DNA of 43,953 bases from Alistipes sp. (lineage in GTDB: Bacteria; Bacteroidota; Bacteroidia; Bacteroidales; Rikenellaceae). Location: the NCBI GenBank assembly GCA_017505725.1, contig JAFVOR010000016.1, forward strand, positions 1-43,953, read 5' to 3'. The notes below the pieces were generated by a model. The model saw only the letters and a list, made by a program, of their open reading frames with translations. It had not been told where the DNA came from and did no database searches. A program made the position numbers and the translations under genes. Shown in pieces: positions 1 through 43,953 of this stretch (within the stretch, counting starts at the first letter, position 1; each line of letters begins with the position of its first letter).

Positions 1-126
1 AAGGCTCAACACATTACCCTCGTCGTCGAACTCCGCAACTCCAAAACGCTCTGGATCGGCAACCCAATGACCGAAGATTGTCGCCTTACTATCGCGCTCT
101 GCCGTTGCAACCGCCTCGGCAAGCAT
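1..126 (-). pseudogene. rmlA: rmlA remnant (glucose-1-phosphate thymidylyltransferase, 5'-truncated)
   Basis: Reading the minus strand from position 126 towards 1 gives 42 uninterrupted codons beginning [20 protein letters not shown] and continuing through [19 protein letters not shown] to the window edge. This matches the middle of RmlA/RfbA (roughly residues 112-155), where the family has a block of the form ATVFGYWV-DPERYGV-EFD. RmlA makes dTDP-glucose from glucose-1-phosphate and dTTP, the first step to dTDP-rhamnose. The N-terminal half, with the GGxGTRL nucleotide-binding motif, would have to lie at about 127-460. That stretch is AT-rich repeat followed by dnaN, and the frame meets a stop at 154-156. 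The piece therefore lacks the catalytic N-terminus and is called a remnant. The C-terminal part lies outside the window. Homology is clear by eye; the status of the rest of the gene is not visible. Confidence 0.8.
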
Positions 127-141
127 TAACGCCCTTAAAAG

Positions 142-177
142 AATTTTTAATTTTTAATTCTTAATTTTTAATTTTAT
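142..177. repeat. AT-rich (T)TTAATT repeat block
   Basis: Repeated units of the form TTTTTAATT and TTCTTAATT. The same family, in the opposite orientation, flanks the KilA-N island (36373-36404 and 37571-37648). Here it abuts the point where rmlA homology ends. Confidence 0.65.
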
Positions 178-180
178 CAC

Positions 181-230
181 CCTTACTAGCCCTTACTGGC
201 CTTTACTGGCCGTTACTGGCCCTTAATAAG
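181..230. repeat. Five tandem 10-bp units (CCTTACTGGC type)
   Basis: The stretch is five consecutive decamers: CCTTACTAGC, CCTTACTGGC, CTTTACTGGC, CGTTACTGGC and CCTTAATAAG. The reverse complement of the unit (AAGGGCCAGT) matches the decamer array at 8161-8220, so both belong to one family. Confidence 0.75.
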
Positions 231-235
231 AAAAA

Positions 236-444
236 GAAAACATAACAAATATAGTACAAACATAAAAAGTAACAGAAATCTTAATGGAACGAGGCTATGC
301 CGAGTGACAAGTCCCCCTTTGCCAAAGGGGGATTTAGGGGGAATGTCAAGGTGAGAATAATTTCATAATTCCTTCCATTAAGGATTTAGCTGAAAAGTAG
401 CGAAAACATAACAAATAAAGTATAAACATAAAAAGTAAAGAAAA
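236..444. repeat. ~43-bp direct repeat flanking a C5/G5 hairpin element
   Basis: Copy 1 (236-279) and copy 2 (402-444) both read GAAAACATAACAAAT, then TAGTA(C) or AAGTA(T), then AAACATAAAAAGTAA. They differ at two positions and one indel. The second copy is the immediate 5' region of dnaN. Between them lies the 306-347 element. Confidence 0.75.
306..347. repeat. C5/G5 hairpin element, copy A
   Basis: The element starts GACAAGT, ends GGAATGTC, and has the core CCCCCTTTG-CCAAAGGGGG followed by ATTTAGGGGG. The CCCCCTTTG/CAAAGGGGG arms form a strong hairpin, and a third G-run could compete for the C-run. The outer TGACA (305-309) and TGTCA (344-348) are also inverted. A near-identical copy lies at 23923-23964. 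Confidence 0.75.
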
Positions 445-446
445 TT

Positions 447-1571
447 ATGAAGTTCACAGTATCAAGCTCAGCCTTGTTGTCCCTTTTGGCGACAACGGGC
501 AAGGTTATCAACAGCAAGAACACATTGCCTATCCTCGACTACTTCTTGATGGAGCTCAAGGGCAACGAGTTGAAGGTTACAACCTCTGACCTCGAGACTT
601 CGCTCGTAGGCAAGATTCAGGTCGAGAATGTCGAGAAGGAGGGTACAGTAGCTGCTCCTGCCAAGCTTATGCTCGACGTGTTGAAGGAGTGCTCGGAGAT
701 GCCTCTCACACTCGAGGTCAACGAGAGCAACTGGGAGATCAATATCGCCTGGAATAGCGGTCACTCCTCTGTGCCGGGTGCCAACCCTGTAAGCTATCCG
801 CAGACTCACGAGCTTTCGGCCGAGAAGACCGAGGTGTTGCTCGATGTCGACATCCTGGTCAACGGCATCAACAAGACCATCTTCGCTACCGCTGACGATG
901 AGTTGCGTCCGGTGATGAATGGTGTCTACTTCAACCTTGCCGAGAACGAGCTCACCTGCGTGGCTACCGATGCTCACAAGCTCGTTAAGCACACTGTGGA
1001 GTGCGCTTGCGGTGTCAAGGCTGCCTTCATCCTTCCGAAGAAGCCTGCAAACCTCCTGAAGAACCTCCTCCTGAAGGAGGATGGCGAGGTGAAGATGACC
1101 TTCGACCAGAAGAATGTGGTATTCGAGCTCTCGTCGAGCACCTTGGTGTGCCGCCTTATCGAGGGTGCATACCCTAACTACAATGTGGTTATTCCGCAGG
1201 CCAACCCTAACAAGTTGCTTGTTGACCGTGTAGGCTTGCTCAACGCCATCAAGCGTGTGGCAGTATGTTCGAACCCTACCACCAACCTCATCCGTCTCAA
1301 GATCAGCAACAACACTATCGTGCTTGCTGCGCAGGATATCAACTTCTCGATCTCGTCTAACGAGACCTTGTCGTGCAGCTACGAGGGCGCACCTATTGAG
1401 ATTGGCTTCAAGTCGACATTCCTGGTGGAGATTCTCTCGAATATCGAGACTCCGACCATCCTCGTCGAGTTGGCTGATTCTACCCGTGCAGGTGTCTACA
1501 AGCCTGTCTACGATGATGTGCAGTCGTCGTCAACGCTTATGTTGTTGATGCCAATGATGATTAACAACTAA
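447..1571 (+). CDS. dnaN: DNA polymerase III subunit beta (sliding clamp)
   Basis: 374 aa, the normal length of the beta clamp. The protein opens MKFTVSSSALLSLLATTGKV and carries the family signature NTLPILDYFLMEL. It shows the three repeated clamp domains and ends in a short form of the usual M(P/R)L-type tail (LLMPMMINN). The dimeric ring encircles DNA and tethers polymerase III (dnaE is also in this window) and other replication and repair proteins. The start is the only reasonable one: the preceding sequence is the AT-rich duplicated block. It is the first gene of a close-packed run with the exonuclease gene 5 bases downstream. The duplication of its upstream region (236-279 and 402-444) may mean its original promoter was displaced. 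Confidence 0.97.
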   Translation: MKFTVSSSALLSLLATTGKVINSKNTLPILDYFLMELKGNELKVTTSDLETSLVGKIQVENVEKEGTVAAPAKLMLDVLKECSEMPLTLEVNESNWEINIAWNSGHSSVPGANPVSYPQTHELSAEKTEVLLDVDILVNGINKTIFATADDELRPVMNGVYFNLAENELTCVATDAHKLVKHTVECACGVKAAFILPKKPANLLKNLLLKEDGEVKMTFDQKNVVFELSSSTLVCRLIEGAYPNYNVVIPQANPNKLLVDRVGLLNAIKRVAVCSNPTTNLIRLKISNNTIVLAAQDINFSISSNETLSCSYEGAPIEIGFKSTFLVEILSNIETPTILVELADSTRAGVYKPVYDDVQSSSTLMLLMPMMINN

Positions 1572-1576
1572 GCAAG

Positions 1577-2341
1577 ATGAAGCTGAACCTGAAGCGCCCG
1601 ATGGTCTTCTTCGATCTGGAGACCACGGGCACCAGTATCACGTCGGACCGCATTGTCGAGATCTCGATGGTGAAGGTTATGCCCAATGGCGAGGAGATTG
1701 TCAAGACCCGTCGTATCAACCCCGAGATGCCCATCCCTGCCGAGGCGACTGCAGTGCACCACATCACCGATGAGGATGTCCGCAACGAGCCTACATTCAA
1801 GCAGCTTGCCAAGTCGCTCCGCGAGTTCATTCAGGGCTGCGACTTCTGCGGTTTCAACTCCAACCGCTTCGATTTGCCTTTGCTGGCCGAGGAGTTTTTG
1901 CGTGCAGGTGTCGATGTCGACCTCTTCAAAAAGGCGAAGTATATCGATGTGCAGAACATCTTCCACAAGAAGGAGGAGCGCACCCTGGTGGCAGCCTACC
2001 GCTTCTATTGTGGCAAGGAGCTCGAGGCAGCACACAGTGCCGCAGCCGACACGATGGCAACCTACGAGGTGCTCTGTTCGCAGTTGGACAGGTACAACGA
2101 CTTGGAGAACAGCGTCGAGTCACTCTCGGAATTCTCTTCGCGAGGCAAGACAGCCGACTTCGCCGGTCGCATAGGCTACAACGACAAGGGCGAGGAGGTA
2201 TTCAACTTTGGCAAGTATCGCGATCAGTCGGTCGAGGCCGTCTTCCGCAAGGAGCCGAGCTACTACGATTGGATTATGAATGGCGACTTCCCTGCCTACA
2301 CCAAGAAGATATTTACCGAGATCAAGCTGAGAATGAGATAG
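1577..2341 (+). CDS. DEDDh-family 3'-5' exonuclease with C-terminal DUF3820-like segment
   Basis: 254 aa. The N-terminal domain has Exo I FFDLETTGTS (catalytic Asp and Glu near residues 12 and 14), an H-H-IT-DEDV block, Exo II GFNSNRFDLPLL, and Exo III AAHSAAADTMATYEVL with the His and Asp of the DEDDh group. It resembles DnaQ/epsilon proofreading nucleases. After about residue 195 there is a second block, FNFGKYRDQSVEAVFRKEPS plus YYDWIMNGDFP, which resembles the small DUF3820 domain seen fused to such exonucleases in Bacteroidetes. The gene directly follows dnaN, which suggests a replication or proofreading role (inference). It could be called DnaQ-like, but whether it is the polymerase III proofreading subunit is not shown by sequence. 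Confidence 0.88.
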   Translation: MKLNLKRPMVFFDLETTGTSITSDRIVEISMVKVMPNGEEIVKTRRINPEMPIPAEATAVHHITDEDVRNEPTFKQLAKSLREFIQGCDFCGFNSNRFDLPLLAEEFLRAGVDVDLFKKAKYIDVQNIFHKKEERTLVAAYRFYCGKELEAAHSAAADTMATYEVLCSQLDRYNDLENSVESLSEFSSRGKTADFAGRIGYNDKGEEVFNFGKYRDQSVEAVFRKEPSYYDWIMNGDFPAYTKKIFTEIKLRMR

Positions 2342-2378
2342 TTTAACCAAACTAAGCGGCACGCAAGCAAACATTTAG

Positions 2379-4076
2379 ATGAAGAAGAGCACAATAGTTA
2401 TAGCCCTACTCTTTGCCCTCCTTGTAGGGGTTGGTATGGCTTCGGCACAGGAGATTGTGGTGGTCAATGGCGTAAAGTATCGTGTTCACGATGTGGTCAA
2501 GGGTGAGACCTTATACTCGCTCTCGCGTCAATATGGAGTTACGGTAGACGAGATTATCGCCGCCAACGAGTCACTTGCCAATGGCCTCAAGGCCGATACC
2601 CGCATCCGCATTCCTCTCAAGGGTGAGACGCAAGCGGGCGAGGTGGCAGTAGCACCCTCTGCGCCCGCACCTGCACCTGCACCTCAGACAGCCGAGCAGA
2701 GCACCGTTGCCAAATCCGACAAATCGGCAAAGGGCAACAAGGTGCGCCGACGCTCACCATTGGCAGATATGATCGAGGGCGTTATTGCTGCGGGTAAGGC
2801 TACCGCCAACAGGCGAAACGAGAGCACGCGCGTTACTGAGGAGCAACCAACCGCCTCCGAGGTAACACCCCTCGAGAGCAGCAAGGTGGCAACCGAAACG
2901 CCATATAGCGAGGTTGCAAACGCAGTGCCTATTGCACCAACCGAGCAAGGCGTGTTCCGTCGTTTGGGCCGCTACGATGTGGCCGAGGTTGCGCTGTTGC
3001 TCCCTCTCGGCTCAACGGAGAGACCTGCAACCAACTACATCGACTTCTATCGAGGCTTCCTCATTGGACTGGATAGCGTGCGTATGGCGGGCTATTCGGT
3101 CAATCTCGCCCTTCACAACACTGCTCACGACTACCATCGTGTCGAGTCGCTCCTCACCGAGGGCGCACTCTCGGATGTCGACCTTGTGGTGGGCCCTGTC
3201 TACGAGGATGAGCTCATACCTGTCGCCACAGCAATGCAGGAGCGAGGTGTTCCCGTTGTTTCACCTCTGGCCGACTTGAAACACACCTCAAGTGGTTGTG
3301 TATTCCAGATGTCGCCTTCGCAGCAGAGCAAGTACGACAAGGTGCAGAACCTCTTCGATGGCTCGCACCGAGTGCTTATTGTCTCGGCCGAGCAGATTGA
3401 CACAAAGTTCGATGCCGAGGTGCGCGGACTGCTCAAATCGGGCTTGGAGGTTGTCGAACACAAGTACATCTACGAACACCCATCCATCATCGAGAAGCGA
3501 GAGAAGGAGCGCGAGAAGATGCGCGAGCGAGGCCTTCAGGTTGATGATACCCCTTCGCCAAGCGACCTCTCGCCATTTATGCGAGGTGTAAAACCTACGG
3601 TGGTGCTTGTCACAGCTGCCAACGAGATTGATGTCGACCGCATCCTTGCCGCCATCGCTGCCGCAAGTCGTTCGCTCTCGGCCCGCTCGTTGCCTACCGT
3701 ACCTTTTGTGGTGCTGGGCAACAACCGCTGGAGTCGCTACACCAATATCGACCGCTCGACACTCTTCACCACCAATGTCATTATGTTGTCGACCTACCAC
3801 GCTCGTCGCACCGAGTCGCTGGTCAAGCAGTTCGACACACGCTTTGTGCAGGAGTTTGGTGCTGTGCCATCACGCTACGCCTATCGTGGCTACGATGCTG
3901 CGGTGTTGTTTGTGCGTGGACTCTTCGAGAGTATGGATACCGCTATGGAGGGCATCCGTCAGCAACCACTGCTCACCCCATATCGCTTCGAACGGTCGAG
4001 CGAGGGTGGCGTGAGAGTCAATAACGAGTGGGTTAAGGTTATGTATCACAGCAACTTCACCATCACCAACGAGTAA
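2379..4076 (+). CDS. LysM-domain periplasmic protein with type-1 periplasmic-binding-protein domain
   Basis: 565 aa. A cleavable signal peptide ends at about residue 24 (GVGMASA-Q). A LysM peptidoglycan-binding domain follows at about 34-80 (KGETLYSLSRQYGVTVDEII, then a final IRIPL). A Pro/Ala-rich linker (APSAPAPAPAP) and a basic low-complexity stretch lead to a large domain from about residue 205 (VALLLPLGS). That domain resembles the leucine/amino-acid-binding periplasmic fold of the LpoA/ABC-substrate-binding type, with VDLVVGPVYEDELIPVA and PVVSPLAD. By analogy to LpoA-like proteins it may attach to the cell wall and sense or scaffold peptidoglycan synthesis rather than feed a transporter: no permease genes are nearby. 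The gene lies 2 bases upstream of rex. Confidence 0.8.
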   Translation: MKKSTIVIALLFALLVGVGMASAQEIVVVNGVKYRVHDVVKGETLYSLSRQYGVTVDEIIAANESLANGLKADTRIRIPLKGETQAGEVAVAPSAPAPAPAPQTAEQSTVAKSDKSAKGNKVRRRSPLADMIEGVIAAGKATANRRNESTRVTEEQPTASEVTPLESSKVATETPYSEVANAVPIAPTEQGVFRRLGRYDVAEVALLLPLGSTERPATNYIDFYRGFLIGLDSVRMAGYSVNLALHNTAHDYHRVESLLTEGALSDVDLVVGPVYEDELIPVATAMQERGVPVVSPLADLKHTSSGCVFQMSPSQQSKYDKVQNLFDGSHRVLIVSAEQIDTKFDAEVRGLLKSGLEVVEHKYIYEHPSIIEKREKEREKMRERGLQVDDTPSPSDLSPFMRGVKPTVVLVTAANEIDVDRILAAIAAASRSLSARSLPTVPFVVLGNNRWSRYTNIDRSTLFTTNVIMLSTYHARRTESLVKQFDTRFVQEFGAVPSRYAYRGYDAAVLFVRGLFESMDTAMEGIRQQPLLTPYRFERSSEGGVRVNNEWVKVMYHSNFTITNE

Positions 4077-4078
4077 CT

Positions 4079-4732
4079 ATGGCAGCATTCACTACACCAA
4101 TACCCGAGAAGACTATCGAGCGACTGAGCGAGTATCGTCGCACCCTCATAGCGTGCCATCGTCGTGGCATTACCCACGTCTTTTCGCACATCTTGGCGGG
4201 CATTCACGGTATCACTGCAGTGCAGGTGCGTCGCGATCTGATGCTTATCGGCTTCTCGAGCGACACGAAGAAGGGCTACGATGTGAAGGTACTTATCGAC
4301 TTCATCGACTCGATACTCTACAGCGAGAACACTATGAAGGTGGCGGTGATGGGTATGGGCCACCTCGGTCAGGCCATCACCAAGTACTTCAACTCCAAGC
4401 AGCTCAATATCCGCATCACCACAGCCTTCGATGTCGACGAGGCGAAGGTGGGGCAGACCATTATGGATATCCCCTGCTACCACATCAACGACTTCGAAGA
4501 GGTGGTTGAGGAGAACGACATCAGCATCGTCATCATCTCGTTGCCATCGTCGTTGGCTTCACAGTACACGGTGCCAATCATCAATGCGGGTATCAAGGGT
4601 GTGCTCAACTTTACTTCGGCTCCGCTCAACTTCCCACAGGGCATTGTGGTCGAGAACTACGATATCACAACCATCCTCGAGAAGGTCGCCTACTTTGTGA
4701 AGGCAGCCGAGGAGAACAACAATAACCAATAG
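4079..4732 (+). CDS. rex: Redox-sensing transcriptional repressor Rex
   Basis: 217 aa, normal for Rex. The N-terminal winged helix includes ITAVQVRRDLMLIGFS, matching the family's recognition helix (VSSAQVRKDL). The Rossmann part has VAVMGMGHLGQAI (GxGxxG), followed by FDVDEAKVGQ and the conserved GVLNFTSAPL block. Rex dimers bind operator DNA when the NADH/NAD+ ratio is low and let go when NADH rises, usually controlling fermentation and respiratory genes. Rnf and nadE are in the same window, but no convincing Rex operator (TTGTGAA-N6-TTCACAA type) was found by eye. It is packed between the LysM gene and the ribF-like gene (2-base gaps), so it is probably co-transcribed. Confidence 0.93.
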   Translation: MAAFTTPIPEKTIERLSEYRRTLIACHRRGITHVFSHILAGIHGITAVQVRRDLMLIGFSSDTKKGYDVKVLIDFIDSILYSENTMKVAVMGMGHLGQAITKYFNSKQLNIRITTAFDVDEAKVGQTIMDIPCYHINDFEEVVEENDISIVIISLPSSLASQYTVPIINAGIKGVLNFTSAPLNFPQGIVVENYDITTILEKVAYFVKAAEENNNNQ

Positions 4733-4734
4733 CT

Positions 4735-5463
4735 ATGAAGGTAATCTGGGGCTTCGACAATCCCCCTGCACTGCACAATGCAGTGGCGACGGTGGGCTCC
4801 TACGACGGAGTGCATAGCGGTCACCGCATACTGCTCGACGAGGTTGTTCGTCGCGCCCGAGAGTGCAATGGCGAGAGCGTAGTCCTCACCTTCGAGCCCC
4901 ATCCGCGTATCACACTCGGCAATGACGAGGGGTTGCGCCTACTCTCCACCTTCGACGAAAAGTGCGCTCTGCTTGAGGCTACAGGCATCGACTATGTGGT
5001 GGTCATCCCCTTCGACAGGGCATTCAGCCGCCTTTCACGCGAGGAGTTTATAGACAATTATATAGTTGGCTCACTCCACATCAAGCAACTTGTAATTGGC
5101 TATAATCACCACTTCGGACACAATAAGCAGGGTAGCCACTCCTTCCTTGTCGAACACGGAGGGCTGGAGGTTGTCGAGGTCGAGCAATACTCAGCCGGTG
5201 GCAACAAGATCTCCTCTACCACCATCCGTCAAGCCCTCTCGCAGGGCAATGTCGCACTCGCTACCGAGATGCTTGGTCACCCCTATATTATAATAGGTAA
5301 GGCGGACGATGAGGGTAGAGTCGCCGTTGACCGCTACAAACTACTCCCTGCGGATGGCATCTACCCCTGCACCATCTGCGGCAAAGCTTCGCGGTGCGAG
5401 GTGCGTGGAGGCGAACTATTCCAACAAGAGTACTATTCACAAGAGATAGAGATACGACTATGA
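4735..5463 (+). CDS. ribF: RibF-like FAD synthetase (FMN adenylyltransferase domain; flavokinase part degenerate)
   Basis: 242 aa, shorter than the ~300-310 aa of bifunctional RibF. The nucleotidyltransferase domain is complete: VGSYDGVHSGH (about 20-30; family GxFDGVHxGH), the TFEPHPR block, GYNHHFGHN, and SSTTIRQAL (161-169; family ISSTxIR). After GHPYIIIGKA only about 55 residues remain. The LPADGIYPC block of the kinase barrel is recognisable, but the GFPTAN motif (kinase metal/ATP site), the NIGxxPTF block and the catalytic Glu region are absent. The likely activity is FMN to FAD, with riboflavin kinase activity doubtful. The stop overlaps the thioesterase start (ATGA at 5460-5463), so translation is coupled. 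Confidence 0.85.
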   Translation: MKVIWGFDNPPALHNAVATVGSYDGVHSGHRILLDEVVRRARECNGESVVLTFEPHPRITLGNDEGLRLLSTFDEKCALLEATGIDYVVVIPFDRAFSRLSREEFIDNYIVGSLHIKQLVIGYNHHFGHNKQGSHSFLVEHGGLEVVEVEQYSAGGNKISSTTIRQALSQGNVALATEMLGHPYIIIGKADDEGRVAVDRYKLLPADGIYPCTICGKASRCEVRGGELFQQEYYSQEIEIRL

Positions 5464-5870
5464 TAACATACGATGCAAAGATTCGTGTGAACTACAAAGA
5501 TACCGACCAGATGGGTATTGTTCACCACTCAAACTATATTGTCTACTACGAAATGGCGCGTATTGAGGCTCTGCGTGCGTGGGGTATGCCCTACTCCGAG
5601 ATGGAGAAGAACGGCATCATCTCGCCCATCCTCGAGATAGGCTCCAAGTATATCTTTCCCGCCTATTTCGACGAGGTTTTGACCGTGCGTGTCATTATCG
5701 ATGAGATTCCGATGGTGCGCTTTAAGGTGCGCTACGAACTCTACAACGAGGAGGGCCGACTCATCAATACGGGCCACACCTGGCTCGGCTTCCTCGATGC
5801 CACAACTCGCCGCCCTTGCCGTGCACCGCAATACTTTGTTGACCGCCTCAAGGAGCTCGAAACAGAGTAA
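5460..5870 (+). CDS. Acyl-CoA thioesterase, 4-hydroxybenzoyl-CoA thioesterase (YbgC/FadM) family
   Basis: 136 aa. The hotdog-fold signature RVNYKDTDQMGIVHHSNYIV contains the conserved Asp of the YbgC family, followed by YYEMARIEALRAWG. The ATG at 5460 is preferred because it overlaps the TGA of the upstream gene as ATGA and the protein then starts MITYDAKIRV, the usual YbgC start. An upstream in-frame start at 5394 would run back through ribF. These enzymes hydrolyse short or acyl-carrier-bound thioesters in the cytoplasm; the natural substrate is not visible. It is the last gene of the run from dnaN and is followed by a hairpin terminator shared with the convergent htpG. Confidence 0.9.
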   Translation: MITYDAKIRVNYKDTDQMGIVHHSNYIVYYEMARIEALRAWGMPYSEMEKNGIISPILEIGSKYIFPAYFDEVLTVRVIIDEIPMVRFKVRYELYNEEGRLINTGHTWLGFLDATTRRPCRAPQYFVDRLKELETE

Positions 5871-5892
5871 TAGTTACACTAAGCGAATAAAT

Positions 5893-5917
5893 AAGGCGGT
5901 GCTTTTGACACCGCCTT
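5893..5917. terminator. Bidirectional hairpin terminator between the thioesterase gene and htpG
   Basis: A perfect 9-bp stem AAGGCGGTG/CACCGCCTT with a 7-base loop lies in the 55-bp gap between two convergent genes. T-runs are weak on either strand, so termination strength is uncertain. Confidence 0.7.
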
Positions 5918-5925
5918 TACCATTG

Positions 5926-7989
5926 TTACTTGCTCTCGATGAGCGAGATGGAGCGTTGGATGAAGTCCGACAGACTCTTGCCCTTGAGCATTCCGTTCGA
6001 GAGGAGTGCCAAATCGATAATCTGACGCACGAGCGAGTTCTCCTTGCCAATCTCCTTGAGACGAAGGTTGCGCTCGTCACGAAGCTCCATAACACGCTTC
6101 GAAAGGCTCTCACGCATATCGCGCTCCTCCTGCGAGAGCTCATCCTCCTTCTTATCCTTGATGACCTCCTCGAAGCGGCTCTCTTCGGCCACCGCAGCAT
6201 CAATCTTCTTGGTGATGCTCTTGAGCTTGTCACCGTAGGCCCTCTCCACCGAGCCGAGAATGTCGGCTACGATAGGGTGGTTGCCATTCACTGCGATGGT
6301 GTAGTTGTCAGGCATCTGCGAGTAGAAGTGGCTCATCTGGTCGCCCGACATCTTCGCCATATCCTTCATACGACGCATAAACTCATTCTGCGTAATCACG
6401 ATAGGTGCGTCGTCAGTCGACATAGCCTCGAACGAGATGTGGTAGCGGATGCCCTCCTCGTCTGGCAGTTGACTCTCGAACACAGGGCGCATAATCTCCT
6501 GCTGTGCCTCCGAGAGTGAAATCTTCTGCTCCTCCTTCTTGCGGATGATGCGGTCGATGATGTCGCTATCCACACGCACAAAACGGACATTCTCGTGCTT
6601 CTGCTCATACCAATTGATGAAGTGGTTATCCAACTGACCATCGAGCAACAACACATCGTAACCCTTCGCCTTTGCCGACTGCAGGAAGGCGTGCTTACCC
6701 TCGATGTCGTCGGTGTAGAGCAGGATAAGCTTCTCGTCCTTGTCGGTCTGCATATCCTTGACAAGGGTGGTGTACTCCTCCGAGGTGTAGTATTTGCCCT
6801 CGGTGTTCTTCCAGAGCATACATCCCGATGCCTTCTCGGCAAACTTCTCATCGGTGAGGATGCCGTACTCAATAAAGAGCTTCAGGTCGTCCCACTTCTG
6901 CTCATACTCCGCACGCATAGTCGAGAAGAGCTCGTTCAGTCGCTCTGCCACCTTGCGGGTGATGTAACCCGAAATCTTCTTTACATTGCTGTCGCTCTGC
7001 AAGTAGGAACGAGACACATTGAGCGGAATATCCGGCGAGTCGATAACTCCGTGCAGGAGGGTGAGATACTCGGGTACTATGCCATTCACCTCGTCGGTCA
7101 CGAACACCTGGTTGCAGTAGAGCTGAATCTTGTTCTTCTGAATCTCGAAGTTGTTGTGGATGCGTGGGAAGTACAAGATACCCGTAAGGTTGAACGGATA
7201 GTCGATATTGAGGTGAATCGAGAAGAGTGGCTCCTCGCTCATAGGGTAGAGTGCCTGGTAGAAGGACTTGTACTGCTCCTCGGTAATCTCCGAAGGCATA
7301 CGGGTCCACAGCGGCTCGGTGTCGTTGATGAGGTTATCCTTCTCGGTGTCGACATACTTGCCATCCTTCCACTCCTTGACCTTGCCAAAGATGATTGGCA
7401 CGGGCAAGAAGCGGCAATACTTCTTCAGCAAGCCATTGACCTTGCTCTCGTCAGCATACTCGGCACACTCCTCCGAGAGGTGCAGAACGATGGCAGTGCC
7501 ACGCTCACGCTTCTCGGCAAGCTCCTCCATCGCATACTCTGGCGAACCATCGCATACCCAATGCACCGATGGCTTCTCTGCGTCATACGACTGTGTGAAT
7601 ATCTCCACCTTGTCCGAGACCATAAATGCCGAGTAGAAACCGAGACCGAAGTGTCCGATAATGGCCTGATTTTGGTATTTCGCCAAGAACTCCTCCGCAC
7701 CCGAGAATGCAATCTGGTTGATGTAGCGGTCTACCTCCTCTGCCGACATACCTATACCGTTGTCAGTCACTGTGAGGGTGCGAGCCTCCTTGTCCACTGC
7801 TATCTGCACCTTCAACTCGCCCGTCTCGCCATTGAATACGCCTGTCGAGGCAAGAGTGCGCAACTTCTGCGTTGCATCCACTGCGTTTGATACCAACTCA
7901 CGCAAGAAAATCTCGTGGTCGGAGTAGAGAAACTTCTTGATTACGGGGAAGATGTTTTCGGTCGTTACCCCAATTTTTCCGTTTTTCAT
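5926..7989 (-). CDS. htpG: Molecular chaperone HtpG (Hsp90)
   Basis: 687 aa, in the range of Bacteroidetes HtpG (the E. coli protein is shorter). The N-terminal GHKL ATPase is intact: LRELVSNAVDATQKLR, the DNGIGMSAEEV motif and the lid loop IIGHFGLGFYSAFM. The middle domain shows IQLYCNQVFVTDEV and NVSRSYLQSD. The C-terminal domain has the dimerisation helices. It acts as an ATP-dependent cytoplasmic chaperone. No partner gene is adjacent. Upstream (8061-8114) are two hairpins that might lie in its leader, and no TAnnTTTG element was recognised. It is convergent with the thioesterase gene. Confidence 0.97.
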   Translation of the reverse strand: MKNGKIGVTTENIFPVIKKFLYSDHEIFLRELVSNAVDATQKLRTLASTGVFNGETGELKVQIAVDKEARTLTVTDNGIGMSAEEVDRYINQIAFSGAEEFLAKYQNQAIIGHFGLGFYSAFMVSDKVEIFTQSYDAEKPSVHWVCDGSPEYAMEELAEKRERGTAIVLHLSEECAEYADESKVNGLLKKYCRFLPVPIIFGKVKEWKDGKYVDTEKDNLINDTEPLWTRMPSEITEEQYKSFYQALYPMSEEPLFSIHLNIDYPFNLTGILYFPRIHNNFEIQKNKIQLYCNQVFVTDEVNGIVPEYLTLLHGVIDSPDIPLNVSRSYLQSDSNVKKISGYITRKVAERLNELFSTMRAEYEQKWDDLKLFIEYGILTDEKFAEKASGCMLWKNTEGKYYTSEEYTTLVKDMQTDKDEKLILLYTDDIEGKHAFLQSAKAKGYDVLLLDGQLDNHFINWYEQKHENVRFVRVDSDIIDRIIRKKEEQKISLSEAQQEIMRPVFESQLPDEEGIRYHISFEAMSTDDAPIVITQNEFMRRMKDMAKMSGDQMSHFYSQMPDNYTIAVNGNHPIVADILGSVERAYGDKLKSITKKIDAAVAEESRFEEVIKDKKEDELSQEERDMRESLSKRVMELRDERNLRLKEIGKENSLVRQIIDLALLSNGMLKGKSLSDFIQRSISLIESK

Positions 7990-8320
7990 ACCTATATATA
8001 TTATTTGTTATTGTTTGCTTGTTGCTTCCACTATGCTCAAACCTTGTGCCACACCTCTTTTTCTGCCAAAATGGCAGAAGCAAAATAGATGGATGACACA
8101 CTTGTCACCCATCTGTTTCTAAATTCAGAATGCAAAATGCAGAATGCAAAATTATTTTTTAAGGGCTATTAAGGGTCAGTAAGGGCTAGTAAGGGTGATT
8201 AATGGCAGTTAAGGGGAGTTAATGTTTTTTCTTTGCGCTTGAGCGCACCCTTAATAACCCTTAATAACCTTTAACAACCTTTAATCTTGTTGCGCCATTC
8301 TGCATTTTGCATTTTGCATT
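7990..8320. repeat. Intergenic region: two hairpins and a composite inverted repeat
   Basis: No gene is visible. Positions 8061-8114 hold two hairpins next to htpG. Positions 8126-8323 are a ~200-bp structure: an outer inverted repeat of GCAGAATGCAAAA units, inner decamer arrays in opposite orientation, and a central hairpin. The region separates the divergent 5' end of htpG from the 3' end of the HAD gene. Confidence 0.7.
8061..8114 (-). promoter_or_regulatory. Two hairpins upstream of htpG
   Basis: The first is TTCTGCCA-AAA-TGGCAGAA (8061-8079), a perfect 8-bp palindrome with a 3-base centre. The second is a 12-bp stem 8087-8098/8103-8114 (AGATGGATGACA/TGTCACCCATCT, one G-T type mismatch) with loop CACT. 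They lie 72-125 bases upstream of the htpG start. They could be a regulatory site for heat-shock control, part of an RNA leader, or a terminator remnant; the sequence alone does not decide. They do not match the CIRCE element of HrcA. Confidence 0.4.
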
Positions 8321-8323
8321 CTA
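8126..8323. repeat. Composite ~200-bp inverted repeat built of 10-bp and GCAAAATGC units
   Basis: The left arm is CAGAATGCAAAATGCAGAAT followed by GCAAAATTA (8126-8154). The right arm (8296-8323) is its inverse, CATTCTGCATTTTGC plus ATTTTGCATTCT. Inside are six exact-period decamers (AAGGGCTATT, AAGGGTCAGT, AAGGGCTAGT and so on) at 8161-8220 and four in the opposite sense (ACCCTTAATA type) at 8247-8286. The centre is a TGCGC-TTGA-GCGCA hairpin (8234-8247). The right end includes the stop codon of the HAD gene (8321-8323). Confidence 0.75.
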
Positions 8324-8707
8324 CAAGAATCCCTCCGCCACGAGCCACTCGCGCACCTTCACCCAATCGACATAGGGGCGTGAGGTGGTCATCGAACGAA
8401 CAAGTGGCACTCCCAAAGCACCATCGTCGATATAGACATCGGCGTGCACCTTTGGTGACTTGGTCCACTTCTTCTGCGTAGGGTTTGAGTTCACGGCGTA
8501 GAGAGGGATGTTGTGGAACTTAAACCACTCGATGGCCTCCTTCTCGAGCTTGCCGCTGCGCATAGTGTAGAGAATGAGGTGGTGTCCCTGCTCTGCCAAC
8601 TCGCGAAGTACGGGCACTGCGCCCACATCCTGACCTATGTAGGGATATTCGTGCGTTACGCAAGTGCCGTCGAAATCCACTGCGATATACAAACCTGTGT
8701 ATGACAT
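8321..8707 (-). CDS. Small HAD-superfamily hydrolase (BT0820-like)
   Basis: 128 aa. HAD motif I is IAVDFDGTCV (nucleophile Asp at about residue 11, second Asp two residues on). Motif II lies around LILYTMRSG. An acidic pair at VYIDDGALG fits the motif IV position. It resembles the small hypothetical Bacteroides HAD proteins with the pattern DFDGT-V-H-YP-IG. There is no cap domain of note, so the substrate could be large or simple; no specific substrate can be named. It lies 5 bases downstream of wzc and is probably in the wza-wzc transcript. Its stop codon is the first base group of the adjoining repeat. Confidence 0.8.
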   Translation of the reverse strand: MSYTGLYIAVDFDGTCVTHEYPYIGQDVGAVPVLRELAEQGHHLILYTMRSGKLEKEAIEWFKFHNIPLYAVNSNPTQKKWTKSPKVHADVYIDDGALGVPLVRSMTTSRPYVDWVKVREWLVAEGFL

Positions 8708-8712
8708 AGCGA

Positions 8713-11136
8713 CTATTTAATCAAACCAATCTTTTTCAAAAACTTGCGGAATCCACGCTCCGAGTCGAGACCTGCGGCATATTGGTAGCGGTAGCTGTAA
8801 CCATACGACTGACGAGTCTCGCTCGAGCCATTCAATACGATACACATATTGTTGAGCTTGTTCTCGGCGTGCAGAGCGTTGATGTCAGGAATCTGCTGAC
8901 GGTCGAGCAATCCCTCGCGAACGACATAGATGCTCAAATCGGCCACACGGCTCGAAATCATAGCATCGGCAATAACCATTGCTGGCACGCTGTCGATGAT
9001 GATGTAGTCGTAGCGGCTGCGGCACTCGGCAATTAGCGTGTCCAAACGCTCCGACATCAGCAACTCGGCAGGGTTTGGCGGCTGCAGACCTGCGTAGATA
9101 AAGTCGAAGTTCTCGTGCAGGCCGCTATTCGTGATTATCGAGTTGACAGCCACGCTATCGGTCGAACTCAAATACTTGGTCACACCGTTAGGGTTGCTGC
9201 GCTGTCCCATATGCTTCGACAAGGTACGACGACGAAGGTCGAGGTCGATCATCAGCACACGGTTACCCGAGAAGGCGAGTGTCATACCGAGGTTCATCGA
9301 TACGAAGGTCTTACCTGCGTGGGCATTCGACGATGTTGTGAGGATAACCTGCTGCTTCTTGCCTCGCGACATAAAGCCCATATTTGTTCGCAAAATCTTG
9401 AACGCCTCCGACACCTTGTCGCGTCCACTTTCGCGCACAGCTATGTTGCGGGCAATGTGACCATCGTAGAGCGGAATATCGCCCAGATAAGGCACCTTGC
9501 AGTACTTGGTGATATCGTGCTTGCCCTGCACCTTGGTGTTGGTGAGAATGCGCAGATAGATGATTCCGAGAGGCGCACCCACGCCGAGAACCAACATTGC
9601 GAGGAGCACTAATATCTTGTTTGGCGAGACCGGAATCGGACTACCGAATGCGTAGTCGACGATGCGGGCAGGACGCTCGGTGATGGCCAACGAGATGGCG
9701 TTCTCCTCACTCTTGGTCAGGAGGTAGAGGTAGAGCTCCTCCTTGATCTTCTGCTGACGCGCTATGCTGAGGAACTCCTGCTCCTGCTTTGGTACTGCAC
9801 CCACCCTTGTGCTTATCTTGCGCTCCTCGTTCTCGAGGTTTGTGAGCTTGATCTCGAGCGCCTTGATATGCGACGAGAGCGAAGCGAGGATAGCGTTCTT
9901 GGTCGAGTTGATATTGCTGTTGAGCTGAAGCACGATAGGGTTGTTGCCACTGTTGTCACCCAACTTCAGGCGACGAAGTACAAGCTCGTTGTAGTCGGCA
10001 ATCTGGTGTGCGATATTCTCGCTGCCTTCGAATGTGGTGGCAGGGATGAGGTTGTAATCCTTCGAGCTGTCGCTGAGATAGTCGCTGATAAACTTCGACA
10101 TAGCGATGTGGTTGCTTGTAGCGGCAATCTCCTGCTCGTAGCGCATAACACCCTCGGTGCGACGCTTAGCCTCGGTCTCGATGTCGACAATGTTATTCTT
10201 GTCCTTGAAACGCTTGATGTCGCCATCTATCGAGTGCAACTCCTCGCCTATGATCTGCAGACGATCGTTGATGAACTTGGCGGTAGCCTCGGCTACAACC
10301 TGCTTGTCGATCACTGCATCGTCGTTGTAGACATCGAGCAGGGTGTTGAGAATGTCCTCGGCACGCTGTGGTACAACATCGTTGAGCGAGAGGTTGATAA
10401 TCGACGACATCTTGCTTGCCACATTCATCTTCACCTTGTTGCGGTAAGCTGTCGCCGTAGCCTCCTTGGATGCCTTGCCCACCTTGATTTCCTTGCCGAG
10501 ATAGTCGGGCGACATATAGAGCGACTTGTTCACGATAATCTGTCCGATAGGCAGGTCGATGGTCTCGCCATACTTTGCCGTTGCCTCGAACTCCTTGTCA
10601 GCCTCGGCATCACTCTTGTTCAGGCGCGATGTCTCGAACTTCGAGATGGTGACACCCTCCTCTCCAATCAGCACGAGGAACGAACAACCCTTGCCACCCA
10701 AATCGTCCACGAAGGCGATATCGAGCGGTGAGTTCTTGTAGAGGGTGTTGGTGCGGAGTCCCGACTTTATCGAGTAGTTAACCGTGAGGTTAAGACGATC
10801 TACAACCTCCATCATCAAGCGACGAGCCTGCAATACATAGAGCTCGTTGTCGACGCTTCGACGGGTGGAGATACCTGCAATGTCGGCAAATGCCGAGAGC
10901 TCACTTGCTGCGCTACCACGACGAGCATCCTTGATGAGTACTGTCGCCTCGCGGTGGTATACAGGCGAGGTCGAGAGCAGATAGAATACGCCTACGCCAA
11001 GGAATACGACTACCGATATGATGTACCAAAACCAATTGCTGACAGATTTGTCAAGTACCTCGCGGAATGATACGCTGCGATGAGCAATGTTTTCGCTCTC
11101 GATCGCAGATGTGATATTTTGATTCTGATTCTCCAT
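8713..11136 (-). CDS. wzc: Wzc-type polysaccharide co-polymerase / BY-family tyrosine kinase
   Basis: 807 aa. An N-terminal membrane segment (about 36-55) is followed by a Wzz-type chain-length-determinant domain, a long coiled-coil region (about 290-460), a second membrane segment (about 508-532) and a cytoplasmic BY-kinase domain. That domain shows Walker A ILTTSSNAHAGKTF (the usual GxGK is AHAGK here), Walker A' VLMIDLDLRRR and Walker B YDYIIIDSVPAM. The C-terminus has the tyrosine-rich autophosphorylation cluster YGYSYRYQY. It spans the inner membrane and, with Wza, controls chain length and export of capsule or exopolysaccharide. The upstream wza gene ends 3 bases before it. Confidence 0.93.
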   Translation of the reverse strand: MENQNQNITSAIESENIAHRSVSFREVLDKSVSNWFWYIISVVVFLGVGVFYLLSTSPVYHREATVLIKDARRGSAASELSAFADIAGISTRRSVDNELYVLQARRLMMEVVDRLNLTVNYSIKSGLRTNTLYKNSPLDIAFVDDLGGKGCSFLVLIGEEGVTISKFETSRLNKSDAEADKEFEATAKYGETIDLPIGQIIVNKSLYMSPDYLGKEIKVGKASKEATATAYRNKVKMNVASKMSSIINLSLNDVVPQRAEDILNTLLDVYNDDAVIDKQVVAEATAKFINDRLQIIGEELHSIDGDIKRFKDKNNIVDIETEAKRRTEGVMRYEQEIAATSNHIAMSKFISDYLSDSSKDYNLIPATTFEGSENIAHQIADYNELVLRRLKLGDNSGNNPIVLQLNSNINSTKNAILASLSSHIKALEIKLTNLENEERKISTRVGAVPKQEQEFLSIARQQKIKEELYLYLLTKSEENAISLAITERPARIVDYAFGSPIPVSPNKILVLLAMLVLGVGAPLGIIYLRILTNTKVQGKHDITKYCKVPYLGDIPLYDGHIARNIAVRESGRDKVSEAFKILRTNMGFMSRGKKQQVILTTSSNAHAGKTFVSMNLGMTLAFSGNRVLMIDLDLRRRTLSKHMGQRSNPNGVTKYLSSTDSVAVNSIITNSGLHENFDFIYAGLQPPNPAELLMSERLDTLIAECRSRYDYIIIDSVPAMVIADAMISSRVADLSIYVVREGLLDRQQIPDINALHAENKLNNMCIVLNGSSETRQSYGYSYRYQYAAGLDSERGFRKFLKKIGLIK

Positions 11137-11139
11137 CCT

Positions 11140-11961
11140 TTAGTTCTTTTTAGCAAAGTTTACAATTGTGAGCACCAACGATGTAGCGGTAATAAGGGTG
11201 CTGGCAATAGAAATCCAGAATGTTCTGTTCTGGTTGATCTCGGCAGTTGCCGCCTTGTACTTGTTCGGCTGAACATAGACCACATCGCCCTGCTTCAAGT
11301 AGTATGCAGGCGACGAGAGCTGATTACCCTCGAGGAAGTTCAACTCGTAGATCTCGTGCTTCTTCTCGTTCTCGGTACGACGGATTACGGTGACATTCTC
11401 ACGGTTACCGTAGATTGTCATATCGCCCGCCATAGCAAGAGCCTCCAATACGGTCACCTTGTCGCGTGTGATGTCGAACTGTCCGGGACGCTGCACCTCG
11501 CCAAGTACAAAGAAGTTCATATCGGCAAACTGAATGTTCACCTGTGCATCGCTGATGTAACCGCCGTCGATAATCTTCTTGGCAATCTCGTTGGCAATCT
11601 CTGCGCGGGTCTTTCCGTTGCAGTCAATCTTGCCAATGATAGGCATCTCGAGCAGACCCTTGTCGTCGACGGTGAGCACCTGTACCGACTGCAATCCGTT
11701 CACCGACGATGTGCCAAGCGGATTTGGTGTCATCGAACTGAACGACGATGCTGCGTTGAATGGAGCTGCCAACTCGGGATTCTGGCTCGATACCACCACC
11801 GTAAGGCGGTCGTGCGGCTTGATGCGAATGAGTCCGTCGGCAAGAATGGTCTTGATGGCCTCTTCGTTTTTGAAGTTGTAGATGACTCGCTTGGTCGAGT
11901 TGCAACCTGCCAACATCGCTGCGAGAATCACCACTGCTAAAGTTTTGAATAGTTGTCTCAT
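11140..11961 (-). CDS. wza: Wza-type outer-membrane polysaccharide export lipoprotein
   Basis: 273 aa. A lipoprotein signal peptide with lipobox LAGC puts the lipid-anchored Cys at about residue 20. The Poly_export domain is recognised in the LIRIKPHDRLTVVVSSQNPE block, followed by an SLBB domain around FFVLGEVQRPGQFDITR and KVTVLEALAMAGDM. A C-terminal hydrophobic helix (about 248-268) matches the Wza transmembrane segment. It forms the octameric outer-membrane channel that exports capsular or exopolysaccharide, together with Wzc encoded 3 bases downstream. A good promoter lies upstream at 12017-12048. No glycosyltransferase genes are attached, so this is an export-only mini-operon or the edge of a scattered locus. 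Confidence 0.92.
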   Translation of the reverse strand: MRQLFKTLAVVILAAMLAGCNSTKRVIYNFKNEEAIKTILADGLIRIKPHDRLTVVVSSQNPELAAPFNAASSFSSMTPNPLGTSSVNGLQSVQVLTVDDKGLLEMPIIGKIDCNGKTRAEIANEIAKKIIDGGYISDAQVNIQFADMNFFVLGEVQRPGQFDITRDKVTVLEALAMAGDMTIYGNRENVTVIRRTENEKKHEIYELNFLEGNQLSSPAYYLKQGDVVYVQPNKYKAATAEINQNRTFWISIASTLITATSLVLTIVNFAKKN

Positions 11962-12016
11962 TTTATAATTTTGTCTTTTGTATCGCTTTTGTGCAAAAAA
12001 AGTTGCTCAATCTTTG

Positions 12017-12048
12017 CAAAGGTAATACTTCTTATTCAAAAAAGCAAA
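12017..12048 (-). promoter_or_regulatory. Bacteroidetes-type promoter for wza-wzc
   Basis: On the minus strand, TTTG (12048-12045), then 20 bases, then TACCTTTG (12024-12017). This matches the Bacteroidetes -33/-7 pattern TTTG-N19-21-TAnnTTTG. The leader to the wza ATG would be about 50 bases. Confidence 0.65.
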
Positions 12049-12073
12049 ATAGCGAGCGGATAATCGGACGAAA

Positions 12074-12105
12074 TTTGTTTGTTTGGATGTTTTTTTATAC
12101 TTTTG
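12074..12105 (+). promoter_or_regulatory. Bacteroidetes-type promoter for the GH13 gene
   Basis: TTTG (12074-12077), 20 bases, TACTTTTG (12098-12105), ending 25 bases before the ATG. It is divergent from the wza promoter 26 bases away. Confidence 0.65.
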
Positions 12106-12130
12106 AACTTCAAATAGTCGATATTTCAAT

Positions 12131-13411
12131 ATGCAACACGCCACTTGGAGCTACGATGCAGTGCTCTACGAAATGAATATACGCCAACTCACCGAGGAGG
12201 GAACCTTTGTGGCGGCAATGCGCCATTTACAACATCTGAAGGATATGGGCGTTGATGCCATCTGGTTGATGCCCATCTATCCTATAGGCAAGGTCGAGCG
12301 CAAGGGGTCGCTGGGCTCCTACTACTCGATATCGGACTACTGTGATGTCAATCCCGAATTTGGTACTTTTGAGGATTTCGACAACTTTGTAGACGAGGCT
12401 CATCGTCTGGGACTTAAGGTTATCCTCGATTGGGTGGCCAATCATACGGCACGCGATGCCAAGTGGTTGAAAAACAAACCTATGAGTTGGTATGAGCGTG
12501 ATGCTCAGGGTGTGGCAAAAGTGCCTTGGGATTGGAGCGATACCGCTAAACTCAACTATGCTGAAGAGGGCGTTTGGCAAGGGCAGATCGAGTCGATGAA
12601 GTTCTGGGTTATGGAGCACGCCGTTGATGGCTTCCGTTGTGATATGGCTATGCTTGTCCCAAAGGAGTTTTGGCAGCAGGTGCGCCGTGAACTCCAAAGC
12701 GTCAAAAGCGACATATTTATGCTGGCCGAAGCCGAGGGTGTCGAGTTTTTCGACAATGCCTTCGATGCCTGCTATGGCTGGGAGCTGCACCACGCTATGG
12801 TCGATGTTGCTAAGGGCAACTCTCGAGTGGGTGCTTTAAGGGATAGAATATACAAGTTGCTCAACGATTTTCCGCGATCGTCTATGCATTTGTCATTCAC
12901 CTCGAACCACGATGAAAATTCGTGGAGCGCAAGCGAGCAGACGCGCTTCGGTGAGGCGTTGGAGGCTATGACAGCCCTTACCTTCGTTCTGCCAAAGTCG
13001 TTGCCGCTCATCTATACAGGTCAGGAGATTGGCTACGACCACTCGTTTGCATTCTTCGACAAGGATGCAATGCCTCCGTTCAAGGCGAATGCAGCCACCG
13101 AGCGTTATCGTCGCTTGTGTGCGCTCAAGCACTCCTCCTCTGCGCTTTCGTCTGCCGATAAGGGTGGCTCTTTCGTGGAGATTCGCAACAATGCCGAGGA
13201 TTGTCTGCTGACCATAGTTCGTGAGAATGAGCAGAGTAGAGTGGTCTACATTGCCAACCTCTCGCCTTACAAGATATTCTCCGACTTCCATACGGGCATC
13301 TATGCGGGTGAATATCTCAACGTCCTGACGGGTGAAAATGAAACCCTCTACGAGCATACCTGGGGCGACATCGAGCCTTGGTCGTTCCGTCTATTGTCTC
13401 AAAATCGTTGA
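12131..13411 (+). CDS. Cytoplasmic alpha-amylase family glycosidase (GH13)
   Basis: 426 aa, no signal peptide. The GH13 (beta/alpha)8 regions are all present: region I VILDWVANHT, region II GFRCDMA with the nucleophile Asp171, region III MLAEAEG with acid/base Glu200, and region IV FTSNHDEN with Asp261. It lacks large accessory domains and ends in a short C-terminal beta domain. It probably acts on intracellular alpha-glucans or maltodextrins or on glycogen; exact specificity cannot be read. It stands alone between the wza and nadE transcripts, and its own promoter is at 12074-12105. The start is the ATG directly after that promoter's leader. Confidence 0.92.
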   Translation: MQHATWSYDAVLYEMNIRQLTEEGTFVAAMRHLQHLKDMGVDAIWLMPIYPIGKVERKGSLGSYYSISDYCDVNPEFGTFEDFDNFVDEAHRLGLKVILDWVANHTARDAKWLKNKPMSWYERDAQGVAKVPWDWSDTAKLNYAEEGVWQGQIESMKFWVMEHAVDGFRCDMAMLVPKEFWQQVRRELQSVKSDIFMLAEAEGVEFFDNAFDACYGWELHHAMVDVAKGNSRVGALRDRIYKLLNDFPRSSMHLSFTSNHDENSWSASEQTRFGEALEAMTALTFVLPKSLPLIYTGQEIGYDHSFAFFDKDAMPPFKANAATERYRRLCALKHSSSALSSADKGGSFVEIRNNAEDCLLTIVRENEQSRVVYIANLSPYKIFSDFHTGIYAGEYLNVLTGENETLYEHTWGDIEPWSFRLLSQNR

Positions 13412-13460
13412 AAAATCGGGAAAAAGAGGCTGCGAAGGTTTATAATTTAAAAATTATAAC

Positions 13461-13468
13461 TATCTTTG
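13461..13468 (+). promoter_or_regulatory. -7 element (TATCTTTG) upstream of nadE
   Basis: TATCTTTG fits TAnnTTTG and lies 31 bases before the nadE ATG. The -33 box is poor (GGTTTA near 13437-13442). It probably drives nadE and, by tight spacing, the rnf genes. Confidence 0.5.
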
Positions 13469-13499
13469 TCGCCAAAGAAAAATAATTCCGATTTTAGCG

Positions 13500-15086
13500 A
13501 TGAAAATAGCTTTAGCACAACTTAATTACACTATTGGAGACATTGCAGGCAATACAGCAAAAATCATCATTGCTGTGGAGCGTGCAAAAGAGGCCGGTGC
13601 CGATGTAGTAATCTTTGCCGAGCAGGCATTGAGTGGTACTCCGGCTTTCGACCTTCTTCGCAAGACAACATTCCTCGAACTCTGCGATGAGGCTCTCGAC
13701 GAGATTGCTTCATACTGCAACGATATCACCGCAGTGGTGGGATCGCCAATCCTTATGCAGAATGGTACGCAAAGTACCGCAGTGGTTATCGAGAACGGAA
13801 AGATCAAACGCTACATTGCCAAGGCAAACATCACCGCGCGTCGTGAGATGGGCTTTCTCAACAGCGGCGAGGGTGCGAAGGTTGTTCGCATCGCCGGCGA
13901 GAAGGTTGCCATCGTTGTGGGTGACGACTTTAGCCACTTGAAGGATGTTGATCGCGATGTCGACATCATCTTCAGTATCAACGCCCGTCGTTATGGCAAA
14001 GGACTTATGTCGTACCGCTACGAGACAATGCACAACCTTGCGTTTGTCGAGTCGAAGACCATTGCTCTCATCAACCACGTTGGTGGTTCGGGCGAGATTG
14101 TCTACGATGGCACTTCGTGCGTAATCGATGGCAAGGGCAATATCGCTCTTCTGATGAAGTCGTTCGAGGAGGACTTTGCGGTTTATGACACTTTGGCTGA
14201 CAACAGACCTTGCGAGTTGCCTCACGAACTCGAGACTCACGAGCGCACAGGCTACATCTACAACGCCGCAGTGCTTGGTCTTCGCGACTATTTCCACAAG
14301 AGTGGCTACACGAAGGCGTGTGTAGGTCTCTCGGGAGGTATCGACTCGGCGGTAGTTGCCAGCTTGGCGGTCGAGGCTCTCGGCAAGGAGAATGTCAAGG
14401 CTCTGCTTATGCCATCGCAGTTCTCTACCGACCACTCGGTGTCTGACGCAACTGAGTTGGCCGAGCGACTCGGTATCGAGTATAGTGTCTTGCCTATTTC
14501 GGAGGCTTATACCTCGGTGGTCAACACCCTCAAACCTGCCATTGGCGGTCACGCATTCGATGTCACCGAGGAGAATATCCAGGCTCGTATCCGCACCATT
14601 ATGCTTATGGCCCTGCAGAATAAGAAGGGCTATATTTTGCTCAACTCGTCGAACAAGAGCGAAAATGCCCTCGGACTCTGTACACTCTATGGTGACACAG
14701 CAGGTGCATTCAGCGTTACGGGCGACCTCTACAAGACCGAGATGTATGACTTGGCACGCTACATCAACAAGATCAAGGGCGAACTTATTCCTGCAAATAT
14801 TCTTGCAAAAGATCCATCGTCAGAGTTGCATCCGGGTCAGAAGGACCTCGATGTCCTGCCTCCATACGATATTGTCGACGCAATCCTTATGCGAATGATT
14901 GAGCAGGGACAGCACCGCGAGGAGATTATCAACGCAGGCTTCGATTCGGAGACTGTCGAGAAGATCCACTCGATGGTGATGCACAACGAGAAAAAACGCT
15001 ACCAGTTCCCACCTGTGTTGCGATTGTCGGCTTGTGCATTCGGTCACGAGCGTCTGATGCCGCTCATCAATAAGTATGGCGATTAG
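13500..15086 (+). CDS. nadE: NAD+ synthase, long form with altered glutaminase (nitrilase-fold) domain
   Basis: 528 aa. The N-terminal nitrilase-like domain (about 1-250) supplies ammonia from glutamine in this family. The C-terminal synthetase (about 255-528) has the PP-loop VGLSGGIDSAVVASLA, the SSNKSENALG block, the GDLYKTEMYDLARY block and KDPSSEL. It makes NAD+ from deamido-NAD+. In the nitrilase part, Glu41 (FAEQALSG) and Lys108 (YIAKANI) of the Glu-Lys-Cys triad can be aligned. The expected ICEDIW motif reads VVGDDFSHL, with Gly141 in place of the nucleophilic Cys. The enzyme may therefore depend on free ammonia (inference). rseC starts 12 bases downstream, which suggests one transcript with rnf. 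Confidence 0.93.
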   Translation: MKIALAQLNYTIGDIAGNTAKIIIAVERAKEAGADVVIFAEQALSGTPAFDLLRKTTFLELCDEALDEIASYCNDITAVVGSPILMQNGTQSTAVVIENGKIKRYIAKANITARREMGFLNSGEGAKVVRIAGEKVAIVVGDDFSHLKDVDRDVDIIFSINARRYGKGLMSYRYETMHNLAFVESKTIALINHVGGSGEIVYDGTSCVIDGKGNIALLMKSFEEDFAVYDTLADNRPCELPHELETHERTGYIYNAAVLGLRDYFHKSGYTKACVGLSGGIDSAVVASLAVEALGKENVKALLMPSQFSTDHSVSDATELAERLGIEYSVLPISEAYTSVVNTLKPAIGGHAFDVTEENIQARIRTIMLMALQNKKGYILLNSSNKSENALGLCTLYGDTAGAFSVTGDLYKTEMYDLARYINKIKGELIPANILAKDPSSELHPGQKDLDVLPPYDIVDAILMRMIEQGQHREEIINAGFDSETVEKIHSMVMHNEKKRYQFPPVLRLSACAFGHERLMPLINKYGD

Positions 15087-15098
15087 TCTGCTTTAGGC

Positions 15099-15521
15099 GT
15101 GAAACAACCGAGCCAAATAGAGCACAAAGGCATAGTCGCATTCGTAGGGTGCGACTTTGTGCGTGTTGCCATCGAGGTGATGGAGGCGTGTGGCTCTTGT
15201 GCCTCGCGCAAGGCGTGTGCTATGGGACAGAGCGACAAACGCGAGATTGTGGTCTATACCGACGATGCCTCTGCTTATTCGGTGGGTGAGGTGGTCAATG
15301 TCTCGGCACGCCAAACCATCGGCATTACGGCTGTACTCTTGTGCTATGTTCTGCCACTTGTGGTGATGATTGCGGCTCTTGCCTCTATGGTGATGCTGGG
15401 TTGCTCGGAGGGTATTGCAGCCTTGGTGTCGTTGGTGAGCATCGCTCTCTACTATGCCATCTTGGGTGCTCTGCACAAGCGAATCTCGAAGAAGATTGTC
15501 TTTACTATTAACAAAATATAA
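15099..15521 (+). CDS. rseC: RseC/MucC-family protein (SoxR-reducing system type)
   Basis: 140 aa, starting with GTG at 15099 (no good in-frame ATG follows before the conserved region). The N-terminal domain has the four-Cys motif EACGSCASRKACAMG, followed by two membrane helices (about 77-97 and 99-122). This is the RseC_MucC family, which in Bacteroidetes and other bacteria stands at the head of rnf operons and is thought to help reduce or assemble Fe-S/redox partners of Rnf. It lies 12 bases after nadE and 16 bases before rnfB. Confidence 0.88.
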   Translation: MKQPSQIEHKGIVAFVGCDFVRVAIEVMEACGSCASRKACAMGQSDKREIVVYTDDASAYSVGEVVNVSARQTIGITAVLLCYVLPLVVMIAALASMVMLGCSEGIAALVSLVSIALYYAILGALHKRISKKIVFTINKI

Positions 15522-15537
15522 TTAACCTGAAAAAGAG

Positions 15538-16392
15538 ATGAATACTCTAATTTTTACAATTGTGACACTCTGTGTCGTAGGCGTTGTGGCGGCTTTGATC
15601 CTCTACTTCGTGGCACAGAAGTTCAAGGTGGAGGAGGATCCTCGCATCGATGATGTCGAGAAGATGCTTCCCGGAGCAAATTGTGGTGGTTGCGGTTTTC
15701 CTGGTTGTCGTGGTTTGGCTTGTGCGCTGGTTGAGCAGGACGATATCTCGGCGCTCTACTGCTCGGTGGGCGGTGCTGAGTGTATGAAGCAGGTAGCCGA
15801 CTACCTCGGCAAGAGCGCACCTGTCAAAGAGCCGCAAGTGGCAACTGTGCGTTGTGGCGGTACTTGCGAGAAGCGTCCCCGCACCTCGACCTACGAGGGT
15901 ACCAAGTCGTGCGCTATCGCATCGAGCGTCTATGTGGGCGAGACCAATTGCGCCTACGGTTGCTTGGGCTATGGCGATTGCGTTGCGGCGTGTGCCTTTG
16001 ATGCCATCCACATCAATCCGGAGACAGGCTTGGCAGAGGTTGATGCCGACAAATGTACCGCTTGCGGTGCTTGTGTGAAGGCTTGTCCTAAGGGTGTTAT
16101 CGAGTTGCGCAAAAAGTGGCCAAAGAATCGCGCCATCTATGTGTCGTGCGTCTCGAAGGATAAGGGCCCTGCTACGATGAAGGCCTGCAAGGCGGGATGT
16201 ATCGGCTGCGGCAAGTGTGCTAAGGTGTGCGAGTTTGGTGCTATCACCATTGAGAATAACCTGGCATTCATCGACTCGACAAAGTGTCGCTTGTGTCGTA
16301 AGTGTGTGGCGGAGTGTCCAACCGGAGCTATCAAGATGATAGGTCTTGCGCCACTCCCTCCAAAAGAGAAACCAACAACCAAAGAGAACTAA
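15538..16392 (+). CDS. rnfB: Electron transport complex subunit RnfB
   Basis: 284 aa. An N-terminal membrane anchor (about 3-24) precedes the RnfB-specific 4Fe-4S motif LPGANCGGCGFPGCRGLACA. Ferredoxin-type clusters follow: CTACGACVKACPKG, CIGCGKCAKVC and CRLCRKCVAECPTG, plus further cysteines at about 137-150 (CAYGCLGYGDCVAAC). RnfB accepts electrons from reduced ferredoxin and passes them into the Rnf complex. It is second in the rseC-rnfBCDGEA operon. Confidence 0.96.
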   Translation: MNTLIFTIVTLCVVGVVAALILYFVAQKFKVEEDPRIDDVEKMLPGANCGGCGFPGCRGLACALVEQDDISALYCSVGGAECMKQVADYLGKSAPVKEPQVATVRCGGTCEKRPRTSTYEGTKSCAIASSVYVGETNCAYGCLGYGDCVAACAFDAIHINPETGLAEVDADKCTACGACVKACPKGVIELRKKWPKNRAIYVSCVSKDKGPATMKACKAGCIGCGKCAKVCEFGAITIENNLAFIDSTKCRLCRKCVAECPTGAIKMIGLAPLPPKEKPTTKEN

Positions 16393-16406
16393 AACTACAA
16401 AAGATA

Positions 16407-17747
16407 ATGAAAACATTTCCGATAGGCGGAGTTCATCCGTCGGATAACAAGGAGTGGAGCAAGGCGAAGGCAATTGAAACGATGGATCTGCCTGATGTCG
16501 TTACTATTCCACTCGCACAGCACATCGGAGCACCTGCCACAGCCATAGTCGCAAAGGGCGATATTGTGAAGGTGGGACAGAAGATTGCCGAGCCTACGGG
16601 CTTTATGTCGGCAAATATCCACGCTCCAATTTCGGGTACTGTTACCGCTGTCGATATGCAGCTCAATGGTCAGGGCTTGCGCCAGATGATGGTCACTATC
16701 AAGCGCGAGGGTGATGAGTGGGCCGAGGGTATCGACCTCTCGACCGAGTTGGTCAAGGAGTGCAACCTCTCCTCTGCAGAGATTATCGCACGCATCAAGG
16801 AGGCGGGCATCGTAGGTATGGGTGGTGCAACCTTCCCAACCCACGTCAAGTTGTCGATTCCCGATGGCAAGAAGGCCGAAATCCTGATTATCAATGGCGT
16901 GGAGTGTGAGCCTTATCTCACCTCGGACTATCGCACAATGCTTGAGCGTGGCGAGGAGTTACTTGTCGGCGTTTCGATTTTGATGAAGGCGGTATCGGTT
17001 GATAGGGCTGTGATTGGCGTTGAGAACAACAAACCCGACGCTATCAAGCATCTCGCCGAACTTGCCAAGGGCTACAAGGGCATCGAGGTCAAGGCTCTCA
17101 AGACAATGTACCCGCAGGGTGGTGAGAAGCAACTTATCGCAGCGGTTACTGATCGTGAGGTGCCTGCGCCTCCTGCACTCCCTATCGATGTGGGTGCAGT
17201 GGTGTGCAACGCATCGACCGCAGTGGCTGTCTACGAGGCTGTGCAGAAGAATAAGCCGCTTGTTCAGCGTGTGGTAACTGTTACGGGCAAGCAGATTAAG
17301 GAGACAAAGAACTTGCTCACCCGCTTCGGAACACCTGTTGCGGCACTTATCGAGAAGTGCGGAGGTCTGCCCGAGTGTGATAACCGCGTATTGAATGGTG
17401 GTCCTATGATGGGTCGTCCAATGTCGAACTCGGCATCGCCCGTTATGAAGGGTTGCTCGGGTATCACCGTGTTGAGTGGAGCCGAGGCGTTGCGAGGCGA
17501 GCCTTCGGCTTGCATCAAGTGCGCCAAGTGTGTCGAGGCTTGCCCTATGGGCTTGGAGCCTTACCTTCTGGCCAAGTTGTCGAAGAAGCAGACTTGGGAT
17601 ACGGTAGAGAAGAATGATATTGTAAGTTGTATTGAGTGTGGCTGCTGCCAATTCACTTGTCCTGCAAACATCGCTTTGCTCGACTATGTGCGACTCGGCA
17701 AGCAGACCGTGATGGGAATCATCCGCGCTCGTAATGCGAAGAAATAA
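16407..17747 (+). CDS. rnfC: Electron transport complex subunit RnfC
   Basis: 446 aa from the ATG at 16407 (MKTFPIGGVHPSDNKEWS), which is preferred because FPIGGVHP is the normal RnfC N-terminus. An in-frame start at 16302 would lie inside rnfB. The NADH/FMN-binding domain shows GMGGATFPTHVKL and ILIINGVECEPYLTSD. The C-terminal half carries two 4Fe-4S motifs, CIKCAKCVEACPMG and CIECGCCQFTCP. RnfC is the peripheral subunit that exchanges electrons with NAD(H). An N-terminal barrel-sandwich part matches the biotinyl-like domain (GTVTAVDMQLNGQ). Confidence 0.96.
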   Translation: MKTFPIGGVHPSDNKEWSKAKAIETMDLPDVVTIPLAQHIGAPATAIVAKGDIVKVGQKIAEPTGFMSANIHAPISGTVTAVDMQLNGQGLRQMMVTIKREGDEWAEGIDLSTELVKECNLSSAEIIARIKEAGIVGMGGATFPTHVKLSIPDGKKAEILIINGVECEPYLTSDYRTMLERGEELLVGVSILMKAVSVDRAVIGVENNKPDAIKHLAELAKGYKGIEVKALKTMYPQGGEKQLIAAVTDREVPAPPALPIDVGAVVCNASTAVAVYEAVQKNKPLVQRVVTVTGKQIKETKNLLTRFGTPVAALIEKCGGLPECDNRVLNGGPMMGRPMSNSASPVMKGCSGITVLSGAEALRGEPSACIKCAKCVEACPMGLEPYLLAKLSKKQTWDTVEKNDIVSCIECGCCQFTCPANIALLDYVRLGKQTVMGIIRARNAKK

Positions 17748-17759
17748 AGGAGAAAAGAT

Positions 17760-18734
17760 ATGGCAAACAGAACTATTGTAGCCTCGGCTCCGCATATCCA
17801 TAGCGACCTCTCGACCAGACGATTGATGGGTGATGTTATCATCGCCTTGATGCCGGCGTTGGCGGTGTCGGTCTATGTCTATGGATGGGGTGTGTTGGCA
17901 GTAACAGCAGTAGCAATTGGCTGCTGTGTGCTTTTCGAAGCATTGATTCAGAAATTTTTGGTGCGCGGCAAGCAGACCGTAACAAACCTTTCGGCTGTGG
18001 TTACGGGCTTGTTGTTGGCGATGAACTTGCCGGCAAATATTCCATTGTGGATTGTTGCGGTGGGTGCGTTGGTCGCTATCGGAGTTGCAAAGATGCCTTT
18101 CGGAGGTCTTGGCAAGAATCCGTTCAACCCTGCAATCGTCGGTCGTGTATTCCTCTTGATTGCCTATCCTGTGCAGATGACATCCTTTGCGTTGCCATCT
18201 GTCGAGGGCTTTGTCGATGCCTACTCGGGTGCAACACCTTTGGCAGCAGCCAAGGCGGGCTTGTTGAACTTTGCCGAGTATGACGCATTGGGAATGTTTA
18301 CGGGCGTTATGGGAGGATCGTTCGGTGAGGTTGCCACATTGGCACTCCTGCTCGGCTTTGCCTACCTCCTGATTCGTCGAGTAATCACCTGGCACATTCC
18401 TGTGTCGATTCTGGCAACCGTTGCAATCTTTGCAGCAATCTATGGAGCATTCTCGTTCGATACGCCTCACCTTGCGTCGAACTTTGCGTTGTTCCACCTC
18501 TTGAGCGGTGGAGTAGTGCTGGGTGCAGTATTTATGGCTACCGACTATGTCACCTCTCCGATGACCACCAAGGGTATGGTCATCTATGGCGTGGGTATCG
18601 GTGCGCTGACAATGGTCATCCGCTTGTGGGGTGCATATCCCGAGGGTATGTCGTTCGCAATTCTCATTATGAACGCTGTCGTACCTCTTATTAATAAGTA
18701 TATCAAACCGCGCCGCTTTGGTGCCAAAAAGTAG
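17760..18734 (+). CDS. rnfD: Electron transport complex subunit RnfD
   Basis: 324 aa, many membrane helices of the NqrB/RnfD family. The N-terminus carries the SAPHIHSDLSTRRLM motif, and FGGLGKNPFNPAIVGRVFLL is the family signature. The YSGATPLAAAK motif at about residue 160 is the site where FMN is attached to a threonine in the family. Integral inner-membrane flavoprotein of the ion-pumping complex. Spacing to rnfC and rnfG is 12 bases each. Confidence 0.96.
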   Translation: MANRTIVASAPHIHSDLSTRRLMGDVIIALMPALAVSVYVYGWGVLAVTAVAIGCCVLFEALIQKFLVRGKQTVTNLSAVVTGLLLAMNLPANIPLWIVAVGALVAIGVAKMPFGGLGKNPFNPAIVGRVFLLIAYPVQMTSFALPSVEGFVDAYSGATPLAAAKAGLLNFAEYDALGMFTGVMGGSFGEVATLALLLGFAYLLIRRVITWHIPVSILATVAIFAAIYGAFSFDTPHLASNFALFHLLSGGVVLGAVFMATDYVTSPMTTKGMVIYGVGIGALTMVIRLWGAYPEGMSFAILIMNAVVPLINKYIKPRRFGAKK

Positions 18735-18746
18735 GAGGGCAGCGAT

Positions 18747-19400
18747 ATGAAGAGTTCATTGAAAAATATGGTGTTGGTGCTCTTCTGCATCACACTTGTA
18801 TCGTCGGCGTGCGTGGGCTTGGTCAATATGATCACCGTAGAGCCTATCGCTAAGGCTAAGGCTGCGGCAGTGCAGGCAGCATTGGCGGAGGTCTTGCCCG
18901 AGTTCGATGCAACCGAAAAGAGCGAGCACGAGGCAGACGAGTTGCTTATTATTGCTCATAAGGCAACAAAGGGTGGCGAGGTTGTAGGCTATGCTATCGA
19001 GAGTGCCACCAAGAATGGCTTTAGCGGCTTGGTACGCCTGATGGTGGGCTTCGATACAAAGGGTACAATCCTCAATGTGAATGTCTTGGAGCAGGCCGAG
19101 ACCCCTGGTTTGGGTGCTAAGATGACCGAGGAGGGCAACCCTCTCTTGGCAAGCATCCAGGGCAAGGAGGCTGCACAGACAAAACTTACAGTAAAGAAAG
19201 ATGGTGGCGATGTCGATGCCTTGACCGCTGCAACCATCTCGTCGCGAGCATACACCGAGGCTGTGGCGCGTGCCTACTCGGTATTCAAGGTTGTAGCCGG
19301 CTGGGAGAAGGAGGTTCAGGCAACAACAGGTGCATCAAAAACTAATGGTGGCGAGGATTCCAACCACGGAAACTTCGAGCCTAAAAGAGGAAAGGAGTAG
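18747..19400 (+). CDS. rnfG: Electron transport complex subunit RnfG
   Basis: 217 aa. One N-terminal membrane anchor (about 7-30) precedes a periplasmic FMN-binding domain. The flavinylation region DALTAATISSRAYTEA has the expected S/T-x-A-T-[IT]-[ST] form, so an FMN is probably attached to the Thr near residue 163. GLGAKMTEEGNP is the conserved NqrC/RnfG block. The last ~20 residues (NGGEDSNHGNFEPKRGKE) are hydrophilic and look like a lineage-specific tail. Confidence 0.93.
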   Translation: MKSSLKNMVLVLFCITLVSSACVGLVNMITVEPIAKAKAAAVQAALAEVLPEFDATEKSEHEADELLIIAHKATKGGEVVGYAIESATKNGFSGLVRLMVGFDTKGTILNVNVLEQAETPGLGAKMTEEGNPLLASIQGKEAAQTKLTVKKDGGDVDALTAATISSRAYTEAVARAYSVFKVVAGWEKEVQATTGASKTNGGEDSNHGNFEPKRGKE

Positions 19401-19402
19401 CT

Positions 19403-20014
19403 ATGACAAATAAAGTAACATTGTTCCTTAAGGAGAAACTTCTCCTCACTTGGCGAGGAGTTATCAAGGAGAACCCAACCTTCGTTCTGGTCTTGGGTAT
19501 GTGTCCGACACTCGGTACCACCACCTCGGCGGAGAATGGTTTTGGTATGGGTGTGGCAACTATGGCGGTGCTGATTATGTCGAATATGGTAATCGCACTC
19601 ATCAAGAATCTCATCCCCGACAAGGTGCGTATTCCTGCCTTTATCGTGGTTATTGCATCCTTCGTAACGGTTGTGCAGATGTTGATGCAGGCCTTCGTGC
19701 CGTCGCTCTACGCCTCGCTCGGAGTGTTCATTCCGCTGATTGTCGTAAACTGTATTATCCTTGGTCGTGCCGAGGCCTTCGCTTCGAAGAATGGCGTATT
19801 CGATTCGGCTCTCGATGGTGTGGGTATCGGCTTGGGCTTTACGCTTTCGCTCACCGTAATTGGTGCAGTGCGCGAGGTGTTGGGTAGTGGCGCAATCTTT
19901 GGTTACGACCTCGGCTGTGGCGACTATATGCCTTTGGTCTTTGTCTTGGCCCCGGGAGCATTCCTTGTGCTGGGATTTTTGATGGTATTGTTCAACAAAT
20001 TCTTAAAGAAGTAG
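19403..20014 (+). CDS. rnfE: Electron transport complex subunit RnfE
   Basis: 203 aa, six predicted membrane helices, NqrD/RnfE family: NPTFVLVLGMCPTLGTTTSA carries the membrane Cys that, with RnfA, is thought to hold an inter-subunit Fe-S cluster. IPLIVVNCIILGRAEAFASK is the second signature. The gene begins 2 bases after rnfG and ends 4 bases before rnfA. Confidence 0.95.
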   Translation: MTNKVTLFLKEKLLLTWRGVIKENPTFVLVLGMCPTLGTTTSAENGFGMGVATMAVLIMSNMVIALIKNLIPDKVRIPAFIVVIASFVTVVQMLMQAFVPSLYASLGVFIPLIVVNCIILGRAEAFASKNGVFDSALDGVGIGLGFTLSLTVIGAVREVLGSGAIFGYDLGCGDYMPLVFVLAPGAFLVLGFLMVLFNKFLKK

Positions 20015-20018
20015 GAGT

Positions 20019-20597
20019 ATGGAGACAACATATTTTGCAATCATTATCGGCTCGATATTCGTAAACAATGTCGTGCTGGCGCAGTTCCTCGGCATCTGTC
20101 CATTCTTGGGTGTTTCGTCGAAGGTCGAGACCTCGATGGGTATGGGAGCGGCGGTAACCTTCGTTATGGCGTTGTCGGGTATTGTCACTTGGCTTATTCA
20201 GAACTACATCCTCGTGCCACTCGGTATCGAGTATATGCAGACCATCGTCTTCATCCTCGTTATCGCATCGTTGGTGCAGATGGTCGAGATTGTACTGAAG
20301 AAGGTCTCTCCTTCGTTGTATCAGGCGTTGGGTATCTTTCTGCCGCTTATTACGACCAACTGTGCAGTACTCGGTGTGGCTATTCTGATGATTCAGAAGG
20401 AGTTTTCTCTGTTGCAGGGCGTTGTGTATAATGTATCGATTGCGTTGGGCTTTGCCTTGGCATTGGTAATCTTTGCGGGCTTGCGTGAGCGCATCGAGTT
20501 CGAGGAGGCACCAAAGGCCTTCCAAGGTGTACCTATCGCCTTGATTACTGCCTCGATTTTGGCAATGGCATTTATGGGATTTTCAGGTTTGGTGTAG
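20019..20597 (+). CDS. rnfA: Electron transport complex subunit RnfA
   Basis: 192 aa, six predicted membrane helices, NqrE/RnfA family. FVNNVVLAQFLGICPFLGVS contains the conserved Cys, and PLITTNCAVLGVAILM the second. It is the inverted-topology partner of RnfE and completes the set B, C, D, G, E, A, so the complex is complete. A 13-bp hairpin follows 23 bases after the stop. Confidence 0.95.
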   Translation: METTYFAIIIGSIFVNNVVLAQFLGICPFLGVSSKVETSMGMGAAVTFVMALSGIVTWLIQNYILVPLGIEYMQTIVFILVIASLVQMVEIVLKKVSPSLYQALGIFLPLITTNCAVLGVAILMIQKEFSLLQGVVYNVSIALGFALALVIFAGLRERIEFEEAPKAFQGVPIALITASILAMAFMGFSGLV

Positions 20598-20620
20598 ACA
20601 AGTCTGAAACTATCTTTTAC

Positions 20621-20651
20621 CTGTCCCTCACCTAAATTAGGTGGGGGACAG
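20621..20651 (+). terminator. Hairpin terminator after the rnf operon
   Basis: A 13-bp stem CTGTCCCTCACCT/AGGTGGGGGACAG (one G-T pair) with a 5-base AAATT loop, followed by TCATTTCA, so the T-run is weak. Confidence 0.65.
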
Positions 20652-20713
20652 TCATTTCACCCTTGCAAATCAACCATTTCGCCCTCGCACTTTTAACTTT
20701 TGCAATAATATGC

Positions 20714-20721
20714 TATCTTTG
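20714..20721 (+). promoter_or_regulatory. -7 element (TATCTTTG) upstream of the outer-membrane barrel gene
   Basis: TATCTTTG fits TAnnTTTG and ends 27 bases before the ATG. The -33 box is not convincing (TTTT near 20691-20694). Confidence 0.5.
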
Positions 20722-20748
20722 TAAGAGTAAATATCCAACTCTTACCCA

Positions 20749-23700
20749 ATGAAGCGACTTACAACACTTGCCTTTTTTCTGATCTTGACTCTTGGTGCTA
20801 TGGCGCAAAACAGAGCCAAGGTGTTCTTCTATATCTTCGACGAGCAGACCAAGCAACCTCTGCAAGGAGCGGTGGTCGAGGTGACATCCACGAAGGATGG
20901 CGCTGACAAGAGCTACTACACCTCGGGCCGAGGCGGTTATATGGAGTTCTCGGTGCCGATGGGGGAGTATAGCGTCACAACCTCGTTTATTGGCTATGCC
21001 GACAAGAGGGTTAAGTGTAGCGCCAACGCAAAGCTGGTAGATTTGGGCAAGGTATATATGCGCGAGTCGGTGACTGCAATCGACAAGGTAGTCAAGGAGG
21101 CTCATCAGTTCCGCACAACGCAGAATGCCGATACCTTAATATATAATGCAGCCGCATTCAAGACCACCAAGGATGCTGAGGCGGAGAGGTTGCTCTCGAA
21201 GATGCCCGGCGTAGTGGTCGAGGAGGGCAAAGTCGAGGTGCAGGGCGAGCAGGTCAAGAAGGTCTTTGTCGATGGTGATGAGTTTTTTGGCGAGGATGTC
21301 ACGATGGCAATCAAGGCGATACCTGCCGAGATTATCGACAAGGTTGAGGTCTTCGACAAGCTGAGCGACGAGGCCGAATTTTCGGGCATCGACGATGGCA
21401 ACAGCTACAAGGCTATCAACTTTGTCACCAAGAAGAGTATGCGCAATGGGCAGTTCGGTAAGGTCTATGGCGGATTGGGCTGGCAACCACAAGCCGACAA
21501 TGTCTCGTTCTACCCTAAATATCTGGTGGGTGGAAATATCAACTCGTTCCATAACAAGCAGAAGTTCTCGCTCATAGGACTATTCAACAACATCAACGAG
21601 CAGAACTTCTCGTTCGAGGATCTGCTTGGTGTCTCCTCGTCGGGTCGAGGTGGCGGAGGCAACCAGTTTATGGTGCGGCCACAAGCCGGTGTAGCCCTTG
21701 TCAATGCAGTGGGTGTAAACTACAACGGCGTGTGGGGTAGACGCAAGAATGTGAAGTTTCAGGGTAGCTATTTCTTCAATAATACCAATACACGCAACAA
21801 CTCCGAGCAGATAACTTGGTACGAATCGCCTGCGCCGTATGGTACGCTCTACTCCCTGTCGCAGTCGCACAAAATCAACAACAACCACCGCTTGAATGCT
21901 CGACTCGATTGGAAGATTTCGCGCCGACAGCAACTCACTTCGCGAACCAATATCAGCTATCAGGGACATCGCCCTACAACCATTACCGAGGGTTACTCGA
22001 ACAACGATACCGACCTCGATACTGTAGGTATGGAGGGCATAGCCTTCCGTTCTCTTGCCTACAACGCCCGCTCGAGCGAGAACCGTATGCGCGGTATCAA
22101 TGCCAATGAGTTTTTGCAGTACCGCTTGCGCTTGGGTGCACCGGGTCGCACGATGACCATCACTGCCCGTGCCGGCTATCGTGACAATCGTGCTACACGA
22201 AAGATTATGGAGAATAACGCCAGCGCTATTCCATTCGATTCGCCTCTCTATGAGTCGCTCTACAACGACTACTTTGGCGAGGGCAAGTCGTGGTACGATA
22301 TGGCAGAGAATCCGTTGCTTTTCGAGCCGATTCGTGAATATATCGATGTTCCGACCTACACCTACAACTTGCGTGGAGGTATCAACTACAACGAGCCGAT
22401 AGCCCGTAATTGGACCTTTATGGCGCAGTACAATGTCATCTACCGCAACCAGAGCAAGGAGCAACTCGCCTGGTATGCCGACGAGAGCTATCAGCCCGAA
22501 ACAGATCGCCCTATTGATGCTCTGTCGATAAACTCGTCGACCAACACGCTTACCCATCGTGTCGGCCCGGGTATCCGTTACTCCAAGAAGCGAAACAACT
22601 TTGTGTTGCGTCTATCCTACGAGAATCTCTCACGCAATGGTAGTTTCGAGAATGGCGCAAACACATCGAGCCTTGTCCAGAAGCAGTACCATAGTGTGCA
22701 GTATCATACGATGTTCCGTTACGCCTTCAATAAGCAGAACTCGTTGCGTATTCAGTTCCGTTCCAACTCCGAAGCACCGAGTGTAACACAACTGCACAAT
22801 ATCTTCGATGTCTCGTCACCTCGCAATATCAGTGTTGGCAACAGCAACCTCGCACCCGAGTATTCGCATAGTGGCAGCATTCGCTACACCCTCTCGTTGG
22901 CCGAGAAGGGGCAGACCTTTATGGCAATGATTCGTGGCGAGTACTATCAGAATGCCATTTCGGGCTCGACGCTCTACAATGCAAAGGGTTGGAGAATGCC
23001 CGATGAGATGAATGGCATAGCCATCCCTAAGGATGAGATGGGCAAGCCATACCGCCCAACGCAGATTACCTCCTACGAGAATATCAGTGGCTTGTGGTCG
23101 GTGCGTGCCAATGTCGCCTATGGAGTGCCGCTCTCCTTTATGAAGTGCAACCTCAATATGGCGGCAAATGTCCGCTACTCGGTTACTCCGAGCGCACTCT
23201 ACGATGCAGGGGCATCGCCCGAGGAGTTATTGCAGAATGTGGCTGAACACCGCTATAGCATCAACAAGACGAACAATATAGGCTACACCTTCAGAGTCGC
23301 TCTGGGTAGTAATATCTCGGAGAATATCGACTTTACCGTATCGTGGCGAGGCACCTACAATCAGGCTTGGAACACCCTTGCTACGGCCGACAATGGCGAG
23401 AAAATGGTGAATAGCTACTTCCGCCATACCGCCTCGGCTTCGGTCAAGTGGATATTTGGCGCGGGCTTCACATTGACCGCCAATGCCGCCTACCACCAAT
23501 ATCTCGGCTTCTCGAACAACTACAACGAGCAATATCTGCTCTGCAATCTCTATCTTGGCAAGCAGGTGTTCAAGAGTCGTCGTGGCGAGGTGCTTATTGG
23601 TGTGAATGACCTGTTCAACCAGAACACAGCATTCAGTCGCTCAGTTGGCTCGGGCTTCACTCGCAATGTACTCAACAGTACGGTTGGTCGCTACTTCATC

Positions 23701-23856
23701 GTGCAGTTTGTCTACAATCTGCGCCACTTTGGCAAGAATGCCTCACGCAATATTGCCGATTACGAAGGTATGAATGGTAAAGCGTCAGCACCACGCAATG
23801 GTGGAATGAATGGCGGTATGAGGGGTGGAATGTCACGCAATTTCAACGATTTCTAA
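20749..23856 (+). CDS. Outer-membrane beta-barrel protein with carboxypeptidase-like N-terminal domain
   Basis: 1035 aa. The signal peptide ends at about residue 19 (LGAMA-Q). Residues about 22-105 form a carboxypeptidase-regulatory-like (CarboxypepD_reg) domain with FIGYADKRVKC. A plug-like region follows (LLSKMPGVVVEEGKVEVQGE and VFVDGDEFFG), then a long beta-barrel rich in aromatic and Asn/Tyr motifs, of the OMP_b-brl_3 type rather than a classic SusC. There is no SusD partner and no TonB box is obvious. The C-terminal tail is rich in Gly, Met, Arg and Asn (NGGMNGGMRGGMSRNFNDF), so the barrel's last strand is internal, which is unusual. The ligand is unknown. It has its own promoter-like element and terminator and thus a single-gene transcript. 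Confidence 0.85.
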   Translation: MKRLTTLAFFLILTLGAMAQNRAKVFFYIFDEQTKQPLQGAVVEVTSTKDGADKSYYTSGRGGYMEFSVPMGEYSVTTSFIGYADKRVKCSANAKLVDLGKVYMRESVTAIDKVVKEAHQFRTTQNADTLIYNAAAFKTTKDAEAERLLSKMPGVVVEEGKVEVQGEQVKKVFVDGDEFFGEDVTMAIKAIPAEIIDKVEVFDKLSDEAEFSGIDDGNSYKAINFVTKKSMRNGQFGKVYGGLGWQPQADNVSFYPKYLVGGNINSFHNKQKFSLIGLFNNINEQNFSFEDLLGVSSSGRGGGGNQFMVRPQAGVALVNAVGVNYNGVWGRRKNVKFQGSYFFNNTNTRNNSEQITWYESPAPYGTLYSLSQSHKINNNHRLNARLDWKISRRQQLTSRTNISYQGHRPTTITEGYSNNDTDLDTVGMEGIAFRSLAYNARSSENRMRGINANEFLQYRLRLGAPGRTMTITARAGYRDNRATRKIMENNASAIPFDSPLYESLYNDYFGEGKSWYDMAENPLLFEPIREYIDVPTYTYNLRGGINYNEPIARNWTFMAQYNVIYRNQSKEQLAWYADESYQPETDRPIDALSINSSTNTLTHRVGPGIRYSKKRNNFVLRLSYENLSRNGSFENGANTSSLVQKQYHSVQYHTMFRYAFNKQNSLRIQFRSNSEAPSVTQLHNIFDVSSPRNISVGNSNLAPEYSHSGSIRYTLSLAEKGQTFMAMIRGEYYQNAISGSTLYNAKGWRMPDEMNGIAIPKDEMGKPYRPTQITSYENISGLWSVRANVAYGVPLSFMKCNLNMAANVRYSVTPSALYDAGASPEELLQNVAEHRYSINKTNNIGYTFRVALGSNISENIDFTVSWRGTYNQAWNTLATADNGEKMVNSYFRHTASASVKWIFGAGFTLTANAAYHQYLGFSNNYNEQYLLCNLYLGKQVFKSRRGEVLIGVNDLFNQNTAFSRSVGSGFTRNVLNSTVGRYFIVQFVYNLRHFGKNASRNIADYEGMNGKASAPRNGGMNGGMRGGMSRNFNDF

Positions 23857-23880
23857 AAAGAAATGGCCAATGGCTAAAGC

Positions 23881-23910
23881 AAAACTCGCAGCGATTGCTG
23901 CGAGTTTTTT
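23881..23910 (+). terminator. Rho-independent terminator of the barrel gene
   Basis: Stem AAAACTCGCAGC/GCTGCGAGTTTT with a GATT loop, followed by more T (to 23910). A classic intrinsic terminator 25 bases after the stop. Confidence 0.88.
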
Positions 23911-23922
23911 AATGGAGCTTGC

Positions 23923-23964
23923 GACAAGTCCCCCTTTTCCAACAGGGGATTTAGGGGGAATGTC
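23923..23964. repeat. C5/G5 hairpin element, copy C
   Basis: GACAAGT, then CCCCC-TTTTCCAACAGGGG, then ATTTAGGGGG and GAATGTC: almost the same as 306-347, with the left G-run one base shorter. It lies between the convergent barrel and trxA genes. No flanking direct repeat was found here, unlike copies A and B. Confidence 0.72.
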
Positions 23965-23973
23965 AATATGAAT

Positions 23974-23996
23974 GCATTGCTTTATTAAAGCAATGC
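23974..23996 (-). terminator. Hairpin containing the trxA stop codon
   Basis: A perfect 10-bp inverted repeat GCATTGCTTT-ATT-AAAGCAATGC. The trxA stop (minus strand TAA, 23985-23987) sits at its centre. No T-run follows, so it may act as a 3'-end-protecting hairpin or a weak terminator. Confidence 0.5.
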
Positions 23997-24299
23997 GTCG
24001 ATCTTCGCTTTAAGCGCAGCCTTGTCGATTGCGCCTACGTGCTTGTCGACAACCTCGCCACCCTTGATGAATACGATGGTAGGGATGTTGCGAACGCGGT
24101 AGATTGCACCAATCTCGTCGCAATCCTCTACATCGCACTTACCGATGTTGACCTGCTCGGCATACTCCTCTGCCAACTCCTCTACAATAGGGGCGATAGC
24201 GCGGCAAGGTGCGCAGAACTCTGCCCAAAAATCAATTACCAATGGCTTGCTCTCGGCGAGCAATGCCTCATAGTTCTCATTTGTAATGTTAAGTGCCAT
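23985..24299 (-). CDS. trxA: Thioredoxin (CAPC active site)
   Basis: 104 aa. Thioredoxin fold with FWAEFCAPCR at residues 25-33 (active-site Cys29 and Cys32), the IGKCDVEDC segment, the cis-proline NIPTIV and the C-terminal helix. The motif is CAPC instead of the usual CGPC. There is no signal peptide, so it is cytoplasmic and reduces protein disulfides with thioredoxin reductase (not in the window). It is co-directional with dnaE, starting 11 bases after its stop, so it may be transcribed with it. Confidence 0.92.
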   Translation of the reverse strand: MALNITNENYEALLAESKPLVIDFWAEFCAPCRAIAPIVEELAEEYAEQVNIGKCDVEDCDEIGAIYRVRNIPTIVFIKGGEVVDKHVGAIDKAALKAKIDALL

Positions 24300-24310
24300 A
24301 AAAATAAAAT

Positions 24311-27300
24311 TTATTGGTTTAATGTTATTGAGTATTTCAATTCGTACTTGCGGATAAACTCCTCAATCTCCTTGGAGAGTGTCACCTTGTATTTGCGTGA
24401 GTAGGCGGATACATAGACATCCTCCTTGGTGTCCCGCAACGAGAACTTCAGCTGCGACTTACCCTTCGACTGCTGGGCTATCTCGACCAACTCGTCGATA
24501 AACTCGCTGGTGAGGATATCAGTCGGGATATAGAGCTTGATGTCGCGCACCGATTCGCGCACATTCGATAGCTGTGTGATGCTCTCGACCTTGAACTCCA
24601 GCTCCTCAGGATTGGAGTATGGGCGCACCTGCACTCGTCCCTTGATGAGGAGGAAATAGTCCTTGAACATTCGTGTGCGGAAGTTCTCGTAATCCTTGCG
24701 GAAGAAGCGGAACTCGTGCGTTCCCTCGTAGTCCATCACCGTCATCGAGCCTGCGGCTGTGCCATTCTTGAGGTAGAACTCCTTGACATCGGTCACTATG
24801 CCCGCTACGGCAATCTCCTTGCCACGATACTTCTCGAGCGAATCGGGTTTGAGATCTGCAACCGAGCATCCGCAAACCGACTCGAGCAGAAGCTTGTACT
24901 CGTCGAGTGGGTGGGCCGAGAGGTACATACCAATCAGCTCCTTCTCCTTGTTGAGCAACTCGAGCAGTGATGCGTCACCTCCTGCAGGTATCGATGGCTT
25001 CTGGATGTCGATAATGCCGCTATCACCACCGAAGAGGCTCTGCTGGGCATTGCTCCTCTCGGCCTGAATGCGTGTGCCATAGCGCACCAACGCATCGGCA
25101 AATGTCTCATCCTTGATATCCTTGACGAGGAACTTGCCACGCGAGAAGTCGATAATCGAGTTGAAACCTCCCGCCATTGCGATGTTCTCGAAAGACTTGC
25201 GGTTGATGGCCGAGTAGTTGGCACGCTCGCAGAAGTCGTAGATATCCTTGTAAGGGCCATTCTTCTCGCGCTCGGCGATAATGGCATTTACTGCACCTTC
25301 GCCCACGCCCTTGATAGCCGCCAAACCGAAGCGGATGTCACCCTTGGTATTTGACGAGAATCGGATCTGCGACTCGTTGATATCAGGCGAAAGTACGCTG
25401 ATACCCATACGCTTGCACTCGCCCATATACTCCTGCAACTTATCCATACTTGTGAGGTTGGCACTGAGCAATGCCGCCATATACTCCGACGGATAGTTGG
25501 CCTTGAGATATGCGGTTTGGTATGCCACCCACGAGTAGCAGGTTGCGTGCGACTTGTTGAAGGCGTAGGCTGCGAACTTCTCCCAATCGGCCCAAATCTT
25601 CTCGAGCACCTTCTTGTCGTGACCATTCGATGCACCACCTGCCAGGAACTTAGGCTTGAGCTCCATCAGCTTTGCGAGAATCTTCTTACCCATCGCCTTA
25701 CGCAGTGTGTCGGCCTCGCCTCGGGTGAAGTTTCCGAGCAGTCGCGAGAGCAACATCACCTGCTCCTGATAGACGGTGATACCATAGGTGTCCTTCAGGT
25801 ACTTCTCCATCACAGGGATATCGTACTCGATAGGCTTGCGTCCGTGCTTTCTATCGATAAAGTCAGGAATATAATCCATTGGACCCGGACGATAGAGGGC
25901 ATTCATCGCAATGAGGTCCTCGAAAACGGTAGGCTTCAGCTCGCGTAGGTACTTCTGCATACCTGCCGACTCGAACTGGAATGTACCGAGGGTATGTCCT
26001 GCACAATATAGATCGTATGTCTTTTTGTCGTCGATAGGAATGGCATCGATGTCGACCTCCACCCCCTTGATGCGTCGAATATTCTCGACTGCATCCTTCA
26101 TAATCGAGAGGTTCTTCAAGCCGAGGAAGTCCATCTTGATCAGACCCGTATCCTCGATTACCGCACCTTCGTACTGTGTTACGAGCATCTTCTCGCCCGT
26201 CTCCTTGTCGACAGCGGTCGAAACGGGCACCCAGTCGGTGATGTCGTCGCGGCAGATGATTGTACCGCAAGCGTGCACGCCCGTACCACGGACATTACCC
26301 TCCAACTCGCGTGCATACTTGATGGTGTCGCGCATTATCGGGTCTTCCGAATTCTCGGCCTGCTGCAACTCGGGAACTGCGTTGATCGAGTTTGTCAGGT
26401 TGATCTTGAGGGTCTTATCCTTGTTGGTCGGGTCTTGGATTCTGTCCGGAATGAGTTTGCAGAGTCGGTCACTCTCCGAGAGAGGTAACTTCTGCACTCG
26501 TGCCACATCCTTCAACGCCATCTTGGTAGCCATCGTACCATAGGTGATGATGTGCGCCACCTTCTCCTGTCCATACTTCTTGGTCACCCAATCGAGCACT
26601 CGACCACGACCTTCGTCGTCGAAGTCGATATCGATATCGGGCAATGAGATACGGTCAGGGTTGAGGAATCGCTCGAATAGCAGGTCGTACTTGATAGGGT
26701 CAATCTGCGTGATTCCCAAGCAGTATGCCACCGCCGAACCCGCTGCCGAACCACGACCGGGGCCTACCCATACGCCCAACTCCTCGCGTGCGGCACGGAT
26801 GAAGTCCTGCACGATGAGGAAGTAGCCAGGGAAACCCATCGTCTTCATAATGTAGAGCTCGAAGCGCAAACGCTCCGAAACCTCCTCCGAGAGAGGTGTG
26901 CCATATCGCTTCTTGGCACCCTCCATTGTGAGTTTTGCGAGGTAGTCGGCCTCGAACTTTATGCGGTAGAGCTTGTCGTATCCTCCAAGCTTTTCAATCT
27001 TCTTTTTGGCTGCCTCCTCGTCCATCACCACCTCTCCATTCTCGTTGCGTGTGAACTCGTTGAAGAGATCCTCCTCGGTAAGTCGTGCGCGGTACTCCTC
27101 CTCGGTGCCGAAGTCGGCAGGGATAGGGAATACGGGCATAATTGGTGCGTGGTCAATCGAGTAACGCTCGATCTTGTCGCAGATGGCAACCGTATTCTCC
27201 AATGCCTCGGGGTATGAGGCAAATATCTGCTCCATCTCGCGAGTGGTCTTCATCCACTCCTGCTTCGAGTAGAGCATTCGTGCAGGGTCATCGAGGTCTC

Positions 27301-28315
27301 GACCCGTACTCAAGCAGATGAGTCGGTCGTGAGCCTCGGCATCACTCTCCTCCACAAAGTGAACATCGTTGGTGCAGATGAGAGGCACATTGTGCTTGCG
27401 TGAGAACTCTACCAGCTTCTCGTTTACGATGCACTGCTTCTCGTAGGCCTCGTGGTTTGCACGCTCTACGGTCGCCTTGTGGAGCTGAAGCTCGAGGTAG
27501 TAATCCTCGCCAAAGAGATTCTTGTGCCACAAAACAGCCTCCTCGGCCTCCTCGAGACGATTGTCCTGAATGAGTCGTGGAATCTCGCCACCAAGACAAG
27601 CCGATGCGCATACAAGACCTTCGTGGTACTTCTCCAACTCGCGACGGTCGGTACGAGGACGGTCGTAGAAACCGTCGGTCCACGCCTTCGATACTATCTT
27701 CAGCAGGTTTTTGTAACCTTTGAGGTTCTTTGCCAAGAGTATAAGGTGGTAACCGCCTCGGTCGGCCTTCTCGCTCTTGAGCGTAAGGTCTCCACGACGA
27801 GCAACATAGACCTCGCAGCCAATGATAGGCTTGAACGGAGGGATAGCCTCCGACGAGACAATCTTCTCACGCGCTGTTACTGCATCGAAACCAAACTCCT
27901 TCTCTATTGCCGCGAGATCGTCAATTGACGATGCCAACTCCGTAAGTCGCTTTGTCTGCTCCTCGCTTGGCTCGAAATTTTTATCCTTTTTCTCGGCAGC
28001 CTCAATCTCGGCCTTGAGCGTCGACTCCTCCTCCTTGAGTGAAGCGAGTAACGCCTTCAGGTCGCTATGCTCACCCTCCAGCTCGAGCATCTTGTCGAGC
28101 AGCTTCTTCCACCTCTTTTCGCGGTCGGCTTTTGCACCATTCACCTTGTTTACATAGTTGGTAAACTCCTTGATAGCGAACATATTACCGTGGTCGGTAA
28201 TAGCGATACCGGGCATACCGTCTTTGATAGCCTTGTCTACAAGTTTTTTGACACTCGCCTGACCATCGAGGAGTGAGTATTGGGTGTGGGTATGTAGGTG
28301 TACAAAACTGCTCAT
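24311..28315 (-). CDS. dnaE: DNA polymerase III subunit alpha
   Basis: 1334 aa, longer than typical DnaE. The N-terminal PHP domain (HLHTHTQYSLLDG, ITDHGNMFA) is interrupted at about residues 60-158 by a Lys/Glu-rich coiled-coil insertion (RWKKLLDKMLELEG) before resuming at KPIIGCEVYVARR. The polymerase core shows PGRGSAAGSAVAYCLG and the catalytic PDIDIDFDDEGRG. The finger/thumb region follows, then helix-hairpin-helix (DIRFGLAAIKGVGEGAVNAI) and OB-fold (EIAVAGIVTDVKEFYLKNGT) regions. It is the replicative polymerase that works with the DnaN clamp. The -7 element TACCTTTG lies 23 bases upstream of its ATG. Confidence 0.97.
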   Translation of the reverse strand: MSSFVHLHTHTQYSLLDGQASVKKLVDKAIKDGMPGIAITDHGNMFAIKEFTNYVNKVNGAKADREKRWKKLLDKMLELEGEHSDLKALLASLKEEESTLKAEIEAAEKKDKNFEPSEEQTKRLTELASSIDDLAAIEKEFGFDAVTAREKIVSSEAIPPFKPIIGCEVYVARRGDLTLKSEKADRGGYHLILLAKNLKGYKNLLKIVSKAWTDGFYDRPRTDRRELEKYHEGLVCASACLGGEIPRLIQDNRLEEAEEAVLWHKNLFGEDYYLELQLHKATVERANHEAYEKQCIVNEKLVEFSRKHNVPLICTNDVHFVEESDAEAHDRLICLSTGRDLDDPARMLYSKQEWMKTTREMEQIFASYPEALENTVAICDKIERYSIDHAPIMPVFPIPADFGTEEEYRARLTEEDLFNEFTRNENGEVVMDEEAAKKKIEKLGGYDKLYRIKFEADYLAKLTMEGAKKRYGTPLSEEVSERLRFELYIMKTMGFPGYFLIVQDFIRAAREELGVWVGPGRGSAAGSAVAYCLGITQIDPIKYDLLFERFLNPDRISLPDIDIDFDDEGRGRVLDWVTKKYGQEKVAHIITYGTMATKMALKDVARVQKLPLSESDRLCKLIPDRIQDPTNKDKTLKINLTNSINAVPELQQAENSEDPIMRDTIKYARELEGNVRGTGVHACGTIICRDDITDWVPVSTAVDKETGEKMLVTQYEGAVIEDTGLIKMDFLGLKNLSIMKDAVENIRRIKGVEVDIDAIPIDDKKTYDLYCAGHTLGTFQFESAGMQKYLRELKPTVFEDLIAMNALYRPGPMDYIPDFIDRKHGRKPIEYDIPVMEKYLKDTYGITVYQEQVMLLSRLLGNFTRGEADTLRKAMGKKILAKLMELKPKFLAGGASNGHDKKVLEKIWADWEKFAAYAFNKSHATCYSWVAYQTAYLKANYPSEYMAALLSANLTSMDKLQEYMGECKRMGISVLSPDINESQIRFSSNTKGDIRFGLAAIKGVGEGAVNAIIAEREKNGPYKDIYDFCERANYSAINRKSFENIAMAGGFNSIIDFSRGKFLVKDIKDETFADALVRYGTRIQAERSNAQQSLFGGDSGIIDIQKPSIPAGGDASLLELLNKEKELIGMYLSAHPLDEYKLLLESVCGCSVADLKPDSLEKYRGKEIAVAGIVTDVKEFYLKNGTAAGSMTVMDYEGTHEFRFFRKDYENFRTRMFKDYFLLIKGRVQVRPYSNPEELEFKVESITQLSNVRESVRDIKLYIPTDILTSEFIDELVEIAQQSKGKSQLKFSLRDTKEDVYVSAYSRKYKVTLSKEIEEFIRKYELKYSITLNQ

Positions 28316-28338
28316 AATAAAGTCGAAATTGCTCAGTA

Positions 28339-28346
28339 CAAAGGTA
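28339..28346 (-). promoter_or_regulatory. -7 element (TACCTTTG) upstream of dnaE
   Basis: On the minus strand TACCTTTG fits TAnnTTTG and is 23 bases before the dnaE ATG. No clear -33 box was seen. Confidence 0.5.
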
Positions 28347-28502
28347 TGAAATAAAACCGAAAACGAAAAGCAGAAAATTGAAAACTTTTTCTTATTTTAA
28401 GCCCGCACACTTACAATTTGCCCTGTGGTTGTTTAGGCGTGGTTTTTGCTATTTTCCTTATTGGAAAAATTTATAATTTTATTGTAACGAAAGGGCAAAC
28501 TT

Positions 28503-28712
28503 ATGCAGCAAAACGACTTCATTCTCTTGGCCGAGTACAACACCACCACCGAGGCGGAGATGGCAAAGAGTATCCTCTCTTGTGCGGGCATACACTCGCA
28601 TATCGACGATGAGTATATGACAACCCTCTATCCGGGAGTTGTCCGTGCGAGATTGATGGTTCCGAAAGATGATTACAAGCAGGCGAAGATGCTGCTTCGG
28701 TTAAGAGATTAG
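28503..28712 (+). CDS. DUF2007-domain protein
   Basis: 69 aa. FILLAEYNTTTEAEMAKSIL and AGIHSHIDDEYMTTLYPGV, followed by ARLMVPKDDYKQAKMLL, match the small DUF2007 family (putative signal-transducing or GlnB-like ferredoxin-fold proteins). No molecular function is established. It is divergent from dnaE, in a 187-bp gap that also holds a TTTTCC-TTATT-GGAAAA hairpin (28452-28468) about 34 bases before the start. It is convergent with aroE. Confidence 0.8.
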   Translation: MQQNDFILLAEYNTTTEAEMAKSILSCAGIHSHIDDEYMTTLYPGVVRARLMVPKDDYKQAKMLLRLRD

Positions 28713-28715
28713 TTA

Positions 28716-28835
28716 GGTAACACACTAAAGCATCTTGGGAAATTCCCAAATTTTCCATAAATAAGCCCCCTCACAGGAGGGGGTTTGGGGGTGGGTAACA
28801 CACTAAAGCATCTTGGGAAATTCCCAAATTTTCCA
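28716..28835. repeat. Perfect 42-bp direct repeat flanking a C5/G5 hairpin element (copy B)
   Basis: Copy 1 (28716-28757) and copy 2 (28794-28835) are identical over 42 bases, beginning GGTAACACACTAAAGCATCT. Between them are 36 bases (28758-28793) with the hairpin CCCCCTC-ACAG-GAGGGGG and a following TTTGGGGG, the same pattern as the elements at 306 and 23923. Copy 2 is the 3' coding end of aroE; copy 1 is a non-coding duplicate of it. Confidence 0.8.
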
Positions 28836-29531
28836 AGATGCTTCGGCTTGTGCGTAGAACATTGTCAAGCCATCGATGGTGTGCGCCCCTTGCTCGGCTC
28901 CGAGTTGCAGGAACTTTGTCTGGCGAGGGTTGTAGACGCAGTCGAATAGCGTATGTTTTGCCGAGAGCGCCGAGTAGGGTAGTGTGGGGGCACTATCCAC
29001 ATTCGGAAACATCCCGAGAGGGGTGGTATTCACGATGATGTCGCAGTTGCGGAGCAACTCATCGGTCAGATCTTCGTAGGTTAAATCTGCCGAGCCTTTC
29101 GAGCGAGATACAACCTTGACCTCTGCTCCGCCCTCACGCAGAACATACTGCACAGCCTTCGATGCACCGCCCGTACCCAGAACGAGCGTCTTTGCCCCAT
29201 CGAGCCTGATCCGCTCGAGTGATTTGCGAATACCTATAACATCGGTATTGTAGCCGACGAGTCCTTGCGGAGTGACCTTCACGCAGTTTACAGCACCTAC
29301 GGCTCTTGCCTCTTCGCTGATGTTGGCAAGCAATGGAATGATTGACTGCTTGTGCGGTATGGTGACATTGAAGCCCGACAACTTTGCACAATGCGGTAGC
29401 ACCTCCTCGGCATTCTCGATAGGAAGTGGTGTATAGTCCGCCTCAATGCCCTCACGCGAGAACTTCTCGGTGAAGTATGAGGCCGACAGCGAGTGTCCGA
29501 GAGGAAATCCTATAAGTGCAAAGTGTTTCAT
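28803..29531 (-). CDS. aroE: Shikimate dehydrogenase
   Basis: 242 aa from the inner ATG (29531, MKHFALIGFPLGHSLSA); two more residues are possible from 29537. The substrate site is LGHSLSASYFTEKF and FNVTIPHKQSI with the catalytic Lys. Asp is in VGYNTDVIG, and the NADPH site is VLGTGGASKAVQYVL with the basic selector region VVSRSKGS. It reduces 3-dehydroshikimate to shikimate (aromatic amino-acid pathway). It ends a four-gene run (DUF1893, polyferredoxin, AKR, aroE), 16 bases after AKR. The last codons form one arm of a long hairpin (28806-28843), and its 3' end is duplicated next door. Confidence 0.93.
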   Translation of the reverse strand: MKHFALIGFPLGHSLSASYFTEKFSREGIEADYTPLPIENAEEVLPHCAKLSGFNVTIPHKQSIIPLLANISEEARAVGAVNCVKVTPQGLVGYNTDVIGIRKSLERIRLDGAKTLVLGTGGASKAVQYVLREGGAEVKVVSRSKGSADLTYEDLTDELLRNCDIIVNTTPLGMFPNVDSAPTLPYSALSAKHTLFDCVYNPRQTKFLQLGAEQGAHTIDGLTMFYAQAEASWKIWEFPKML

Positions 29532-29553
29532 TATCAACTTCTTTTGTGGTTTA

Positions 29554-30945
29554 TTATGCCTGCTTCAACTGCTCGACCAATTCGTTGATTGTGCGCATCT
29601 CCTTCGGAATGTTGATGCGCTGCGGACAGTGCGAAAGGCAGTGACTGCAGCCTATGCAGTGGTCAGCCTGACGCATTCGCTCCACCTTCTTGTCGTAGCC
29701 GATAAGCCATCTCCTGCGTGCCTTGCGGAACTCGTTATCGGTGCTATCGCCCTCAGGCAGAAGATCCTCGGCAATGCTATTGTTGTAGAAACCGAATACG
29801 GCAGGGATGTCTATTCCGTAAGGGCAAGGCATACAGTAGTTGCAGCCCGTACAAGGGATAGCCTTCAAGTCGCAGATAGCATCGGCCAATCGCATCAACA
29901 TTGCATCCTCCTCTGCGTTGATTGGCCTCAAAGGTGAGAATGTGCGGCAGTTCTCCTGCAGATGCTCCAGATAGGTCATACCGCTCAATACGGTGAGTAT
30001 CTTCTCTGGTGTTCCCGCATAGCGAAGAGCCCACTCGGCAGGTGTGGCGTTGATATCCATCCTCTTCATCTCACGCATAATGTGCGATGGCTGCTTTGCC
30101 AAACGACCACCAAGCAGTGGCTCCATAATGATTGCCGGAATACCTCGCTTCTCCAACTCGGCATAGAGGTATGAGGCGTTTGTATTACGCGCCTTCTGCA
30201 CCTTGGCGTGGTTCCAGTCGAGGTAGTTGAGCTGTATCTGCACAAAGTCCCAATGGTACTTGCCCTCGTCGTGCCAACGCAGCAACATATCGAAGATATT
30301 GACATCACCGTGATACGAGAAGCCGAGGTTGCGGATGCGACCCTTCGCCTTCTGCTCCACAAGCCAGTCGAGTATGCCGTTGTCCATATAGCGTCCGTAG
30401 AAGGTCTGCATCGAATCTTTACCCTTGGATGTTCCGCCTACGCTGTGGAGAAGCAGATAGTCCACATAGTCTGTCTGCAGATATTCGAGAGAACGCTCAA
30501 ACATTGCAATCGACTCCTTGCGCTCCCACGCATCCGGCGAGAAGTTGCTCAACTTAGTCGCGACGAAGTAGCTGCTGCGCGGATGGCGTGCAAGTGCTAC
30601 GCCTGTGGCTGCCTCCGACTTGCCTTGGCAATAGACAGGTGCAGTGTCGAAGTAGTTGACACCGTGAGAGAGAGCGTAGTCCACCAACTCGTTTATTCGC
30701 TCCTGATCCAGCTCGTATGGCGCACCCTCCTCGACCTCCTTCTTAGGCAGACGCATCATTCCGTAGCCCAGCAACGACACCTCGTCACCACTATTTGGAT
30801 TGGTGCGCTTGGTCATCAATTCGGGATTGCTCTCAAATGTGGTTGCCGCAGAGCTCTTCTTATCCTTACAAGCTGTGAGCAGTACCGATGTGCCAGCTAC
30901 TGCAGCGGTGGCTCTCTTCAAAAATTCTCTTCTATCCATAATCAA
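29554..30945 (-). CDS. Aldo/keto reductase with C-terminal 4Fe-4S ferredoxin region, Tat signal
   Basis: 463 aa (461 from the inner Met). The N-terminus MDRREFLKRATAAVAGTSVL has the twin-arginine signature and reaches a lipobox-like LTAC, so export, possibly with lipid anchoring, is likely. The AKR barrel has FDTAPVYCQGKSE (catalytic Tyr), the Lys in FVATKLSNF, and LLLHSVGG with the His. C-terminal 4Fe-4S motifs are CTGCNYCMPCPYG and CIGCSHCLSHCPQ. This is the COG1453 type of predicted oxidoreductase; its substrate is not known. The start overlaps the polyferredoxin stop by 4 bases, and co-translation with that membrane electron carrier suggests they form one electron-transfer unit. Confidence 0.88.
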   Translation of the reverse strand: MIMDRREFLKRATAAVAGTSVLLTACKDKKSSAATTFESNPELMTKRTNPNSGDEVSLLGYGMMRLPKKEVEEGAPYELDQERINELVDYALSHGVNYFDTAPVYCQGKSEAATGVALARHPRSSYFVATKLSNFSPDAWERKESIAMFERSLEYLQTDYVDYLLLHSVGGTSKGKDSMQTFYGRYMDNGILDWLVEQKAKGRIRNLGFSYHGDVNIFDMLLRWHDEGKYHWDFVQIQLNYLDWNHAKVQKARNTNASYLYAELEKRGIPAIIMEPLLGGRLAKQPSHIMREMKRMDINATPAEWALRYAGTPEKILTVLSGMTYLEHLQENCRTFSPLRPINAEEDAMLMRLADAICDLKAIPCTGCNYCMPCPYGIDIPAVFGFYNNSIAEDLLPEGDSTDNEFRKARRRWLIGYDKKVERMRQADHCIGCSHCLSHCPQRINIPKEMRTINELVEQLKQA

Positions 30946-32438
30946 TCTTTGTGATGTGTGGTATAGCCTTCAACATAAATTGCGCTGAGTGGTCGCGCAG
31001 GGCAGATGTATTCGCACTCTCCGCATCCTATGCATCGTTCTGCATCGATGGTTGGTACCTTCACCTTGCGACCATCCGAGGTGGTGTAGTCCACCATCAT
31101 AATAGCCTTTGCATCGCAACTACGAGCGCAGATGCCGCATCGGTCACCCTTTGCTACAGGGATGCAGTTCTCCTCAATCCACACTGCACGACCAATGCGA
31201 ATAGCGCTCTTATCCTCTTTGTCAATGGCACGAATAGCGGCGGTAGGGCAAACTTGCGAGCAACGAGTACACTCCGGTCTGCAGAAACCTCGCTCGAACG
31301 ACATCTCGGGCTGCATAAAGCGAGAAGGGTCTGTCGAAGGGCGCAATACGTTGTTCGGACATACGCTCACGCAGAGCTGACACGCTGTGCAGTGCTTCTG
31401 CATATTGCGAGCCGATACCGATCCCGCAGGGGTGAGTGGAGTGTCACGATGAGGTGCCTTCTTATCCTCGATCTCTGCCAATCCGCCATCCACCTTTATC
31501 TTGGCTTGCGACATAGCCGATGTTCCAACCGCAAGAAGGGCTCCCGTCAGCACTGCTCGCTTCGATTGCGATGTAGGTTGCTCCTCGCTCTTCTTTGTTG
31601 TGCCGAACACCGGTTTGTAGCTGATAGCCTTATGGTTACACTTGTCGATGCAGTCACCGCAAGCGATACAGCGCGAGAGATCGACCTTGCCCGACTTAGA
31701 ATCGATAGCTGCCGCCCTGCAGTTCTTCTCACATAGACTACACTTGTTGCACTTGCTCTCATCAACCTGAATACGGAAGAGCGAGAATCGTGCAAAGAAT
31801 GAGAGAATGGTGCCTACGGGGCAGACGGTGTTGCAGTAGCTTCTGCCATTTCGCCACGCCAACACGCCGAGTATCACCAAGGTGAGCAGTGCCACCACAA
31901 GCGACGTTACGCTGCGTAGCCACAACTCTGCCTCTGGGATGAGATACCACTCGAACTGCGTATCTATCAATGCCAGAGCATTTTGGAGCAGGTCGTAGAG
32001 CGGGCGGAATATCGAATTTACGATGCGTCCGTATGCCGAGTATGGCGCAAGGAGTGTTGTCACAGGTGCGAAACCTAGGACGAGGCAGACGATAAATACG
32101 GCCAACACCGAGTAGCGCAACCATCTCTTTTCTGAGGAGTAGCAGTAGCGGTTTTTCTTCTGCTTGCGGCCAAACCATCCGAAGATGTCCTGCATCACAC
32201 CGAGAGGGCAAATGACGCTGCAGTAGAGTCGACCAAAGATAAGAGTCAGCACAACGAGAATGGCAAGTATCGCAAAGTCCAATGCCATCAAGGCTGGCAG
32301 GAACTGCACCTTTGCCACCCAGGCAAACCACATATTGAACTGCCATCCCACGCCCAGGAAAAGCAATGTTGCGACCACAAAGAATAGGGTAGCCAAAGCG
32401 ATGCGTATCGCTCGCAAAATATTTGTTTTGTGTCTCAT
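30942..32438 (-). CDS. Membrane-bound polyferredoxin (NapH/NosR-like 4Fe-4S protein)
   Basis: 498 aa. Four to five membrane helices lie at about 13-31, 48-68, 108-129 and 175-196. Each membrane half carries a CxxxCP motif (CSVICPLG at 73-80, CNTVCPVG at 202-209), as in the NapH/NosR/RdxA family. Then come six Fe-S-type Cys clusters: 230-240, 257-267, 350-360, 386-397, 425-441 and 469-479. Between the second and third there is a second hydrophobic helix (about 295-308, RAVLTGALLAVGTSA) that could anchor the C-terminal half across the membrane. It probably carries electrons between a quinol or ferredoxin and the AKR. It overlaps the upstream gene by ATGA and the downstream AKR by 4 bases. Confidence 0.85.
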   Translation of the reverse strand: MRHKTNILRAIRIALATLFFVVATLLFLGVGWQFNMWFAWVAKVQFLPALMALDFAILAILVVLTLIFGRLYCSVICPLGVMQDIFGWFGRKQKKNRYCYSSEKRWLRYSVLAVFIVCLVLGFAPVTTLLAPYSAYGRIVNSIFRPLYDLLQNALALIDTQFEWYLIPEAELWLRSVTSLVVALLTLVILGVLAWRNGRSYCNTVCPVGTILSFFARFSLFRIQVDESKCNKCSLCEKNCRAAAIDSKSGKVDLSRCIACGDCIDKCNHKAISYKPVFGTTKKSEEQPTSQSKRAVLTGALLAVGTSAMSQAKIKVDGGLAEIEDKKAPHRDTPLTPAGSVSARNMQKHCTACQLCVSVCPNNVLRPSTDPSRFMQPEMSFERGFCRPECTRCSQVCPTAAIRAIDKEDKSAIRIGRAVWIEENCIPVAKGDRCGICARSCDAKAIMMVDYTTSDGRKVKVPTIDAERCIGCGECEYICPARPLSAIYVEGYTTHHKD

Positions 32439-32926
32439 AATACGCGTGGTATATTTTGAAGGATCTCAACACACTCTTCTACACTCTCTATGCCTTGCAA
32501 TCGTGTGTCCATCGGACACATACCCGATTTTTCGCGGTTGAGGATGAGAGGGACCTCTTTTGTTGCAAAGATTTTTATGCCGGCATTCTCGAATATCTCG
32601 CGGGCAGGCGTGCATATAACATTGGTATGTACCTCCGCCACTCCGCAACTCGTCATCAGTGCAGCCGCTGCTTTGCCTATGATTTTATCCGCCACAATAG
32701 CACCTTTGAGTCGCTCGGGTTGTGACGAAACTAATGTTAGCAGGTCTTGTATTCCACGATTGTCGTGCGTGGTGAGTGTCTCGTTGTTGTAGACCAAGAG
32801 ACTCAACCCCTGCTCGTTGAGCATCTCGAGCATCTGCTCACCCGTAGATGGTTGTGTCTTCTTGGGCGATATGCAACCCGTAAGTGTTGCAATAGCAAGA
32901 AATGTAAGAGTTAAAAGACGCTTCAT
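32435..32926 (-). CDS. DUF1893-family lipoprotein
   Basis: 163 aa from the inner ATG (MKRLLTLTFLAIATLTGC); an upstream ATG at 32950 would overlap a -7-like element (TATCTTTA, 32953-32960), so the inner start is preferred. The signal peptide ends in lipobox LTGC. The body (LSLLVYNNETLTTHDNRGIQ, GAIVADKIIGKAAAALMTSC, REKSGMCPMD) matches DUF1893, a family related in fold to cytidine deaminases and found as a soluble protein in Thermotoga. Two conserved Cys (GVAEVH preceded by SC, and GMCPMD) are in the expected places, which hints at a redox or ligand role. The function is unknown. It is the first gene of the polyferredoxin operon. Confidence 0.8.
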   Translation of the reverse strand: MKRLLTLTFLAIATLTGCISPKKTQPSTGEQMLEMLNEQGLSLLVYNNETLTTHDNRGIQDLLTLVSSQPERLKGAIVADKIIGKAAAALMTSCGVAEVHTNVICTPAREIFENAGIKIFATKEVPLILNREKSGMCPMDTRLQGIESVEECVEILQNIPRVL

Positions 32927-32967
32927 AGCACTTTTTGAATAAAAATCCATTGTAAAGATAGTGAAAA

Positions 32968-32992
32968 ACTTTTACAATCGACTTGTAAAAGT
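32968..32992 (-). terminator. Rho-independent terminator after the DedA gene
   Basis: On the minus strand, ACTTTTACAA-GTCGA-TTGTAAAAGT forms a perfect 10-bp stem that is followed by TTTTTC. It starts right after the DedA stop (32993-32995) and so separates DedA from the DUF1893 transcript. Confidence 0.8.
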
Positions 32993-33619
32993 CTATTTTT
33001 TCACCCCTTTGTAGATGATGTAGGCGAGAGCCAACGCCACAACCGCTATAATCACATAGCCAATTTCGTGGCTATACTTGGTGACTGTTGTTATGAGTTG
33101 CTCCTCGGGAACTACCGCTTCGAGGATGTAGCCAAGTGTTGCCAATACACCATTCCACAATCCTGCTCCTATAGCGGTATAGAGAGCGAATTTTGCGAGA
33201 TTCATTCGAGCCAAGCCCGCAGGTATCGATATGAGTTGTCGCACCGCAGGAACAAGACGACCAACAAGCGTTGCCGCAACTCCGTGATGCACAAAGAAAT
33301 CCTCCGCCTTTTTCACCTTCTGTTCGTCGAGTAGGCACATATGCCCCAAGCGGCTATTTGCGAACTTGTAGACAATCGGTCTGCCAAGCCAAAGTGCGAG
33401 ATAGTAATTTATGAATGCGCCAATGAGAGCTCCGAGTGTGGCGAAGAATATCACCAGCCACACATTCAATTCGCCCGTTGCGGCGGCCTTATATGCGGCA
33501 GGCGGTACAACCACCTCGCTTGGGAATGGAATAAACGAACTCTCGATGGCCATCAATAGCGTGATGGTCCAATAGTTCAGATTATCCAAACACCACTGTA
33601 TAAAGCCCAAAGACTCCAT
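32993..33619 (-). CDS. DedA-family membrane protein
   Basis: 208 aa, about five membrane segments. The signature FIPFPSEVVVPPAAYKAA fits the family's F-[FY]-P-x-P-[GE] region, and VGRLVPAVRQLISIPAGLAR matches the R-x-[IL]-P-x-x-R-x2-x3-x2-AG motif. DedA/VTT proteins are thought to be phospholipid scramblases or flippases needed for recycling undecaprenyl phosphate and membrane homeostasis. The gene stands alone. Its upstream region consists almost entirely of 34-bp repeats, so promoter position is unclear. Confidence 0.88.
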   Translation of the reverse strand: MESLGFIQWCLDNLNYWTITLLMAIESSFIPFPSEVVVPPAAYKAAATGELNVWLVIFFATLGALIGAFINYYLALWLGRPIVYKFANSRLGHMCLLDEQKVKKAEDFFVHHGVAATLVGRLVPAVRQLISIPAGLARMNLAKFALYTAIGAGLWNGVLATLGYILEAVVPEEQLITTVTKYSHEIGYVIIAVVALALAYIIYKGVKK

Positions 33620-33828
33620 AATTCAAAATGCAAAATTCAAAATGCAGAATGCAAAATTACAATGCAAAATTCAAAATGCAGAATGCAAAATTACAATGCA
33701 AAATTCAAAATTCAAAATGCAGAACCGACGCACGAAGCAAGAGCAGAGGGTGCTTGCATACTATGCCTTGCAAGAAGGAGGAAAAGCCCTCGAAGAGGGG
33801 TTAATGCAAAATTACAATGCAAAAAACC
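33620..33828. repeat. Tandem 34-bp repeats (AATGCAAAATTCAAAATGCA type) with a 78-bp core
   Basis: Units at 33627-33660 and 33661-33694 are identical (34 bases each), with a partial third copy to 33724. A unit fragment reappears at 33803-33824, right before the acyltransferase stop. The 78 bases in between (33725-33802) have no recognised gene. The unit shares GCAGAATGCAAAA with the 8126-8323 structure. Confidence 0.75.
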
Positions 33829-34998
33829 TTATTTACTACTGATAAACCGCTTTGTAAGCCAACGGCGCACCGGCTCATCGTAGAGCTTTAAGCAGGCGTA
33901 TGCCAACGCAATATTTATAGCAAATACCATTATCACTACCGGCCAAGTCTCGCCAAGTGTGTAGAGTTTGTTCTCTATCAACCAGGCGTAGAAGAGGTAC
34001 ATCACCGGATAGTGCACAATGTAGAGCGGATAGGATATGTCGCCCAAGAATTTGCAGAGTGCCGACGAAACCTTACCTGTTGTTTCGCCCGAAGCGGTAA
34101 ACCATACGATTGCAGGGAATACTAACAAAATGCAGGCGAACTCATACAAACCATTGATGCTCACCTCGCCATACTTTGCAAATGCAGGCACGGAGAATAG
34201 AGCAAAGAGTATCGCCCACGCAATCCAGAATATACCCTTAATCTTTACGGGCTTGAAGTTGCGAGCCAAGAGCATACCCAACGAGAACGGGAACATCATT
34301 CTGAGCAGACCGCCGAAGAAGTTTACTGTGTCGAGTGTCCAGCCGATACCTATCATATCGTAGCCCGATACATCTGTGGTAACAAACCAGCACCACGCTG
34401 CACCCAATATAGTTGTCAAGATAGCCAAAGCACGATTGCCCAAGCGACGAATAAAGAGTGCGTAGAGCAGGTTGCCGATATACTCAAAGAAGAGCGACCA
34501 GCTTGGTCCGTTCAGTGAGTACATTTCGCCATTGCCACGCAAGTCGTATTGTGCGCCGGGATATGCCGGAATGAAGAACATCGTAAGCACTAACGCCACC
34601 AACGACCACGACATCGGTGTAGGCGTGCCGTCCCACTTTACGCCACCCTGCAAGCAGAAGGTCGTGAAGCCAATTATCGCACCCATAATCAACATTGGGT
34701 GCAGACGGATAAGTCGTCGCTTGAAGAACTCTTTGAGCGTTAGAGGGTTGTGTGCGCGTTGCCAACGGTCGTCGTAAGCATAACTGATAACAAACCCCGA
34801 AAGCATAAAGAACAAATCCACTCCCAAATGGCCGTGATTGAAGGTTGTGATTGCAGTTCCCTCGGCAAAGGCAAATCCCTCGAAAAAGTGGTACCAAACA
34901 ACCATCAAAGCCGCTGCACCGCGCAACGCATCGAGCAGAGCGTAGTGGGGCTTGCTATCGGCAAACATAGCCGATGGGGTAGTGGTCAGGTTAGCCAT
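33829..34998 (-). CDS. Acyltransferase-3 family (OafA-like) membrane acyltransferase
   Basis: About 389 aa from the ATG at 34998 (MANLTTTPSAMF); a start four residues earlier at 35010 is possible. Family features: LDALRGAAALMVVWYHFFEG (catalytic His of the R-x(10)-H pattern), LGVDLFFMLSGFVISYAYDD, and RRLIRLHPMLI, followed by about ten membrane helices. It transfers acetyl or other acyl groups to extracytoplasmic carbohydrates (LPS, capsule or peptidoglycan). It is directly downstream of hisS (gap of about 7-20 bases), so it is probably read through from hisS. No polysaccharide cluster adjoins it. Confidence 0.88.
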   Translation of the reverse strand: MANLTTTPSAMFADSKPHYALLDALRGAAALMVVWYHFFEGFAFAEGTAITTFNHGHLGVDLFFMLSGFVISYAYDDRWQRAHNPLTLKEFFKRRLIRLHPMLIMGAIIGFTTFCLQGGVKWDGTPTPMSWSLVALVLTMFFIPAYPGAQYDLRGNGEMYSLNGPSWSLFFEYIGNLLYALFIRRLGNRALAILTTILGAAWCWFVTTDVSGYDMIGIGWTLDTVNFFGGLLRMMFPFSLGMLLARNFKPVKIKGIFWIAWAILFALFSVPAFAKYGEVSINGLYEFACILLVFPAIVWFTASGETTGKVSSALCKFLGDISYPLYIVHYPVMYLFYAWLIENKLYTLGETWPVVIMVFAINIALAYACLKLYDEPVRRWLTKRFISSK

Positions 34999-35017
34999 AT
35001 TGTCTGCCAAATAAATG

Positions 35018-36361
35018 TTATTTGATAAGGTCTGCTATCTCGTCAAATGCAACAAGGTTCTGCTCACCGCTGGTCATATTCTTGACGGTTGCCTTGCCCT
35101 CGGCTAATTCGTTGCTGCCGATAATTACAACATACGGAATCTGACGACGGTTGGCGTACTCCATCTGCTTCTTCATCTTCGCAGAATCGGGATATACCTC
35201 GGTCGAGATACCTGCATCACGCAACGCCTTTGCACAACGCAACGATGCCAAGCCCTCTGCCTCGCCAAGGTTGATGAAGAGCACCTTGGTCAAACAAGTT
35301 ACATCGGCAGGGAACAAGTCCAAACCTACCATAACATCGTAGATACGGTCTGCGCCGAACGAGATACCTACGCCCGAGACATCAGGCATACCGAAGATGC
35401 CCGTAAGGTTGTCGTAGCGACCACCACCGCAGATCGAGCCAATAGCGAAATCCTTCGCCTTGACCTCGAAGATGGCACCTGTGTAGTAGTTCAAACCACG
35501 AGCCAACGAGAGGTCCAACTCAACCTCCAATGCGATACCCAAAGCCTCGACCGATGCGAATACGGTGCGCAACTCCTCTACGCCCTTCAAACCGGTCTCG
35601 CTCTCGGCAAGGATAGTTTCGAGCTGTGCGAGTTTCTCGGCAGTTGAACCGCTCAAGGTGAGGATAGGCTCCAACTTTGCCACAGCCTCTGCCTCGATAC
35701 CACGCTCTGCCAACTCCGCCTTCACGTTGTCCAAACCAATCTTCTCGAGTTTGTCGATAGCCACGGTGATGTCAATCATCTTGTCGGCGTGGCCCATAAC
35801 CTCGGCAATACTGTAGAGCACCTTGCGGTTGTTGAGCTTCAACACCACATTGATACCGAGCTTTGAGAATACACGCTCCACAATCGAAATCAACTCCACC
35901 TCGTTCATCAACGAGCGTGAGCCGATAATATCGACATCGCACTGATAGAACTCACGATAGCGGCCCTTCTGTGGGCGGTCAGCACGCCATACGGGCTGAA
36001 TCTGATAACGCTTGAATGGGAAGGTAATCTCGTTCTGGTGCTGCACGACATAGCGGGCAAACGGAACGGTCAAGTCATATCTTAAACCCTTCTCGCAGAT
36101 GCGGTGAGCCTGACGCACCTCCTCGTCGTTGAGGTTTGCTCCAAAATCACCCGAGTTGAGTATCTTGAAGAGGAGTTTGTCGCCCTCCTCGCCATATTTA
36201 CCCATAAGGGTAGAGAGGTTCTCCATCGAAGGGGTCTCGATTGCTGCAAATCCGTATGCGCGGAAGACCTCGGCGATAGTATCGAATATATAGGTGCGAC
36301 GCGCTGTCTCAATCGGCGAAAAGTCGCGTGTTCCCTTTGGAATGGATGGTTTCTGTGCCAT
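35018..36361 (-). CDS. hisS: Histidine-tRNA ligase
   Basis: 447 aa, normal. Class II synthetase motif 1 region near [11 protein letters not shown]. Motif 2 is [20 protein letters not shown] followed by [13 protein letters not shown]. The HisRS-specific [18 protein letters not shown] and [13 protein letters not shown] (motif 3 region) and the anticodon-binding domain ([10 protein letters not shown] onwards) are present. It charges tRNA-His. The ATG follows a repeat block (36373-36404). It is first in a run with the acyltransferase. Confidence 0.97.
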
Positions 36362-36372
36362 ATACTTTCAGT

Positions 36373-36404
36373 AATTAAGAATTAAAAATTAAGAATTAAG
36401 AATT
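36373..36404. repeat. AT-rich AATTAAGAATT repeat, left border of the KilA-N island
   Basis: Direct units of AATTAAGAATT and TTAAAAATTAAG. It lies between the hisS start and the stop codon of the next gene (36403-36405). The same units recur at 37571-37594. Confidence 0.65.
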
Positions 36405-36738
36405 ACTTGAAAAATGAGTTTACAACTTTATCCACAAAAGATTCGTTTTGACCTTGAACTGTATGAAGTTTTCTATCTTCTGCTTGTTGAGCATCATATT
36501 TAAGTTTGCTCCAATCTCTGCTATATTCGTTCCATATATCTACATCTAATTGACTTGGATGGTCAAAGCCATTTCCCTCTGCTTTTGGATCTAAATGTAT
36601 GAAATTTCCAAACTTCATTCTAACAGAAGCAGGTGTTTTGCCTATGATTTTTGCAACCTTTTCAATTTGTGCAGATGTTGCATTATTACGATATGCTTCC
36701 AATGCTATGATTGTGTCGTCTCTATCCCACTTTGCCAT
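36403..36738 (-). CDS. Small protein resembling the N-terminal domain of HNH/restriction endonucleases
   Basis: 111 aa from the inner ATG (MAKWDRDDTIIALEAYR); four more residues are possible from 36750. WDRDDTIIALEAYRN, then KVAKIIGKTPASVRMKFGNF and HLDPKAEGNGFDHPSQLD, followed by DVDIWNEYSRDW. This fits the domain found at the N-terminus of many HNH endonucleases and restriction enzymes, which usually reads WTR(D/E)E...ALxLY...IGRTPSSVxxKxxNFxxxDP. No HNH or nuclease motif follows, so only this domain, presumably DNA-binding or a linker, is present. Amino-acid and base composition are AT-rich. It lies just behind the KilA-N gene. The function is unknown. Confidence 0.6.
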   Translation of the reverse strand: MAKWDRDDTIIALEAYRNNATSAQIEKVAKIIGKTPASVRMKFGNFIHLDPKAEGNGFDHPSQLDVDIWNEYSRDWSKLKYDAQQAEDRKLHTVQGQNESFVDKVVNSFFK

Positions 36739-36751
36739 TATATCTGTCAAT

Positions 36752-37561
36752 TTATTTAAGTAATACTCTTTTGTTTGACTCTTCTAATATCCTCATTTGT
36801 TGAATAGCTATTTGATTGAGTTTTATCAGCCTTTCTCGTTGAGGCATATTTTCGTTAATTAGAACAGCGTTCAAATTCTCCATATTTGATAGGCATATAA
36901 GTTCGTTGATGGTTGCATAATCACGGATATTGCCTTTCAAATCGGGGTTTGCATCACGCCACTCTTTTGCGGTTAGACCAAATAGTGCAACATTAAGAAC
37001 ATCGGCTTCATTTGCATATATATAAGATATTTGCTTGGGCGTTAGTTCTTGTGGAATAAGATGATTCTTTATTGCATCAGTGTGAATATGATAGTTTATC
37101 TTTGATAACTCTCTTTTAGCACTCCAACCAAGCAGCTTTTGCTTCTCTTCTTGTAATTTTTGGTACTCTTTAACTAATAACAACTGAAATCGAGGACTAA
37201 TCCACATTCCAAAGTGATAGGCAATATCCTTATGAGCGTATGTTCCGCCATACCTACCAGCCTTTGCTACAATGCCAATAGCGTTGGTCCTTTCAATCCA
37301 AGTCTTAACAGATAGCACAAAGTTGTTGCTGCCCGCAGCGTTTCTAATTGTACCGAATTCGGTATAATTAAAATTGGGATTGTACAGCAACTCCCACTCT
37401 CCGATATATTCGATAGTACTTTTAAGACTCAACCATCGGAATATGATGTGCTCTTGCATCTGGCTGTGAGCCATATCTGTAAGAGATATATAATCTTCTG
37501 CGCCTTGCGGAAGAATGGTAATCTCGGCATTGTCGATATGGATAGTCTGTTTTTGTGCCAT
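36752..37561 (-). CDS. KilA-N domain protein
   Basis: 269 aa from MAQKQTIHID (37561); five more residues are possible from 37576. The first ~130 residues match KilA-N: DYISLTDMAHSQ, then EYIGEWELLYNPNFNYTEF, WIERTNAIGIVAKAGRYGGT and YAHKDIAYHFGMWISPRFQL. KilA-N is a DNA-binding fold common in phage, prophage and mobile genes. The C-terminal ~130 residues are helical with ELTPKQISYIYANEADVLNV and are not recognised by eye. It is more AT-rich than its neighbours (hand counts: 20 G+C in 37081-37140 against 33 in 601-660). It probably forms an operon with the small gene at 36403-36738. Confidence 0.82.
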   Translation of the reverse strand: MAQKQTIHIDNAEITILPQGAEDYISLTDMAHSQMQEHIIFRWLSLKSTIEYIGEWELLYNPNFNYTEFGTIRNAAGSNNFVLSVKTWIERTNAIGIVAKAGRYGGTYAHKDIAYHFGMWISPRFQLLLVKEYQKLQEEKQKLLGWSAKRELSKINYHIHTDAIKNHLIPQELTPKQISYIYANEADVLNVALFGLTAKEWRDANPDLKGNIRDYATINELICLSNMENLNAVLINENMPQRERLIKLNQIAIQQMRILEESNKRVLLK

Positions 37562-37570
37562 AAAATATAA

Positions 37571-37648
37571 ATTCAAAATTAAGAATTAAGAATTTGCTGA
37601 TGTAGCAAAAAAATAATTTTTAATTTTTAATTATGAATTTTTAATTTA
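37571..37648. repeat. AT-rich repeat, right border of the KilA-N island
   Basis: AATTAAGAATTAAGAATTT (about 37577-37595) and, after GCTGATGTAGCAAAA, an oppositely oriented AATTTTTAATTTTTAATT block (about 37614-37648). The block reaches into the ettA stop codon (37646-37648). Confidence 0.65.
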
Positions 37649-39325
37649 TTGGTTTTCAACCAATTTGCGGTACTTAACTCGGTGTGGGGTAGTGTCCATA
37701 CCCTGTGCCTTCTTCCACTCCTCGTACTCCGAGTAGGAGCCCTCGTAGAAGATGACATTGCCATCGCCCTCGAACGAGAGAATGTGAGTTGCGATACGGT
37801 CCAGGAACCAACGGTCGTGCGAGATGACAACGGCGCATCCTGCGAAGTGCTCCAAACCCTCCTCCAATGCACGCAAGGTGTTCACATCGATATCGTTGGT
37901 AGGCTCATCGAGCAAGATTACATTACCCTCCTCCTTGAGTGCGAGAGCGAGGTGCAAGCGGTTACGCTCACCACCCGAGAGTACACCGCATTTCTTCTCC
38001 TGGTCTGCGCCTGTGAAGTTGAAGCGTGCAACATAGGCACGAGCAGGCACCTGACGATTGCCCAACTGCACGAACTCGCTATTCTGCGAGATTACCTCGT
38101 ATACGGTCTTCTCCGGGTCGATAGATTTGTGCTGCTGATCTACATAGGCGAGCTTTACAGTCTGTCCTACGGTGAATGTTCCGCTTGTAGGCTCCTCCAA
38201 CCCCATAATCATACGGAACAAAGTGGTCTTACCTGTTCCGTTAGGACCAATCACACCCACGATACCTGCAGGTGGCAACTTGAAGTCCAAGCCCTCGTAG
38301 AGTACGCGGTCGCCAAAGGCCTTCGAAACGCCATTCGCTTCGATAACTACATCGCCCAAACGAGGTCCGTTAGGGATGTAAATCTCGAGCTTCTCCTCCT
38401 TCTGCTTTGTATCCTCGTTGAGCATCTTGTCGTAGGCCGAAAGACGAGCCTTGCTCTTGGCGCGACGGCCCGATGGATTCATATTAACCCACTCCAACTC
38501 GCGCTCGAGGGTCTTGCGACGTTTCGACTCCTGCTTCTCCTCCATAGCCATACGCTTGGTCTTCTGGTCGAGCCAACCCGAATAGTTGCCCTTCCAAGGA
38601 ATACCCTCGCCACGGTCGAGTTCCAAGATCCAACCCGCTACATTGTCCAGGAAGTAACGGTCGTGGGTTACGGCGATTACCGTACCCTTATACTGCTGCA
38701 AGTGCTGCTCCAACCAGTCGATAGACTCGGCATCGAGGTGGTTGGTAGGCTCATCGAGCAACAATACATCAGGCTGCTGCAACAAGAGACGGCACAATGC
38801 CACACGACGACGCTCACCACCCGAGAGTACGGCCACCTTCTGGTCTGAAGCAGGGCATCGGAGGGCATCCATTGCACGCTCCAATACGCTATCAAGCTCC
38901 CAACCATTCACGTGGTCGATCTTCTCGTACAACTCGCCCTGACGCTCGATCAAGCGATTCATCTCGTCGTCGTCCATTGGCTCGCACAACTTCATATTGA
39001 TATCCTCGTACTCCTTCAAGAGTGCTGCGGTCTCGGCACAACCCTCCTGGACAATCTCCTTTACGGTCTTGTTGTCGTCGAGCTGTGGCTCCTGCTCGAG
39101 GTAACCTACGGTGTAACCCGGCGAGAATACAACCTCGCCCTGGAAGTTCTTGTCGATACCTGCAATAATCTTCATCAGGGTAGATTTACCCGAACCATTA
39201 AGACCGATGATACCGATCTTAGCACCATAGAAGAATGAGAGGTAGATGTTATTTAAGACCTTCTTCTGATTCTGAAAGGTCTTGCTGACACCCACCATCG
39301 AAAAGATAATTTTCTCGTCTGCCAT
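37646..39325 (-). CDS. ettA: Energy-dependent translational throttle protein EttA (ABC-F)
   Basis: 559 aa, the usual ABC-F length. Two nucleotide-binding domains: Walker A GLNGSGKST and GPNGTGKTT, signature LSGGERRRV and LSGGERNRL, Walker B LLLDEPTNHLD and ILLDEPTNDID. The arm inserted in the first domain and the P-site tRNA interaction linker (KQESKRRKTLERELEWVNMN) are typical of EttA, as is the C-terminal GSYSEYEEWKK. It binds the ribosomal E site and adjusts initiation to ATP/ADP levels. It is divergent from the GH97 gene. A -7-type element lies 46 bases upstream. Confidence 0.95.
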   Translation of the reverse strand: MADEKIIFSMVGVSKTFQNQKKVLNNIYLSFFYGAKIGIIGLNGSGKSTLMKIIAGIDKNFQGEVVFSPGYTVGYLEQEPQLDDNKTVKEIVQEGCAETAALLKEYEDINMKLCEPMDDDEMNRLIERQGELYEKIDHVNGWELDSVLERAMDALRCPASDQKVAVLSGGERRRVALCRLLLQQPDVLLLDEPTNHLDAESIDWLEQHLQQYKGTVIAVTHDRYFLDNVAGWILELDRGEGIPWKGNYSGWLDQKTKRMAMEEKQESKRRKTLERELEWVNMNPSGRRAKSKARLSAYDKMLNEDTKQKEEKLEIYIPNGPRLGDVVIEANGVSKAFGDRVLYEGLDFKLPPAGIVGVIGPNGTGKTTLFRMIMGLEEPTSGTFTVGQTVKLAYVDQQHKSIDPEKTVYEVISQNSEFVQLGNRQVPARAYVARFNFTGADQEKKCGVLSGGERNRLHLALALKEEGNVILLDEPTNDIDVNTLRALEEGLEHFAGCAVVISHDRWFLDRIATHILSFEGDGNVIFYEGSYSEYEEWKKAQGMDTTPHRVKYRKLVENQ

Positions 39326-39371
39326 AATTGTATATTGTATTTAATTTTTTGTCAAAATGCCTATAATCGCA

Positions 39372-39379
39372 CAAAGATA
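39372..39379 (-). promoter_or_regulatory. -7 element (TATCTTTG) upstream of ettA
   Basis: On the minus strand TATCTTTG fits TAnnTTTG, 46 bases before the ettA ATG. The -33 box is not obvious. Confidence 0.45.
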
Positions 39380-39402
39380 GTGATTTTATTCGAAAAAATC
39401 TT

Positions 39403-39410
39403 TATCTTTG
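39403..39410 (+). promoter_or_regulatory. -7 element (TATCTTTG) upstream of the GH97 gene
   Basis: TATCTTTG fits TAnnTTTG, 36 bases before the GH97 ATG (39447), and is divergent from the ettA element. It rules out a start codon at 39408, which would lie within it. Confidence 0.5.
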
Positions 39411-39446
39411 CAAAAAGATAATTTCCAGCGTAAAATTTACAAAGAG

Positions 39447-41441
39447 ATGAAGAGGTCGATTTTATTACTCTGCGTACTGCTTTTAGGTACAACTGTTTTT
39501 GCAGCCAATGACTATAATTTGTTATCGCCAAACGGCAAATTGGAGGTTGCTATTAGTACGAGCCCTCAACTATCGTACAGCGTAAAATGTAATGGCGAGC
39601 AAATTTTAGTTCCTTCACAAATCGGATTGAAAATTTACGAAGGAGTGCAACTTGGTGTGAATGAGAAAGTTAAGCGTGTTAAGCGCACTTCTGCCAACAC
39701 CGAAATACCTGCGCAGTTCTATTTTCGCAACACTATCAAAGACCATTACAACGCATTACGCATTGAATTTTCCTCTCGCTATGCAGTAGAGTTCCGCGCT
39801 TACGACGAAGGCGTCGCATATCGTTTTGTAACGAACTTTAAGAACGATTTTATTCTTGAAAGCGAGATTGCAGAGTTTGCCTTCGCCAAGGATTACAAAG
39901 GTTACTTCCCATATACCAATTTGACGGGCACAAAGAAGGATAAATACTTTACTTCTTTTGAATCGTGGTACCGCAATGTTGAGTTATCGAAGTTCGAGGC
40001 AGATAAAGTGGCATTCGTTCCTGTGATGGTTGAGACCGATAACTACAAGGTTTGTATCTTGGAGGCAGATGTGGAGCATTATCCTGGTATGTTCGTGTCG
40101 AATCCAACGGGTGCAACTGCACTCAGTGGTGAGTTCGCACCAATGCCCGATAAGGTTGTTGAGGGAGGACACCATCAACTACAGGGCATTGTTATGAGTC
40201 GTAAGCCGTATGTCGCTGAGTGTAAGGCGGTGACAAATACTCCGTGGCGAATTGTTCTTGTGACCGACAACGCAAACACACTACTCGATAATGATATGGT
40301 TTATCGTCTGGCATCCCCTTCGCGCTTGGAAGATACATCTTGGATTAAACCGGGCAAGGTCGCTTGGGAGTGGTGGAACTATTGGGGATTGAAGGGTGTG
40401 CCTTTCAAGGCGGGTATCAATACCGAAACCTATAATTACTACGTAGATTTTGCAGCAAAGAGTGGTGTAGAGTATGTTATACTCGACGAGGGTTGGGCAG
40501 TAAAGTATGCTAATGACCTTCGTCAGGTGGTTCCCGAGATTGATTTGAAGGCTATCATAGAGAATGCTAACGCTAAGGGCGTAGGAATTATTCTCTGGGC
40601 AGGATATAATGCCGTTGCAGGCAAAGAGGAGGAGATATGTCGCCACTTTGCCGAGATGGGAGTGAAGGGCTTTAAGGTAGATTTCCTCGACCGCGATGAT
40701 GCGCCGATGGTTGATTTCCAATACAAACTTGCGGAAATTGCAGCCAAGTACAAACTTATGATCGATTTCCACGGATGCCCAAAACCTACGGGTATGAATC
40801 GCACCTATCCGAATATTGTCAATTTCGAGGCAGTTCTCGGTTTAGAGAATGCAAAGTTTGTTCGCAAGCACAATACTTATAATCAGGTGGAGTACGATGT
40901 GCAGATTCCATATTTGCGAATGGTAGCAGGCCCTATGGATTACACGCAAGGAGCAATGCGCAATGCCAGCAAGGAGAATTATTATCCTTGCCACCACTCC
41001 CCAATGAGTCAAGGTACTCGTTGTCGTCAGTTGGCTATGTACGCGATATATTTTGCTCCGTTCGCAATGTTATGCGACTCGCCTTCTCTCTATGAGCGCG
41101 AAGAGGAGTGTACTAAATTCATTGCTGAGTTCCCTACCGTATGGGACGAAACAGTACTCCTTGACGGGGCGTTTGGTGACTATGTCGCTATGGCTCGTTG
41201 TAGTGGCGATGTGTGGTATGTGGGTGTCATCTCCGATTGGACAGCACGTAAGGTTGAACTTGACTTGTCGAAGATTCTTGGCGAGGGCAATTATGTTGCT
41301 GAGGTGTTCCGTGATGGCTTGAATGCCGATCGCTTGGGCGAGGATTATATCCACGAAACAGTTGCTGTGCCGGCATCTCGCAAGATGGTTGCCGATATGG
41401 CTCCAGCCGGTGGATTTGTCTTAAAGATTACAAAGAGATAG
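39447..41441 (+). CDS. Glycoside hydrolase family 97 protein (alpha-glucosidase/galactosidase type)
   Basis: 664 aa from the ATG at 39447 (MKRSILLLCVLLLGTTVFA, a signal peptide cleaved after TVFA-A). The N-terminal beta-sandwich starts YNLLSPNGKLEVAIS. The (beta/alpha)8 barrel has AWEWWNYWGLKGVPFKAG, VEYVILDEGWAV, KGFKVDFLDRDDAPMVDF and MIDFHGCPKPTGMNRTYPNI, followed by VNFEAVLG. The C-terminal sandwich ends FVLKITK. GH97 contains both inverting (SusB-like glucosidase) and retaining (galactosidase) members. The Asp of VDFLDRDD may mark the retaining type, but that is not certain. It is exported to periplasm or surface and has no SusCD pair nearby. Its codon and base use are slightly more AT-rich than the first half of the window. 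Confidence 0.92.
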   Translation: MKRSILLLCVLLLGTTVFAANDYNLLSPNGKLEVAISTSPQLSYSVKCNGEQILVPSQIGLKIYEGVQLGVNEKVKRVKRTSANTEIPAQFYFRNTIKDHYNALRIEFSSRYAVEFRAYDEGVAYRFVTNFKNDFILESEIAEFAFAKDYKGYFPYTNLTGTKKDKYFTSFESWYRNVELSKFEADKVAFVPVMVETDNYKVCILEADVEHYPGMFVSNPTGATALSGEFAPMPDKVVEGGHHQLQGIVMSRKPYVAECKAVTNTPWRIVLVTDNANTLLDNDMVYRLASPSRLEDTSWIKPGKVAWEWWNYWGLKGVPFKAGINTETYNYYVDFAAKSGVEYVILDEGWAVKYANDLRQVVPEIDLKAIIENANAKGVGIILWAGYNAVAGKEEEICRHFAEMGVKGFKVDFLDRDDAPMVDFQYKLAEIAAKYKLMIDFHGCPKPTGMNRTYPNIVNFEAVLGLENAKFVRKHNTYNQVEYDVQIPYLRMVAGPMDYTQGAMRNASKENYYPCHHSPMSQGTRCRQLAMYAIYFAPFAMLCDSPSLYEREEECTKFIAEFPTVWDETVLLDGAFGDYVAMARCSGDVWYVGVISDWTARKVELDLSKILGEGNYVAEVFRDGLNADRLGEDYIHETVAVPASRKMVADMAPAGGFVLKITKR

Positions 41442-41470
41442 ATTACCCTTTTAATTTAGTATCGTAAACT

Positions 41471-42481
41471 ATGGCTCAGCAGAATAAAAAGAGGGTGGCA
41501 CTCGCTCTTTCGAGCGGCGGACCACGAGGATTTGCCTATATTGGCGCATTGGAGGTGCTCGAGGAGCGTGGCTACGAGGTCACTGCTGTTGCGGGAACTT
41601 CGATAGGTGCTTTGGTGGGCGGTATCTATGCTGCCGGACACCTTGCAGAGTTCAAGAAATGGTTACTGACACTCAATAGCTGGAAGTTGTTTTCGTTGAT
41701 GGATTTATCGCTCTCGATGAATCACGTTGTCAAGGGCGACAAACTGATGGATGCTATACAGAAGATTGTTCCCGATGCACAAATCGAGGAGCTGAATCTC
41801 CCATTCAGCGCAATAGCAACAGATCTCTATTCGGGCGAGGAGGTGGTCTTCGACAAGGGCGATCTCTTCTCGGCAATTCGCGCCTCGATGTCGATTCCGT
41901 CGTTGTTCCGCCCTGTGCAAGTTGGCGAGACTATTTTGGTCGATGGACACTCTTCCAACTGCTTGCCACTCAATCGTGTAAAGCGTTCCGAAGATGATAT
42001 TTTGATTGGCTTCGATGTCAACTATTTCGATATTGAGGCTATCCGCACAAATATTGCCGAGACCAAGAAAACGCTTGCCGAATACGATACCCTTGTAGCG
42101 AAAAAAGAGGCGGAGGTAAAGGCTCTGTCTACCACCATCAAGATGAACAAAGTAACCTCTTTTTGGCAGAAACTACGCGCCTTGGGACAGTTGCGTGCCG
42201 AGGCAAAACGAGAGGTGCGTGATTTCCACGAAACCTATGTAGAGCCACTGCCCGATATCGATTATGAGAGCAACTACTACGGTCTTATCGATCGCACCTT
42301 CTCGATTATGAATCAGCACAATTCGCGACTGATGATCGAACTTTGTAAGCCTGATATATTGGTGCAGATGCCTTTCGATGCCTATGGCGATATTTCGGAC
42401 TACGCCCTCGCCGACGAGATTATCGAAAAGGGCCGAAAACTGATGAATGAGGCTCTCAACGAGTATGAGGCAAAGCTTTAA
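41471..42481 (+). CDS. Patatin-like phospholipase (RssA family)
   Basis: 336 aa. It has the oxyanion motif SSGGPRGFAYIG, the GxSxG nucleophile GTSIG (Ser44) and the Asp of ILVDGHSS (Asp158; the family's DG[AG] reads DGH). The C-terminal ~120 residues have a Lys/Glu-rich helix (TKKTLAEYDTLVAKKEAEVK) and no membrane segment. The single conserved Ser-Asp dyad points to acyl hydrolase activity on lipids; the substrate is not known. It starts 29 bases after GH97, with no terminator or promoter seen between. An IS element lies 36 bases downstream. Confidence 0.9.
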   Translation: MAQQNKKRVALALSSGGPRGFAYIGALEVLEERGYEVTAVAGTSIGALVGGIYAAGHLAEFKKWLLTLNSWKLFSLMDLSLSMNHVVKGDKLMDAIQKIVPDAQIEELNLPFSAIATDLYSGEEVVFDKGDLFSAIRASMSIPSLFRPVQVGETILVDGHSSNCLPLNRVKRSEDDILIGFDVNYFDIEAIRTNIAETKKTLAEYDTLVAKKEAEVKALSTTIKMNKVTSFWQKLRALGQLRAEAKREVRDFHETYVEPLPDIDYESNYYGLIDRTFSIMNQHNSRLMIELCKPDILVQMPFDAYGDISDYALADEIIEKGRKLMNEALNEYEAKL

Positions 42482-42517
42482 TTACTATGCTGTTATATGA
42501 TAAATGCCGAGCAACAT

Positions 42518-42541
42518 TGAAGTGACCCCAAAAGTTTGGAC
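42518..42541. repeat. Left terminal inverted repeat of the IS3 element
   Basis: Its core TGACCCCAAAA is shared with the right end (43928-43951). Confidence 0.8.
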
Positions 42542-42556
42542 AAAAAACTTTTGGGG
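42526..42556 (+). terminator. Hairpin at the left end of the IS
   Basis: A perfect 11-bp stem CCCCAAAAGTT/AACTTTTGGGG, followed by TTTCTTT and then the orfA ATG. It may block transcription entering from outside and keep orfA expression low. This is a known strategy in IS elements; here it is inference. Confidence 0.65.
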
Positions 42557-42563
42557 TTTCTTT

Positions 42564-43091
42564 ATGCGCAAAAAACACGATTATGAAGCATTGCTCAAAT
42601 ATATGAGGATGCTTAAAGATGGCTATTCAATAGGTTCTATTGCCAATAAATTTGGAATAAATGAAAAACAACTGAAATACCTATGGATATTGTACCAAAA
42701 ACAAGGCATATCGGTCCTACATCGCAAGCCATACACTCAAACAAGTGGAGAATTAAAACAACGAATCGTATCGGATATTGAGAAAAATCACTTAACTTTG
42801 GTGCAAGCCTCGTTAAAATACAATGTGAGTGTCGGTCGGTTGGGCATTTGGTTAAAGATAGCCAGAGAACAAGGACTTGACGCACTCCTCATCATCAAGA
42901 AGCGAGGGCGACTACCAGGTATGGGAAGACCGAGAAAGAAGAAACCAGAAGAGATGACCGAGCTGGAGCTATTGCGAGTGCGAGTTAGGCAACTTGAAAT
43001 AGAGAATGCTCTGTTAAAAAAAGTGAAAGCCTTAGTCGAGGAGAGGAAAGCCCGTCTGCGTGCGATTGGGCGTGGGCAATCCGAGAACTAA
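42564..43091 (+). CDS. IS3-family transposase OrfA (helix-turn-helix protein)
   Basis: 175 aa from the ATG at 42564 (MRKKHDYEALLKYMRMLKDG). A start at 42504 would lie outside the element's left repeat and is rejected. Two helix-turn-helix units (YSIGSIANKFGINEKQLKYL and LTLVQASLKYNVSVGRLGIW) recognise the IS ends, followed by an AT-hook-like basic region (MGRPRKKKPEE) and a leucine-zipper-like helix (LELLRVRVRQLEIENALLKK). The frame ends at 43091. A -1 slip at the A-run before that makes OrfAB. Confidence 0.92.
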   Translation: MRKKHDYEALLKYMRMLKDGYSIGSIANKFGINEKQLKYLWILYQKQGISVLHRKPYTQTSGELKQRIVSDIEKNHLTLVQASLKYNVSVGRLGIWLKIAREQGLDALLIIKKRGRLPGMGRPRKKKPEEMTELELLRVRVRQLEIENALLKKVKALVEERKARLRAIGRGQSEN

Positions 43092-43909
43092 GGCTACATC
43101 AAGATGATTTACTTTTTGCTTTAAGGTGTGTTAATATAGCACGCTCTACTTACTACTACCACACCTCAAAGCAACGAGAGGATAAGTATGCTGATATACG
43201 CCAGCGTATCAGCGAGCTATTTGCTCTACACGGCAAACGCTATGGCTATCGTCGTGTGTATCAACAACTACGCAACGAGGGCTATACTCTAAACCACAAG
43301 ACAGTGCAGCGACTAATGCAGGATATGAACCTCAAATCACAGATACGCAGAGCGAAGTATCGCTCATATCGTGGCGAGGTGGGCAAGACTGCTCCTAATA
43401 TCCTCAATCGTGAGTTTAAGGCATCACGACCTAATGAGAAGTGGGCAACGGATGTTACAGAGTTTAAGGTGGCAGACCGCAAGGCTTATCTATCGCCAAT
43501 TATAGATATGTTTAATGGCGAGATTATAGCCTACACCATATCTGATAGACCTGATTTGAAGATGGTAATGGATATGATGCACTCGGCAAAGCGTAAGATT
43601 AAAGATACAAAAGATGTGATACTGCACTCGGATCAGGGGTGGCACTATCAGCATATGCAGTACCAACAAACGCTGAAAAAGTATGGCATTACGCAGAGTA
43701 TGTCACGCAAAGGGAACTGCTTAGATAATGCTGTAATGGAAAACTTTTTTGGTATTATGAAATCTGAATTGCTATATTTGCATCAGTTTTCTGATATGGA
43801 AGTTTTCAAGCGAGAATTACGAAAGTATATTAACTACTATAATAACGACCGTATTAAACTAAAATTAAACGGAAAGAGTCCGGTGCAATACCGAACTCTT
43901 TACCAATAA
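42998..43909 (+). CDS. IS3-family transposase OrfB (rve/DDE integrase core)
   Basis: The -1 frame is open from 42998 (after a stop at 42995) to 43909, and enters use through slippage at 43016-43022 (OrfAB fusion). Reading from 43022 gives ...ELRLHQDDLLFALRC, then STYYYHTSKQREDKYADIRQ, the HTH_21 region with YGYRRVYQQLRNEG, and the rve core. The DDE triad is the Asp of WATDVTEF, the Asp of the ISP region IDMFNGEI, and the Glu of NAVMENFFGIMKSE; GNCLDNAVMENFFG is the family signature. It is intact, so the element may be active. Confidence 0.9.
   Translation, partial: NRECSVKKSESLSRGEESPSACDWAWAIRELRLHQDDLLFALRCVNIARSTYYYHTSKQREDKYADIRQRISELFALHGKRYGYRRVYQQLRNEGYTLNHKTVQRLMQDMNLKSQIRRAKYRSYRGEVGKTAPNILNREFKASRPNEKWATDVTEFKVADRKAYLSPIIDMFNGEIIAYTISDRPDLKMVMDMMHSAKRKIKDTKDVILHSDQGWHYQHMQYQQTLKKYGITQSMSRKGNCLDNAVMENFFGIMKSELLYLHQFSDMEVFKRELRKYINYYNNDRIKLKLNGKSPVQYRTLYQ
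43016..43022 (+). promoter_or_regulatory. Programmed -1 frameshift slippery site (A AAA AAA)
   Basis: Seven A's in orfA frame TTA-AAA-AAA-GTG. Slipping one base back changes the frame to AAA-AAA-AGT and enters orfB. It lies 69 bases before the orfA stop, as in other IS3 members. Confidence 0.75.
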
Positions 43910-43927
43910 AATTCTTTTTATTAATCA

Positions 43928-43951
43928 GTCCAACTTTTTGGGGTCAGTACA
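43928..43951. repeat. Right terminal inverted repeat of the IS3 element
   Basis: Reads GTCCAACTTTTTGGGGTCAG then TACA. It is the inverse of the left end with four mismatches. Confidence 0.8.
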
Positions 43952-43953
43952 AA

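Follow-up and report, generated by a model that had tools for sequence, protein, structure and literature searches.

A small AT-rich island between hisS and ettA in Alistipes sp. is best explained by the horizontal acquisition of a single gene that entered the hisS leader, with duplication of the target, a reading to which we give a probability of about two in three. The window, i.e., the whole stretch of DNA that was analysed, comprises 43,953 nucleotides. Its relevant features are the following.

35018..36361, minus strand: hisS, histidyl-tRNA synthetase, flanking gene (Pfam tRNA-synt_His, 5.4e-38)
36349..36361, minus strand: hisS start, ATGGCACAGAAAC (exact ATGGCACARAAAC search; hisS by Pfam)
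36373..36405: array of AATTAAG/AATTAAA heptads within the hisS leader; the truncated HNH gene has its stop here (repeat and pattern search)
36403..36738, minus strand: truncated HNH-endonuclease gene, N-terminal domain only (PADLOC HNH PDLC04132)
36752..37561, minus strand: KilA-N gene, 269 aa from ATG (MAQKQT...), PADLOC PDC-S22 (Pfam, PDC-S22, start comparison)
37549..37561, minus strand: duplicate of the hisS start, ATGGCACAAAAAC, serving KilA-N as its start (exact ATGGCACARAAAC search; 14-bp repeat D4)
37577..37594: AATTAAG heptads, upstream of KilA-N (repeated directly in the hisS leader, 25 bp at 96%)
37608..37646: AATTAAA/AATTATG heptads adjoining the ettA stop (repeat and pattern search)
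37646..39325, minus strand: ettA-type ABC-F ATPase, flanking gene (Pfam ABC_tran, 1.7e-52, and ABC_tran_Xtn)

A candidate-defence gene between hisS and ettA

The G+C content of the island is 34.4%, against 52.1% and 52.4% in the flanking hisS and ettA, and the lowest-G+C stretch of 1,280 bp in the window begins at 36351 (scan in 50-bp steps). The two genes of the island, both on the minus strand, lie exactly between the flanking genes, whose Pfam matches bear out an earlier sequence-only reading of an AT-rich two-gene segment precisely at this junction. The name ettA for the ABC-F ATPase at 37646..39325 is presumed. Neither gene of the insert matched a transposase among the Pfam and PADLOC profiles, in line with the same reading, which had seen no transposase or integrase within the island; no methylase accompanies the cargo of KilA-N and truncated HNH gene. 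In the window repeat search, the inverted pairs spanning the insert are AT heptads, and the other inverted pairs sit in genes.

Relatives of the same genus carry the junction in its empty form. Forty of them were searched and the best-scoring 29 loci were fetched; in 26 of the 29, hisS directly follows ettA and has one start. No KilA-N gene was detected by tblastn in the 29 fetched stretches, one of which (L132) ends 67 bp after ettA, and an intact KilA-N gene was found in none of 36 same-genus relatives. Across the order, the family is matched in 135 of 393 genomes, the present one included. Empty junctions, which the sequence-only reading had proposed looking for, and the sporadic occurrence of the family both support its idea of a small acquired cargo.

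The KilA-N domain named in that reading is confirmed by Pfam (E 2.3e-20). The PDC-S22 profile matches the whole protein (E 2.8e-126; protein residues 1-265, profile positions 1-270 of 281) and is matched by all 44 aligned relatives. We take the name PDC-S22 to denote a phage defence candidate consisting of a single gene. The listing of the family by PADLOC as a candidate defence family lends some support to the defence role suggested earlier, and the protein may act in phage defence via its DNA-binding domain. No known structure was found for the family by sequence search (best E 0.33), and the C-terminal half gave no Pfam match up to E 10. Residues 145-269 include the invariant polar residues N156, H160, D187, R202, N211, R213, D214, and E228, which look more like a putative active or binding site than a linker. 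According to passages of one source, PDC-S22 co-occurs with other systems (PMC12813430). The window gene shares the whole-length profile match, with a function that is candidate only, but it is solitary, chromosomal, and adjoins hisS rather than lying inside a defence system.

Copies of the hisS start and leader

The first codons of KilA-N match the hisS start. In the 2.36-Mb draft genome, ATGGCACARAAAC occurs exactly only twice, at hisS (36349-36361) and at KilA-N (37549-37561), and a 14-bp direct repeat (D4, 93%) covers the two matching starts. The closest counterpart is found in a Rikenellaceae MAG (L031), in which a KilA-N gene with 95% amino acid identity occupies the same site and is flanked by a 75-bp direct repeat (87%) containing the leader and ATGGCACAGAAAC. 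Direct repeats specific to the locus adjoin the insert in both genomes, as 25 bp at 96% plus the 13-bp start copy in the window and as 75 bp at 87% in L031. Because heptads are common in the genome and the window duplication is short, consisting of the 13-bp start copy and heptads, the window alone is no proof, and it is L031 that carries the weight. The two loci are not independent: DNA identities between them are 0.909 for KilA-N, 0.879 for hisS, and 0.871 for ettA, which probably places the insertion before the two genomes diverged. The copied start had not been mentioned in the sequence-only reading.

The next closest KilA-N genes (L032-L038) begin with ATGAAG or ATGAAA, not with ATGGCACA. 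The hexamer AGAAAC is common to the hisS start and three of these seven genes (L032-L034), and could mark the joint of the insertion. In L076, KilA-N begins MAQKKK, which indicates that a MAQ start can also arise otherwise.

In the proposed course of events, a PDC-S22 KilA-N gene would have entered the hisS leader, probably together with a neighbouring HNH-endonuclease gene and probably in an ancestor shared with L031. Breaking and joining at the target would have duplicated the leader and the first four hisS codons, so that KilA-N would be translated from the copy of the hisS start (MAQK...) while hisS would retain its own. The HNH gene would have been cut back to its N-terminal half, either at this insertion or later. 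What the sequences show directly is the insertion, the pair of matching starts, the truncation of the HNH gene, the family assignment, and direct repeats at many further KilA-N and RhuM loci; the joint arrival of the HNH gene, the breaking and joining, and the defence role are inferred from these.

The sequence-only reading had instead seen the heptads, AATTAAGAATT, as matching borders of a small mobile cargo, in which case they would be its recognition ends. These repeats form 7-bp tandem arrays. With up to one mismatch, AATTAAGAATT occurs 14 times in the window against an expectation of 0.75, four of these copies lying at 142-173, and it does stand on both sides of the insert, so this part of the claim holds beyond chance. 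The right-hand copies, however, are exact only at 37577-37594, just upstream of the KilA-N start, and those beside the ettA stop carry one mismatch. In the draft genome, an 18-bp array pattern allowing up to two mismatches is matched 222 times, with overlapping matches counted separately, and the reversed pattern, itself a shifted form of the array, 161 times. Heptad arrays are also present at six of 27 hisS starts located in relatives, none of the six with an insert. Arrays so widespread, and present at empty hisS sites, are not element ends. In L031, KilA-N occupies the same site but the repeats differ: AATTAAG is replaced by a longer repeat, copied from the hisS leader. This was the outcome that the sequence-only reading had named as speaking against it. 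Unrelated repeats are found at other KilA-N loci. The heptads as borders of a mobile unit are thus largely contradicted and highly improbable.

Direct repeats at other KilA-N and RhuM loci

Repeats were also sought around KilA-N genes elsewhere. The set comprised the best 80 of at least 549 genome-contig loci, 60 regions chosen among the better matches, and the window; removal of three duplicates left 138 distinct loci, and of these 130 remained after eight with short flanks were dropped. For RhuM (PDC-S05), 60 regions were chosen from the better matches and 59 were tested. Neither sample is random, and the controls, ORFs of 180-400 aa called mechanically within these loci, may include non-genes. 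KilA-N has direct repeats on its flanks in 29 of 130 loci, compared with 10 of 338 control ORFs (Fisher 3e-10), some of the 29 being distant or within repeat-rich loci, and the remaining 101 loci gave no repeat by this test. Repeats near gene ends occur in 18/130 KilA-N loci, the window not among them, vs 5/412 (p 2.9e-8). An earlier, smaller score (11/77 loci vs 6/491 ORFs) is superseded by this larger test. RhuM is flanked by direct repeats at a similar rate (11/59, p 0.70 vs KilA-N; close repeats 6/59), and the mode is therefore not driven by KilA-N in particular. A mobility specific to KilA-N, which had been considered, is weakened by this control. No orientation bias of KilA-N toward the next gene was detected either (same strand for 87/127 downstream neighbours vs 314/485 control pairs).

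The repeats examined differ from locus to locus. They correspond to the 3' end of an Exo_endo_phos neighbour gene in L095 (201 bp), to the 3' end of an HsdS neighbour gene in L211, and to the leader and first codons of a Bro-N gene in L241 (107 bp, 100%). The repeat being target sequence, single where the insert is missing, holds at hisS, with no syntenic empty-site confirmation at other loci. The empty-site searches for L241, L240, L090, and L208 returned nothing readable as syntenic, three of them on a cursory reading; the fourth found an ASCH-like gene without an adjoining KilA-N gene, but with a different upstream gene.

Some repeats duplicate gene ends and so resemble att sites, and the KilA-N domain is common in phages (PHROG match 9.7e-55), which might suggest that the island is left over from a prophage or from an element moved by an integrase at att sites. 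Genes judged by eye to be tyrosine-integrase-like are indeed found near KilA-N in three of 138 loci (L077, L206, L216). Yet the neighbours in the window are hisS and ettA, and 2.9 million viral contigs yielded two KilA-N loci with the same patterns, one of them partial, against at least 549 in genome contigs by pattern search, the collections differing in size. The family occurs in 17 of 50,697 phage records and 24 of 72,556 plasmids. Among 750 ORFs in the 138 loci there is no conserved partner gene, the commonest neighbour families reaching only 14, 10, and 8 loci. These observations, together with the variation of the repeats, make such an origin very unlikely, including the phage remnant considered in the sequence-only reading.

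A different account invokes homologous recombination in the conserved flanks, as in the minimal mobile element defined in PMC3082526 (with reference to Saunders and Snyder 2002 and Snyder et al. 2007), the junction taking varied whole-gene cargo and the direct repeats being incidental. As far as that source describes it, the likeness lies in relatives that differ in the whole-gene cargo enclosed by two conserved genes: after ettA, L136 carries a TPR gene that weakly matches DUF4062, L132 shows what by eye looks like a similar start, and L147 carries another gene. The similar divergence of KilA-N, hisS, and ettA between the window and L031 also fits. The published element, however, concerns strains of one species, whereas the variation here lies between species (L136, L147) and the insert comes with a target duplication. 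Recombination in the flanks can pass on an existing insertion but cannot give rise to it, leaves the copied hisS start unexplained, and gives no account of locus-specific repeats at unrelated KilA-N sites (29/130 vs 10/338). Although it has more in its favour than the phage origin, we regard it as unlikely.

Insertion with target duplication, the preferred reading, has a published counterpart in restriction-modification genes of Helicobacter pylori (Nobusato et al. 2000; Furuta et al. 2010; via PMC1643837, PMC3031569, PMC4978471). In the relevant parts of these sources, the shared traits are the lack of a transposase and direct repeats of the target that are long, variable, and specific to each locus. 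The cargo described there is restriction-modification, whereas here it is a single candidate-defence gene in Bacteroidales with neither methylase nor intact nuclease, and it uses a copy of the start codon of its target, unlike the cases presented in those parts. The insert would thus work like the published case, yet it is not a restriction-modification insertion. A literature search found no target site duplication tied to KilA-N.

To our knowledge, the spread of single defence genes without a transposase between distant bacteria is poorly understood. The window suggests that a newcomer can settle harmlessly beside an essential gene via a copy of the start of that gene, and the pattern would extend the restriction-modification insertion mode to other cargo. 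A candidate-defence gene lying between copies of the end of a neighbouring gene is a simple signature that can be searched for in any genome. As a speculation that we consider rather improbable, solitary candidate-defence genes such as KilA-N and RhuM might form a class of "naked" mobile genes without transposase or ends of their own, entering where host genes start or stop, so that a long duplication spares both neighbours and can donate a start codon. In the boldest form of this idea, the KilA-N protein itself would break the DNA of its next target or direct that break, in the manner of a free-standing homing gene. The testable question raised is whether the gene product aids its own insertion or rides on host repair.

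The truncated HNH gene

The second gene of the island matches the PADLOC HNH family PDLC04132 over positions 28-128 of the 286-position profile (E 1.6e-14). It shares the N-terminal domain of that family, but judged by the profile and the relatives its frame ends before the HNH catalytic domain, which is missing, and its stop falls inside the heptad array adjoining hisS. Among 295 genomes, 21 other relatives were found, with open frames 244-332 aa long. The gene is best read as the broken front half of an HNH-endonuclease gene; of the lone HNH or restriction-type domain proposed earlier, the relation to HNH endonucleases stands, but the gene is a truncated one. A conserved two-gene pair, for which the sequence-only reading had proposed a search, is not seen: the second gene accompanies KilA-N in only two of 138 loci, the window and L034. 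The L034 piece carries the HNH catalytic half (HNH_2, 2.7e-11). The PDLC04132 family is distantly like phosphorothioate-dependent restriction enzymes (NF045808), although the L034 piece scores far below the cut-off of that profile. A short remnant of the second gene can also be read in L033.

The insert at the ettA-hisS junction

The sequence-only reading had placed an AT-rich segment between hisS and ettA, and this was borne out: the segment has 34.4% G+C, compared with 52.1% and 52.4% for the genes on either side, and the lowest-G+C stretch of 1,280 bp in the window starts at 36351. The hisS gene, the ettA-type ABC-F gene and the insert genes are all encoded on the minus strand.

36366-37645, genes on minus strand: AT-rich segment between hisS and the ettA-type ABC-F gene
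36362-36405 and 37562-37645: leader copies, of the same repeat type within the genome and differing from L031, a related locus

A check for empty junctions, which the same reading had proposed, found them in the genus. Forty same-genus relatives were searched, and the 29 best-scoring loci were retrieved together with the ettA end. hisS directly follows ettA in 26 of them, with spacers of up to ~200 bp, and tblastn detected KilA-N in none of the 29. In L136, ettA is followed by a TPR gene whose match to DUF4062 falls below cut-off, and in L147 by a gene without Pfam match, with hisS behind it. The L132 stretch ends 67 bp past ettA, in a start resembling that of L136 by eye, and probably carries the same TPR gene. 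Judged from the sequences of these loci, the KilA-N segment is an insertion. The interchangeable cargo at ettA-hisS is similar to minimal mobile elements, as defined in an excerpt of PMC3082526.

The second gene of the insert has no Pfam match. The earlier assignment to an HNH or restriction-enzyme type agrees with its match to the PADLOC HNH endonuclease PDLC04132 (1.6e-14, profile 28-128 of 286). Rather than a lone domain, it is best read as a truncated HNH-endonuclease relic, because this match covers only the front of the profile, its frame is short (126 aa, versus 244-332 aa in 21 other relatives) and its counterparts in L034 and L033 are broken. Such matches occur in 22 of 295 order genomes, own included. 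Among 138 KilA-N loci (the best 80 of at least 549 genome-contig loci, 60 chosen order regions and the window, less 3 duplicates), tblastn detected the gene in just two, the window and L034. The latter has one of the closest KilA-N genes (88%), and the HNH gene directly behind it is broken into two frames, with an HNH_2 domain in the open piece; L033 retains ~25 codons of such a gene, by eye. In the window, the stop of the second gene lies inside the repeat array adjoining hisS.

The copied hisS start and the heptad arrays

A repeat search of the window linked the hisS and KilA-N starts by a 14-bp repeat, and ATGGCACARAAAC has exactly two copies in the draft genome, at these starts. The window's own duplication is short, and the case for a copied start is carried by L031. 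In this locus from a Rikenellaceae MAG, a 95% identical KilA-N gene occupies the same site without the HNH gene, and 75 bp ending in ATGGCACAGAAAC precede both KilA-N and hisS with 87% identity. The leader repeats are of type AATTAAG on both sides in the window and AGCTAAT on both sides in L031, as if the two copies had changed together since the window and L031 split. Because the repeat type matches within each genome and differs between genomes, these leaders suggest exchange between the copies. The next-closest KilA-N genes (L032-L038) begin ATGAAG or ATGAAA. AGAAAC, common to the hisS start and three of these seven (L032-L034), might be the joint at which an incoming KilA-N gene would have been fused to the copy of the hisS start. 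L076, a more distant KilA-N gene, starts MAQKKK.

In a different genome, L194 has a KilA-N gene (77%) 313 bp from hisS and divergent from it, the third KilA-N beside a hisS start. An acyltransferase-like gene (by eye) lies at 33829-35010 of the window, between hisS and a dedA-like gene; it may be another insertion, since in L031 that dedA-like gene comes directly after hisS.

The AATTAAGAATT repeats, formerly taken as borders of a small mobile cargo, are real, with 14 matches in the window at up to one mismatch versus 0.75 expected. They consist of tandemly arrayed 7-bp units of the type AATTAAG/AATTAAA. A scan of the 2.36-Mb draft with an 18-bp array pattern, allowing up to two mismatches, gave 222 matches, each overlapping one being counted separately; the reversed pattern used as a control gave 161, yet it is itself the array in shifted form. 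Among the 27 same-genus hisS starts locatable in the 29 loci, six (L139, L140, L142, L143, L144 and L151) are preceded, within 120 bp, by AATT arrays that repeat every 7 bp, all with hisS directly after ettA. Four of the 14 window matches fall in the AATTAAG array at 142-173. Such arrays are frequent in the own genome (loci L003-L030), where several adjoin tandem runs like CCCTTACTGGCCCTTACTAGC, and lie near several contig ends of the draft (C8, C14, C30, C31, C77 and C88).

Direct repeats at other loci

Of 130 KilA-N loci that could be tested, 29, window and L031 included, have direct repeats (E < 1e-5, within 600 bp) on both sides of the gene, versus 10 of 338 control ORFs drawn from the same loci (Fisher 3e-10). 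They lie close to gene start and stop in 18/130 loci versus 5/412 controls (p 2.9e-8); with the HNH relic in between, the window does not count among these 18. The repeats are locus-specific, differing among the 14 loci inspected, and in several of these they are the ends of neighbouring genes. Elsewhere they are intergenic or their origin is unclear (e.g., L237, L215), and those far off or in repeat-rich loci (e.g., L051, L106, L239) may be incidental.

Origin of the repeats at individual KilA-N loci
L095: 201 bp, 3' end of an Exo_endo_phos gene
L211: 3' end of hsdS
L091: 44 bp, 3' end of a gene resembling outer membrane proteins, below Pfam cut-off
L241: 107 identical bp, Bro-N gene leader plus first codons; the KilA-N start is fused to the copy
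L208: start of an ASCH-like gene, match just below cut-off

A second sporadic family, RhuM (Virulence_RhuM, PDC-S05), has repeats in 11 of 59 loci (p 0.70 vs KilA-N) and close repeats in six of 59 (p 8e-4 vs control ORFs). Because this rate is similar, the insertion mode is not limited to KilA-N and is a property of single accessory genes like these. Repeats also occur in L081, from Barnesiella sp. WM24 without MAG label, where they lie in a tandem KilA-N array, and in the one-contig genome of L237; they are more than a MAG artefact. By the same test, 101 of the 130 loci lack a direct repeat. Decay of old repeats would account for this, but equally so would a different route for many of the insertions. 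A search for syntenic empty sites at other KilA-N loci yielded none.

Extra KilA-N pieces were seen in the fetched flanks of 4/138 loci. L081 has three tandem copies or pieces across the whole locus, and L208 has an N-terminal piece and then a neighbour-gene fragment ~380 bp upstream of KilA-N, as if later copies had landed at the same site. The genome G282 contains three different KilA-N genes (L189, L198, L214) before different housekeeping-type genes, each starting at most ~15 bp past the 3' end of a leucine-rich surface-protein gene, and these three ends are very similar (names by eye).

Sections of PMC3031569 and PMC1643837, citing Nobusato et al. (2000) and Furuta et al. (2010), describe restriction-modification genes that insert while duplicating target stretches of considerable and variable length, a mode that Nobusato et al. 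were the first to report, in Helicobacter pylori. The anatomy of the KilA-N insert is alike, but its cargo differs, not being a restriction-modification system. The literature searched, which left out most subscription papers, held no report of this repeat-flanked pattern for KilA-N.

The KilA-N family

The KilA-N protein has 269 aa from ATG and matches Pfam KilA-N, PHROG 2657 and, along its whole length, PADLOC PDC-S22, a profile that all 44 aligned relatives match as well. PDC stands for phage defence candidate, a class based on genes embedded in known defence systems; a defence role is what this database label proposes. The relatives are highly conserved (68% mean column identity), and the C-terminal half has many invariant polar residues and no Pfam match.

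Order-wide, 135 of 393 genomes, own included, match KilA-N. None of 36 same-genus genomes has an intact gene; one (G007) keeps a C-terminal remnant, on a different contig from its ettA. KilA-N genes are lower in G+C than their own flanks in 109/137 loci, and the family tends toward AT-richness. Viruses and plasmids seldom carry the gene, with two loci on viral contigs (one partial), 17 in 50,697 phage records and 24 in 72,556 plasmids, beside at least 549 on genome contigs, counts from collections of different size. RhuM-type genes stand near KilA-N in 10/138 loci (L054 and nine others), and genes that look by eye like type I modification subunits in 6/138 (L075, L076, L204, L205, L220, L247).
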